In this document: positions 1-64,000 of the stretch, one piece after another | Position numbering within the stretch: the first letter of the stretch is position 1 | Layout: every line of letters starts with the position of its first letter | Notes under the pieces: generated by a model | What the model saw: the letters and a program-made list of their open reading frames with translations, nothing else | Database searches by the model: none | Told to the model about the DNA's origin: nothing | From: Cyathus striatus | Lineage: Eukaryota; Basidiomycota; Agaricomycetes; Agaricales; Nidulariaceae | Assembly: GCA_025738555.1 (NCBI GenBank) | Contig: JAOVFP010000001.1 | Span: forward strand, 1,116,001-1,180,000 | Direction: 5' to 3' | Length of the DNA stretch: 64,000 nucleotides | Made by a program: the position numbers and the translations under genes

Positions 1-392
1 AGCGAGCTTTCGGCCTGATCCAGAGACATCGATGGCATATCCGGGAGCATTCGCAGACCCAGTCAGGACAGCAGTCAAGTTCTAAACAACATAAGACTAG
101 TAATATCCGACACAAAAGAATATACACATACGTGAAAATTGGTTAGTGTATAAATCCCGCGAGCGGAACCGCAGTAAAGCTCTTGGTGAAATATAGGATC
201 CCAGGCCAGAGAAAGGACAGGAGAATGGATCGGGACGTAATAAAGTAGCTCCCCAGATAAGACGGAGTAAATATACACATATCCATCTCCACCACCGCTG
301 GCCAGATAGTGCCCATCAGGGGAGAATTTCAAAACTGTGATGGATCTGTTGTTGCCTCTGCGAGACCAGGCATTCACGTAGGTAGGATCCAT
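1..392 (-). CDS. WD40-repeat protein, N-terminal part (paralogue 1; runs off the window)
   Basis: First exon is 392-132, then a 50-bp intron (82-131, GT..AG), then exon 2 from 81 to the window edge. The ATG at 392 opens MDPTYVNAWSRR, the same start as paralogue 3 at 9281. The exon contains WD40 words such as KFSPDGHYLASGGGDG followed by HSPVLSLAWDP and LYCGSARGIYT, which is one beta-propeller blade and the start of the next. Exon 2 reads NLTAVLTGSANAPGYAIDV and aligns with the second exon of paralogue 3. WD40 propellers are protein-interaction scaffolds; nothing here shows a specific partner. A TATATAT run lies about 40 bp upstream of the ATG (near 426-435), as it does in paralogue 3. The rest of the gene is outside the window, so I cannot say whether it is intact. 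Family membership is clear; function is unknown. Confidence 0.65.
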
Positions 393-1072
393 AATTGTGC
401 AGATACGTGCTTCCAAACCACGCACACATATATACGAGAAAACTGCGAAAGATCGCCGATTGTCGCACCTGAATCGATTACTAAAATATTTCTCAAGTAG
501 AATAATTTAAATCACGAAGCAGCATTTGGACACTGTGATAATCCCCCAAGGAAGACCCCGAATACCAGAGAGTTTAGACCATGAGTTTACGAATAATTTC
601 CACCTCATGCTTCACCGTTTCTCTTTCAATAACCCCGGAAGTAAAACATGTTACTCCATGTTTATCTGTTGCGTGAGTCAGGTGCCGCGGCGTTATGGCA
701 TGGGCGGGCCTAAAATATACAAAGCAGAAGAGGAACTTCAGTGATGCAGATTGTCAAAAATCTTTTCAAGCCTTATTAATCATTTCTCGTAGTTTAATAC
801 TCAATTCTATGGCTTTAAGTCAATCTCTATTTGTAAAAGTATTATATTGAATCTCAATTTCTGTGATGTGCTTAACCAGCTCAAATGAACAAAAATAGAG
901 ATCAGCTCCGACGCTAAGAATTACAAAGTACACTAATTATCTACTGTACAATTCTTCGGGAAACACGATGGGCGTCCCATCTCTCTCAGCCGGAACGATT
1001 GCCTGTCGGCAACACATTAAAAACCTAACACGGTGTTCAGGAAAATATGCAAGCTGTAGCACGGTGTGAGAC
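393..1072. other. intergenic, no gene seen
   Basis: Upstream region of WD40 paralogue 1. Short open frames here show no fungal domain words and no plausible splice chains. I see nothing else of note. Confidence 0.4.
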
Positions 1073-1318
1073 CTACACGTTAACGGCCTTCTTTGCCACC
1101 AACTTCTGTTGTCTCGACCGGATACTGACATATGACCTTGTTGAGCCCATTTTGAGGACTAGTAAGTCACCATGCCAGACGGTGAGACCAGTCACTAGCT
1201 TTGCGGTGTAATTTCTGGTTGAAAAGTTACCCTTTCGGTATCGGTATATCACCCTGTAGGTGTGCCTCTTTGATCCATCTCGGATGTTCACAATTGTCAA
1301 CCGTACAGGGACGGTCAA
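1073..1318 (-). pseudogene. C-terminal fragment of an uncharacterised agaricomycete family
   Basis: The frame ends in the block GLTVWHGDLLVLKMGS, followed by a charged stretch and LVAKKAVNV before a stop. The gene fragment at 52.2-52.7 kb carries the same architecture (TGVWRGDIVVMRAG, then a short linker and a DEKLADFIVKR ending). The shared pattern is V-W-x-G-D-[IL]-[LV]-V, a spacer with an asparagine or serine strand, and a final AxxxV. I know this pattern from multicopy mushroom proteins of unknown function. No ATG starts the frame and I find no upstream exon, so it is probably a remnant. It could also be the last exon of a gene whose earlier exons are too divergent to spot. Confidence 0.3.
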
Positions 1319-2109
1319 ATAATTCGTTAGAACGACTTCAGCTGCGGGAAAAGCAGTATAAGGGTCGTCGGGCGAAAGGTGAAGTGGGATATCGACAGAT
1401 TGGGCGGTCCGAGGGTGAAAAGAAGGGTAATAGATGCCTTTGATGGTGAGCTAAATAAAATATTATTCACTCAGGCTCAATAAGTCGTATCATAAGGAGG
1501 CAAATACGAACCATGTTCAAGGTTTACTAGGATGAAGATGGGAAAACAGAAACGCAGAGTACAGCTGTCTCCTTCCCCATAAAAGCTCTTCGATATCGTA
1601 CCTCATTCCACATTAAACACACCTACTAGTGCGACTACTCTAGAGCACTTGAACGTGGATAGTCTTTTGGGGTACTCCATGAGGCCTGTCTTTGTCTTCA
1701 GATAACACCACTGTTTCACATTGCTTCATCAGCAGGGACTTCGATCGGTGGAACCCAAGGAGCCTGTTGAGAAGCCGAGAGATATAGAACAAAGGCGTAC
1801 GTTCGTCATAATTTCGGGTTCGGTGAGTGCTTGGTACCAAGCTTTTATGACCATATGATTACCTCTTGAGAGAAGTGAATCTAAAGCTACAATTAATTTG
1901 AATATCCACATTATAGTGCGAGATTCCTTTCGTAGATTCTGTCGGGATTATACTTAAATGAATTTTACTCGGTAGACCCGGACCGAGATGCTCTGGCCAC
2001 GCTGAAATATACCATTGAGTAAACATACGATAAATCGCAACAAACAGCGTTGATTGTTACCGGTGCTATGATCGAGCTCATGAAAATCCACCATATGCAC
2101 AAAAAACCT
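1319..2109. other. intergenic, no gene seen
   Basis: Only short, non-conserved open frames on both strands. No repeat or transposon end recognised. Confidence 0.35.
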
Positions 2110-2940
2110 TCTGATACACGTTGCATTCTCAAGTTTAAAACCAGGCATATAGCACGTATATTGTCTAATTGTGATCCGCTCCGATTAGCCCCAATAATGG
2201 GCTTAATGATAAAGCTCAGTATATACATCGAACTTATCACAGAAATCTAATCGAACATACGCATACTGCTAGTACCGGCATTTGCACGCTGAGCCGACCT
2301 CACTATACTACCCCATCAACTAGTCAACCAGGACTCTCCAGAACTTTAGGATCACAGGAACACCCACTATATCCCATCTGTTACTGTCAGTCAATCAGGA
2401 ACCTGATGAGATCAGTGATTGTCACTTGCTCCGAGAACTTAGAAGTTAGAAATGTGCTTTGATTCTTCGATACTATACCATGTACTAAGGGCTTCTGATA
2501 CACGTTGCATTTCAAATTAAAAAGCCCAGGCGTAAGTATCGCCGTACCGTAGCTATTGTATGGAAGGTTACGGATATGTATTGTCTGTCTGATTGTGATC
2601 CACTCCGATTAGCTTTTAGTAGCGGACGTATTGAATAGAACAAAGTATTCCATTGTAGCGTATATGAATTTCACACATTATCCAGGTATCTACCTAATAT
2701 TGTGTCGATGAATTGCACAGGACGTATACTTAACGGGTTACGGTACCGAAATTTGCAGAATTAACCGACCTATATCCCACCAGTAAGTCAATCACGAACC
2801 TGATCAGTATGGTTATGTGGCCTGCCCGAGTCTCGAGAATGCGGTTTGATTCTCGGTTAGTCAATCATGAACCATATGCTACCATATGCGCCTTACATAT
2901 GTAGAAGCACGCTTTGATTCTTTGATATGACAAGTGTGAA
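2110..2940. repeat. two degenerate tandem copies of a ~380-450 bp unit
   Basis: Landmarks recur in the same order. TTCTGATACACGTTGCAT occurs at about 2110 and 2491. GATTGTGATCC[GA]CTCCGATTAGC follows each. GTCAATCA[GC]GAACCTGAT occurs at about 2390 and 2788. GCTTTGATTCTT[CT]GATA occurs near 2457 and 2911. Spacing of 380-450 bp shows that the copies have diverged by indels. No coding potential is visible. Confidence 0.55.
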
Positions 2941-3362
2941 TGCTATTGTCATACAATATTCATAGTACTTAGCAATAGGTATCTTCTAAACTAACAGGAA
3001 ATTGTTGATTGATGGATGAACCTAGGCTCTATCGACGACTAACCAGTAGGCTTGTATTAAGACATTTGGGCCGTCTAAGTGAGATTCTGACCAGAACCAG
3101 CGATAGTGTAACAGCAGCCTCCGAAATATTTATTTCGTAGGTTTCCTCAGAGTTTTTCTATGATCTGCAGACATATTTTTTAGGTACATTTCTGCAAATG
3201 CGTCAATGGGCCATGATCGAGGATATTCTGAGAGAACAGGGTAGATTGCTTGAACCTAGGTACAGATTTATCAAAACAATAAGGAGATAATGTCGCTCAA
3301 CGCTTACGCTTTGTCAAAATAGAGCAATACTAGCTTCATCCTGGTTAATAAAAGAAACCCTT
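2941..3362. other. intergenic, no gene seen
   Basis: No supported gene. AT-rich spacer between the tandem repeat and the next minus-strand gene. Confidence 0.35.
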
Positions 3363-3896
3363 CTATCCAGGTACTTCAGAACGATTGCGTGAATGAAATC
3401 CTAATACAAGAATTGATTCAGAGACAAAACCTAGACGTGAAGTCATGCACACAGACCTGAACTTCCTTGTAAAAGTCTTGTCTCCATCCCAGCGTTTTCT
3501 TGAGTGACCACCCCCCGCCACTCGGATGTCCAAGAACACCGCTAGGTCGGTACAGTTTAGTGCGATCTTGTTGTCCAAGTTTGTTGACTTCATCAGGACT
3601 TGGCTGTTGCTCCAGGTTATCAAGCAGTTCACTGACCGGACGTTCAGTCCTTAGGGGTAAACCTGTCATACTCCTTGTACGTTGCAAACTGTTAATGATT
3701 GATAGCAAAGTTAAGAACCGACGTACCCTTGGAATCCTTTATCAGAGTCGCCCATCTCATCTCCAGGTTTAGTTTCATAGAAATTGAATAATTGCCTATT
3801 GGTAATTGTGCACTCCAGACCTGGGCTTGGTGTTTGCTCTGGAGAGAATTCTACGCGATTTGTCAATGGAGGAAAGTAAAGCTTTTCCATTGACAT
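3363..3896 (-). CDS. uncharacterised protein, probably 3'-truncated
   Basis: ATG at 3896 opens MSMEKLYFPPLTNRVEF. A short intron (about 3714-3676) joins exon 1 to an exon that ends in GGGWSLKKTLGWRQDFYKEVQ. That last block resembles the N-terminal part of a multicopy agaricomycete family, recalled by me as a Trp-rich helix followed by a Lys-rich domain. The gene at 50.8-51.7 kb looks like a member that still has the downstream domain. Here the downstream exons are missing: after KEVQ the reading frames close within about 60 codons. The protein is hydrophilic, with no membrane segment. Best read as a truncated copy; it could also be a short real gene. Function unknown. Confidence 0.4.
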
Positions 3897-4098
3897 TGAA
3901 AAGTAGAGTGGATGGCTTCTGTCTCGGAGTGCGATGTAGTGAGCTAAGTTGTGGCTGGGGAAGTTGGAAGGTCATGATTCAGCCTAGAAGATGTATCGAA
4001 GATACGAGATATGTCCATCACTTCCGAGTGTTGCACATGGTACTACCATGCTTTGATGCACCTGATCATTTATCAGAAACCGTGATATGTGTATTTTT

Positions 4099-5853
4099 CT
4101 AACTAATTCGATCTGCCTTCCGTTGCCTTCCTACTATCGTAGCGAATTCAATGGATACTTCTCTCAAATGCCCAGCCAACTCATGCGCTTCCTCTTCACG
4201 ACGCAGCTCATGCAGACCATAGTAGAACCAAAGAATTAACATCAACAAAAATGCCGGAACCATCCCCCACACAAAAAGAATAATCGTCTTTAGGAGAGCG
4301 ACACAATAGCTTACGCATGCGCGGAGGTACCCATCCTGACGGCGAGATATCGTCAATAAATTCAAAGCAAATGATTGATCGTTACCTTGGGGCTTTTCCA
4401 TATGATAATAGTGGGCCGTACATCTCCTGGTTCCGAGGATGCACTTGCTATATACTGGGAACCATGCTTAGGAGAACAGTACTGGTACCTGACGTCAGCA
4501 TATATTATAAAATAAGTATATATTTGTGACAAACCGCAACTGCTTGAACCGCCATTGGCACTTTATTATAAACTGTTAGTCTTTATAATTTCCACGCTTA
4601 CTAAGGACACATACAAAATCTGTCATGGGCTAAGGCAGACACTCTCTTCTTGGTTTGTAGGTCCCAAAGACAGACTTCTCCTGTATCGCTTCCACTTACG
4701 ATGTATCGATCGGATAAAGTGAAAGCCATCTGCACGACGAAGTTACGGTTCATGTGTAATTTCAGTTTTCCTGTCCAAGTAGGCCGATCAGCGAGGTCAT
4801 AGATATCAATTCCATCCACCAGATTCCAAATCAGTAACACTCTTGAGCTCTCAGACCAAGTCATGTTTCCTCTAAAATCAATGAATGGTCACTCTCAGTC
4901 ATTTATATTAGGGATTACTGTATGGTACACTCACATTCTCCTCTCCACTTTGTAACGCCATGATAATCGCTGTGGTTTCACCACGTCCCAAGAGACACTA
5001 TGGCCCATGTTAGCTACTAATACTAGTGGAAGATAGACTTGAAGACTTACATCTCCTTCGTATCCAAATATCCAACCATCACAGACTGACCATTATTGTA
5101 AAAGATAATAGATCGAGGTAAGCCTCTTCGATTATGAGGTATATCACAGGCTCCACTTGATCGAGATTGAAGCACGCGAGACGAGGGATCACCGAAAGCT
5201 TTGCGCCCATCATATGTGAGCAAACGAAATTTTGCTATATTTTATAAAATAAGATGATAGATCATTTATAATTATGCTCAGGGGAAACGGTCAACTTACC
5301 ATTGTTTTCGTCAGTGACAACCGACAGCAGACAGCATTTACCTCTTCCCACTACAGCCAATCGCGTATCTACTGAGTCCATATCTTCTATTGGGGTATCG
5401 AGCACTGTGATAGCACAGCAAAGTTCAAATGCTGACTAGTGAATAAGTCAGAAGGGTCAAAAGAAGTTACATAGGTATAAGTGAGTACCTGCTTTGTGCT
5501 TCGCCATAGTTTCAATGTGCCATCCGACCCGCCCGACACGAGAAATACTGTCCGAGAACGATGAGGATGTTTGATCCACAACATGCACACAACCTGCCCC
5601 TGCCTTGCGCTAATTCTTTGAATCTTCTTCCCGGAGTCGACATTCCAGAGCATAATATAACCATCATCCGCTGGATATCAATTAATGCAATTATAACGGT
5701 AATCCTAACATGAAATTGTTGTACATTACCTCTGCTGGCAAGGATATCTCCCTCAGGAGAGAATCGCAAGAAATTAACTGCCCGGAAATGCCCGTAACAA
5801 GTCAATGCATGATAATACTGAGGAGCCTCATTCACAGGTGTAACTTCCGACAT
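4099..5853 (-). CDS. WD40-repeat protein with C-terminal transmembrane helix (paralogue 2, complete)
   Basis: ATG at 5853 opens MSEVTPVNEAPQYYHALTCY. Introns of about 50-65 bp (for example 5671-5729 and about 5437-5488) join at least eight exons in frame to a stop at 4099. Blades run in order: FLRFSPEGDILASRADDGYIMLW; CMLWI...LVSGGSDGTLKLW; SAFELCCAITVLDT...LAVVGRGKCCLLSV; a middle exon ending in VMVGYLDTKEM; then IYDLADRP and DRYIVSGSDTGEVCLWDL; and IIIWKSPK. The last exon has one strongly hydrophobic stretch (VALLKTIILFVWGMVPAFLL) followed by a charged tail with EEEAHELAGHLREV. The predicted product is a cytosolic propeller anchored in a membrane by a single C-terminal helix. The exon order matches paralogues 1, 3, 4 and 5, which supports the model. 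Function is unknown. Confidence 0.7.
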
Positions 5854-5890
5854 AAGAGCTGCAAGGAATCAAATTTGAAGAACGTAGTCG

Positions 5891-5914
5891 GGTGAGAACC
5901 CGGGTACTCTCACC
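5891..5914. promoter_or_regulatory. 24-bp near-perfect palindrome upstream of WD40 paralogue 2
   Basis: Arms GGTGAGA (5891-5897) and TCTCACC (5908-5914) flank ACCCGGGT, itself a palindrome. It sits about 40 bp upstream of the ATG at 5853. It could be a binding site for a dimeric factor or a hairpin in the 5' leader. The position is direct observation; a regulatory role is inference. Confidence 0.3.
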
Positions 5915-6233
5915 TGCATCCTTTAACCAGTTTACAAATAACCTTCGACTCATCTTCGCCACTCATCTTGGAAACATGCGAAAACACGCATTTATTATCT
6001 AGGGCCTTGACCAAGGCAAGATGCTCCGGATGCGCATCTTTTCGTGCTCATGTAAAAAACGTGCCTACAGAAAGATACACCAGCCGAGACGAAAATGATC
6101 AATGATCTATGACTTCGAAACTGTTATGCATCAAGTTATCATTCAGTACTAAGTGTGTACAATAAAGGTCATTGAATTTGAACTCGATACGGTAAAGTTA
6201 ATCTTAATCTGTAGCTTTAAGTAAGCTCATAAA

Positions 6234-6965
6234 TTAGTTATGATTTAGGCAGACGGAATTAGGCCACCAACCTTGTCGAGCGGGTTGTCCTCGATAGCTA
6301 TATGTTTTGATCGTTTGCACAGTAACCCACCCAGGAACTCCATTCACAAGACTTAGGCGATATTTGGCCAATTTGGGATGCGGGTGCCCGGATCTCACGA
6401 CCTGCCAATTACGGGTTTCCTCCATCATCCATGCCTGTAACTCGCCTTTACCAAACGAGTGGAGATATATGTCCCCTGGGATTGCTGTGGTATTTGAATC
6501 TGGTAGAGGTGCTTCAATTCGAGAATTACCAGTGGATTCAAACCAGCCCAATGTTTCATGGATTCTGCGGATCTTGCGCTCTTTCCGGGATGAGGACGTG
6601 ATATATTCTTATCAACTTTCGGTAAGGCGATCGGGGGTGCGTATGGAGGTTCGCAGACTCACCAACGTCAGACCCGTGTCCTGGGGGTCTTATTACTCGG
6701 TAAGGAGTTTGTGACCGTAGACCGTTAACATGGGCAATGGAGTTATGCTCCGGCCCTGCGAAAGCAGCCCTCCGCAAAGCTCCCTCGAGATTATCCTCAG
6801 GTACTGGCGTCAAAGGTGAAGAAATATCATCCGAAGCTGGGTCTTGAACGATTGGGACATTAATCTGAGCATTATATGAGCCATTTAAATGTGATATTTA
6901 GTGATTGTATGCAACATATTTACCTGGAGCCGCTTAGCATGCTTGTTTCGTGTGGTTCTATCCAT
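6234..6965 (-). CDS. uncharacterised basic protein of ~200 residues
   Basis: ATG at 6965 opens MDRTTRNKHAKRLQ, a Lys/Arg-rich start. A GTAAAT...CTCAG intron leads into an exon with QDPASDDISSPLTPVPEDN and GPEHNSIAHVNGLRSQTPYR. A second intron (starting GTGAGT, ending GGAAAG) joins to ERKIRRIHETLGWFESTGN, then HSFGKGELQAWMMEETRNW and the block HPHPKLAKYRLSLVNGVPGW before the stop at 6234. All three exons join in frame, which is good evidence of a real gene. No membrane segment, no signal peptide. I do not recognise the domain. It lies between two WD40 paralogues in the same orientation, but spacing does not suggest a functional link. Confidence 0.5.
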
Positions 6966-7462
6966 CAGCGTGAAAGATTGACGGTGAATGGGTATCTCCT
7001 AATTCTTTCAATATTCTGACAGTGAAGTCGGCAACGATATAAATCAACGTACGTCTTGCTCAATAGCACATTTGCCTCTGTGAGAAATATGTGCACTGCT
7101 CTGCAACTCGAATAACACAGTAGTATTAACCATGACACGCAGAGAAGATGGGAGGATGGTGAACAAAAAGTGAATTTCTACAGATTGATTCCTACTTATA
7201 ACGAATTCCCGGATTGCACTGGAATTTAACAAAGGAAAGGTATAAATTATTATTATTAATAAGATGTTCAATCCCATTACTGTGGGCATGTGAGCAATGA
7301 GAGGATAGCATGGCTAGCATGGCGTGTCATGCACTTATGATTGCCAATCAAGTTGATATTTTTTGCGCGCCTCATTGTAGCCACGTCATGTTGGCTAGAA
7401 CTTGTTTAAACAGGAATAAGCGTACTATGTAGACAGCTTGTTTATGAGGGGTATAGCTACGT
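6966..7462. other. intergenic, no gene seen
   Basis: Spacer between WD40 paralogue 3 (3' side) and the start of the basic-protein gene. A hydrophobic open frame exists on the minus strand at 7044-7289 but shows no conserved words or splice partners. Confidence 0.35.
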
Positions 7463-9281
7463 CTAGTACAAGATATCCATCTCTCTATTTTCAGCTTTGA
7501 GCCACTCCAACGCACGGTCTCTCAGTTTTGTGGACAAATGATTAAGAAATTGTTGCATGTAACTCGAGAGCGACAAGTATCCGTAGTAGATATGAATCGA
7601 AGCCCAGTGGCCGAAATCTTTAGCATAACGCCATGTTGAAAATAGCGGATACAATTGCAAGTTTGTCAACTACCCTCAATAACATTAGTTAAATGGAGCA
7701 GGAATCCAACACACGTACTTACGCTAGTGGTATAGGAACGATAAAAAATGATTAAAATGACAGCTCCTATCATGATCACAAAGCCTCGTTGAGCTACTTC
7801 ATCATTGGTCAGAATCTTCGATGGGTGTTTGAAATCAAATCATCATAAATCTAAATCCTGATAAAACGTACACATGTAAGATTGACAACTTCTTCTATGC
7901 GTTCTCGCGCGCTTCTTTCTGTATGAGGAAGTCATTTAAAATCACTTAATTATGTATGATATAATGTTAACTTGCCAACTGCACCCTCCCATACATTAAC
8001 TTGCAGTATCTTATCAGCTGTTGCTGCGGCAATGATCTCTCGGTCTTCGATTTGAATGCACTGTTGAAGAGTGACGTCAATAATAAAACAAGGCAGTAAA
8101 AGACCTCTTACGGCTAAGGCTTTGACGAAGGCCCCTGGATATTGATAGCATTAGCGTTTTGAGTCGTGAAATGGATGTAGTATGTAAAGTAAATACTCGC
8201 CATTCTCCAATGTTTGTAGCACCGCTCCAGAGCGCACACTCCAAATGTTAATACGCCCATCGTGTGAGCCACATGCCACATGATGACCATTGTTTAGAAA
8301 TATGGCTGCGACGGGCTCGTTGCGTGATTTATTCGTCATGATATGGAACTTCTTCACAAATTGTAGTTTGTCGATTGAATAAACAGCCATCCCGCCTTCA
8401 AGGTGGGATATCAGTATATACTGACAATCCTGGGATAAAGACGAGTAGCCTCTATATTCAGAAGTATATTTTATTAAGGATATCGAAGGCAGTGGTAGAA
8501 ACGACAGTGAGGCTTACAAAAATCAGAAAGCTGGAGATATCCTCCATAGTTTCACATTTTCAGTCAGGTTCCAGCAGCTAATAAATAGATATTAGAATAA
8601 GATTTATTTATATAAAATTTAGATCAGTGTACACAATACCGTGATTAAGATACGTGACAATAAGTTTTGTATCATTGTTGATGAGATGAAGAGAGCGGCC
8701 ACGGATGCGAGTATCTTCATCGTCATCATTCTCCAGAGACCTTGCATCCGGTTTAGGGAGAATATTAGTCGTTGCGAAGTGCTCTGAAATAGGTCAGGTA
8801 CAACAAAAGTCAAAGTGGTCGAATACACACTACTAGTTAGCTTGGTGGCGATATGTATTTCAGGTCCGACTGCAAGGGCTACCAGCTGGCCAGATCTACT
8901 GACTTCGATAGAGTACCCAGGAGCATCCCGAAGTCCAGTCAGTATTTCAGAGCCAGGACTCTATAATTTGGTTCTACTGTGCGTCAAATTCAATGAACCA
9001 GAACGATATAAACATACATTGAAATCATTGATGTAGAAAGTTCCACGCAGACACCCGCAGTAAATTTTGCAGCGATGGGCCAGATCCCAAGCAAGTGATA
9101 TAACAGGTGAATGCATCTGAATGCGATGAAGAACATCTCCAGTGTTAACGCCGTAGATAATTACCAGTCCATCCTCACTACCGCTAGCCAAGTATTCCCC
9201 GGTTGGAGAGAATTTCAGAACATTGACCGAATCTTCATTATCTTTTCTGCGGGACCAGGTACTCAAGTAGGTGGGATCCAT
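7463..9281 (-). pseudogene. WD40-repeat protein with C-terminal transmembrane helix (paralogue 3, one in-frame stop)
   Basis: ATG at 9281 (MDPTYLSTWSRR), with another in-frame ATG at 9299. Exons read LKFSPTGEYLASGSEDGLV; GSEILTGLRDAPGYSI; LPKPDARSLENDDD plus RSLHLINNDTKLIVTYLNHG; CWNLTENVKLWRISPAF; GYSSLSQDCQYILISHLEGG; FLNNGHHVACGSHDGRINIW; then IIAAATADKILQVNVW. A hydrophobic exon (VIMIGAVILIIFYRSY region) precedes the last exon, which ends at 7463. After ISPAF there is a TGA (8523-8525). The homologous codon in paralogue 4 is CGA (Arg), so a C-to-T nonsense change is the simplest reading. Two introns seem to use GC donors (8135-8200 and 7919-7975). It may be a recent pseudogene, or the stop may be a sequence error. 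A TATA-like run sits about 45 bp upstream of the start. Confidence 0.6.
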
Positions 9282-9299
9282 CAGCAAGTGTGTTGGCAT

Positions 9300-10380
9300 T
9301 GCGTATCACACCCAAATGGTCGATTTAGCATATATATCCTGATGAGTCAACAACATGCATGAATCCGGAGGATCTCCTCGATTGCAAGGAGTTGCCGCGT
9401 CAGAGCATACGTGATTACCAAGATAGATGTGACATTAAATGTGAGCAATCAGAGTTCTTCGTTAGCGGTCTTGAACTTTACAATCAGAACGTCAAATCAA
9501 GATATCAACTCCTTGCAAACAGGAGACATGTGCCCCGGTGAAGCATGACCCCCTCATGTCCTTATCTTTCACCTTGTCTGGGTGTCACCGTACCGCATGA
9601 AGAAATCCTCGTGCGCCTTCCTTAGCGGCATGTGTTAACTTGTGCAAGATAGATGGGTTTTTTTTTTTTTTCAGTATTCTTCTTTCCATTTCAGACAGCA
9701 TCTTCCAAGTGGTCGGCTTGTGTCCCGTAGCCTGTCTATAGAAAGGCCAGGCAACCATTACTGAGTTAGGTATCTGAGGATTGTCCTTGACCAACGTGTA
9801 TGTTTTTTCGATCATAATTACTCATCATGCTAATAATTTACGGTGCCAATAATTAGAGATCTTAGATTGAAAATGGCTGACTTGACATAACAAAGGAATT
9901 AGAGACGAAGATGCTAGGAAAACGAAACCCCCCGTAACCTCGAAATTCTCCCACTATCAGCGACCGTAAGTAAATCTCACAAAATCCTTTGAAGTAAATC
10001 ACGACGATATATAGTAAAGTGCACTAGCAGTGCTAACATGGATGAAGATATTGACATGGATACCGGACGGAGTAACACTGCAGCTATAGTAACTCCGGGT
10101 AGTAAAAGCATGGTACAAGATGTGTGTAGAACATGTCCTATATCATTTATGCATAAATTTAGTTGAGCGACTACCATCGCATTGGTCATATCCAGCCGGT
10201 CGATGTTGATGAAGATCCGGGAATTTCAAATGATACGGTGCGTAGAGCCAAACATAGGGCGTTCTTAGGCTCACGAGTTTTTTTTCTTTGAAGTACGAGC
10301 CAGGTGAAAAACGCCACATCAACAGCATATCCCATCCAAATGATACCGAACACACAATAAAGGGGCTTCGCTCACACGAG
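9300..10380. other. intergenic; one short open frame of doubtful status
   Basis: A minus-strand frame at 9585-9815 (starts MIEKTYTLVKDNPQIPNSV) has protein-like composition but runs through a T13-type homopolymer on the plus strand (about 9658-9672) and has no recognised family. Otherwise I see no gene. Confidence 0.3.
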
Positions 10381-13300
10381 ATGGACAATTTTGCAGGGCG
10401 TGCTGAAACACTATTTCAAGCAATCAAGGTATGTAGTTAACAGATGTATATCGTAATTCTTTTTATTTATTAGTAATGCCTGTATTTAGGGAACGCTTGC
10501 AAAGTTATTTGGATCAGGGTTAAGGAGAAGTAATACCGTGGTGACCAGAGAGGACAACCACGCAGATAGCGAAGAAGCATCAAAGGGGGCTCAACACGAA
10601 GGGGGTGAAACCATGAAGTTACCCGAACTAGAGGACTTCACCTTTACTTCAAAGGTAGACAACACGTCCACGGTTCCAGCCGAGAAAGATAATCCTACGA
10701 GCATTGCATCGGAGACATTTAAGTTGACCGATGTCAGTGGTAGTACTACAGAAAACTCGACTGAAACGGATACGGGGGAAGCGACAAAACAATAAAACAG
10801 CCTGAGGTCTTTATTCACTTCTATTTTTGTTTAAATTGCCATCATTAACTCAACTGAAAACCAGCAGACTGGGGCTGGATCTCTTCGACGCTCTAAGCGG
10901 GTCAAAGCAGTGATCATAAAAGGTAAACGTGGCGAGGAAGAAGAAAGGTCGAAGAAACCCACAAAGAGGACAAAAACGAAAGGGAAAGGGGGGGGGAAAG
11001 GGAAAGGGAAAGAAAAGCAGAAACCTGTAGATAGCCAGGCATCTCCCGTAGGGAATTTCATTAACCGTTTATTCAGATCCTACTAAAACATATTTAGGGA
11101 ACCACTGAAGAAGTTCTAAAGTCGATCTTCAATTCAAACCCCCTTCCCAAACCTGCGAGTTCGCAATACAAAGAGGCATGTGAAAGCGAAACAGAAACGG
11201 AAGCTGACAGCGAGTATCCCAGAACGGATTCATCTCGCGATCCTAGTCAGCGTGAGGATAGCGGGGCGGAAGAAGTTATCTTGGAGTCAGCGCAGCGTGA
11301 CAAGGTACCAATGTTCACTGATTTTTGCCGATGACCATCATTCTAATCGTATTTGATAGCTGGACGGTAACAAGAGCATAAATCCGATGGATTTGGACCC
11401 TTTGGAATATATTAATGAGGAAGTTGGTGATGGTACGAAAGAAATACAATCGGCGCAGACAGACAAGGTGCATTCACTGATATTGTTCCAAGTGCTTCAT
11501 TCTAACATAATTGATAGCTGGATGGTACCAACACCATAGTTCCGATGGATTTGGATGCTTTGGTATGTATTTACTTTCATAAAGGCATTCGACACTTTAA
11601 TCATAATTAATAGCCTAGCGGTAGCGCCAACAGAAACTAGGCCCTCGGTCGTCGGGTGCCAAGGTGCCGCCGATCGTTGATTGGAATGGATTTCGGATAC
11701 GTCCACAAGTGACTAACGAATCAGCATTCCAGCCCCCGAATCCTGCCCCCAAATTCTACTGGCCGAATATATTTAATAGGCCTAGTAAAGCTCCCACTTC
11801 CGCAGACGACGCCATACCCAGCCAACAGCCAAATCCAGCTCTCATAAATGACACCACAGTCAACCAACCACCGAATCCCGCTCCCTCTAAGTCGACCGCA
11901 GCCGCTAAACAGTCAAATCCTGCTCCTGTTCAGATCGCTACAGCCGTCGAAAAGCCAAGTATCCAGAATGATCCTGGAACGACACCCCTGTTAAACATTG
12001 GTAATTTTATCACCGCTATAAGTCATCAGTTCAACACGTTTCATGAAGATCAGAAACGATATAACGATAACAGCGCTTCGGAGTTGAAGAAACAGAAAGA
12101 AAAAGAATACGAATCGTTCAAGGCATTACTCCTTCAAGAGCAAAAGAAGACGGCTCATATCGTATCAGACACGATAGAACGTGAGCGACGTCGGCAAGAA
12201 GATGAGTTCAGAGCCTTGCTGAAAAATAGAGAAGCGGAAAGGCAGCATGATAGAGTGTTATTGGGTGAGGCTTTGAAACATCAAGCGGAGCAGTACGAAT
12301 TGTCAGTGAGGTCGACGGTCGAAGGACTTTTGTCAACAGGTCTGTCTTATCGAAGATCTACCAATTGTGGGCGGTTATTGATTGCTTCCTACAGGTGGAA
12401 GTGTCCCCGGAGAGTCTCTGTCATTGAGTAGGGTGCCTCGTAATGATCGCATTCCCAACTTAGCATCTTCAGGAACGGGCTCGCGCAGGAAGATCATTCG
12501 CACTAAGGAACAAGTGCCTTTGAAAAACGATCCCAGAAGAAGCTTCTTTCTGGTGCGTCAGTACTCTTATTTTAAATGTTCGCTGTCGTTAAAGCAATTG
12601 TAGGAAGCAATTCGTACGCATATCAAGCATCTACTTGGAATGAAGAAAGACCAGAGATACGATGCAGAGCTATTTGACAGATTCGCCCCATTAACAGATG
12701 AAGAGCTTGAGAAATATAACGATCGCGATATAGGGTTCCCACCAATAACGGCCAATGACTTCCGCATCGACTTCTCGAAGACAATAACCATCCCATTCAA
12801 CATTGAAGCTGCTGATGTTGTAGTGGAAGACTTCCTTGGGGCTGCCAAACGCGGCGTGTATACATATTACGGAGAGCAATTTCCTGACGACTTCCTGGAA
12901 TGGGATGTCTTTGCAGTATATCTATGGTATATATAAAGAATTTAGTTTGGATGATCCAGCGCTGGCTGCACTTGAAAGACTGAAAAAGAACTCACGTGCA
13001 AGTCGCAAAAACACCGTATGCACTCTTTATGTTTAATGTTAAGCGATCATAAACTCATAAGTAACTTAGTTATACAACAATCGTCTGCGTGCCGTAGAGA
13101 TAGAAGATGGTGTTCGAAGGCATTTTGATTTGATAAAAGCTATAGGTACCACTGGAGTTAGCTCTGATGAAACAGATACGGACGCAAAGCCGAAGCAATT
13201 CAAAACAATTGGCCCAATATGGCGTGCAAAAGCGCTGGAGGTATTGTATCATCGTCTAGATACCTATGAAAATAGTACAGCAATAATCGGAAGAACTCGG

Positions 13301-13434
13301 CGAAGGCCAGGAAATGAAAAGCGCCATAGGGTTCATACAACTAGAAAGAATCCTGATACAATCACACCACAAGGGCTTCCAATTAACTGTTACGATGAAT
13401 CATGGTATCAGAGTCTTCGTCCATCTGAGAGATG
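10381..13434 (+). CDS. uncharacterised multi-exon protein: basic region, NPAP repeats, coiled coil, conserved C-terminal block
   Basis: ATG at 10381 opens MDNFAGRAETLFQAIK; intron 10429-10489; then an acidic Ser/Thr-rich exon. Later exons: a Lys-rich, Gly-rich stretch over a GGGAAA purine run (about 10978-11013); QRDK, QTDK-ended exons; then four Pro-rich words (PPNPAPK, QPNPALI, PPNPAPS, QSNPAPV) and a long coiled coil around 12040-12320. The C-terminal exons (ELFDRFAPLTDEELEKY; DEP-like DPALAALERLKKNSRASRK; GVSSDETD; NEKRHRVHTTRKNPDTI; PQGLPINCYDESWY) match a multicopy agaricomycete family as I recall it. Two breaks stand out: a TAA just before a good donor (10792-10794) and an apparent +1 shift near 12930 inside a TATATA run. 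Either may be an unseen intron. Predicted soluble, possibly nuclear from the basic stretch. Function unknown. Confidence 0.5.
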
Positions 13435-13920
13435 ATTGTTGGATGCCAAATTAAGCATTGCTTATCAGTTCGACGGCGATACTTAAGACTGAAACGGTTG
13501 TATTTAATCTTACGTATATGTAACAATCACTTTGATGTATCGGGGTTAACGGTGCCAGATGTAATGAATGATCGATCCAGCTATCAGCTTGAAAGCCGTC
13601 ATATTCAGTATTCTAATAATAGCAGGAGTCTATTAATACATTAAGATGATAGTAGTCCACTTGTCAAGAACAACTTCGTCCACTTTCTCTGTCCTTGATT
13701 CTCTCTCTCTCATGCTGCCCTTCCTCCGTCCTTCCTTCCCTCCCTCGTACTCACATTTTCTCTTGCTATATTTGTTTTCTCTGTGCTCTCATGTCCTCTA
13801 TTTCATGGTTTGTATGTATGTTTTGTAGGTACAAGCTATGAAAGAGAGACAAATTCAGCCCGTAGTCCTTGGACTGTGAGAATCCTCTGTTTCCCTGTCA
13901 AAGTTTCACAGTAGGTTCGG
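13435..13920. other. intergenic; pyrimidine-rich stretch
   Basis: 13690-13770 is a CT-rich tract (CTCTCTCT, CCTTCC repeats). No gene supported. Confidence 0.35.
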
Positions 13921-15583
13921 CTCTAGTCTGCTTACAGTCCGAACTACAGTCTAAGTACAAACAAGCTTACAGTTTGCCTACGTGCAAGCCTCTGGCAGTG
14001 TATTATCTAAAAGTACTCGGGGCCTGTTCGGGTGCACAGTCTATTTTTTTTTAGCTGGGGTAGGCTTACATAGGAAACAATGTCACAGTTACATAATGTG
14101 TTACATACGCATCGGTGCATCGGCGCATCATCTCTGGAAACCAATCGATGACTTAGCCGCTCAATGTATAGTGATGTGTGACGTATCTTGTTTCAGTGGG
14201 TGACAAAACAACAGTATTAGTTAGAAAGTCCCTCTAAAGTCAATATTTTTTTAAATTTTACAATACGGAGGCATTAGAATAGTTATATCACACAACAGTC
14301 AAATTTGAGTTTAACAAAATGACACCTTCGTCACCATTAGATCAATAGTGACCCCATGATGACTAAATCGCTACGTATTAGTGACTGAGCGTTTTTACTG
14401 AAGGTGACAGGGCATACATGACTCAGTTACAGATGGCTCCATAGGACCAACGACAAGGTTTCTATATTCAATTAGCAAATGGTATCGCTGTAATACGCCT
14501 AGTGTACTTCTACCTACTGTAAAAACATTATTTCTATATTCTACGCGCTACTTACAAACGGTACAATATATCTGGGTTGTAATTAGTAGCTAAGGTAGAG
14601 GTCCCGGACCGTTAGCTAGCGTGGGAACGATTCGCGCTAATAAGGGACATAACTAGCCTAAGTAGGAAAGCGTCTAAGAATAGAAACACCGAGGTCAGAG
14701 CTTATTCTCGACATCGGTGAGAAGTAATTACCAGTAAGGCCGGAGATCGAGCTAAGCGCGCGTCTATTCTAATAATAGGATATCGAAGCTATGTTATTGC
14801 GTCATAGGAAAAGGCATGAGCACTAGACCCACGGCAGTTGCCGCTATCTAACCACGCTGTACCAGCGCTGTGCATCAGCACACCATAGGCGCCTGGATAG
14901 GCCTGAGACCCGGCATTCCCGGCCGGCTTATTCAGCGTTTCCCATTTCCACGCGTCAAAGCGCGCGGCATCACGCCTTCATATGGAGCGTCTCACCTGCG
15001 GATATGGCTTATTGTACTTCGCTATCTTTCCATATGGACGCATTCTTGGCGCTAGTATGTTTGGTATATTCATGATTTACTCTGGTCCATCCCAGATGCC
15101 TGTCTCCAGTCTAAAAGTCTACTTTACAGCTTAGCTGATGTGTAATTACTGCTTTGGTATTAACTATATAGTTTCTCTTAGACGTGTTCTGTAAGATATT
15201 TAATAGGTAGATTTGTGTAGTAGAAGGGCAGTCTCCTGTGCCCCGAGAAATACCATCTAGCATCGTGCTTTAGTATTTGTGTGAGCTTTGAGATTCTAAG
15301 TGCAACGCGAAGTGTGAAGTCATAAGGCCGTGTTAAGTCCGAGATTAAGGAATGCACATCAAAACGCGCATCAAAGCGTTCGCTAAGTGTGCACTCCCTC
15401 TCGAACGTCGGTTTTCGACACCCTTTCTATTACTTTACTTCGCCCGGAAGCACCTTGCATCCGAGTCTTACCCACCGAGCACTTTCTTAGTGAGCGTACG
15501 TGGTGTGAGTTTTATTATTAATATTTACATTTACACTACGTTGCGCTAAACTAGGTACTTTAGCTGGATCAAACTAGAATTAG
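13921..15583 (+). repeat. dispersed repeat R1, copy A (interrupted)
   Basis: 13921-14490 plus 15563-15583 match 19757-20343 almost base for base, starting at CTCTAGTCTGC and ending at GATCAAACTAGAATTAG. Only a handful of substitutions are visible over ~590 bp. The copy is split by an insertion (see the next entry). It carries an open frame of about 70 residues in both copies, but I see no sign that it is selected. No TIR or LTR structure is evident at the repeat's own ends. Confidence 0.75.
14491..15562. mobile_element. 1,072-bp insertion with imperfect TIRs and 4-bp target duplication GCTG
   Basis: Repeat copy B shows the uninterrupted site ...ATCGCTGGATC... In copy A the same site has GCTG at both edges (14487-14490 and 15563-15566) with 1,072 bp between. 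The left end is TAATACGCCTAGTGTA. The reverse complement of the right end is TAAAGTACCTAGTTTA. They share TAA....CCTAGT.TA without gaps, and a weaker match continues to an ACxTAxTGTAAA motif. This fits a non-autonomous DNA transposon; no transposase is visible. Superfamily not assigned. Confidence 0.6.
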
Positions 15584-15635
15584 GTGTAGGTTCATTTCGT
15601 TTTGTGGGATTAACCATATATAATTATATATATAG

Positions 15636-16293
15636 ATGCTGGTGCTTATCAAGCAATACTCAACTATGGAGGATAATTCCTCCATTTCGAAACATGTAAG
15701 CTATATTATCATTATTGTTTATCATACTATCATTACTCATCCCACCGATCTATAGTGGAATCTCTTCTCTTTCTTCTGACAAAGATCGCCTCCTTCTATC
15801 TAACCATGAGGGTTACATGGTAACATACCTCTTGCGAGAATTGCGTCAAGGCCCTACGATAGGGGCTCCTAGGAGAATTCAAAATGAGCTAGTAAGCTCC
15901 TTATTTTTGAACTATGGAAAGCACATCTGCGGTTCGAGACAGGGACGTCTGCAAATCTGGGATACCAATCTGCAAGCTGTATCTCAGACACTGGGGTTTG
16001 ACGGTTAGTATTTGGTTACTGGTCCTTATTTCCGACTTACAACATGTCTATATAGAATCATCAGCCAACACGTTAGAGGTATTTCATACCTCGAGTATTT
16101 TGATTTGATTTTGATGTATACGACAGACCCTTTGCATTAATGGAACTGAATTTATTGCTGCAGCATCAAATGGGCGTAACCCAAAGATTTCAATCTGGAG
16201 CGCTATTCTAAGTAAGTTATTTATAACCTAGTCGGATACATACTGATATAAATTTTAGGGCCCAAAAGTATTCTTGAGAGAGTGCATGACGTT
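15636..16293 (+). pseudogene. WD40-repeat protein, 3' half only (paralogue 4, opposite strand)
   Basis: The first recognisable exon (15636-15697) reads CWCLSSNTQLWRIIPPFRN, aligning with CWNLTENVKLWRISPAF of paralogue 3. The next exon has GISSLSSDKDRLLLSNHEGY and NYGKHICGSRQGRLQIWDTN. Small exons follow: ESSANTLE, TLCINGTEFIAAASNGR with KISIWSAIL, then RPKSILERVHDV ending at 16293. All join in phase. The N-terminal blades are absent: the sequence immediately upstream is repeat R1. A hydrophobic stretch near 16370-16430 may be the remnant of the transmembrane exon, but it does not join cleanly. Probably a truncated copy. Confidence 0.6.
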
Positions 16294-17304
16294 GTAAGTA
16301 CTCAAGTATTTGGTAATTTGTACGCGAAATTCTAAAACCTAAACCAAGGGCCTAACTCGATGAGCTATCAAAGCATTGATGATCTTAGTGTTGTATTATT
16401 CTGCTTTGTTCTACATCTTAGCATATGTATGTGTTGGCTTTTTGTGTCCGATACTATATCGCTGAATTCTGCCTTAGATTTACAAGTGGAGGAAAGCGGT
16501 ACTGCAAGCTAAGGCTGCTACAAGGTACATAGAAATGTAGAAAATTTCGTTCTGTATTGAAATTCTGTTTCCAATTGTCGAGATAATTAAAACCGGTGTT
16601 TTTACCGGTTTCCATTTGATTATCGACTAACAACTTCTGAAATTCCACTTTACTGATCACTCTATATCGTTCGAAATATTTCTGGCTCAGCATAATGGCC
16701 ATTCTTCCTGTTCCAATTTGATAGGGACTCATTAACTAGTTTATGGTGCCAGTTTTTAGTAATTATCTCTCTATTCTTCTTGATTTTCCCTCTCTTTCAC
16801 GTTTTTCTATCATACTTCGATGTGGCGGGTAACTTAGAGTGAGGTATCGCTAGGAAAGTACCCGGGTCCCGTAGTAGTAGATGTCAATGTCGAGTAATAA
16901 AATGTTATCAACTAATTTTATTCTGCATAAGTATCACAATAGTATGAGAATATAGAAAACATGTATTCATTGGGATAGCTGTCGGGGAAGCAACGTGAGA
17001 ACAGATACGTCAAAGTCGAACCGTTGTTTTCTGTTTCTAAGTCGTACGTGCTCAGATGGTATGTATAATGCTTACTAATAAAATAAAGCTCTTGCCAAAG
17101 ATGTACAAATAGTGTTGTATCCTCTGGTTGTCCCTCCGCGACAGCGAAAGGGAAAGGGAAAAAACACTATAATACGAATAATAAGTACTTAAGCAAGGTT
17201 GATAGGTTTCATAACCGAAAGCATCAGTACTTGTCAAAGTGGAAGCGTTAATTTATGTAGATACATTAAAAAGAGGGCACCGGTAAATAAAATCCGAATC
17301 ACAA
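16294..17304. other. intergenic; one unassigned open frame
   Basis: A 92-codon ATG frame on the minus strand (16454-16732, starts MSPYQIGTGRMAIMLSQKYF) is protein-like but unrecognised and without splice partners. Otherwise nothing seen. Confidence 0.3.
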
Positions 17305-17981
17305 CAGTATTGGGGCATTCCTTGACACACCCACTTTTAAAGTTGGATTTAATCATCCACAAAGTGGAAAACACCTATAAAAAGTTGATATAAATACTCT
17401 AGAACATATTGGGATGCAAAATACAAAGTTTAAATGTAGGTATAGATGTAGAATGTAGCGTAGAAGTTGGATTAATGAGAGAATCACTTTTGGGTCACAA
17501 ACAGAACTTGACACGGTAGTGTCACATGTGTCACATTAGCTCACACCAGCTATTTTAAGTGGGATCAAGAGCGTGTGATTCGCATTTGTCATGCGCGGGA
17601 CACACTTTTGCACGATTTATCTTTGTATCTTTTTTTGTCACCGCATTTATATGTCTATTGAGTTGTAATTTGGAAGAAAGTTGCTTTATATATTCTATTT
17701 ACTAACACAAAATTTTCAAAATGTAAGAATGGCATAGAAGCTCTTAAAGTGGCAAATAAAAGAGGAAAAAGCTTACAATTTCTCCTGACTTTGCAGTAAT
17801 CCTGCCTTAGCTTCCTCACCTTCTCTTATATACACTCTAAAATTTGTTTTCTATAAAATAGTATGTATATTAGTACTTATGCGAATTTTCAAAGCAATAC
17901 AACAATAATACAAGGCTGGAGAATAAAATCTGTGAAAGTGTGTCAAGGAGTGTCCGTGTGTCAAGGAACACCCCAACACTG
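17305..17981. mobile_element. 677-bp TIR element (MITE-like)
   Basis: The left end is CAGTATTGGGGCATTCCTTG; the right end, reverse-complemented, is CAGTGTTGGGGTGTTCCTTG, and both continue with ACACAC. That is about 26 bp with three or four mismatches. The right end carries a second CCTTGACACAC just inside. No transposase is present and no clear target duplication remains, so the superfamily is unassigned; the CAGTG start would suit hAT or Tc1-like groups. Interior has short TGTCACA words. Confidence 0.5.
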
Positions 17982-18142
17982 TATATAAATACGAACGGGA
18001 ATTGATACCAACTGCTGAAGCAGTGCTCCCGAAAAGATAAGAGGAGTTCACGAGCACGAATGTAGAGGTTAACTAAATAAACGAAGAACAAAGGAGCAGC
18101 CGAAAAGCCGAAATATTTAACAGGTGCAAACAAAATGTGATG

Positions 18143-18515
18143 TACTGCCAAAAAATATTGGAGCCCGAGCCCTATAACCCTACCAACTAAAGTTAGTGGG
18201 AATAACAAATAAGGCTGGCTATCGCCAGAAACTATACGCAAGTAAGGAAAGAACTTACAAATAAGTAGATTCACTTATACTAATAGTCAACACGAGCGTA
18301 AAACCTGTGAGAAATGTCGTGCATACTTAGTATGTACAAAATTTATTATAATTGCCATGCAGGCCGCAGAGGTTGACCTCACAGACCTGAATGAAGCTGA
18401 ACAAGAGAGAATGTGAACTGCTGAGAATTCAAACAAGAACACGTGTATTATAATTTACTGTCAAGAAAATTCGAGCTCGAGCCCTATAACCCTACTAACT
18501 AAAGTTAGTGGAAAT
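18143..18515 (+). repeat. two ~60-bp direct repeats with a palindromic core, 313 bp apart
   Basis: 18143-18203 and 18456-18515 share TACTG[CT]CAA[AG]AAA, GAGCCCTATAACCCTAC and AACTAAAGTTAGTGG. The core ACTAACTAAAGTTAGT is a hairpin. A third relative lies at 45688-45732, where the core is ACTACCTTAAAAGGTAGT. The pair could be the ends of a short LTR-like or other small element; no coding region lies between. Confidence 0.45.
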
Positions 18516-19695
18516 GTTAAGAGATCTTCAACTCACTGAGAAATGCATGCAAGAATGGATGCACAAAATAACAATCGAACCCGGGATATGAATGGTGACA
18601 CTCAGTAAAAACACTCAGTCAGACGCTGGTCAGACGTAATCATCTACCTGATGACAACCACCCAGAAGCCAGCCAACCCACAGTCGCTTACTTGTCAAAA
18701 GTCTGTAAATAGTCGGATATTAATCCGACAAGGGTAGTGATTTAGTCAATATAGCCTGTTTCACGCCGCTATTTGGAGTAAGCTTTCAGTCCCTTTAGTT
18801 TGACTTTTGTCCATTATTGTGTGATTAAACATAAGTGTACTATGTTCACCTTCGATGAGTCTTTCCTATGTATCACCTACACTTGCAAAGCAATAGAAAA
18901 CTAATATTGAAGTAACAGCATATTAAATATATGCAAATGTAAACTCTGCACAAAAACATCGAAATCCGATCCGTGATGCCAAGTAATTATGTTATATACA
19001 TATGTATGTATGCGTAACTGTATCTAAGAGTCGACTCAAGAGTGCAAGAGTAATTTCGCTAAGTTGCACTACATATTTGGAGGGCCGAGCCTTCGGTTCC
19101 GATCTAAAACTAGCTAAGTACTTAGCTTACATATGTAAACAAGTCATTTGAAACTCCAGATCCGCTAAATATACTTATACTGAGCAGAACTTCAGCAGCT
19201 GATGCCCTTTCCCTCTCTTCGCCTTAGAGGCCTTTCTCCCACTCGTTTCCTCCCCCCCACCCTGTGTGTCCCTTCCTCTACAAGCCCTCAATTTAGGCTG
19301 CAGGACAACCTCATCAAGACCGACTCATCACCGTGTACACCACCTACAATCTCATAGGCGTCGGATCCTCGGCAAAGTTAGACGGGTTGAGATGGTGATG
19401 GGAGATGCTGCTGTCAGTCTGTTCACATTGTATGTTCCAATTTCTTCTGCTTCGTGTTCATGCCTATATGTATAAGACCAGGTTATCCCAAGTGGTGCAA
19501 ACTTCCTCCCTATGACACCCCCACCCATTATTTTGCCCCTTCTAAGTACATGTGCTTACATTGGGATTTTGCTTTATGACTTTGACTAGTACACGACAAA
19601 GCGATGACTTCTGGAGAACCTTAGATTGACTATTCATTGTACTCTATGAGACTTCTTGTATACAAATTTAGACTACTCAAAATTATGCACGGTCA
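18516..19695. other. intergenic, no gene seen
   Basis: Contains a tRNA B-box-like GGGTTCGATTGT on the minus strand near 18580 and a CT-rich patch at 19200-19270, but no supported gene or complete tRNA. Confidence 0.3.
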
Positions 19696-20343
19696 GCCAA
19701 CAGTCAAATTTGAGTTTAACAAAATGACACCTTCGTCACCATTAGATCAATAGTGACTCTAGTCTGCTTACAGTCCGAACTACAGTCTAAGTACAAACAA
19801 GCTTACAGTTTGCCTACGTGCAAGCCTCTGGCAGTGTATTATCTAAAAGTACTCGGGGCCTGTTCGGGTGCACAGTCTATTTTTTTTTAGCTGGGGTAGG
19901 CTTACATAGGAAACAATGTCACAGTTACATAATGTGTTACATATGCATCGGCACATCGGCGCATCATCTCTGGAAACCAATCGATGACTTAGCCGCTCAA
20001 TGTATAGTGATGTGTGACGTATCTTGTTTCAGTGGGTGACAAAACAACAGTATTAGTTAGAAAGTCCCTCTAAAGTCAATATTTTTTTAAATTTTACAAT
20101 ACGGAGGCATTAGAATAGTTATATCACACAACAGTCAAATTTGAGTTTAAAAAAATGACACCTTCGTCACCATTAGATCAATAGTGACCCCATGATGACT
20201 AAATCGCTATGTATTAGTGACTGAGCGTTTTTACTGAAGGTGACAGGGCATACATGACTCAGTTACAGATGGCTCCGTAGGACCAACGACAAGGTTTCTA
20301 TATTCAATTAGCAAATGGTATCGCTGGATCAAACTAGAATTAG
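19696..20343 (+). repeat. dispersed repeat R1, copy B (uninterrupted), with a partial tandem copy in front
   Basis: 19757-20343 is the intact counterpart of copy A. It is preceded at 19696-19756 by a 61-bp piece (AACAGTCAAATTTGAGTTTA ... ATCAATAGTGAC) that also occurs inside the repeat at about 20131-20192 and 14294-14352. The arrangement looks like the junction of two head-to-tail copies, the first mostly lost. Confidence 0.7.
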
Positions 20344-20880
20344 AACCATCACATCCACCTAAGAATTGCGGTCAGCTCATTGACTACAAGAGAGCATTCT
20401 ATACTCACTGTTTACCTGTCCCAGCGCTATGAGAAGTGTTTGTGTGTATTGATTTACTGGACAAGCGGCCTTCCCTCTGGCTCTTCGGAATTTCCCACAG
20501 GACGTTTCCCCTATCTCGACAACCAGTTAGAGTAAAAGCTGTAGATGGACGCTACTGCACTCCGTACACGTATCTGTACACCTTCAGCTTAGGGAGTCGA
20601 ACTGACGTTGTCAACACCATCAAGGACGAAATCAGCTGCACCAGAGACGCCACTCGTACCAGTAAATATGGATAATCATATACCTCATGAATAATGTTCT
20701 TCAGCGTCATAAAATAGTCAGACTAGAGTGCCGAATTAGTCTACTGTAATGCATTTCGGTTATCTGACTGTTGTGGCATGTTGACAGATGCGAAAGCATC
20801 AGGGAGTCTGAAGAACTTCCTAAGCATGCTTACCACTTTTCAATAATGTATTGTGTATGTATGCCTGTTAGTATTGCAGG

Positions 20881-21213
20881 GCATTGCTCGCGCAGAGAGC
20901 CCTTGCTCTCCATCCTTGTCTCCCAGGTGTATGGATGCGGTTCTGAGCTATCGCAGGTGCGCTTGGGCTATGGGCTGAAGTACCGTGCTAGCACTTGGCA
21001 GACACCCACGGGGATGATAGAGGACGTCACCTTCGAGGCTAAGGAGATGTTCCAAAAGGCTTTCTTCAACAAGGACGGGGGGGGGCCAAGATTGACGTGA
21101 ACATTGCTAAGATGGCCGATTCACTCGATGCTGCTTGGGAAGAGGGAGGCGAGGCACGCGACAACTCGCTTAAGTTGTTGAAGTACATTGAATATGTTCA
21201 TTCTCAGGCATAG
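20881..21213 (+). pseudogene. possible C-terminus of a UDP-glycosyltransferase-like protein, frameshifted
   Basis: After a CAG acceptor the frame reads SILVSQVYGCGSELSQVRLG, then PTGMIEDVTFEAKEMFQKAF. After a run of nine G (21077-21085) the other frame continues VNIAKMADSLDAAWEEGGEA and ends LKLLKYIEYVHSQA at 21213. The order (G-x-G-L-K, PTG, EA+E, then AAWEEGG and a terminal helix) resembles the C-terminus of fungal UDP-glycosyltransferase/glycogen phosphorylase fold proteins as I remember them. In-frame passage needs 7 or 10 G. No N-terminal domain is found upstream. A relic is most likely; the family call is tentative. Confidence 0.35.
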
Positions 21214-21997
21214 AGGTTTCAAGGACAGTATATTTATACCCTATATTACATGTAGATCAATAACGAGCACGAAGGGAATTGAAGGTGAAGTAGATCACGT
21301 CTTGGAGTGATATATGAGGCACAGTGGCGACGAAAGGGGTTGGGGTGGATTGTTCATGTAGAGAAGCTCCACAGCGTGTAAGGAGCAGAGGCGTTGAACA
21401 GCATAGCAGAAACATATTCTGTGGATAGAGAGCTCGAAATAGAGTGAAGAAACATGCAGACGAAGTGTTAGCATGTCGAAAAGACAGTAAGAAATGGAAC
21501 ATACATTTTTTCTTGATCCTATCAAATCCCAACCAATACGGCAACACTTGGTATGTACTACGAAATGGCTGTTTATGCTGAAGATTAGTAGACTGAGAAA
21601 CGATTACAGATATATGAAGAGGGGACATACATGTTATCCCGACAACTTGTTCAACGAGCCCTCACCCCCTTCAGTTAACGGTTGTGAACCAATACCCCAT
21701 TTGATGTGTTTCACAGCTACCCTTGAACACTAGGTTCAACTTGGCTGAAATGGTACAGTTATCTCCTGTCGATCAATATTCCTGCCAGTGCCTTTCACCT
21801 TCCCTCCGACTCTCATTGCTTTACCCAAGTTTAGCGTGCTTGTAGACCTTCAAAATTATGGTATATATCCCCAGACCGACAGTAGCGTAAAGTAGCGTGT
21901 ACATCACATCTTACTACTACTTATAATCTACAGAGTATGTGCGACTAGAAAGGGAGTAGAGGCACGCCTACACATGCGTTGAAAAGTGGGTCCCATC
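21214..21997. other. intergenic, no gene seen
   Basis: Open frames on both strands (for example 21257-21628 minus) lack conserved words. Nothing supported. Confidence 0.35.
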
Positions 21998-22085
21998 TTC
22001 TTGAGGGCAGGCGTAACGCGTCGCGTTATGTTACGTAACGGAATAGTTACCGGCCGGCGCGCTACCAGCCACCTGCCCTCAAGAA
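21998..22085. repeat. 88-bp snapback palindrome, CpG-rich
   Basis: Perfect 14-bp arms TTCTTGAGGGCAGG (21998-22011) and CCTGCCCTCAAGAA (22072-22085). Inside are further palindromes: TAACGCG/CGCGTTA, GTTACGTAAC and CCGGCCGG. The same right arm recurs at 30981-30994, upstream of the Spt5-like gene. It may be a minimal MITE. Confidence 0.55.
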
Positions 22086-22599
22086 AATCAAATTGCCTAA
22101 GCGCGTCCAGGACTTGCCGCGTATGCCCTTTCCTTTCTCCCACCAGCCTCTCGCACTTCATGCACTATGTAGGTTCAGTCGTGCAAATATGAGGCTTGCA
22201 AACGTTCTGTTTATGTACTTGGGCTTGATTGGTATAGTAAGGTAGCAATAGAATTAATAAATATCCCTCGATAAGTTTCCAATATATTCTTTTTCTTGTG
22301 TAGAAATCTCCAGCAAGATATACTATAAGATTAAGGTGGCGCTAAATATCGGACAACCAGGCTCTATGTTGACCTTGCCGCCCCATTGGATCTTCTGACG
22401 ATCGAACAAGCCGTTAGTCTTGCATTATCTCTACCAACGCTGCCCGTGTAACATTAATAACCCCCTGCTTGTACACCAGCTTGACTTAATTAGCAACGAC
22501 AAATGCGGGGCAGGGCGGAAGGATACATAATAGTGAGCACTGTTTTTTCTACTCAACGAATGCGTTTTGTAACTGATTTTGTTTAATTTTGTTTCTTCA

Positions 22600-22870
22600 T
22601 TGCTTATAGTAGAGCGCGCTATTCGCATTCGCTCTCCCCCTCTCACTTGGCTTCTCCCGCAGGTTCCATCCAACGCTGACACACATACACTGTTCGAAAT
22701 GTCACAATTACTCAACAGCAACTCAAGATCGTCGACATCGCGCACTACCAAGACCCACTGAATGCGCAATTTGCTTTACCAAAGGTCGTGTCACTGCTCC
22801 ATGTCTCCCTTTCTCAGTTTTACTCTTCAAATTTTCTTTCAATTCATTCTATGATCTAAGTTTCACACTT
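22600..22870 (+). pseudogene. detached 5' region homologous to the start of the 59-kb gene
   Basis: ACTCAAGATCGTCG at 22721-22734 and CTTCAAATTTTCTTTC near 22827 recur, on the other strand, at 59797-59810 and 59689-59704, with similar spacing (about 95 versus 105 bp) and several weaker matches between them. In the 59-kb locus this stretch lies just upstream of the first recognised exon. No conserved exon follows here, so only a promoter/leader fragment seems to have been copied or left behind. Confidence 0.5.
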
Positions 22871-23920
22871 TCCCATTTCCCTTCCAAAATCTACGATCCC
22901 ATCTCCTTTAACTCACTTGCAACTCGCTCTATTTATATTTCTTTGTTTAGGCGCCAACTTAACCACCACCTTTACACTTGCTTAGTGGTATCATAATTTC
23001 CCGTGCGTGTTACATCCGTGGGCCGTCTCGATATGTCTTTACTCGTATTTAAGTTGGCCATGATGAAATCACTTGTGTCCTATATAATCCAACTATCATG
23101 CTCAATCACACCATCAATTCGCGCATGTGATTCCAAATCAGCGCGTAGATGCAAGTAAACACCCGCTTCGAAAGATGTCTTGGATTGCGTTCAAGTCTAT
23201 CCAAGTGGGTTTCGAACTCGGAGCTACTCAGAGTCATCCCTCAAAGTGCGAAATATAATAATAGCTTGGACTAATAATAGGTCAAAAGTAATTAATAAAC
23301 CGATCGTGGTCAATTAAAACTTAGGCACTACTGAGATGACTTCCCGTGAGGAATCGAGCGCAGTCTGACGCCGACGTATTGTTCAAACGACGAATGATGG
23401 AAAGCTAGTGCCAGACCCTAATACGACCATCCCCGACTCCATATTCTCGTCAGAAAGCTTTAGACAACTTGCAATAGACGGACGAAACGGAAATAAGCCG
23501 AAGGAATCTGCTGTGTATCTCACTGAAATGCAAGATATCTATCCGTAATCTTTTCTGCTTACAAGTCACAGAACCCTTCGGTAACACAATGCCTATTTGT
23601 CGTATTGAGCTATATTCAAGAAATGTCTTACATGGTTTATATACCTGTACCTCTATCATTACCAAAGAGAAGAACAGTGGGAAATCCTGGTATGACAACG
23701 ACAGAGAAGTGTGAGATGTGTACGTAGCCTGTAAGATAGATATAACGCATCAGTTAATGGGTGTCTTTCCCGTTTGTAGAAATCGACAGTCTATTATGAA
23801 TATGAATAAGAGACTCACTGCTGAGTGCTGATGTCGTGTTAAATGGTGCTCGTATAAAAGAGAGCATATACAGAGACATAAGGTATGTCTATTTCTATTT
23901 CGAGAACTGCTGTATTCGAA
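22871..23920. other. intergenic, no gene seen
   Basis: A tRNA-like B box (GAGTTCGAAACCC on the minus strand, near 23205-23220) is present without a complete tRNA fold. No gene supported. Confidence 0.3.
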
Positions 23921-24225
23921 TGACTTACTCTTTATTAGTGATATTTGGTGCGTTGGTAGTAGCATTGTTGTTATTCAACGACGATTCGACGACGTACACG
24001 GTGTCAGAATCATTGGTACGTTTTCCGAATCAGATTTGTCTACTGACTTATTTGTCGCGTTACAGTAACATACAGGTCAAATCATTTATTCATGCCCGTT
24101 TAGGAGGAGGGGACTTACTCTTTGGTGCTTTGGCGACAGCGTCATTTTTATTCGAGGACGTACACAACGTCAGGATCATTGGTACGTTTCCCCAAATCGA
24201 CTTCTCGTTCACCGACCCATACCAT
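23921..24225 (+). repeat. imperfect internal duplication, period ~190 bp
   Basis: GACTTACTCTTT starts both halves (about 23922 and 24112). Each continues through GGTGCGTTGG/GGTGCTTTGG, a CGACG/GGACG GTACAC segment and TCATTGGTACGTTT. An open frame spans both halves but its sequence is low in conserved words; I do not call a gene. Confidence 0.4.
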
Positions 24226-24717
24226 CCGTCACGTTCTCATTACTCGATAGGGATGTTCACATAGAATAGCGGGGGTGGTAGCGTCAATTTGATTAGTTTG
24301 TAAGTTTATCAAATTAAGCTGAAGAGAGCAAAAAACTCACTCATTCCTACACAGTATTCGCCCTACAAAATATACCTACTAGCCTCAATCAAGACTTCTG
24401 CAATGTAATGGTCAACTATCTACACTAACGGTCAACTAATTACACGTCTTAATTTCTCTTTTTTCTTGCACTGAAAATATAAGCATGTATAAGGTAACGC
24501 AATTCAAGAAAAGCTTACATGGGGTATCGGATGTTGTACCAGTTTACAGTGTGACAACTCCTGGATGTCTTGCCTGTACGGACGTAGAAACTTACTTTCT
24601 ATTACGAATAAAAGTAAGTGTTCAACAGCTTGCGAAATACCGGCGACTTACCTCTTTCATTTTGGTTTTGCAACCGTTACCTTTCTTTGAGTTCTTTCGC
24701 TTTGTCTTCCTGCGCTG

Positions 24718-24825
24718 TTCGACACGTACTGACTCTGCATCCCTCCAACCTCCTCTCCAGTGCACCATATGTTCAACGCGTATCAATTCTGCGGCCCTCC
24801 AACGTCCTCCCCAGCGGACCATCAC
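24718..24825 (+). repeat. 54-bp tandem duplication
   Basis: Two adjacent 54-bp units, each encoding in frame CSTR-[TI]-[DN]-SA-[SA]-LQ, a proline pair and a terminal TI. The unit is a multiple of three, but no larger gene is evident around it. Confidence 0.4.
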
Positions 24826-26349
24826 CCGATTGCCTACCTACAAATGTTTGTCTACCGTAGGAGGGAGAAATGTAACGAATAAAGACGAACGTACCTCATA
24901 AAATGTAGCCTGGAGATCATAGGCAATGAAGGTAGGTTCAACAACTCTCGGCATGCTCCTATCATAATATTGAGGTAACTCGCTAGTATAGCTCTATCAT
25001 ATGTACTCACCTCAGCAACGATTGAAAACTTGGTAGCGATAGGTATCGGCTCGTTGCAAAATACAGGAAGATGAATAGTAGCTTTTGAATCCATTGAAAG
25101 CTTATTTCGAACTCCAGCACACGCATTCGTGCCTCTACCCAATCATTCCCGCCTCTAACTACACATACCACCTTCCTCTCATCATTTCGCCCAACAACGA
25201 CAACGATAGCTGGGTTCAGGAAGAAGGGAAGGACCGCGTTGCTGCTGCTGTTTGGAGAAGGCGCCCTGGTTTCATACCCCACCCGTACGTCCACAGCCCC
25301 ACCATCCTGCCTCCAGCCATGGCCCACCGACAACGAGTTCATGTTTCTTCATACAACACGCCCACCATTTTACCCAAACCCTGCATTCGGTCCTTCTACC
25401 TCAGCAGGAAGCAATGGCGCTCCTTGACTAGCAACACCACAAGTATCAGCATTCAAATTCAGCGCTCATACCCGAGTTGGTTTTCCACCCACCACCGCAG
25501 AAGTGTCCATTTTCAAGGCCTGGAAGTGTGGGTTGGGATATGATGAGGGGTATAGTCGGAGGGAGGCGCCGCGTTTGTAAGGCTAGTAGGGGGATAGCGG
25601 GGCAACGAAGACGTTCATTCGACGACGATCGCTGAATTTTGGGGCAAAGGACCTTACATATTCATTGTATGTCCTCCCTACCTTCGTTTTACTCATTACT
25701 CGAGCCCATTTAGATCCCTCCTTATCCTCGGTCCGTGCTGACGATGCGTGGTACACCCTTCCCTGTCTCCTTTTCCAATGTTCTACGCTGCTAACATCGC
25801 TCGCAAATCCGACCCCTCCCCAACCCCCCACTCGTACACACGCCCCCGTCTATAGTTCCTCGACCAACCCCTTCCTTCCCTCTTCTTGCAAGGAACGAGC
25901 ATCGCACCATCGCCATCGCCCTCCCCTCCCCTCCTCCCCCTCAACTCATTCCCCCGATTTCCAAGTGACGAGCGGCATTAGGCCAGCAATACTACAAAGA
26001 CTAACGCCACCCTATGGTCCCCACCCAACGCCCTACCTCTCGCCTTGCAAGTGACGGGCGTAGATTCAGGGACCATCATATCATGACGACGAGCACCACT
26101 TCGTCATCCCTTCCTTCCCTCCCATCCCCTCGTCTTGCAGGTAACGAGGTCAAGCGTCCTCTCCCCCCTCGCCCCCTCCCTCAAGTCATGAGGGTATGCA
26201 CCCTCTTTTCCCTCCCTCCCTCCCTTCTCTTCGCCCGTCTCTACCTGTCTACTTCGTGTAGAACGCACATCCCCAAACCACCCACCTCAACTCACAGCTT
26301 TCCCCCCCTTTCTCTCTCGTCCCTACGTTTCTTTTCCTCTTTACTCGTC
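24826..26349. repeat. C-rich region with irregular ~80-90 bp repeats
   Basis: The plus strand is CCTCCC-rich from about 25560 to 26340. The motif CTTGCAAGT[GA]ACGAG or close variants recurs near 25880, 25960, 26040 and 26132. Several long Pro/Ser/Thr-rich frames are open on the plus strand because of the composition; none has a recognised domain. Confidence 0.4.
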
Positions 26350-26792
26350 GTAGCGTTGGTGGTTATGGATTCACACTAGGTTCTGGTATGGTATCTTGGA
26401 GCTCCAAAAAACAAAAAGCAGTCGCAGGATCTTCGTGTGAAGCTGAATATATGGCCGCATTCGAAGCGTGCAAAGAAGGGATATGACTCAAACATTCATT
26501 TGACGGCATACATATGCCTACCACCAAACCCACCCCTATCCTATGCGATAACCGAGCTGCTATCACATTATCCGACGATCCATTACTCCACGTGTGCATG
26601 AAGCATAATTTCATTTCCTTCGCGAACAATCACAACTTACAAAATAGAAACATCGAGTTGTCTTATATTTCTACAAAAGACAACATCGCCGATATCTTTA
26701 TGAAACCATTACCCGGACCACAGTTCAATCAACTACGCACATTCCTAGGCCTTGAATTTCTGTCTCCCAAGACTCCATGCGAGGAGTGTTGA
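26350..26792 (+). mobile_element. Ty1/Copia retrotransposon, RNase H end of pol (degenerate)
   Basis: The frame reads GGYGFTLGSGMVSWSSKKQK, SSCEAEYMAAFEACKEGI, a TGA where the family has Trp, then ILCDNRAAITLSDDPL, HNFISFANNH, LSYISTKDNIADIFMKPLPG and FLGLEFLS. These are the hallmark words of Copia RNase H and the pol C-terminus. Everything upstream (gag, protease, integrase, RT) is absent; the flank is the C-rich repeat. The pol stop overlaps the start of the LTR, as is usual. Replication-incompetent relic. Confidence 0.85.
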
Positions 26793-27052
26793 TATGAAAT
26801 GGACTTAACGTTCGTATCACCGTGTAACTATAAGCGCACATATGTACGTGTCCCCTTTCTCCCTTTTACTTAACCTTTCATACCTTTCTACCTACTTACA
26901 CGTTCTCTTTATATCTTTATATTATAGCCACCTGCAGATACATATAAACACCTACCAGTAGATACACATATACCTCAGTCGTTATACCATACAATAACAC
27001 TGAGGTAAGACTCTTAGTATACTTTCTATTAAATCCAGGTACTGATATCACA
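26787..27052 (+). mobile_element. Copia 3' LTR
   Basis: Begins TGTTGATATGAA right after the purine stretch GCGAGGAG and ends GATATCACA, giving the expected TG...CA with short inverted ends. A TATA-rich segment (CTTTATATCTTTATATTATA) lies inside near 26910-26930. No matching 5' LTR is in the window, so the 266-bp length is an estimate. Confidence 0.55.
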
Positions 27053-27849
27053 CGTAGATTAGAATACTTACAGCGGGTGAGTACCCTGTACTTTAGAGTT
27101 CCTGAAATACGAGACTATTAGACACATATTTTCCCTAAGTGATAAGTTTTTGCCCTCTCGAACTCGACAAACTATACAAATGCTAGCGGTGTACAACGTC
27201 TATTCGGTCGAGAACCAGCTCCACCCGTCGAAACCACCAAACTACAAAGAAGTGCTACTTAATAACGGCAACCCTGATCCTAACGCATCGGATGGCAAAT
27301 CAGATTCCGGTAACAATGATCGACGCAAATCTCATCCAAGGCCACCTCGAAAATCATCCCGGTCGACGAAGGACAGTAATCAAGGAAATACTGAACACGA
27401 GGAGCCGAGCTTTACAGTAAGTCATGAACCACAATTTGATTATAAACTTAAACTTGATATTATACTGAGTTGGGATGGAAATACTGACAATTTGCATCAT
27501 TGAATGAATAAGGTAAATCGTTTGAGCGAGCGTTCGAAGGCGCTTGAAAGGCAACTCAGTGACCTCGTTCCTACGCGCCTAACAGGTAGCGCTGAAACTT
27601 GGTATTACAGTCAGCTTCCTGCCTTTAGGGCCGAAATCGAAGCAAGTTGGATAACGTTGCGTGAGGCAATCGGTGACTATTACGTGAACCAAATATATTA
27701 TGATAAAATGTAACTTCTTGCAACGGGAACACATTACCGAGAACAAGGCTATAGTAGAGACACCTTCTCAACTTCATTTATAATTATACTGATTGTCAAA
27801 TGATATCTGAAATTATGGATGGCGCACCTAAGCAATGATGCAATATGGC

Positions 27850-29190
27850 GTTCAAACCGCACATTTAATCATTTCCCACGCCACTTCTTCTCGGTAGCGC
27901 TACTCCTCAGAGATATGTCCAGCATCCCTTTTTAGTATTCACGCGCGCCAGTTTGCGTGCTCTACACCAACTCTGCGCCATATTTTGGATGTGCGCGCCA
28001 ATTTCTCAAGCTCACTGCCCTACTTTCGCACCACTGTTGCATTTACCAAATGCAATTTTTTTACAATCTCTGATAATCTAAGTTCTTCCGTAATCGTCAT
28101 AACTTAAGCAAAATAGACAAAAGATTAACATTATATACGAATGCGATACAAAACGGTAATTGTTGCGACTTCAATACTGTATTTGTACCATCGCTCTAGT
28201 AGTACAGTAACTTTCGACGCGGAATTTTAACTCTATGATACATATAAAGTCGAATCGGTAGTACGAACTGCATACCTCATCGATTGGACTAGTGATAGTC
28301 TGTCAGAACTGCTCTATTGGAGTGTATCGTGTCTGGGTGACGTGTACTGCCCGTCATGGCGTGACTACTTTGTTGAACAGGTTGATCCGGAAAAATTGCG
28401 TGGTTTCGCGGACAGGGTGTCTACCCGAAAGCAAGCCCTTGCTTGAGTTTGTGATAGGGCAGATAGAAACCGTTGTAGTCGAGGGGCTTACGCAAGCGTG
28501 TGCTGGCACCGGTGGACAGCCTGCTGCTCGACTTCAAGCTACTTTCACCTTTACAACCAGTATGGCATATCTATTGTGTGAGGACCTACCAAAACCTATC
28601 TTCAGTTCGGTGATTGTGGTCGAAAGCTCAAGGTTGATAATTCACTATCATCATCTCCATTAATTAATGAAAATGGACGTGCGTTCAAGGTACTAGCACA
28701 TCTAGAGCTTAATAACTGAGTCATACACTGAGGGAAATGACATCGCAATAAACGCAACTGGAGATCATGCTTTATTACCAGGACCCACGACGATATGATT
28801 AAATTGTTACATCAGAGATCTGAGAGGAACAAAGGTATATGAGAGATTGGAGAGAAGGCATTTAAAGGTGGAGAATCGATACCGAATCTTGTTACTAGCC
28901 TTGTCAAAGATTCCAAAACGACTGATATACCACAGAAAGGAGACTGCGTCGAAAGGAATAACCTATACATGTTGCATGGTGAGTAATGGTAAACTCAGTG
29001 TTGTTGTATGATATAACTGATATAACAACTGTACCTATACACATAGTGAGTAATAGTAAACTACATGTACTGTCAGTATGTGATATAAAGATTGTAAGCT
29101 ATAAGTCTCACCTTAGTGTTATTGTATGATATAACGACTGAGGTGCATCTCTATCTAATGGTACGTATATATATGTATTTAAAAAATTTG
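27850..29190. other. unassigned sequence inside the Gypsy relic
   Basis: Sits between Gag and RNase H where RT should be. 28292-28663 has an unrecognised open frame. 28980-29180 has repeated GTGTTRTTGTATGATATAAC words and short inverted matches. No RT motif (YxDD) found. Confidence 0.3.
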
Positions 29191-29883
29191 AAGACACTGT
29201 AGTGCATATTGAAAGAGTAGTGTCTTATTGGTCTCGTGTCCTACAGCCAGCTGAACGAAACTACTCCCCAACGGAACGAGAGACTTTGGCATTGAGGAAG
29301 GGTCTCATTAAATTCCAGCCAATTTTAGAAGGTGAGTATATATTTTGTATAACTGATCGCGCAACCTTAACATGGAGCCGTACTTTTCAAAATGTAAATC
29401 GACAATTATTAACCTGGGGTGAGTATTCTCAGGCTTTCCAAATATGAAATTTATCCATAGAGCAGGTCGTATACACTCTAATGTAGACCTGTTGTCCCGA
29501 CTACGAAGAAATACTCCTTTGCAAATTGGGCCAACAACGGATGATTCGGAATATTTGACTTTGAAAGGAAGCGATGATCATTTACGGAATACTTATGTTC
29601 GAAGAGCTAGGACCAAAATTCGAAAATAGACCACCGACGGCTGCAACCGCACCCGTTCAGTCTAGTAATTCAAAGCCCATTGAACTGTATACTGATGAGA
29701 TACCTTTACAGAATACCGAAGAGTATCAAATCATATAGTGTGTTAGTAAGTTTAAGAGAAGATGAACCAGAACGACGGACTAATGCATACATGGAAGACC
29801 CACTCTTTCCTAAGATATTAAGTTTAAAGAGAAAAGAAGAGCTCTTCGTGTCAGAAGTAACAAGAATAAAGGAGGGTGGTTGA

Positions 29884-30372
29884 GAGGATAGAGAGTAATA
29901 AAGGAGCAAAGAGAGTGATAAGAGAGCAAATAACTCAGACACAAACACTGACACAGACACAGATGGGGAGGAAACTTGTTTTACTACTACCAAGTTACAG
30001 AGTGTTTATATACTAAGGCTGTCTACCAAAGTCCCAACCAAGGTCCATGTAACTAAGGTAACTAACAGCTGTCAATCTGTCAATCACATATCTGTCAATC
30101 ACAGAACTGTCAAGTATGACAAGTGACAAGTGACAGCTGTCAAAGAAGCTGTGCAACCCTGAATATCTAACACTTCGAATCATTGTAGAGCAGGCAATTT
30201 GCCTGTACCGTAGAATCGGCCTCGTTTCTCTTTTTAGTTCTCTGCTTGTTTACATTGTTCTGTACTTATTTAAGTACAGTACTTTACATTCTTTGAATAC
30301 AGATTACTTTGACCCCTCACTAGGACCTGTCGATAGACGGATGTGCTATCTGCTTGCAAATTCTTTGTTTTG
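29884..30372. mobile_element. ~490-bp segment interrupting the Gypsy integrase region
   Basis: Coding that should be contiguous in Gypsy pol (MEDPLFPKIL... and YPQYYYGDNG...) is separated here by non-coding DNA. The segment contains clustered CTGTCAA/TGACAG words (30045-30150) and the hairpin-forming TGTAGAGCAGGC (30184-30195). Its exact ends and type are not determined. Confidence 0.35.
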
Positions 30373-30957
30373 GAATTTCCTTCAACCCGGAAACATCTTC
30401 TACATCATCTTACCCGCAGTACTATTATGGTGACAACGGCTTTCTATATTTTGAAGACAACTACGGCAACCACCGTTTATGCGGTCTCTACTCCTTACTT
30501 TACACTATAATGACCACGAATCAATACTTAGCATATATTTAACGGTAGTGGGCTGTGCCGCACTGGCGCCCGCTTGCCGGCCTTATTCTATCAATTTAAA
30601 AGCAAACACCATTACCTTAGATAAAGTTAATAGTTTTCAATATAATTACTGAGTTCATGATATAAATACCGGCAATGTTTACAAAGAGCAACATTGGCCC
30701 TTGGGTGAATGCTTTGAGATCGTGGGGATTATAACGGCAATTACCAAAGCCTCAAAAAGCCGTCGTAGGCGTCTATGTCAATTTCACAAATATATCTATC
30801 TACAGTATTACCATATGTATCTATTAGACAGAAGTGAATATATTACGACCACACTTATTGCACATGGCTAAATGAACAACGTCGAGCTAATTCATTAGAT
30901 GGAGTAAGTATCACAACCAAATCACAGAATGCTTACGCCGGTCGAAATTCGACGTCA

Positions 30958-30994
30958 TCACGTGACGGTTCAACGTTCAACCTGCCCTCAAGAA
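30958..30994. promoter_or_regulatory. CACGTG palindrome and TIR-like motif upstream of the Spt5-like gene
   Basis: TCACGTGA at 30958-30965 is an E-box palindrome, with GACGTC just before it. CCTGCCCTCAAGAA at 30981-30994 equals the right arm of the 88-bp palindrome at 22 kb. Both lie within 150 bp of the ATG at 31105. Regulatory role is inference. Confidence 0.3.
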
Positions 30995-31104
30995 GATGAT
31001 TTTGGATTAACTCATTGAACCTCGCCTTTTTAATTTTTTTCTTCCACTCTATTCGCATCGACTCCGGAAAAGTAGTATTCAGCGTAGTTAGGATAGTATA
31101 TACA

Positions 31105-34096
31105 ATGAGTGAAGAAAACTGCGCTTTAAATCAAAATGGCACATTGAAGGAGGCACACGACATTACGTGGTACAACGACCCTGACGATGAAATACCTATC
31201 TCTCAACCGCCTAGTGTGAGCGGTATGAAAAAGAAAACAACCAAGAGACAGCTTGTAGAGGTAAGAGCTGAAGAGTATAAGATATTGGGCCTGATGCTAA
31301 TGAAGAGAAGTCATTCTTAGATTTGGAAGCTGAGGTATCGACAGAGTCGCCCACCGACGATGAAGCGGACACAGACCGTGCCGGTATGTATTATGACCTT
31401 CAAGAGGTAATATTATGCTAATTGCGTAGACGACTTCATCGACGACCATTTCGACGACGAGGATATCGATGGCACGGACGACGAAGATAATATCCCTATC
31501 AGCCGGCTGGCATTAACACGTGCTGTTGAATCAGCACCAAACCACGGTTTCATTGCATACTTGCTCGACAAGTACGGGAACAATGAAGGAAGTAGCGAAT
31601 CGCCAAAGGAAACCAATTCACAGCTTACCGAGAGCAAGCATTCTATTAGCCACGAGGGAATACGTGACGATGACTGGCCGTTATTTGATGTTCCAGTGAA
31701 GGTAAGTGGAATTCGAGCTTGTTATGTTGAAAACAACTGTAATATGATTTCACAGGATGGATCAGAGGAACTTATTGTACACGCACTCTCATATCAAGCT
31801 GGCTCAAAGCATATACGCAGTGCATTTGCATCAGTGGTTATTCCGGGTCACGTATATGTCGAGGCTCATAACATTAGTGACATTCAGGCCGTCACTTCTA
31901 TTTATCAAGACATATATTCCAAATACATCCGCCCAGCGCCGACAGAGGCGTGGGTTTCTTTCTACAAAGTTAACGGGTCAACATACATACTTTCTCAGCA
32001 CACTTGGGTAAGGTTGAAAGGGAAATACTGTTACGACCTCGCCTTCATCACGAATGTATGCCAGTGCACTCTGCAGATTGACGTTATTCATCTTCCACAA
32101 GTGATCTACAAGAGATCTTTGAAACGAAAGCGGTCCCCAGGCTCTTCACAGTCTCACCCACACTGTAATCTGTTTAACCCCGATCTCGCAAGAAAGACAA
32201 GCCCAGATAAATTTGTGGTTCAACACGAAGGTTCTGATAAAAATGTTATCACTGGATATCTTTTTCGCGGTTCATTCTATACGATGGAAGGATTTATTCT
32301 ACGACGAAAACTCGATATCGAAAAATTCTACCAGGTTGAAGCGATTCCAACAATGACAGAGCTAAGAGCTTTCCAGAACTGCAGGCATGTACCTGCTCAA
32401 ATTCTGGACCACACGAGACGCGCAATACTGGCGTCAAGCATACGAATAGGTGATCAGGTAAAGGTATCACTAAATCACGGAACATACTCTATTGCTTCCA
32501 TTCAGGATATCCAAGAAGATAGTGCAATGTTAAGACTTGCCAATTCACATACAGGTGTATTCGTATATCCGTTAAGTCTGTTGCAGAAATGCTTTAAGCT
32601 CGGAGATGGTGTTCGAGTGATTTCTGGCGAGCATGAAGGATCGGTTGGAATGGTTATCAACAGTGAACCATATGGGAGGATTGGAGAGGACAATATCATG
32701 ATGGTCACTTTTCTGCTAAAGAAGGTAATATTCACCTGGGGAATAACATCATATATATATTCTAATATTACGTAGAGTAATCACATACAGGTCCTATCTT
32801 CGAATTTAGACTTCTGCGACGAAGTTCATCGAAATACGACATTTAGGTGGCAGGATAGCGACTTCGGCAGATTCCCTGCAAGCTCATCTAGCAATCGTAC
32901 TGAGCCCGTTTCAATAGATGACAGGCTCATGCGAAACGATCGCTACAAATCTTTATATAGGCGTTACATTATAATCAAAGCTGGTCCTCTGAAAGGAGAG
33001 CTTGGAATACTACAAGATGTAAATTTCAATGGCGTCGCAGTAGTGGAGATACAGACGCATCTGATGACTTCAAATCGCTGCGAGAGCGTGTCATTGAAGG
33101 ATATATTCATCCCCGGGTATCTACACAGTACATTATGCTTCCGCCAGTATCTAATAATACTTTACAGATTTAATAATTTGACGACAAATGTTCCAGATTC
33201 CAGAAGTCTTCCTGAACAACCATTACCTCCTTGTTCAACACCACATTGGGAACACGATTATGGGATTGGATCACAGACGCCTGCGTGGAATCCCAGTTCA
33301 AAAACTCCACAGGTAGCTTTATCACATTATTATTTGATTACCATCTCACACCACATGAAGCCAGGTTCTAGTTCCAATATCGAAGATCTTGAATTGTTAT
33401 CTTTTCGTCATCGTAGTTAGTTCTTCAGATCATTAGACAAACTCACGAGACTTACCAGATACATTCATAGTTCCTGAGAACAACCCTTCACATCTTCCAT
33501 TGCAACCGTCTGCTTCGCTTCCGGAGTCAATGGGTATGTTTGTAGCAGGCACTGCAACCATTCCCACCAATGCTGGACCCGACTCATCAGATTGTTTCGA
33601 TGGTGTGTAATTGTACAGCAATAGACGATATGTCAATGCTAACAATATTAATACAGGACATTGGATCACACAGCTAGTCGAATATAAATCGGATTTAAAA
33701 AGGAAAAAACTACATACTATTATTGCTGGCTCCTTTCCGACACCCGACGACGCAGGATTTGAAAATGGACGTTATGAAAACCGAATTGGCAACTTTGTCG
33801 AGTTGGTGAATACCACAAAGTGTTTCCGACTTGACTTAGATGCCGATCCTACCGGCCCTGAAGAGTGCATTGATATACCCGCAAGATTTGTACAGATAGT
33901 ATCTCCGGATAGGATGATCCAACGTGTCATAGTAGTGAATCCAGGAAACTTCGCTTTATTTGGACAAGAATTCCAGGTATATGCAATGAACGGGGATGAG
34001 ACCACAGTCCATCCTTGGAAAGGAAAGCTTAGATATGAAAACAGTAAGAGGAAAAATATACCAACTCATGATCTTGGAGTATTTTTGGGGAAGTAA
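31105..34096 (+). CDS. Spt5-like protein with NGN domain and KOW motifs
   Basis: ATG at 31105 (MSEENCALNQNGTLKEAHDI). Acidic N-terminus: FLDLEAEVSTESPTDDEADT and DDFIDDHFDDEDIDGTDDED. An NGN-like part follows: HIRSAFASVVIPGHVYVEAH, IYQDIYSKYIRPAPTEAW. KOW-like segments: TWVRLKGKYCYDLAFITNV, GDGVRVISGEHEGSVGMVIN and IIIKAGPLKGELGILQDV. A single TPAWNPSSKTP recalls the Spt5 C-terminal repeat. The last exon (HWITQLVEYKSDLKRKKLHT to DLGVFLGK) ends at 34096. Canonical Spt5 pairs with Spt4 to control RNA polymerase II elongation in the nucleus; this looks like a divergent lineage-specific copy, so that role is only inferred. The junction of exon 1 to the acidic region (31260-31320) is not in frame with any intron I can place and may hide a frameshift. 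Confidence 0.7.
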
Positions 34097-34316
34097 CGCG
34101 TAGCATTTGGAGATATACCTATATCTTTGACCATAAGCACTATTAGAATTAATATGACATACTATACTATACTACACAAATAATACGAGAGGATGTTCAC
34201 ATACAGGTATATGTATATACTGATCAGATAGACGAAATCTAGTCTGCATTCTACGGGCTTCAGATTGATGTATAGTATTTACACGATCTACATGTATATT
34301 GTTTGGTGAAGCTCTA

Positions 34317-34706
34317 GGAATCTGGAAAGCTTGAGAGTCGCTTCAGGCCCCGGAATCCGATTAAACTACGTCAGCCAAAGCCAAATCCAAGTCATGTAGA
34401 GTTTGAGACTGCCAACAATGCCAACGATGATTTGACTGATATCGAGTTTCTTCCGTCGTTAGAGAAATCAGACTCCGAAGGAGCAGAGGAGGATGATAGT
34501 GACAATGTTATCGTCACTAATGAAGAGCTATGATTCTACTTCATGTGTATCAGTTACATTTCACCAATTGCTTCTTAGATAGCCGTTTCTCCTGCCCAGT
34601 AAGCTACCCTCTAAGTGGAAGCGTACTAAAGGAGCTTCTAAGAAATTGGCAGCGATGAAGAGTCGTCGTGATAATTCCAATGAGAGTGTGCGATCCCATC
34701 TGCTGG
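34317..34706 (+). CDS. coding fragment of unknown family
   Basis: One exon reads SGKLESRFRPRNPIKLRQPK, then an acidic end EGAEEDDSDNVIVTNEEL (to ~34532). A second, after an intron-like gap, reads PSKWKRTKGASKKLAAMKSR and RRDNSNESVRSHLL up to a GTATG donor near 34707. Basic-acidic composition resembles low-complexity parts of the neighbouring families. No start or end is visible. Confidence 0.3.
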
Positions 34707-34709
34707 TAT

Positions 34710-37700
34710 GTTTTTCCTTCTGTTTTTTGAATGATTTATAGTTTCTGAAGAAAACAAAAGGCCAGTTAAGATATGAAAGAAGATGAATCCGATTTATCGG
34801 AAATGAAACATTGTCTCACTAGTTAGCGGTCTTGTTTAACATTTATGTTTGTTCTGACCTTCCTTTTTCTTCGACCTGTTGAATTATTACTCTCATTTTA
34901 TTCATTCAAGTTCGAAAATAGCATAATTTAAGTATATATGAAAGCCTTGAACCGTCTATGGCCGTATACCGTTACGGTACGATTGGCAGCGCTAACGGTT
35001 ACTGGTGCAAGCCCTCTGACATCTAATTATGTAAAGATGCACCATGATATACAAAGGGTCTGTCTATATACTTCGAATGAAATTCTTGGGAGTATATACC
35101 ATACAATTTTGCCAGCCAACAATATTCTAATCATTTTACTTACCAGAATTGTCGGACTATAAAGGCAGCGATGACCACACTCAAGCTATGTATGATGTTT
35201 GATAACCCGGGGGAATGGCCCTCAATGACCCGCTCCCTGCTGATCCACTGATATACTAAGATTTGTATGCCTTCGTGACCGTAGTTACAAACTGGTGAGT
35301 GGGAGAATTCCTATACTACGGTGGAGAAATCACATCTAGTATAGATATATGAAAGATAAGTCTGTATTCCAGTTGTATACTAATGCACAACGAGACCAAG
35401 TGGACTCTCCAAGAAAGTTACTGTTATGTAGGGACACACACGAGACACGCACTTGATTCACTAAACACATGGTTTTATAATAGAACACATTTAGATGCGA
35501 TACAGCTGATTCAAGAAACGTATTGACTATAGTATATACTAAAACTCCCTTGGATCCTGTAACGTACTTTGCTGCTGACTACTGCATACCGGTACTGCCT
35601 CCGAAAGTTTAACATAACTAAATCATGTGGTTGACCGTGCTTGCCTATTCCGATTTTGCCTTTCGAACAAGGGCTCCCGGCTAGATTTGGTATCATAAGG
35701 AACCAACTGCACTCAAGTTACCCAGTATTCTTTCTTCAGGTAACAACCCTCGTACCTCGTCGTCGTTTTCTCCCCGATCCACCAGGTGAGTGCGCTGCAT
35801 CTCAGATACTTATCTTCTCAACAGTGAATACACTTTTTAGGAGATAAATACGAATTAGGAACTTTCATAATGTACGCCTTGCATTCACAAGAGCTATAAA
35901 TACATTCAAACTATTAGTACCACAGAATAATTATAGCTCGGTTAACATTCTGCGTGTACCGAGTTCAATCATTATAAATCCCGAGACTACGTGCAGATCT
36001 TCAGTAATTCAACTACAACGAATGGCTAGCACACTTAGCTATTCTATAAGACAGTTTTATTTCTTTATCCCTTGTACGATTACCAAGCAGGAAGTAATTC
36101 CATAGGTGATGTAGAAAAGGACATGTGTTTTCCATATACTTACATAGAGCCCATTGATTCCATGAACTCCATAATTATATAGTCCAGCTAAGGCAACACA
36201 GTGAACACGACCCTCCGCTTCGTGATCGATTCACTTACATTGAGGGCCAAGCGTTACTTAAGTGAATAAAGAGGTAAGTGCATGCTCGCAATTCGGTTTT
36301 GCTACGAGGAGCTTTCATGTGTAGGCCGTACGCATTTGTAAATCTTCGTAACGTTCTCGAAATAACTAAACGTTTTCTTATTTGTATGAACCATGTCCTA
36401 GTCCTTCTTTGATAATAATTAGTATTAATATACAATTCCGTTCTCTTCCATATCCGTATTACGAAGATATACAACAAGACATAAGTATGTACAGTAAGCG
36501 ATGGTTTACAAACTAGTTTACTATAATTCAAATTATATTTAAAGATGTTCGCAATCCTTGTTGAAATCCATTCGAAGAATTCCCGATCTGCCCCAATTCG
36601 CCCCACCGTTACGGAAGTAAACCTCCCGGGTACACGAGTATATATGCATAGTAGCAACAGCTTTTCCACTCGACTTGAACCCACGGACTGTGTAGTGTGG
36701 TTCCGTGTCCGAACCACTGTCATGGAATGGTGCCCTGATAGACAATGATTTATAAGTAACGAGAAAGAACGACTAAATACTCACAAAAGAACCCAGTGTC
36801 GTATGTTGCAGTGATTTTTGCACCACAAATTTCGGTATACAGTGTGTCGTACTACCGCCCCGGCTTCCATTCGTTCGCGGCTGCTCATTCGATTGCAGAC
36901 AGAACGGTAGATGAGAATCGGCTGTTACTTAAATTAAGTAGACGAAAAAGGATCGAAAAAGGAAAGAATGCATGCCGCCATTACATCGTTGGTTGGGACT
37001 GAAAGAAGTAATGGTTATGGGAATAAATGATGAAGACGAATGGATAAAACTTACCGGTATGAAAGATGATAACAACTCAAAGAGTTCACGAGGATAGGTG
37101 TTTATTGTGACTTGAATAAGCAAAGAAAAGAAACGAAGGAACAAACAAAACTTAAACTTACGACGTTCCCCTCGGTAGTCCTTGTCAAGTCTTCTCACTA
37201 AACGACTACACGGCTGACATTGTGCTTCCGGAATCTTGTGTTCCTAGTCGTACTCTCTGTGTGAAACCTCTCGCCATTCGACCCATACTTTCAGCTGAGG
37301 GGTGAGTAACATACATCATTGACTAATTTTATATTCACCTGTAGACGCTCGAACCTATCCCTGCATCGTACCTCCAGCTACAAGGAGAAGCAACAGTTTC
37401 TGATGAATCTCTTGCTGCTGCAACGAGATCAAACTTTCACGTTCTGCTAGTTTTGATATAATTGTTAATTTGCAAGTTAGAGATTTCTTTCCCTCTACGC
37501 AGATGACCAGCGACGATTTTTTTTCAACATACGTCACAATAGTTGTAATTCTCTGTAGCCATTCGAGGACGCATGTGTATAGACAACCTAAAACAATGTC
37601 AGCGTAGGCATAAACTTTGAACGTATCCAACACCTACAAGGGCCTCGGTCTTAACGAACATAACCATTTTCTTCGTAACTTTCACTTGCGCTATTTTAGG

Positions 37701-38372
37701 TATTCCTGCACGGCTGTTCGGTCCTGTAGAACTCAATAAGCGTCCCATAACTGGAATCACATTACAATCACTTGAAATCAGTGGAACAGAAGAGTAGAAC
37801 ATTGGTATATTATATTCACGCTCACTTGCACAAGTACCTCCCATACCCATCTAATCGGCACCCCGCACCCGTAGTTTTTCACACACATCCAACTATGGCG
37901 GACATCATTACTCTGTAATATTATGATTGATGATGTGCTGACATGCTGAAATGATAATGCACGCTGGCATCAGCTTCTTGGGGATGCGATGGGATGAGTT
38001 GACACCATCTTCAAGACCCAGACCCAGACAGGACTGTCATATTTAACCATGATTCTGTCGCTTAATTTGGTTAAAATATGACACATATTTCTCCCCAAAG
38101 TGGACATAATATTTATGGTGTGTTTTTTTAAAAAAATCAAGAAATATTTTGTACTTTTTTGTCTGCACAATACTTTATATAATAAGCCGCTTAATTTTTA
38201 TTAGATATTTGAAATTTCTTAGAAGAATAACATAAACATTCTTCGGCGATGTATTAAAGACATTCTGCCGCAAAATATATATTAGAAATAATCAAAATAA
38301 TTTAAATTTCTAACTAAGAACTTGTAACTATTTAATGAATTGAAATTAAAAATATATCCCTGTATTATATTA
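34710..38372. other. long intergenic stretch; weak coding hint at 37.36-37.85 kb
   Basis: On the minus strand 37850-37600 (MGMGGTCASEREYNIPMFYS, ATG start) followed by 37633-37355 (LDTFKVYAYADIVLG, with a Lys/Leu/Gln-rich helix) may be exons of an uncharacterised gene; I cannot place the splice sites firmly. A B-box-like GGGTTCAAGTC is on the minus strand near 36675. From about 38000 the DNA becomes markedly AT-rich. Nothing else supported. Confidence 0.3.
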
Positions 38373-40140
38373 CTAAGTTATTCTGGTCTTGCCCGTTGTG
38401 TCTGTTCCTAAAAAGTCATCATTTGTGTTTAGTGATGTATGGTGATTATGTTGTGTACGTGATTGTTTACATTTTTGTTGAGCTTTTGCAAAATGATCAT
38501 CCCGGCTATCTTTACACTCATGTAGAACTTGCATGTTATCAATTCTATTTCTTATCTTTGAACTACATGTGGAATAAAAATTTTCATATGCAATTTTCCA
38601 AGTTTCATTTTCTCCTTTAAGATCCATAACACTTCTCCAGGGTTTTAAAAAAATCAGCATTAAACATGCATGTCGATGCATAGTTTGTTCATGATCTCTG
38701 CGAGGTATACTAGGACCAGAAGGTACAGGTATATAGATTAAATCCTGTGACTGAATTGAAATGTGATGAGTATGAGAATCTGGATGGGAAGATTGAAAAG
38801 GTAATTTTTGATTTTTTGTTGAAGAGTTATTCTCTTGTACTGTGACATTTCCACTTGAATTTGATTTTTGCTGTAACACTTTATCAGTACAAGATGTAAA
38901 ATCCCATAAATTGAGATCATTTAAATCACAACCTCTTAATTCATAATCAGTAATCAAAGATGTTTTTGCAGTCACTCCACCTTGATTATCAACATGAACT
39001 GTTATGTCTGCATTTGAATCTTCATTTAGTAAAGATAATTCATCATTAAATTGAGGTTCTACAACACTGTCTGTATTTATACTGTTTCCAAAATTGTTTT
39101 CAAGAGAGAATTCAGTATTAAGATCAGACTGATTATCTAAATTGTGATTGTAACCATTTGTATTCTGATTTGTACCAGTGTTGTTCTGTATTTGTGTATT
39201 GTTTAAGGTGTAACATTCTGGGGAAGGATACTGAGCTTCAAGAAATTTTTCAAAAGGGATCCAATACAAATTTCGATAGAGATGGCTTGTAAAGTGATCC
39301 TCAAAGTCTAACAGGTAGGATACAACTTGTTGAGCAGATAATTCTTGATGTGAAATTAAGGAGTAGGCACATTTCTGCAATAATTTTTTAGCATGGGTTT
39401 CAATATTATCTGTGTCAGAGTCCAATACATTTAATTTTTCAACAGCTGCTTGAAGTGCTGCATAAGCAACATGAGATTTCAGTTGTGATTTTGTGATATA
39501 ATCAGAAATGTAAAAAAATACTGCTTTTGCAATAAATCCTGAAAGAATAAATTTAATGTCCATGTTAGATCTTAAACATTCAATTGTCAAGTCATTAAAG
39601 TTATTTACAAAATCATTTAAACAACGAAGATCAAGTTCACCAGTTTCTTCATTGAACAAAGTGCAGGCTTTACATTACCTTTTCCAAGGCCAAACCAACA
39701 TTCTTTTGATTCACCAACTTTCCAATATTTGAAACAAGTACTACTGTGTTTATGTACTTGGCAAAAAGATACTAAATGATGAAGGTCCTTTAGTCTAGCT
39801 TTTAAATAATCATCTTTATCAAGTTGTTCTTGAAGTACTCCAAGGACAGAACAAGGATGTTTTGTTGAAGATGGAACTACAATGTTTGGATCAGGATCAG
39901 CTGGAATATCATTTGATATTGTTGCATCCAAATATGCAATAAGCTGATCATGAAAACCTACATCCTGTTTATGTAATATTTTTTATTTTATTTCCTGTGG
40001 ATTTAAAGCACCTTCCACCCAAAACACCATATGACAATGCAAAGAACCTCTTCCCTGAGCTTCAACACATCCATAATAGGCACTAATTACTCCAAATGCA
40101 CCTTGTTGTAAATTAACACCCTGTGAAGGTTTAAAATGTT
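38373..40140 (-). mobile_element. Helitron rep/helicase fragment, AT-rich
   Basis: Read from 40140 downward: GAFGVISAYYGCVEAQGRGS with LHCHMVFWVEGALNP, the Helitron-like HUH block (HCH here); VSFCQVHKHSSTCFKYWKVG; then, after a frameshift near 39660, an uninterrupted 428-codon frame with ETGELDLRCLNDFVNNFN, DYITKSQLKSHVAYAALQAA, LLQKCAYSLISHQELSAQQV, FEDHFTSHLYRNLYWIPFEK and finally VPSGPSIPRRDHEQ and DNMQVLHECKDSRDDHF at 38373. This is the linker region between the nuclease and the helicase of fungal Helitrons. The N-terminus and the whole helicase are missing, and no CTRR end was identified. Base composition is far more AT-rich than the flanks. Confidence 0.85.
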
Positions 40141-40234
40141 TGACGTGGGAAGCCACGGACTTCCGGACCGTGTGAGTGAGGTGATACAGCATCTGACCAA
40201 GAGCGCTTCTCAGTTGTAAATACACACAATGCAC

Positions 40235-40664
40235 TCGAACTATTCATAGTACGAACCTGCATTGTCGATGCCATCTGCCCCATGTGTCATATAGCACAGA
40301 CAAGATGGATCGATCTTGCACTTATAGGGAAAAGGTATTGTAACACCTGTGAACATCCACAACTTCTCATTTCACAGCATTACAGGGGCTAAGTGTCTAG
40401 TATATTATAGAAGGTAGGTGAAGTCAATAAAATGAGCTAACACATTCCCTCATCTCCAAACAAGAGACACTACAAGATAGCGTGTGTGGATGTACAACAT
40501 AGTTGTATCGACAAAGATTCGTAACTCAAGTGAACAAATGCCGACAACGGTCCTAGGTGACCAACTAGTCGAAGGCAAACTTACAAGCATAGCACATGAA
40601 TCAATATTGCACTGCCGAGTCTGAAAGCGCCTGAAAGCTTTAGAAGTGCACTGGCATGTACATA
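40235..40664. other. intergenic, no gene seen
   Basis: Normal composition again after the Helitron edge near 40140. Nothing recognised. Confidence 0.35.
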
Positions 40665-40672
40665 TGATCTGG

Positions 40673-41405
40673 AGGGGTGTCAGCCAAATTTATCATTTAA
40701 CAGCAGTGTTATATGATATGGGATATCATATAAGGTCTGAGTTTTATGAGTGAGGCATATACTATATGTATATACAGGCTATTCATAAGTACTCATTACT
40801 TTATGCTTATTATTATTGTGATAGTATTATGAGTACTCATAAGTACTCATTACTTTATGTTTCCTATTATTATTGTAATGGTACTGTGGGTAATCATAAG
40901 TACTCATTACTTTGTATTTCCTATTGTTATTGTAATGGTATTGTGGGTACTCATAAATACTCATTACTTTATGCTTTCTATTATTATTGTAATGGTATTA
41001 TGGGTACTCATAAGTACTCATTACTTTATGCTTGCTATTATTATTGTAATGGTATTAGGAGTACTCATAAGCACTCATTACTTCATATTTCCTATTACTG
41101 TAATGGTATTAGGAGTACTTATAAGCACTCATTACTTTGTATTTCCTATTGTTATTGTGATGGTATTGTGGGTACTCATAAATACTCATTACTTTATGCT
41201 TTCTATTATTATTGTATTGGTATTATGAGTACTCATAAGTACTCATTACTTTATATTTCCTATTGTTATTGTAATAGTATTAAAAGTACTCATAAGTGCT
41301 TATTACTTTATATTTCCTATTGTTATTGTAATGGTATTATGAGTACTCATAAGCACTCATTACTTTATTATTGTAGGTACTCATAAGTACTCATTGCTAT
41401 TACAG
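40673..41405 (+). repeat. hairpin-headed minisatellite 1 (57-bp units, ~11 copies)
   Basis: Leader GTGTCAGCCAAATTTATCAT, then a palindrome with perfect 11-bp arms TTATATGATAT (40709-40719) and ATATCATATAA (40723-40733) around GGG. From ~40780 a 57-bp unit built on GGTACTCATAAGTACTCATTA plus TTATTATTGTAATGGTATT repeats to 41405. Because 57 is a multiple of three, two frames stay open for over 120 codons; I regard these as by-products. Confidence 0.8.
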
Positions 41406-44400
41406 ATTACTAGTTGATCTGCGCTTCACATAAAAGAAATAGGGCCGACAAGCGGCAGGGCCCACTACCTTATAAATATCATGGATTACTTATTTGTGTT
41501 TGCAGATGTGAGGTTGGGTGAGAGTTCAAACGTTCATGAGTCAGAAAGAGGAGTCGCTTCTGGTGCTGTGTGCTTCAGGAGGAGGTAGCTTGAAGGGGAG
41601 GTGGATATAGGATGTAACTGATATGATCAACAAGAATGATCTCACGAAGCCTGGAGGGGATTATACTGCCCTTCTCTCCCTCACGCTTACCTTCAATATC
41701 TCTAATGTCTCGAGAATGCAAACATACGAATCTATGATATTGTCACTGTACTTGAGCAGCATTTCCCAAAATCTGAATGAAGAATCAATTAATCACCCTT
41801 TACAAAGTTTCTTGCTAAGATCATAGATGTACTACACCTCGAGCGACTCTGTGCTGAGGCTACCAGTCACATAGTGTCGCAAGTTCAGCTTTTGTTTAAA
41901 ACAATGCCCCTTTCAAATCTCATATGTACCCATCAAGTATCCATAGCGCAAAACCTAACATCTTTGACTAAATCTCTCTCATTGTCATTTGTAAGACAGT
42001 CTAGTATATTGATATAGAATCTTGACCATAGCAGTGGTAATAAAAGATCTGTTACGTTATCCCAGGCTATGGTATGTGCTGAATATAAGTTGAAAGTCGA
42101 CATTGGGACCAGAAAGGTGTCAACGTAATCTATCCTCCCATAAAAGTGTGATCAAGTAAAAGGCTGCTGAATCATCCTCCACCTAGCAATCAAAGTCAGC
42201 TTTTGCACTGACACACTCCTCAGCAGCAGGATTGACAAACTGTTTTCAATGGTCCATCATCCTTCCAGAAATCATCCACAAGTACCTTCCACCATTCAAA
42301 GCCTTCTTCATTGTCTCATCATCCTCGTAGATACCGTCTTTGTCATTTCAACATTCTTCCCCTTCTTGGTTCCCCTTCCCAGTCGTCTGTGCTATCCTCA
42401 TAGCCCTTCACGCAGGTGCCCCCATAACCTTCTTTTCTAGCAATCTGCTCCCCACATAGAGTCTTAACAGCCTCCTCAATCTCCACTCTTCAGCTTCCCC
42501 AGCTTCTCCTCTGCAGGACCTCAATATCATTCTGCCACACCTCCTTGGCCACTTGGCATTTGAGTAATTGACACGAATACCGCAGAAGCATTAGATCCTC
42601 ATCATAGAATCAAACTTGAGCACATACAATTGGCAACTGTGCTAGAAAAACGGAAGTATAAGAAAGAAGGAATATAAAGATAATCCAAAGGGATGTACTC
42701 GCAGTTCTCCTTCGTCTGTCATTGTACATCTCCCAGCCTAGCTCTTCATTAAGTAGTATCGTATCTAGTTGTCTATGTGGAGCACAAGCTTACACGTGCA
42801 GGGAGCGAATGGCCATGGCCAGCGTCCATCTGTCAGTGTGGGAGGTGACATCTGAGACTGAAAGCTGGTGGGAGGTGATGGCTTAAAGTGGTGACAGTGA
42901 TTGGTATGGCATGGCACTAGGGCAGAAGTGGGGTATCGTGGTGGTAGTGGCCACACTGGGATAAGAGGCAAATGCAAAGGAGTGGAAACTGGGTGACGTT
43001 GTCTGTGTTAGTTTACTGTTTCTGTGATTACTTGTTTCCTGTCAGGGTGTCAGTGAGAGAAGAACAAAGGGAGGGGGAGACATACACATACATGTTATCA
43101 AGGCAAGACAAACCATCAATTGTTCAAAGTTGAGTTCGGTTTGTAGCGGAGAAGAGGTGGGAAGTGAGGTAGCCAGACATACCATAGGTGAAAATGACAT
43201 GGTGTGGAGAAAAATGTATATTGATCGACATTAAAAAGTGTGTAGGCTTGACAACAATGGTGGCAGGGCTGCAGCCGATGTTGATGGAGACGAAACAGAT
43301 AGAGGCTGTATGCTGGTGAGAGGTCGTGGTGGAGGGTGGTGACGGTGGATGGTACAACATAATTGTGGGGTGGTGGTAGGAGCATCAAGGAAAGGAAAGG
43401 TAGTAAAAGGCATGGGCAGAAAGGTTGATAATACAACATGGGTCAAGCAGGTGGCCTGAATGTCGATGTTGTGCCCATGGCCAAGAAGTGAAGGTAGAAG
43501 GGGATCGTCCGATGATGTTATATAACTCGACACTGTATGGATTTCACAGTAAACTTCGAAATTCACATCCAGTAGGGCATAAGCTTGCAGATGTGGCCAT
43601 TGTGCTTGGAAATCGATGTTATACATGTCGACATGAGGGGGGATGGCGTGAATGGGGAAAGGGACAGGAAGAAGGTGCTAAGGGGATGATTTGATGTAGA
43701 GCTGGTGGAGCTCATTGAGGTAGAGGATTTGACGTTGGGCTTGAAGTGTGCAGTTGACATGACAAACCTACAACACCAAAGTATGAGTAATGGTAGATGG
43801 CGAGGGTGAGTGTGAAAGGTTAGGTAAAAGGAAGGACTCGACAAAAGTGACAACCAGGAAGCCGGGGACCGTGGGGAAGATAACAACCAGAACAACCAGA
43901 GCCGGGAGACATTGATAAGGGACCAGTCGACCAACGATTGCGAAAGGGAAAAAAGAGAAAGTCAATACTTACAGGTGTTTCATCACTTTTTTATCACAGA
44001 ATCATCAGTAAATTCATGAAGGTCTGATATAGCCATACATTTCTCACGTGCTCAATGGAAGATGCTGAAATGGTTACAAGCAGTTATACGGTGTTATAAT
44101 GGGACTGACATAGTAAGTAAAAATCATAATCTGACTAACATATTTTACTCTGTGTATCAACAATTGTAAGTTGTGATTAAAGTCAAATACAGTGTACAAT
44201 GTGTTGCGATGTTATCGGCATATTGTACTTTGCTCATGAGTCCTTAGAGCTCTATAGTACTTATATATCATTGTACAGCAGAGACAACAGTCCCTAACAT
44301 GGCTTTGGAACAAACTTCACCGTTTCCTCAACTCAGTCTCACCCCACTACAGTATCATGTAAGATAAGAAACAAATCCATACCAAAGAGTAAGTATGTTT

Positions 44401-45687
44401 TGTTAAAGGTAGGGCTTGGGCGGGCATGTGGCCCTGGAGTTGAACGTTGAGACCTTGAGAGCGCGCTTGATGGGAAATACCAATTCTGGCGGGGACATAA
44501 ACAGATGCAAATGCACTCTTGTCAACTTGGTCCAAATTCCTTTCGATGTGGACCACTGGTTCATGTTCAGTCACTAACTCAATAGCTGCTAGTTACGCTG
44601 GAGGCCATGTCACATCAAATCTGATCCCCTCAATGTGTCACCTAACGAATTACTCTAGTCTATCGACTATTTGGCTATAGGCCTGGATTGCATCTAAAGA
44701 GACCATCGAGTTATCTGGACGCTGATTCGAGTCCTTCGGAACACAAACTGCCCATGCATTTATTTTATGTCTAGCCAGTCAGGAACTTCAAGCACCAACC
44801 CAGCATAAAATGAGCAACATTCCCTGCCTTTTCACTATGTTTCGGCTCTCATGATCACCACTCTTCAAAATGTCAGTGAGCTAACATACTGATAAGTGTC
44901 GCGCTATTGAATTCTAGTACTCTATTCAAGTGGGGAAAAGGTGAGCTGATCGATGTTCTAGTTCATATATAGTTAACTTTATCCTTGAATAGGCTAGGAA
45001 TACTGAAGCCTATCATTTTCAAAACCCACAGAGTACGAATATCATCCTTTCTCTCGGATCTCCATTCGTCTGCTAATTTTTATTGTGTAGTAATAGCTCA
45101 TATTGCTCAGGTTTGCTTCCAAATCACATTTGGAGAGGGGCTGCAGGAAATAGAGGCTTGAGGTTGGCCACTTTGACTCAGAGTTTGGTAGTAGTACCAT
45201 GCATGTAGAATATATGTAATCAAATATAATTTTTTTCAATGTTATCTCTCCTTGAAATAAAAGTACACCTACATTAGCAAATTATATGATTGTTATGCTT
45301 GTCCTCAAAGATGAATATGTGCTCATAATTGTGGTCCAATCTCGTGTCTCTCTCATCTTGTTGGCATTATATTATGATTCCCTCATGATTGTTTATAATA
45401 TGTATGAAGGTGCATGAAGCTACTGTACAAATGACGAAATTTAGTGCAGCCACACATGGCGGCACCCTGCAGTATCATATATTTGTAAGGTTATGTCAGC
45501 TCATACCACTTATGGAGACTTATATGGCATGATAACGACATAGGAGATTCTCCCGAATTTAGTGATGATGTCACAAGTGATCGGTCTACCAACCAATCGC
45601 AGAGCATAAAAGGGCCTCAGCCAATCATATTGCTAGAAAGTGAGATCCTGACCGCGATCCACAAATTGACTTATAGGGAAATCCAGA
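41406..45687. other. gene-poor region, no supported gene
   Basis: The reverse strand near 41431-41470 carries GGTAGTGGGCCCTGCCGC, related to 30543-30590. 42.8-43.8 kb is G/T-rich on the plus strand with scattered similar words but no regular period. Many open frames on the minus strand are Pro/Ser/His-rich by composition. A minus frame at 44347-44574 (MTEHEPVVHIERNLDQVDKS) looks protein-like but stands alone. Confidence 0.35.
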
Positions 45688-46050
45688 GGACCCTATAACC
45701 CAACTACCTTAAAAGGTAGTGGGAATTTCCCACGCTTCGCATTTGTCACGTACTTCATGTGCATCATGTTCGTCACACATATTCCTGTGCTTCGCATTTG
45801 TCACATACTTCCCGCGTGTCACGCTTGTCACATATATTCCCGCGCTTCACATCTGTCACATTTGCTGCGCGTCACGTTCGTCACATATATTCCCGCGCAT
45901 CACATTTGTCACATTCTTCCCGCCCGTCACGTCTGTCACGCATATTCCCGCACATCAATGCATCATACATTTCCCACACATCATATTTGTGACAATTTTC
46001 GCGCGTGTCACGTCTGTCACAACTCTCCCACACTACGCATATATCGCACT
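45688..46050 (+). repeat. TGTCAC minisatellite array (27-28 bp units)
   Basis: Starts at CCTATAACCC with the palindrome ACTACCTTAAAAGGTAGT and then GTGGGAATTTCCCAC. Units follow of the form TTCCCGCGY[AG]TCAC[AG]T[TC]TGTCACA, about ten, then looser copies to ~46300. Open in several frames without a protein signature. Confidence 0.7.
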
Positions 46051-47345
46051 TGTCACGCTTTAGCGCGTTTGTCACGCTTTCATGCGCGTCACGCGTCACG
46101 TTTGTCACGTTCTTTATAAGCGTTACGCTTTTATGAATGTCACACATCTCACATCTATTTGTCATGCTTTTCATGCTCATCACAGTGCATTTGTCATGCT
46201 TTGTATGCGTGTCACGCGTCACATAAGTCACGCTCATCACATAAGTCACATCTGTTTCTTGTGATTTGCACATGCATCATAGTCATCATGTCTTTGAGGC
46301 TTTCATCATGCTTTCACACACATCATAAGTGTTACTTATGTCACATCTTTGAGATTTATAACACATTTCAAGCATATTGTGCTTGCATGTGTATCATGAT
46401 TGTGACATGCTGATGGGGTTCCAACAGGTCTATAATGAAAAATTTTCTGTACATTTCATATCCAAGGAATCAGAGCACTCAGTGATGCCACATTTAACCC
46501 ATATCTCATTACTTAGCTGGGTAATTCAGCCTCTTGCATTGACAAGTCAGTCATTGATTCAGACCCTGTATGACAATACTGCACATGACTATAGAAAAAT
46601 GATAGTAAGTTTTTCTTAGGCAAGAAAGTAATGATCACTGAGCAAGAAAGTGATGAGAAGTACAGGAGGGGGTTTCATATGTATGAATGGATACTAATAC
46701 TAAAAGAACTATATAACACAAATCAGAGATGTGAAACACATGACAGTGTAGAAGTTTCATGTAGTCATATAGAGTAAGCATACATGTGACTTAATAATGT
46801 GTGTTGAAGATATAAGAATAACCAATGGTTAATGCAAGAATCATGATCATTTAATGACTGAGACATATGAGTTTAATGTGATGTGGAATCACATATACTG
46901 ACCATTCTTTCAGATTTGTTATCCATATGTAATTCTTTCAGTATATGTCCTTTTCTGTTCAGTTGTTAAATATTTCCAAAATATTCATTTCTATCATAAT
47001 GATCTCATCATCTCTCATATTCAGACTAACCATTATAGTTTTTAATTTGTCATTTAATTACATCTCTAGTTCTGATTATTAAACATCATATCATCCCATT
47101 TCCAAATTTCTCATGCTCTGTCAGTGTGGGTAAGCCTTCAACTACATATACACTCTACATTTTTCATTCTAGTTTCTTATTACTACCACACTTCTATAAC
47201 TTTCTAATTGTTATTTTCTGTGTTACAATCTCCAATTCTACAAGTACATATCATTTCATCTGCATATATAATTCACTCTACTATTAAATACTTACTCCAC
47301 TCTCATGACAACTTGAATAGTGGTAGAGACAGAAAAATCTGATGG
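46051..47345. repeat. inverted-repeat pair spacer; no gene
   Basis: 46118-46170 (TATAAGCGTTACGCT... CACACATCTCACATCTATTTG) matches the reverse complement of 47522-47575 almost perfectly. The 1.35 kb between is AT-rich and shows no coding potential. Confidence 0.5.
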
Positions 47346-47804
47346 GATTGGAAAGCATTGTATTTGTGAAAAAGTTGCAATGCACTTGAAAAATGTGACA
47401 TGCATGAAAAACACATGATGCATTTAAAAAAAAGACATGTAACATATGTGAAAAGTGTGACATGCATGCAGATCATCACGGCATGACGCGCCTCAAAGAC
47501 GTGACACGTGTGACGAGTGTTAAATGCGTGACAAATAGATGTGAGATGTGTGACATGCATAAGAGCGTAACGCTTATAGAGATTGGAAAGCATTGTATTT
47601 GTGAAAAAGTTGCAATGCACTTGAAAAATGTGACATGCATGAAAAACACATGATGCATTTAAAAAAAAGACATGTAACATATGTGAAAAGTGTGACATGC
47701 ATGCAGATCATCATGGCGTGACGCGCCTCAAAGACGTGACACGTGTGACGAGTGTGAAATGCGTGACAAATAGATGTGAGATGTGTGACATGTATAAGAG
47801 CGTA
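47346..47804. repeat. 235-bp tandem duplication of TGTCAC-family sequence (minus orientation)
   Basis: GATTGGAAAGCATTGTATTT begins both copies at 47346 and 47581; the copies are nearly identical. The second stops at GAGCGTA (47804), where the first continues ACGCTTATA. Reverse-complemented, the unit matches 46118-46300. Confidence 0.75.
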
Positions 47805-47820
47805 CACTCCTGGCCCAGGG

Positions 47821-48251
47821 GTATTTTGCAGGGTTGCAAAATGAGCTGCAAAATAAGTTGCGCGCTGTTCAAATTTAGAAAGTATTTTAGCTGACTGTGA
47901 AATATGATACAAAATTAGTTCTATTGTGAGGTGCAAAATTAAGTCTAAAGTTCAAATTTCTATTGTCTTTTTGAAAGATGCAAAGCATGAAGTTTAGCCC
48001 CAAATTCTCCAGTACGGGAAATTCTTAGGAAAGCTGGGATTTGTACTAAATTTTGCCAAACAATAAAGGAATCCTTTTCCAGTCAATTTTGGAATCTGTA
48101 AAATACTTTGTAAGATTTGAGATAACAGATGGTGCAATACATTACCTTTTGTGTCAGTATTTTGCAAGTTGTAAAATGTCTTCTTTTGCAAATGCTTTTT
48201 CAGGACCGCAAAATAAATTCTAAATGAGATATTTTGCAACTTGCAAAATAC
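47821..48251. mobile_element. 431-bp MITE-like element with self-complementary TIRs
   Basis: Left end GTATTTTGCAGGGTTGCAAA, right end reverse-complemented GTATTTTGCAAGTTGCAAAA. Each end is itself a dyad (TTTTGCA/TGCAAAA). Similar TTTTGCA words are scattered inside. It interrupts the end of the second 235-bp repeat unit. No coding capacity; target duplication unclear. Confidence 0.5.
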
Positions 48252-49267
48252 ATCACACACTCAGCATGCACTCAGTGCACACTGAGCAGGTTAACAGCAT
48301 ACACTGAGTGCGCACTTGCTTGACTAAAAAATATTAAGGCTTAGTTTTCACCAGTTTGTATAGTATAAAATCTATATATTCATTATGCAGCTATCATACT
48401 AATTCCGGTAATTAGATTATGCACAATATAGAAGCGTTACAAGGAGGGGGGTGGGCACACAGAGCAGGGAGGACCCAAATGTACGGTCAGTGTTGGCCTC
48501 CTAGTGCAAGTGCGGCTATATAGCTGAAGCAATTGGAAAGAGAGAAAGGGAATGAGATTTGCATTGTCATCTCCGAGAAGGGTTCACACACTCAAACCAC
48601 CCACTAACCCAACTCGCAACCACAGCAAAATGACCTACCTCACAAAGTCGCTCTTGCTCTCCTCTCACTTTCGCAATTCACACTCACACTGCCTGGGGGG
48701 AATAGGGGAGGTGGGGGAGGGCTAGGGTAGGGGAGAGAGCTCGTGAGGGAATGGGAGGGCGCACTTTGTGGGAGAGGATGCTGTTGGGAGATGGCAGGGA
48801 GAGTAGGGGAGAGAGCTCGCGAGGAAGGGGAAGGCGCGGGAGGACTCAGTGCTTCCTGTGAGTTGGGTGGATGGGGGGAGTGCGTGTATATGCACTCTAC
48901 TGTTGCGGATGCTTGCTCTCACATGGATAGGCGCAGCATTGACGTTTTCCTTTTGAGTGTAGTACAGGCTGAGTAATGAACTGCGAGGTGGCAGTGCGAG
49001 ATGGAAAGGGAGAGATAGATGGTGAGGTGGTGGTACGGTTTGAGACTGCAGTGCTGTGGCGAAAGGGTGATAGTGGGAGGAGGTGGGAGAAGGCGATGGT
49101 GCAGAGGCACTGTACACTTCGTAAGGCCTATGTGGAGGATGGTCTTTCCATTGCTTTCCGATAGAGATTCACTTAAGGTCTTTAGAACAGTCAGAATCCA
49201 CAATGCGTAAGAGGAGCAAGGGAATGACGAACCTTGAACACATTCAACCGGTACGTCTCAGCATCCA
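48252..49267. other. G-rich low-complexity flank; no gene
   Basis: 48260-48330 has CACTCAGTGCACACTGAG words in both orientations. 48700-48850 contains two diverged copies of GGAGAGAGCTCG[TC]GAGG. No gene supported. Confidence 0.35.
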
Positions 49268-49456
49268 CTTCCTTCCTCTTGCCCCCTTCCTTCCTCTCTC
49301 GCCCCCTTCCTTCCTCTCTCGTCCCCCTCTTGTCCCTTCTTTCCCCTCTTGTCCCTTCTTTCCCCTCTTGTCCCTTCTTTCCCCTCTTGTCCCCTCCCCT
49401 CCCCTCTTCTCTTGTCCCCTCTCCTCTCTTCCTCTCCCCTCTCCCCCCTCTTCCCT
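49268..49456. repeat. polypyrimidine minisatellite (~19-bp unit)
   Basis: Almost purine-free plus strand; unit CTTGTCCCTTCTTTCCCCT (19 bp) at 49325-49395, flanked by CTCGCCCCCTTCCTTC repeats. Long mirror-like homopyrimidine runs could form triplex DNA. On the minus strand it is read as Gly/Arg/Lys/Glu-rich coding continuous with the WD40 relic. Confidence 0.7.
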
Positions 49457-50198
49457 GGCGGCACATAGCAACAACAAGGCCGACCGTGTCTTGGTCGAGG
49501 AAGTGAACACTACGAGGGATTGCCGAAGCTATTTTTACACCCCATAGCTCAGACACCGTTCCTAGAACTATGAGAACAATGTCGGGGGTTTAGTTACTAC
49601 CTACTCACCTGTCTGTGTGACAACGTATCCCTTCACCATCCCGTGGTGTCCTGACGCGATCAAATGGTGTTTCGTCGCTTCGAATGCCAGTGATTCAATT
49701 GGTGTTCCGGGGGTGAATAGCCTTGTCAACTGTGCCTCGGAAAAGGCGTGCTACAGAAATTGAGATTGTTATTTCAGCTCAACAACGAGGCGTGAATACT
49801 TACGTTTCCCGTTTGACCCCTCCGGAAGCTCAAAAGCAGACCTCTTCCTGTTCCGACGAAGAGAATATCCCCCTCTGTGACCCATAGCAAACATGTTACT
49901 TGACCCCAGCGACTTCCATGGTCCTTGAGCGTTTGTACACACTTGTAAGTGACAAGGTCCCAGACCTTGACAGTTTCGTCATCCCCTATGAAAAGAAGTC
50001 ACCCAAATAGACACTTTTAATTCAAAAACTAAAGACATACCACCGCTTGCAAGCCATTCCTGCCCAAATAATACCAGACAGTTAATAGCACCAGTATGAC
50101 TGATGAGGCTCGTAGTCACAGAGTACGTCTAACAAAAAATTTTATACAGGAAATAAAAGAACGCAAATCACTGCGCTTACATCATTATAATTCCACAT
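49457..50198 (-). pseudogene. WD40-repeat protein (paralogue 5), cut by minisatellite
   Basis: ATG at 50198 (MWNYND), intron, then TSLISHTGAINCLVLFGQEW, ASGGDDETVKVWDLVTYKCV, QTLKDHGSRWGQVTCLLWVT, LFVGTGRGLLLSFRRG; next exon HAFSEAQLTRLFTPGTPIES, EATKHHLIASGHHGMVKGYV; next SELWGVKIASAIPRSVHFLD ending LVVAMCRQ. Introns about 55-60 bp, all in phase. Blade order matches paralogue 2 up to its middle exon. After CRQ the frame runs into the purine-rich strand of the minisatellite, so the C-terminal blades and membrane helix are gone. An upstream exon is possible (an acceptor-like CTGCAG precedes the ATG). Confidence 0.65.
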
Positions 50199-50718
50199 GA
50201 TAAGATAGAGGAGATGCAATGTTGGAGCCGACTGAGACTGCAGTGAATAAACGTAGTGGTTGAATCCTGAGATAATTGATTATGGTCGCTTCAAGACAGA
50301 GTCGACCAGATATTTTATATTTCACCGGGTAGACACACTGCTGTTTCCACCTCACGCAATTAGACCCTCGCATCAAGTCTGTGGCGAGGATCTCTTAGGA
50401 AGGTGCGTTCTTCTGATATAAAACACGGGGTGCATCCCATCCGCTCCGAAAGGCAACTGAGGCTCTTTTGTTTTATTAAGGTTAGTACCCTACATTAACA
50501 CAGCGTGTTGGCATTGTCACTGAATAAAAGACTCGTGGACATGCTCAAGCTGACAAAATGGACAATAAGGACAATAAAAACAATAATGGTAACAATGGAA
50601 ACGAGCAAAGTGTAATACATGACGTCTCAAAAATAATAACACCAATACAAGAGCGAAGAGTGTCTCTGAGTACAAGACTTGTACGATATTCAAACAATAC
50701 CATAGAAACGGGATGTTC

Positions 50719-50724
50719 AGTATA
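50719..50724 (+). promoter_or_regulatory. TATA box of the 50.8-kb gene
   Basis: TATAAA stands 44 bp before the ATG at 50768. It overlaps the in-frame ATG at 50726, which makes that earlier ATG an unlikely start. Confidence 0.45.
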
Positions 50725-50767
50725 AATGAGGCACTATGAGAGTGTTCTTCAACAGACACGTATCGAC

Positions 50768-51658
50768 ATGGACACAGACACAACCATGGACAACTTCATC
50801 ATGTGGCAGCCTCTTCCTCAGATCACTCAGCGAATTGTGTTCCTTCCAATCGACTCCATTGAGCTTCCAACCATCATGGCGCACACTTTTTTCGACCCCT
50901 CTTCTCTTCCTTCCCATCGCATATTTCCTCCCTTGGCTCATTCACTTCTGCCGCCTCCACCGGTTATCAATGGCGCATCACCGAGTCCAGGAATACCCTC
51001 TGATTGCTCAGACAGCGACAACCTTAATGACTCTCTGATCCCAAAACCTGCTGGTGAAGCGGGCCGTCCCGGAAGCGGAGGTTTTAACTTAGAAGAGGTA
51101 CTGAAATGGCCGAAGGGAACGTCAGGAAATAAAAGCAAGTTCCAAGAAATCAAAGTGAGTAACTGTTAATTATTTTTCATGTTTTTATGTTACAACTACT
51201 CATCTATGTTTTACTAGGAATACACAATTGTTCTCGCAGATAAGACACTCAACACTGAGAAGTGCTATAGCAAGCAAGACAAGACGAAGGTGAAGGAGCT
51301 GATGTCTGCGGTAAGTCTCAGTGCCTTGAGCATTAGTGTTTCAAGTATTGACACACCCTGTTTTGAAGGTACGCCATCATTATAAGCTCATTCGTCAATA
51401 TAGTGAAACATGGCCAGTTACTGCCATATTGAAAATGCACCTAAAGAATTCATCCAAGGCTGCATGCGGACAGAGGAAAAGATCTGCGTCGAAACGTATT
51501 CAAAAGGTACAGATAGCTCCGATGTATTGAACATGAAACCCTCTAATTTAGTTCTATGTTCACCAATATAGGCTGTGCGTGACCTAGGCCCTGAATCAGA
51601 GGACAATGAGTTGTTATCGAGCTCAGACACTGAATCTGAGAGTTCTGTAGCGCATTAA
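50768..51658 (+). CDS. uncharacterised agaricomycete protein, intact five-exon gene
   Basis: ATG at 50768 (MDTDTTMDNFIMWQPLPQIT), chosen because a TATA box lies 44 bp upstream. Exon 1 ends GTSGNKSKFQEIK; then EYTIVLADKTLNTEKCYSKQ with DKTKVKELMSA; then VRHHYKLIRQYSETWPVTAI with LKMHLKNSSKAACGQRKRSA; and a last acidic, Ser-rich exon (ESEDNELLSSSDTESESSVA H) to TAA at 51658. Four introns of about 58-65 bp with GT..AG. The WP...MHLKNSS block is the hallmark of a multicopy mushroom family I remember, function unknown. Middle Pro/Ser-rich region, Lys-rich segment and acidic tail suggest a soluble nuclear or cytosolic protein. The gene is divergent from WD40 paralogue 5 (about 570 bp between starts). 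No break seen. Confidence 0.65.
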
Positions 51659-52175
51659 TCTCATGTCATAAGCCTTTGTATCTCTTTTTGTTAACTGACT
51701 CGGAACACTTGATTTATTTAATTGATGCACTTGCAAAGGAGGGGAACCGAATCTCAAAAGAGTTTATGAGTTTAAGCTTGCTCGGATAGGAACAAGGTTT
51801 CACGATGAGCAGTGCGTGAGATGGCGAGGTTTGAGATTAAGCTTGATGAGCCAGAAACAGAGACTCGGCACGATGTGACTCTACCCCGCAGGATATCGGA
51901 TGCAGGCTAGTAGTACTTGATCAAGTGCGACGCTGGGACTGAGGAGCGAAAACGGATCACACAAAGAAGTTGTAAGGATGATCAAATTGTATTGGCGAGT
52001 AACTAAAATAAAATAGTTTCCTACTGATCATCCAACTGCTAAAGAACACGGCAAAATGCTACAAAATAGTATCAGACTGATCTATTTAAGAAACAAAACC
52101 TTTGAAGGAAGTCGGCGCTTTGCATGTTGACGCTGACGAACAGCAAGAAAACTACATCCAAGCATCAACACCTAA
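51659..52175. other. intergenic, no gene seen
   Basis: Converging spacer between the plus-strand gene and the minus-strand gene. Nothing recognised. Confidence 0.35.
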
Positions 52176-52717
52176 TTATATACAGCACTGAAGACCGAAT
52201 GCCAACCTTTTCACAATGAAGTCAGCAAGTTTTTCGTCCTTCTTGCCACACATATTGACAACGTAATTCTTTTTCTTTATGCCAGCCCGCATGACAACTA
52301 TGTCACCCCTCCAGACCCCAGTGGCCGCAACACATTGATTAACGGGGAGGTTGACGTGATTTTTGATGAAAAGGTGGAAGTATTGGCGCTGGGTTAGATG
52401 AGAAACAACAACGAAGCAGTCGTGTATGTATGGCTGCAATTGAAGGCCAGAGAAAGCTTCTTATACGAATGGAAAGTGTGACGAAGGTGTCTCTGAAGTT
52501 GGAATTGCGATATTGAGGGGGTGTGGTGAAGCATATGGATACGATCGGGCTCTGATACTGCTAAGTCTCGAGCACTGTAGAAAAGCAAAGCATCAAAGAA
52601 TAAAAACTTGTTAAATGCATTGGAACCAGGGCCAGAGTTTGTGCTTACACCAGTAGGCAAGCTTGAAATACATGTTGAAGGCATAGCAACGAGGTCGTTG
52701 AATGGTGTACCAGACAC
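52176..52717 (-). CDS. uncharacterised agaricomycete protein with W-x-GD block, probably partial
   Basis: Two exons can be read. The upstream one contains FNDLVAMPSTCISSLPTG and ARDLAVSEPDRIHMLHHTPS plus QFQLQRHLRHTFHSYKKLSL. The downstream one reads PYIHDCFVVVSHLTQRQYFH, LPVNQCVAATGVWRGDIVVM and KKDEKLADFIVKRL, ending just after. The join is a frame change near 52440, consistent with an intron or an indel. The WRGD block matches the remnant at 1073-1318 in pattern. No start codon can be fixed; an upstream ATG frame reaches 52939. Function unknown. Confidence 0.45.
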
Positions 52718-53340
52718 AGAAATAGTGCAAATGTGTGACTAAGAATTGAATGAGCATAGTAAAAAATGAAGATAGTTATGGAGGGGTGCCAGACACAGTG
52801 CGCAGGCGGCATATCTCATCGTTTTAAGCAGGATGTCAGAGTGCGAAACACCAAGATTCAAGGCAGAGACAATAGAGAAAGAGAAGACGTAAACCGGAAT
52901 GCCGAATACAGTACGGCGAGTCATGATTAATACAGACAAGGGGAAGTCGAAAAAAACAAAAAGAATATAAGAGTGATAAATGAAAAAGAAGAGGGAAGGC
53001 CCGCTGATTTGGAACAGACAAAAAGTAACGTTTCATGCGTGAATCCTATCACATGAGCTTCATGGGGAAGCTGGAAGCATGCACAGCATAGAACCTCTTC
53101 TTGTAGTTTCAGCGGTACAAATTAGGAAGATGCCACTGCAAGATGAGTTTCGTTATTGTCCTACTGTGTCTCCGACGTGGGTATTGTCGATGGTACATGC
53201 TCGAGACTTCGGGGTTTCCAACCAGGCTCCCACTTCCCAGAGGATATATGCTTGCAGTTGCAAAATTGATGTCCACACATTCCAAATCATCCACATCGTT
53301 CATATCGTTCACATCATTCACACAACACAACCTTGTATTC

Positions 53341-53575
53341 GAATGAATCAAGAATTCCCAGTCCTGGATGAAGACGTGGAAATGGACTCGTTTCGTGCTC
53401 AGGTATTCTTGAACTACCTAACAGGTTTATTCATTAATGCTAATCACTTCTCAGGTGACAGGAAATGATTCTGACGATTCCGAGCCAAGCACTTTGATCC
53501 ATCGCACTAACGGTTCCGGATCAAGCACTTTGAACTACCAAGTGGATACTCATCACGTAGTAAGTGTGAGTTTGA
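53341..53575 (+). CDS. 5' end of an unknown gene, cut by a minisatellite
   Basis: ATG at 53343 opens MNQEFPVLDEDVEMDSFRAQ; an intron (GTATTC...CTCAG) joins in frame to VTGNDSDDSEPSTLIHRTNG and LNYQVDTHHV, ending at a GTAAGT donor near 53570. The hairpin-headed array begins about 30 bp later, inside what would be the next intron, and no continuation is recognisable beyond 54540. The acidic, Ser/Asp-rich start resembles those of neighbouring family genes but is not diagnostic. Confidence 0.4.
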
Positions 53576-53598
53576 TTTTACAAGCAACCGGGACATAA

Positions 53599-54520
53599 GT
53601 GTCAGCCAAAATTATCATAAAATGCCAGGGTTATATGATTGCCTCAATCATATAAGCCAGGCATTTTATGATTGCCTGTTATTGTATGTATTAATGAATC
53701 TTGTAGTAATGAATGTATGGGTGATCATAAGTGATCATTAGGTGTTTCAAAGGCATATACTTATTAAGAATACTAATGAATGTATGGATGATCATAAGGA
53801 ATCATTCAGCATTTCAAAGGTGTATTAGCTTATTATCAATACTAATGAATGTATGGGTGATCATAAGCAATCACTAGGTGTTCCAGCTGTGTATTAGCCT
53901 ATTATCAGTACTAATGAATCTTTAAGTGATCATAGGCAATCATTAGGTGTTTCAACTGTGTATTAGCCTATTATCAATACTAATGAATCTTTAGGTGATC
54001 ATAAGCAATCATTAGGATTTTCAGCCATGTATTAGCTCATTATCAATACTAATGAATCTTTAGGTAATCATAAGCAGTCATTAAGCTTTTCAACTGTGTA
54101 TTAGCCTATTATCAATACTAATGAATCTTTAGGTGATCATAAGCAATCATTAGGTGTTTTAATTGTGTATTAGCCTGTCATCAATACTAATGAATCTTTA
54201 GGTGATCATAAGCAATCATCAGGCTTTTCAGCTGTGTATTAGCCTGTTATCAATACTAAGGAATCTTTAGGTGATCATAAGCAATCATTAGACAATTTAA
54301 GTTTGTATTGGCCTATTATCAATACTAATGAATCTTTAGGTGATTATAAGCAATCATTAAGCAATTCAGGCTTATATTGGCCTATTATCACTGCTAATGA
54401 ATCTGTAGGTGATCATAAGTAATCATCATGTATTTGAAGTGTGTATTATTTTATTATCACAGAATATTGCCTTATTATTAGTACAATGAATCTATAGGTG
54501 ATCATAAGTGATCACTAAGA
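53599..54520 (+). repeat. hairpin-headed minisatellite 2 (69-bp units, ~12 copies)
   Basis: Leader GTGTCAGCCAAAATTATCAT. Nested perfect palindromes: outer arms ATCATAAAATGCC (53614-53626) and GGCATTTTATGAT (53660-53672); inner arms TTATATGATTG (53631-53641) and CAATCATATAA (53645-53655) around CCT. From ~53690 a 69-bp unit (core GGTGATCATAAGCAATCATTAG, then TGTATTAGCCTATTATCA) repeats to ~54510. Confidence 0.85.
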
Positions 54521-56261
54521 GTATCAAGGGTATATTTGGTTACTATAAATACTGTTTTTCATTTGAAGAACTCCAGACTGAGTGCGCCCGAGTGGGTACA
54601 TCAGAGGAGAAACCGAGGTCCCAGGTGGTCTCCTAAAAATAAACAAGGGATTAATAAAAACATACCTAAAAACACATTACTCCGCCTCAGTCTTGGATTA
54701 AAAACACCTTAACAAACACTTACTTATTTTCGTTTCTTAAAAAACCAGTACGTTACGATACACTTGCTAAAGGTGTAGAAAGTCCCTACAGAACATGATT
54801 AAACTTGGAAAAGTAAAGACACAAGAAGTGCGAGAAAGGACCGCTTACCTGAACCATAGATCCAGCCCAGACTAGTCAATGCGCACACTAAGGAAATTCT
54901 TTCTTGGTTACGATACGAGGTTGAACAGGTAGATCAGAACCTGTGCAGAAAGAGGAACAAGAACAGTGTAGCGATGGCGCGTTGACAAGGAAGCGGAGAC
55001 GCATCACGCATCACGCATCACGCATCATTACTACGGCTTCCAAATTAGGAAGGCGCTTATGAAAGCGCCCGCGTATGCGCGCACTGTCGCAATAGCGCAA
55101 TAGATAAGGAATCTGGTAGCGCCATGGGATTGGCTGCGCACGCACAGACCAGTGCTGGGCGCTGACTCACTCATCATCTAGGCCTAAGCTACCATATGGG
55201 TAGGAAATCGAAATAGATAATACCCTGTAAATAGTCGTGTCAGTAAATGTATATAGACGAGTAGGGGAGAAGGAAAACGAGAGGAACTGCACGGGCATTC
55301 TTCCCCCCCACAGACAGGGCGGTGTATCAGACAGAACAGTACAGAACTAGAATACAATTTTGACATACCGATTTGAAACTGAACTCGTTTTGAATTAAAA
55401 TCTGAACCATTCATCATTAAATTGTCGAAGTCCTGCCGTGTTTTAAAAATAGACCGATCATATTCTATATTTAGTTTGACTTTGAATAGAATTGAAATCT
55501 TGCGCCCTCGAACTTATAAAATCTTTGCGCATGGGAAACTTAGATATAAAATTGCTGGAATAAGTAAAACTATTCGAAGTATAAATAAAGTGTTCTAAGC
55601 TCGTGCACTAAGTACATCAATTACACAGTAAAGCAGGGTAGAGTGCTCGATTGAATATTGACTGGAACTTACCAATTTATCTCTCGTAATACTGTCAGTG
55701 AAAAGATAGGAACAGGCTAAGTCCCTGGGAACTAATAGGAACCACTGCGGAAACTGCCACACATGTATTTGTGATGAAGTGACACGAATAAGAAAAAAAA
55801 TGGAAACAGTAAGCAAACGATGTATTAAAATGTTAGCTGATGTAAAGGAAATGAAGGAGTGTGAGGAATAGTGAATGTGGATTATGGATGGATCGTCAGT
55901 GAAGTGAAAAGTGAATGTGTGTAAGTATATCTAAAATTGTACCATAATTAAAAATGATCGTATTGAATGTGTTGGCGTCATGGCGAAAATATTAAAAATG
56001 GAAGGGCTTGGGTTGGACAATTAAAGCGAATTAAACGTACAAAATGTGAGAGAAGTGTTATTATCAATTAGGAACAACCTCAGTGGAGTGTATCACATAC
56101 CTACAACAGTTCTCGTTATCATCAATGCATCTAGGACAAAAGGATTACGTACTGAGACAGCCGCCTTAGAACTTTGCAGACTTCATTGCGGCACATTCAT
56201 CCATCAGTATTTCTTGGCACTGTTCAGTTTATATAATATAAGGTCCATTTAGCAACAATAA
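54521..56261. other. intergenic; short GCATCAC microsatellite
   Basis: Four GCATCAC/T units at 55001-55028, next to CpG-rich GCGC words to ~55140. No gene supported between the array and the next minus-strand gene. Confidence 0.4.
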
Positions 56262-59200
56262 TTACTTATGAAATACTATTATGCACCGCTTCTTTGCTTT
56301 TGCAGGTCCTGGACCGTTCCCTACAGCTCGCTTAGCTCCTACAAGTGCTGGTAGGGTGTCGACTTGCTTGAATACCCAGGTGATATCTTCGACAGTGTTC
56401 CAAAGATTCTCCACTGAGTCGTCTGGTGCCTGCTGAATTGCAGAAATCCACCAAGATAATGATACCATAACGCAGCACATGCCCAATGGCCCCCCACGGA
56501 ACAATGAGCCCCATTCACAGCCCTCTAATGGCCTAGACTTCACAAGTGAGCTATTTTCGGAAAGACGCCATTGCGGTTGAATTGCAGCCCACCAGGACAT
56601 CCAAGCAGAGCCAAATTTCGCGGCTGTTATATCCGGTACAACTGATGGATTACGGTGACGTTGGATCCACCAGGATACTTCTGCGGGGCGGTTGGCGGTA
56701 GAAAAGGGCTGAAGTTATAGGTGAGCTTCAAATGTATCTATCGATGTGATAACTTACTAATATGTCAGGCTTCTTCAGCTCGAAATTCTTCCATTCAATA
56801 ACCAGGGCCTTCCAGCGTGGGTCCGAGGACACATTGTGTAGGTAGTCTATGTATGGCTGCACATATTGAGGAAGTATATCACCCCCAGTGTTGCCTGCGG
56901 TTACGCGTGGGCTTCCGCTATTCAATTCCCCAATAGAAACCGCAAAAGTTTGTAGACCTACCTTTCTATGTGTGGGTTATCATGAACACTACTTAAAAAT
57001 ATAAATCAAGTATACTTGGATGAATTACTACAAGACTTACATTTCAGTAATGCTATCCTGCTCTCCTGGGGTGGGGGCTCCACTAGCACCACATTCATCA
57101 TGTTCAGTGTCCAGCCTAAGACTTCATGATGAAAGGGGTTAAATGAATGAAGTGTTGAACTCACCTGGGAACGACATCTTCATTTACCACTGGATCGTTA
57201 TCCAAGTCAGAACTTCTTGATGTATCAGTGATGTCTGGTGTCGTTCTGAAGATGAAATTACGACACGAGATCAGCTGCTGACGAAAATAAAACACAAAAG
57301 TACATTACTTCTTTCCTATACGCTCAGATAGTGTTGCCGCCGCTCAGCTCCACTCAGCTACCGCTTGCTCAGGGCAGCTTTTATTACCTGTCAGCTCATG
57401 AGCTGAGCGGAGTCAATCCAAGCACGGCTCACTTTTCACAACTCAGCTCGTTGAGCCAGCTTAGCGGGCGCTCAGGCACCTCAGGTATGAATAGAAATTA
57501 TAGTAACATATTTTTGATATCATTCTAGCTTCTATAATCGGCATTACGTCAAGCTACATGACAAGAAGTGGCTTCGACCAGTCATAAATTGTAGTATCTT
57601 CCTATGAATGCCGAAGCCGCAGCTTAGCTGGCTCAGAGTTGCCGCTTACCGCTCATAATATTGAGCTGAGCAACCAAAAGCGGAGAGCTGATGCAACTGG
57701 CTCAGCTCACTGAGCTGAAGCTCCGCTTGGCAGCTTGACAGCTCGGAGCTGTGCTAGTGGCAACACTACGCTCAGACCTATGCGTCCCATTGGAGTTTTT
57801 AGACTCCCTCCGCAATTTCTTAGCCTTTTGAGTACTGTCTTGCCTATTTCTTTTGTCGATATTTGGTGGCTGGTTTGGGCCTTGATCACTGCTTAACTGT
57901 AACCCAGCAAGAAACATCTTGTTTGCCGCAATGTTAGCATCCCTCGTTGCATCGTATTTAGACTTTCGGCTGCCATCAGATGTGGTAACATAGTTGACAG
58001 GAGGAGGGTTCGGGTTTGGTCGGTTCTCAACGTGCTGTTGCCTCTCGTTTTCACTACCACGTTCTCCTTCTTCTCCCTCTTCATGCCCTGCCTCTACTTC
58101 ACTCGAGTTGCCTCCGCCTTCAGCATCTTCCTGTCCCCCAGAGCCAGATGCAGATGCAGACGATTGCCTTGAAATACCAGCTAGGCTTCGTGAATCACAG
58201 ACTTCTTTAGCTGTGGTATGTTTGTCAGTTGTGGACAATGAAGGTGTGGCTGTGTACTTACAGAAACATGTATATAAGAAATTGTCGAACTTATTCGAAA
58301 CACTGTCTGCAAACTCCTTCTTTCCCATAGACTGTTCCCAGTTATTCCCTTCTGGATCCTTGCCGAAGTGAAAGCTGCATTTAAAATGTTAGTATTTGAA
58401 CGATTAGTGCAAGCTAAGTACAATAGCTGACTTACATTATATCTTCCATATTTCCGCCGCGATGAGGACGTGGACCACCTGCAAGGACAGTGAAACTCCA
58501 CCCAGTTAATTTCACAAGTCGATCAAATGTGTTCACAAATGAGACAGGAAGTCTTTTAATTGCTCTAATGGTTGCATGTGTAAGTGCATTGACTCTTTTT
58601 AAGTATAATTACTTACTTCTCGTATGCCTTGTTACGGGACACTTCATTTTCGATCTTCGAGTTATCTTCGCAGTTGCGACTTCCGAACTCTGCGCAGTGG
58701 GCTTTGATTTCGTTCTTAATAACCTCATCTTCTATATCGTAACACCTCTGGACCACCTCATTTTCGATCTCCAACCACGTCTTCTTCGGCTTTACGCCTT
58801 GTGGAACGGAAGAACAATATTCTTGCCACTCTGCCTCAACGAAGGGCTCGAGGTAATCGTGGTACAGCTTCAGATAAACCTGCCATTCTTGAATGAGCGG
58901 CTTCGGCAGCTTGTGAGTCTTTCTGGGTTTGGCGTCCAAGGCCCCTCGAGTGGTTGCAATGGAGTCATGGGTATTATTTCGAAACCAATTGCTCAGTTGC
59001 TGCAATAGCAAGAAATAATCAGTTACCACACATATAACTAGTACTCGATGTCACTTACCTTACGCCTGTGTGCCCACTTTATGGTTTTTGCAGTGGTACC
59101 TAGCTGAATCTTCTCCTTCCTGCTAGGTTTTGGTAGTCCCCATACCTCGGCCCATTCACTGTATACACCTGCGAGCCAGGCAGTCGATTTGTTCTGCTCC

Positions 59201-59277
59201 TTTGCCTCAAGAAATGCTGGTATCCTGGTTTCGAGCCATTCACACTGTTTGGGCGTAACCCAAGAGTCCCTTGTCAT
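56262..59277 (-). CDS. uncharacterised multi-exon agaricomycete protein (carries a MITE)
   Basis: ATG at 59277 (MTRDSWVTPKQCEWLETRIP), although an exon further upstream is possible. In order: WLAGVYSEWAEVWGLPKPSR; NWFRNNTHDSIATTRGALDA with PKPLIQEWQVYLKLYHDYLE; IKRLPVSFVNTFDRLVKLTG with GWSFTVLAGGPRP; FHFGKDPEGNNWEQSMGKKE; an acidic low-complexity part; DITDTSRSSDLDNDPVVNED; GGDILPQYVQPYIDYLHNVS with PRWKALVIEWKNFELKKPDI; and RPAEVSWWIQRHRNPSVV, SAWMSWWAAIQPQWRLSENS, GSLFRGGPLGMCCVMVSLSW, SVENLWNTVEDITWVFKQV, to a stop at 56262. Introns are about 50-60 bp. Trp-rich N- and C-terminal blocks are those of a large mushroom family of unknown function; its frequent neighbours in genomes are not known to me. 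Apart from the 440-bp insertion the frame appears open throughout. Confidence 0.65.
57329..57768. mobile_element. 440-bp hAT-type MITE with 8-bp target duplication
   Basis: TIRs TAGTGTTGCC (57329-57338) and GGCAACACTA (57759-57768), flanked by the perfect 8-bp duplication CGCTCAGA (57321-57328 and 57769-57776). The body is crowded with GAGCTGAGC/GCTCAGCTC words in both orientations, typical of subterminal transposase-binding repeats. TAGTG ends with 8-bp duplications point to hAT. No transposase. Confidence 0.85.
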
Positions 59278-59639
59278 AGCGTATGTCTGAGTCGGTAAGC
59301 TGATGTAAGGGTAAGGATAACCTTTAGTTCTAAACAAAGAAAATATTAGTAACAATGTAAGGTCGACGGGAATGTAACAAGAGAGAAAACCTTTGAAACA
59401 AAGTTTAGACACGAAGATTTGAAGGATTTTCAAAAAAAAAGAACGGTGAAACGGAATGTGAGACCGCTGACAACAACCTGAAGACAGAAACGGAGACTCA
59501 GAGCTCGACGGCGAGAGGGGAAAATTCACTCAGTTTGGGAGGAGTAAATATGTGGATTATATAGAAATTAGAATAAAGACTTTACCTAATGAGGAATGGT
59601 TGGTAAAATGGAGATTATGTGTCTTGAGATCGACGATTT

Positions 59640-60035
59640 GTGTATCGTATATAGCATAGTATGAAACAGAGAGGGTAGTAATGAATAGAAAGAAAATTTG
59701 AAGAACGAAGACTTGAGGAGAGAGATTTGGGGACGATGGCGCAGCCTTTGGTAACGCCAGTTGCAGTATTCAGCGGGTCCTAGTAGTGCACGATGCCGAC
59801 GATCTTGAGTGCTGTTGTGTAATAGCGGCGTTCGGAGGGATGAGCAAGTGTTGGCATTGGAGGGAATCCGCGGGAGGGGACAAGTGAAAGGGAAGATAAA
59901 ATGCGAATAACGTATTGATGCGCATACGGCTAGATTTGGTAGCGTTATCTTTTGAGATAACGGTCACGTGACCTGGGCAAATGCAGCTCGTAAAATATGA
60001 AGTTTTGTAGAGCAGGCGTTTCCACCTGCTCTACA
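59640..60035 (-). promoter_or_regulatory. upstream region of the 56-59 kb gene with E-box and hairpin
   Basis: GGTCACGTGACC at 59962-59973 is a 12-bp palindrome containing CACGTG. TGTAGAGCAGG (60006-60016) and CCTGCTCTACA (60025-60035) form a perfect 11-bp stem with 8-nt loop. 59640-59960 matches the detached fragment at 22.6 kb. A promoter role is inferred from position only. Confidence 0.4.
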
Positions 60036-60039
60036 CTGA

Positions 60040-62700
60040 AGTATGAATGAGCGGTGTAAAGGTAGAATGAGTTGACGTGTGGTGGAAGGTGGCGGAGTCA
60101 TTGTGAAACTTACTTACCTTACTTATTTCGAAGCTGAGGAATAGTTGTGTTGTGTTGTTGGTTCCGGGTTGCTGATAAACAATTGTTCCGCATCTAAGTA
60201 CACATATAATTTTGAGATGGCTCTACACTAGGAGTGAAATGACTTGATATCTTTATGGCAAGGGTCTTTCCGACTTCTTTGATTCATTGGCAATATCGAA
60301 TATCCCATATTGAATTTACATTCAATTAATGATCACATTGACAATTAGTACTGCTAAGGTGGAATATTTAATACAGTTTATAGGGATGTCAAATTTGGAT
60401 GGTAAGAACAAACCCTTAACGTTTAAATGCCGGCTAGTGGTGGTATTCACAGGCGATTACACCGGAAAACTACATTTGATAGCAATTGAATCGTCACCGG
60501 ACCGAGGAGATGGTAGGTGGGTGAACAAAGACACCCGACTTTGGATTTACTGGATATGCCAAACATGATATCGATATCTTAAGTCATAAGTTCGCTATGA
60601 TGTGGTAAGATGAGTTGAGATGCTAGATGTAAGGTATGGTATGGGCTTGCGAGCAGAGGTACAATGTGCTGTGGTATGACATACCGGGGTGAGTTAATAG
60701 TGAGCACAGGTCAATGTCGTTGTGATAACAATACATAATATAATTTTTGTGTAAACTCGGAAAATGAGAACACGAAGCCCATATTGTTCAAGTAGAACAT
60801 TCAGGATAAGGACTTGAACATGCGGTAGCAGAGAGTATTGGGAGATAGTTGTAGAATGTGTACTCAGGACGGTGTGACATGGAGTGTTGAAGACAGTGGT
60901 TGGCGAGAATTATATACTTCCGTGGGAGATTCAATGAAGACCAGACTCTAAAAACCAGTTAATGACAACATACCTATCCTTGTACCCAGAATTGAAGTAG
61001 CTTTTCCTAATCGATTGAGAATCCTTTTCACTGTGAGTTACTCCAAAGAAATGTGTTGATGATACACAAGAGCACATTCAGAATCGATCTGTTCTATCTA
61101 ATTGGTGCTTTGAAGTACAGGCAACTTGCTACATCCTCAGATGTGTCCTCTAGGTGGTGATTTCTATCTTCCTACCGGAGTGGAACATCCTTTAAGGAGC
61201 AGATGCACAGGTGATGAGTACGAGCAAGCATCGACATCTCCTGAGGTTCATACCAAGTCCAAGTCCAAGTCCAACAACCGACAGTCTTTGCAAAGAAGGA
61301 AATAAATGCTAGTGAACATCAAAGTAGTATAATGAAAACCTTATCTTGTCACTATTAACCACACCTCAACAGTCTTGAATACGTAGATTATTTTGTCTAA
61401 AGCATTCCTAAAAATATCATGCTTTATTGTAGTAATCTGCTTTGCTAGTCAGCCAGACTGGGAGCACATTGATTTGTTATTTATAAAAACTACTGTATCG
61501 ACATTTACAAACGCAGTAATAAGATTTTGGATGACAGGGTGGAGTCCGTTTGGGGAAAGGCAAAGAGTAAAATGAAAACTGCTGATCCATACCTTTGGGA
61601 GACAACCAAAACAACATGGAAGCACTCACTTGACGATACTGCATGACTGGTGTTGACACAATAAGGTGGCTACCTCCCCAAAGGCAGCTGCAGGTGACTA
61701 GTCTGCATTGACGGCACGCTTGTAAGTCCGAAGTACTATAGGATCGTCAAGTGGACACTGGAAATGTGAAGTAGGGCCTTTTGGGGCCATTTTTTATAAT
61801 ACAATAATAATCAAGCTGATAGAATATAGAGAAGAAATATGCAACAACTGAATAGATGTTTTGGAGGGAGTAGTTGGTGCACTGGTATAACCCAGTGTAT
61901 TACTTATATTTCAATCTATCTCATTTATTTCGTCACTTATGCTCTATTCACTATTTCTACTTGCACTAATACTTATTATATTCATTTTTATTATATTAAT
62001 TTGACCTCACGAAGTGTTGCGCAAGCACACTGTTACTATTTTTTCCACTTTCTCTTCATGCGTGGACTGAGAGACGCGGCATGGCTTGACCAAACACTGA
62101 GAAGCTGATGCCAAACACCACATGACTCGCCTGCACGCTGTTGCATTCCACTTGCACCTACTGCGTCTCAGCTACTCTTCCTCCTTTCTACTCACTGCTT
62201 CCTCTATTACCCTCTGTCTATAGGTCTCAGGTCTTCATCTGTTAGGCCTGTCAAGAAGATATTCGGAGTATCTGGGCATTGTGCACTCTTCAGATGTCTC
62301 GAGACGCTAGGGTTTAAGGTTTCATACCCTCATCAAGACCCCTCTTTTGCTTCAAGCCTCTCATTTCGCCATCAAGACCGGTGCTTCACTCACCGAGATA
62401 CAATGACCGGACATTTATCATAAACATGAAACTAATCAATTGGTGCAAGGAACAGGGACTGGGTTGAGGCGTTGGGTTTAAATATATTCCGTTCGTTTTA
62501 TCCAAATTTTCCTCTCAATTATTCTTTTTCTTTCTTTATATGTTTTCGCCACCCTCATTTTTCTGCTACAATAAAACAATATATTTTTATGGCTTACTAT
62601 TTATGACACATGAACGACTTTTCTATGATTTTAACAAGCTCCAACACATTCTTTGCTGATTTGGACTTGAGCCACATGGCTGAAAGACACCAGTAGGTGA
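60040..62700. other. intergenic; CCAAGT microsatellite
   Basis: Three and a half CCAAGT units at 61253-61275. Open frames at 60329-60568 and 61839-62108 are unrecognised. Nothing else seen. Confidence 0.35.
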
Positions 62701-62708
62701 TCAGCAAT

Positions 62709-62980
62709 CTCGGGCATAAGGGCTACTCAGGAATATAACTGCTAGTGTCTACATGAAGAATCGAAGCACTGCCAAACACAGTGCTGTGCCACATGGTCAC
62801 CAGTTCGCCTCGGGCATAAGGGCTACTCAGGAATAGAACTGCTAGTGTCTATGTGAAGAATTGAAGCACTGCCAAACAAAGTGCAGTACCACATGGTCTC
62901 CGGTTCGCCTTGGGCATAATGCCTACTCGCGAATAGAAGTGCCACATCAAGAATTGAAGCACTGCCCCCAATTTGTACTG
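62709..62980. repeat. 100-bp tandem repeat, 2.7 copies
   Basis: CTCGGGCATAAGGGCTACTC begins at 62709 and 62809, and the variant CTTGGGCATAATGCCTACTC at 62909, giving an exact 100-bp period. Each copy contains GAAGCACTGCC near its middle. The third copy is shorter. Confidence 0.75.
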
Positions 62981-64000
62981 CCAGGTGCAGCGCAGTGATG
63001 TGTAGCAAGATTCCTTACAATTTCATGGTGCACAAGGCTGAGTGGGAATCTGAAGGTGCAATGTCATGAGACAAAAAGAGTTGCAAGCCTGCCTGAAGGG
63101 GATCGTCAGTGAGATGTAATCATGCACAATATGTGGCCACTGTAAGACTCCCTGTGGCATAGCATGTCGTCCCAACCTGAGCTATTGGGGACACATGGCA
63201 GTCGAAGCTAGAAAGCCCAAAAGTACACAACAGAAAGTTCACGATACAATACAGGGTGGGAGTAGTGTGACATTGGGTATGAAGCCTTTGATAGTCCTCG
63301 CTGCAGCTGCTGTTGTGGCTTTGCTTTTTATCTAAGGGGAGTTCAAGTTTGGGATAGTGCATTTGGGCTTACACTTTCGCTGGGTGCTGCATTCTTAGCA
63401 TTGATAGCTTTGCTTTTCATCTGAGGATGGGAGTTGGAGGTATTTTGCATTGGGGAAACGAGGCGGTATGTGAAGAATATCTGCAAGCAGGAGTGAATGA
63501 CGACAAAATACTGCAAGTTATTGAATGGTACATACTACTCACCACTATATTCACCGCCCAGCTGTATGTTGAAGAGGGCCAAGTGTCAAGCATGTAGATT
63601 CTGTATAAAATGAGAAAAATGCGAATACAGGATGCTGTGTTACACACCTTGTGCCCAGCATTACATTTCATTTTGCAGAAAGTAAAGTAGGATTAAAAAC
63701 TAGAATGTGTTCATCAACACGAACACCAATCATAAGCAAAACATTGACTTGCCTAGATTGTAACCCTTTGGACCACTGAGCTTGTTGAGGAGGACAGTGA
63801 AGATGGCATATGTTAGAGAGAACTGAAACCCGAGAGGGATAGTGTACCCTTAAATGTATTAACCACCTTCGTTATTGCAGCTGGTCTGTGGGTGGAATTG
63901 ATTGTGGGTTAAATCTGGTGGAAAGGGGGGATATTTAGCATGGGAAGGAGGACCGTTGTTTTGCAGTGCACAGGTTCAAAGGAAGCGATGAGAAACAGGT
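62981..64000. other. intergenic to window end, no gene seen
   Basis: Sequence is poor in CpG and rich in TG/CA. CACTTTCGCTGGGTG... and GGCTTTGCTTTT[TC]ATCT words repeat loosely near 63310 and 63405. No gene supported. Confidence 0.35.

What the first reader, a model, noticed from the sequence alone, without database searches (positions are those of the whole stretch)
53599..54520. Hairpin-headed minisatellite, copy 2, with nested cruciform
Outer 13-bp and inner 11-bp perfect stems are nested. Compared with copy 1, the inner stem changed from GATAT/ATATC to GATTG/CAATC, so both arms changed together. That implies selection or a templating mechanism acting on the fold, not on the sequence. The array units of the two copies differ in length (57 and 69 bp) but share a core around TCATAAG...TCATTA.
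Basis: partly seen in the sequence, partly recalled or inferred. Interest (0 to 1): 0.75.

Follow-up and report, generated by a model that had tools for sequence, protein, structure and literature searches.

The report
Hairpin-tipped end of fungal DNA transposon
The hairpin followed by a repeat array is one end of a large cut-and-paste "jumping gene" of the KDZ class in a mushroom genome, an end type found hundreds of times there, whose small hairpin keeps its shape between subfamilies and in one subfamily has flipped over several times.

Summary
The hairpin and array are real: one 28-bp stem with two mismatches (DNA fold z = -7.1), then about eleven 69-bp units. They are the end of a DNA transposon, not a free-standing minisatellite. 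The end motif has 388 hits genome-wide (reversed-pattern control 1) and two outer hexamers, CATAAG and GAGGGG. Of 38 pairs with one of each, 23 are flanked by an exact 7-bp target duplication; of 14 same-hexamer pairs, 0. Two such elements (16.6 and 17.3 kb) hold a KDZ transposase. Copy 2 is the CATAAG end of such an element: 12 kb on, outside the window, lie a KDZ gene and an inverted, truncated array up to 89% identical.

In one subfamily the loop inverted at least three times by the tree, so the palindrome probably extrudes. All ten array stretches examined repeat two TCAT half-sites 10 bp apart, plausibly transposase sites as in Galileo; binding is inferred. KDZ elements with 7-bp duplications (Kyakuja) are known; this end architecture and the flips look new.

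The parts
53587..53593 (+). Outer flank ACCGGGA, the expected 7-bp target-site copy (no partner found; the other end is truncated)
   Evidence: Sequence; neither ACCGGGA nor its reverse complement occurs in the stretch C1:1180001-1196740
53594..53599 (+). Terminal hexamer CATAAG of the transposon end (C-type end)
   Evidence: 329 exact CATAAGTGTCAGCCAA in the genome, reversed-pattern control 0; the 7-bp duplications abut this hexamer in other copies
53600..53609 (+). TGTCAGCCAA, the motif common to both end types
   Evidence: 388 hits to GTGTCAGCCAAANTTATCAT at up to 2 mismatches, control 1
53614..53672 (+). Subterminal palindrome: arms 53614-53641 and 53645-53672, loop CCT; two mismatches in 28 pairs
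53703..54553 (+). Subterminal 69-bp array; 9 pairs of TCAT half-sites spaced exactly 10 bp were counted in 53703-54520
   Evidence: related arrays elsewhere and, inverted, at C1:1184975-1185388
57900..59279 (+). Interior segment of the same element: 9 of the 10 other places with at least 380 bp of it have a KDZ transposase hit 7-15 kb downstream on the same strand
   Evidence: read by eye; only the 40 best candidates were scored
40672..41400 (+). Copy 1: a G-type end (GAGGGG) of a related element, with 57-bp array; hairpin at 40709-40733, loop GGG
   Evidence: 94.5-98.6% identical over 764-770 bp to four loci with GAGGGG ends, less to others

Best explanation
The feature is the left (CATAAG) end of a roughly 16-kb DNA transposon of the KDZ (Kyakuja-Dileera-Zisupton) class, most likely of the Kyakuja type, in an agaricomycete genome; its right end is truncated 5.4 kb beyond the window. 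Shown: the terminal motif, two unlike outer hexamers, 7-bp target duplications found only around pairs with one of each, KDZ transposase inside complete elements, the paired inverted array. Inferred: the transposase, through its zinc-cluster domain, gathers on the tandem sites (two TCAT half-sites one helical turn apart in the array units) and on the palindrome, bringing the two ends together for cut-and-paste excision and re-insertion; the unlike hexamers tell left end from right end. The palindrome extrudes as a cruciform at times, which explains its loop inversions, and it is kept palindromic in lineages that still jump while dead copies decay by uncompensated mutation.
For: 388 hits of the terminal motif against 1 in the control; CATAAG 329 and GAGGGG 119 exact 16-mers, controls 0. 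Exact 7-bp duplications: 6 of 14 mixed-end pairs in a first panel; 12 of 14 in a second, chosen before its flanks were seen; in a systematic recount over all 165 ends in hand 23 of 38 mixed pairs (3 more match 6 of 7) and 0 of 14 same-end pairs. KDZ hits lie inside two elements bounded by exact 7-bp duplications: C3:1980708-1998016 (TCTACAC) and C6:5927308-5943886 (GAGGGAG; its first hexamer is CATGAG). Of 81 KDZ loci on C1-C14, 6 have an inward-facing GAGGGG end within 8 kb downstream, 0 any GAGGGG end in the three other positions; 0.46 expected, maximum 4 in 5000 draws. Of 27 KDZ loci on C1-C3, 14 have an inward-facing end within 25 kb (3.4 expected, maximum 10 in 2000) and 4 one on both sides (0.55 expected, maximum 4) (which replaces the hand-picked lists). 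Copy 2 itself: CxC2 127 bits (E 4.6e-37) and KDZ 71 bits (E 1.4e-19) in L078, then an inverted array, best stretch 89% identical, at C1:1185097-1185388. The array core recurs in all ten stretches examined, with 57-, 65- and 69-bp units where measured. Palindrome better than shuffles in 17 of 26 head clusters.
Against: The right end of copy 2's element is missing, so its own target duplication cannot be shown. 15 of 38 mixed pairs lack an exact duplication, among them the KDZ-bearing C3:2024640-2041956. 9 of 26 head clusters, one with 18 members, have no significant palindrome by the simple score, so the hairpin is not indispensable or has decayed there. 75 of 81 KDZ loci have no exact GAGGGG end in the tested position, so other KDZ families or diverged ends exist. 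Published Kyakuja of Laccaria have 5'-CA..TG-3' termini and no TIRs (PMC12730594), unlike this family. No binding data.
Confidence: 0.87

Rival explanations
1. A non-autonomous (MITE-like) family mobilised by a transposase of another superfamily with 7-bp duplications (hAT7, or the P-class element Galileo); the KDZ genes merely sit inside some copies.
For: 7-bp duplications also occur in hAT7 (PMC12730594) and Galileo (PMC3573991); 30 of the 38 mixed pairs are under 10 kb, too short for the 16-17-kb element; Galileo also has long repetitive TIRs.
Against: Two KDZ-bearing elements carry these ends and the exact duplication; where an exact GAGGGG end lies within 8 kb of a KDZ locus it is downstream and inward-facing, 6 of 6; 9 of 10 places with the interior segment of copy 2's element have KDZ downstream on the same strand. 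hAT and P transposases were not searched for.
Confidence: 0.07
2. The palindrome matters as a sequence-symmetric duplex binding site for a transposase dimer, not as a hairpin or cruciform; arms covary because both half-sites must match the protein of that subfamily.
For: TGAT/ATCA is invariant in all 14 representatives and resembles the TGATCAT of many array units; 9 of 26 head clusters manage without a significant stem.
Against: Stems of 27-32 pairs with up to 27 in a row perfect in some subfamilies exceed a usual dimer site; in one subfamily the loop flips as in extruded palindromes.
Confidence: 0.4
3. No selection on the fold: arms are matched by templated repair or conversion between arms (quasi-palindrome correction) and inversion, a mutational bias only.
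For: Loop inversion of GGG to CCC, 6 CCC among the 24 GGG or CCC hits with exact arms, at least 3 changes on the tree; a title in the reference list of PMC2903610 (Kelchner and Wendel 1996; paper not seen) says that hairpins create minute inversions in chloroplast DNA.
Against: No flip among 63 exact-arm hits of another subfamily, and 11 single changes there have not been corrected, so correction is not efficient.
Confidence: 0.25
4. A free-standing minisatellite or hairpin RNA locus unrelated to transposition, or a Helitron end.
For: Helitron remains do occur in the window (ORF 38373-39659); arrays of this size look like satellites.
Against: Exact 7-bp duplications and inverted ends are not Helitron or satellite features.
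Confidence: 0.02

Closest known systems
Kyakuja DNA transposons (KDZ class) of Agaricomycetes, e.g. Kyakuja-1_LB and -2_LB of Laccaria bicolor (Kojima 2025, PMC12730594; abstract, outline, found passages and section 3.2 read)
   Same: KDZ transposase, 7-bp target duplications, one end begins with CA, agaricomycete host.
   Different: There: 5'-CA..TG-3' termini and no TIRs, with a TET/JBP gene. Here: CATAAG..CCCCTC termini, inverted ends from base 7 on, a palindrome and arrays; no Tet_JBP hit in this genome (whose control genomes did not ring either, so absence is not shown).
Galileo (P class) of Drosophila (PMC3573991, PMC3688188; found passages read)
   Different: P-type transposase with THAP domain, not KDZ; the passages read mention no subterminal palindrome with loop flips.
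Zisupton and Dileera (KDZ class)
   Same: Same Pfam transposase domain PF18758 (by its name).
   Different: 8-bp duplications according to PMC12730594; 7 bp here.
Hairpin-associated inversions of chloroplast spacers (PMC2903610, found passages read)
   Same: Repeated inversion of the stretch between palindromic arms.
   Different: There 25-27-bp inversions in a plastid spacer; here a 3-nt loop in a nuclear transposon end.

Membership tests
KDZ DNA transposon | Transposase with KDZ domain inside the element | tested here: met
   PF18758 between inverted ends with exact duplications on C3 and C6; CxC2 and KDZ above cut-off beside copy 2's second array
KDZ DNA transposon | Complete element: two ends and target duplication, for copy 2 itself | tested here: inconclusive
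   Left end intact; right array truncated at C1:1185388; neither a matching terminal motif nor an ACCGGGA copy found to C1:1196740
Kyakuja lineage of KDZ | 7-bp target duplication (8 bp in Zisupton and Dileera) | tested here: met
   23 of 38 mixed-end pairs exact at 7 bp; source of the feature PMC12730594
Kyakuja lineage of KDZ | 5'-CA..TG-3' termini without TIRs, as in the Laccaria families | tested here: not met
   Termini CATAAG..CCCCTC; ends inverted from base 7. Reported for the Laccaria families, may not define the lineage
Kyakuja lineage of KDZ | Transposase falls in the Kyakuja clade | not tested
   No named reference transposases were compared; so filed as KDZ, Kyakuja only as likely
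Galileo / P class | P-type transposase with THAP domain | not tested
   No search for THAP or P transposase was made; KDZ found instead in two complete elements
Helitron | No target duplication, no inverted ends (recalled) | tested here: not met
   Target duplications and inverted ends present

The most novel reading that the evidence does not exclude
KDZ ends of this type are recognised through DNA structure: a cruciform that really extrudes in vivo (seen as recurrent loop flips) next to the cleavage site, with unlike outer hexamers that forbid left-left and right-right pairing. The hairpin would then be a conserved, sequence-plastic recognition part of a eukaryotic transposon end, comparable in principle to flip-flop terminal palindromes of parvoviruses (comparison from memory).
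Probability: 0.2. Interest if true: 0.7.

Novelty: new variant of a known kind. Interest (0 to 1): 0.45.

Why it matters
According to the introduction of Kojima 2025 (PMC12730594, passage), of the KDZ groups only Zisupton was well characterised as a transposon before that paper. Here is a family in one genome with dozens of paired ends, a clear left/right asymmetry, candidate transposase sites and 7-bp duplications: enough to design a test of how a KDZ transposase recognises its ends. The hairpin is a natural case of covariation in DNA, with a built-in sign (loop flips) that the structure forms in cells.

Tried and rejected
Free-standing minisatellite or hairpin RNA: dropped once 7-bp duplications appeared. 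Helitron end: dropped for the same reason. Copy 1 and copy 2 as the two ends of one element: rejected, both point the same way and their families differ. The GAGGGG end at C1:1191758 as mate of copy 2: rejected, its head is of the same subfamily as the CATAAG end at C1:1187471, although that pair lacks a duplication. TET/JBP gene in the genome: none found, control genomes silent too. Loop flips as a general rule: rejected for the subfamily with TGG loop, 0 flips in 63 exact-arm hits. The tree of flips rests on an alignment of tandem arrays, so conversion between copies could mimic repeated flips; one row (L125) is long and of odd make-up, and label shuffles show CCC no more clustered than chance. 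Left out of that tree: copies equal to another over the first 400 bases went in once (L122 equals L121; L130, L035 and the GAGGGG end of L061 equal L032), L132 did not match the script's pattern, and CATAAG ends and GAG or GAA loops were not used. My first tallies of target duplications missed two mixed pairs and one same-end pair, all without an exact match; one search puts this right. My first KDZ lists left out weak and fragmentary hits; one search uses all listed hits on C1-C14 (133 hits, 81 loci); the listing is itself cut. Paper searches listed no description of this end architecture, but of the 68 papers with a KDZ name I opened two (PMC12730594, PMC9297572), the other listings are also partial, and most subscription journals are not in that library. 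Structure prediction, the Rfam search and the third protein search were not used.

Full report
What was reported and what is there. The window is C1:1116001-1180000 of an unnamed 107-Mb genome in 24 contigs. It is an agaricomycete by inference: named hits of a window ORF are Piloderma, Mycena, Suillus and similar, and the best named hits of the transposase tail are Cyathus striatus. The 69-bp and 57-bp arrays and their common core are also real.

It is the end of a transposon. A search with the head of copy 2 gave 44 matches, 40 of 306 candidates being scored, and the motif GTGTCAGCCAAANTTATCAT has 388 hits (195 forward, 193 reverse) at up to two mismatches against 1 for the reversed pattern. 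In front of TGTCAGCC stand one of two hexamers, CATAAG (329 exact 16-mers) or GAGGGG (119), or near variants; reversed controls 0 (each listing shows only the first 100 places). I compared the bases just outside the hexamers in convergent pairs of ends. Of 14 pairs with one hexamer of each kind in a first panel, 6 have an identical 7-bp flank and one more matches 6 of 7; of 6 same-hexamer pairs none. A second panel, 18 pairs taken from the listing before their flanks were seen, gave 12 of 14 mixed pairs with an exact 7-bp duplication, one more with 6 of 7, and 0 of 4 same-hexamer pairs. A systematic recount over all 165 ends in hand, pairing neighbours within 25 kb, gives 23 of 38 mixed pairs exact, 3 more at 6 of 7, 12 at 0-5 of 7, and 0 of 14 same-hexamer pairs. 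These pairs lie 1-22 kb apart.

Which transposon. PF18758 (KDZ) has 159 matches in the genome. The element C3:1980708-1998016 with flanks TCTACAC has KDZ at 1993898-1994623, and the element C6:5927308-5943886 with flanks GAGGGAG has KDZ at 5940473-5941051. A third KDZ-bearing pair, C3:2024640-2041956, has no matching flanks. Of 81 KDZ loci on C1-C14, 6 have an inward-facing GAGGGG end within 8 kb downstream and none has a GAGGGG end upstream or facing outward in that range; 0.46 expected, maximum 4 in 5000 draws. Of 27 KDZ loci on C1-C3, 14 have an inward-facing end within 25 kb (3.4 expected), and 4 have one on both sides (0.55 expected, maximum 4). For copy 2: KDZ at C1:1182033-1182605, with CxC2 and KDZ domains confirmed on L078, then an inverted array at C1:1184975-1185388, best stretch 89% identical to copy 2's array, cut off at 1185388. 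The window segment 57900-59279 recurs at ten other listed places with at least 380 bp, and at nine of them a KDZ hit lies 7-15 kb downstream on the same strand; in copy 2's element the distance is 7 kb (my reading). The neighbouring segment 59345-60039 is more widely dispersed and shows no such rule, though it too lies inside both C3 elements. So copy 2 is the left end of a KDZ element of about 16 kb whose right end is lost.

The hairpin across the family. 105 different heads (64 C-type, 41 G-type by a simple rule; at least one, a second match in L070, is a chance match) were collected, and 26 clusters formed at 85% similarity. In 17 of 26 the best hairpin beats 150 shuffles at p < 0.02; 9 of 26 do not, among them a cluster of 18. 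Of the 105 heads, 83 have a comparable inner stem with 3-nt loop (36 distinct 27-mers) and 22 do not. On 14 representatives, chosen by hand from the 36, 93.5% of cells pair; 24 cells are changed on both sides against 8.6 in shuffles and the covariation score is 0.380 against 0.093, 0 of 500 as high for each; slid partners fall to 28-48% paired. The number of pairs with a change on both sides (5 of 11) and of further pair types (8) is reached by 107 and 218 of 500 shuffles, so those two measures say nothing. The pairs next to the loop take GC, TA or AT, and AT, TA or CG; five pairs, TGAT/ATCA among them, never vary. The rows were selected for having a stem, so the percentage paired is inflated. 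The heads of that subfamily printed show single changes too and no compensated pair. The loop is TGG in 73 of the 74 and TAG in one.

Loop flips. Hits to the arms of copy 1's subfamily without mismatch: 43, with loops GGG 18, GAG 17, CCC 6, GTG 1, GGA 1 (counted by eye). Among these 43 no mixture of G and C such as GCC occurs. The heads of four CCC copies (L120, L121, L123, L124) are identical to most GGG heads over the first 125 bases except for the loop; a fifth (L036) also has a 5-base deletion, and the sixth (L122) equals L121 over 400 bases. On a tree of 16 GAGGGG ends with the loop masked, CCC needs 4 changes, at least 3 forced by supported branches, and one clade is rejected (p-AU 4e-9). 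Arrays align imperfectly and copies may exchange sequence, so the number of events is approximate. In one element with an exact duplication the GAGGGG end has CCC and the CATAAG end GGG (L084, L085).

The arrays. In ten array stretches (two in the window, eight from seven loci), TCAT pairs at exactly 10 bp were the commonest spacing up to 20 bp, in one stretch equal with 8 and 18. The unit core is TGATCATAAG-TGATCATTAG or a relative, and CATAAGTG is also the outer tip of the C-type end. In Galileo, tandem repeats inside the TIR hold secondary transposase sites (PMC3688188, passages read). By analogy I take these arrays as transposase sites. That is inference, not shown here.

Comparison. Kojima 2025 reports that Kyakuja families of Laccaria make 7-bp duplications and have CA..TG termini without TIRs, while Zisupton and Dileera make 8-bp duplications (PMC12730594, section 3.2 and passages). 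The KDZ gene and the 7-bp duplication agree with Kyakuja; the termini and inverted ends do not. I therefore file it as a KDZ transposon, probably Kyakuja-like, with an end architecture that I did not find described in the searches made (partial listings, two KDZ papers opened).

Noticed in passing
window 45727-47804: Interior of an element of copy 1's family: 87-98% identical over 45727-47585 to the inside of a TSD-bounded element (L061), with a GC-rich 28/55-bp array and a 235-bp tandem duplication; 4.3 kb of other sequence lies between it and the copy 1 end.
   Followed up: partly
window 13921-14490 and 19757-20326: 570-bp direct repeats 99% identical, 5.8 kb apart, possibly the LTRs of a young retrotransposon.
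   Followed up: no
window 38373-39659 (-): 428-aa ORF whose homologs include Helitron helicase-like proteins; no Pfam hit of its own at E 0.001.
   Followed up: partly
G000:C3:1980708-1998016 and C3:2024640-2041956: Two mirrored 17.3-kb KDZ elements that share the flank of the CATAAG end but not of the GAGGGG end, suggesting a large inverted duplication with a rearranged middle.
   Followed up: no
G000:C1:1187471-1191773: A second element of this family just beyond copy 2's truncated right array; no target duplication.
   Followed up: partly
listing: Of the 11 single changes in the TGG-loop subfamily 9 are C to T or G to A, as expected from methylcytosine decay or RIP-like mutation.
   Followed up: no
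heads such as L037 and L094: Some subfamilies can form an alternative hairpin (ATCATTTAACA GCAG TGTTAAATGAT or ATCATATAACA GCAG TGTTATATGAT), again with matched arm changes, overlapping the first.
   Followed up: partly
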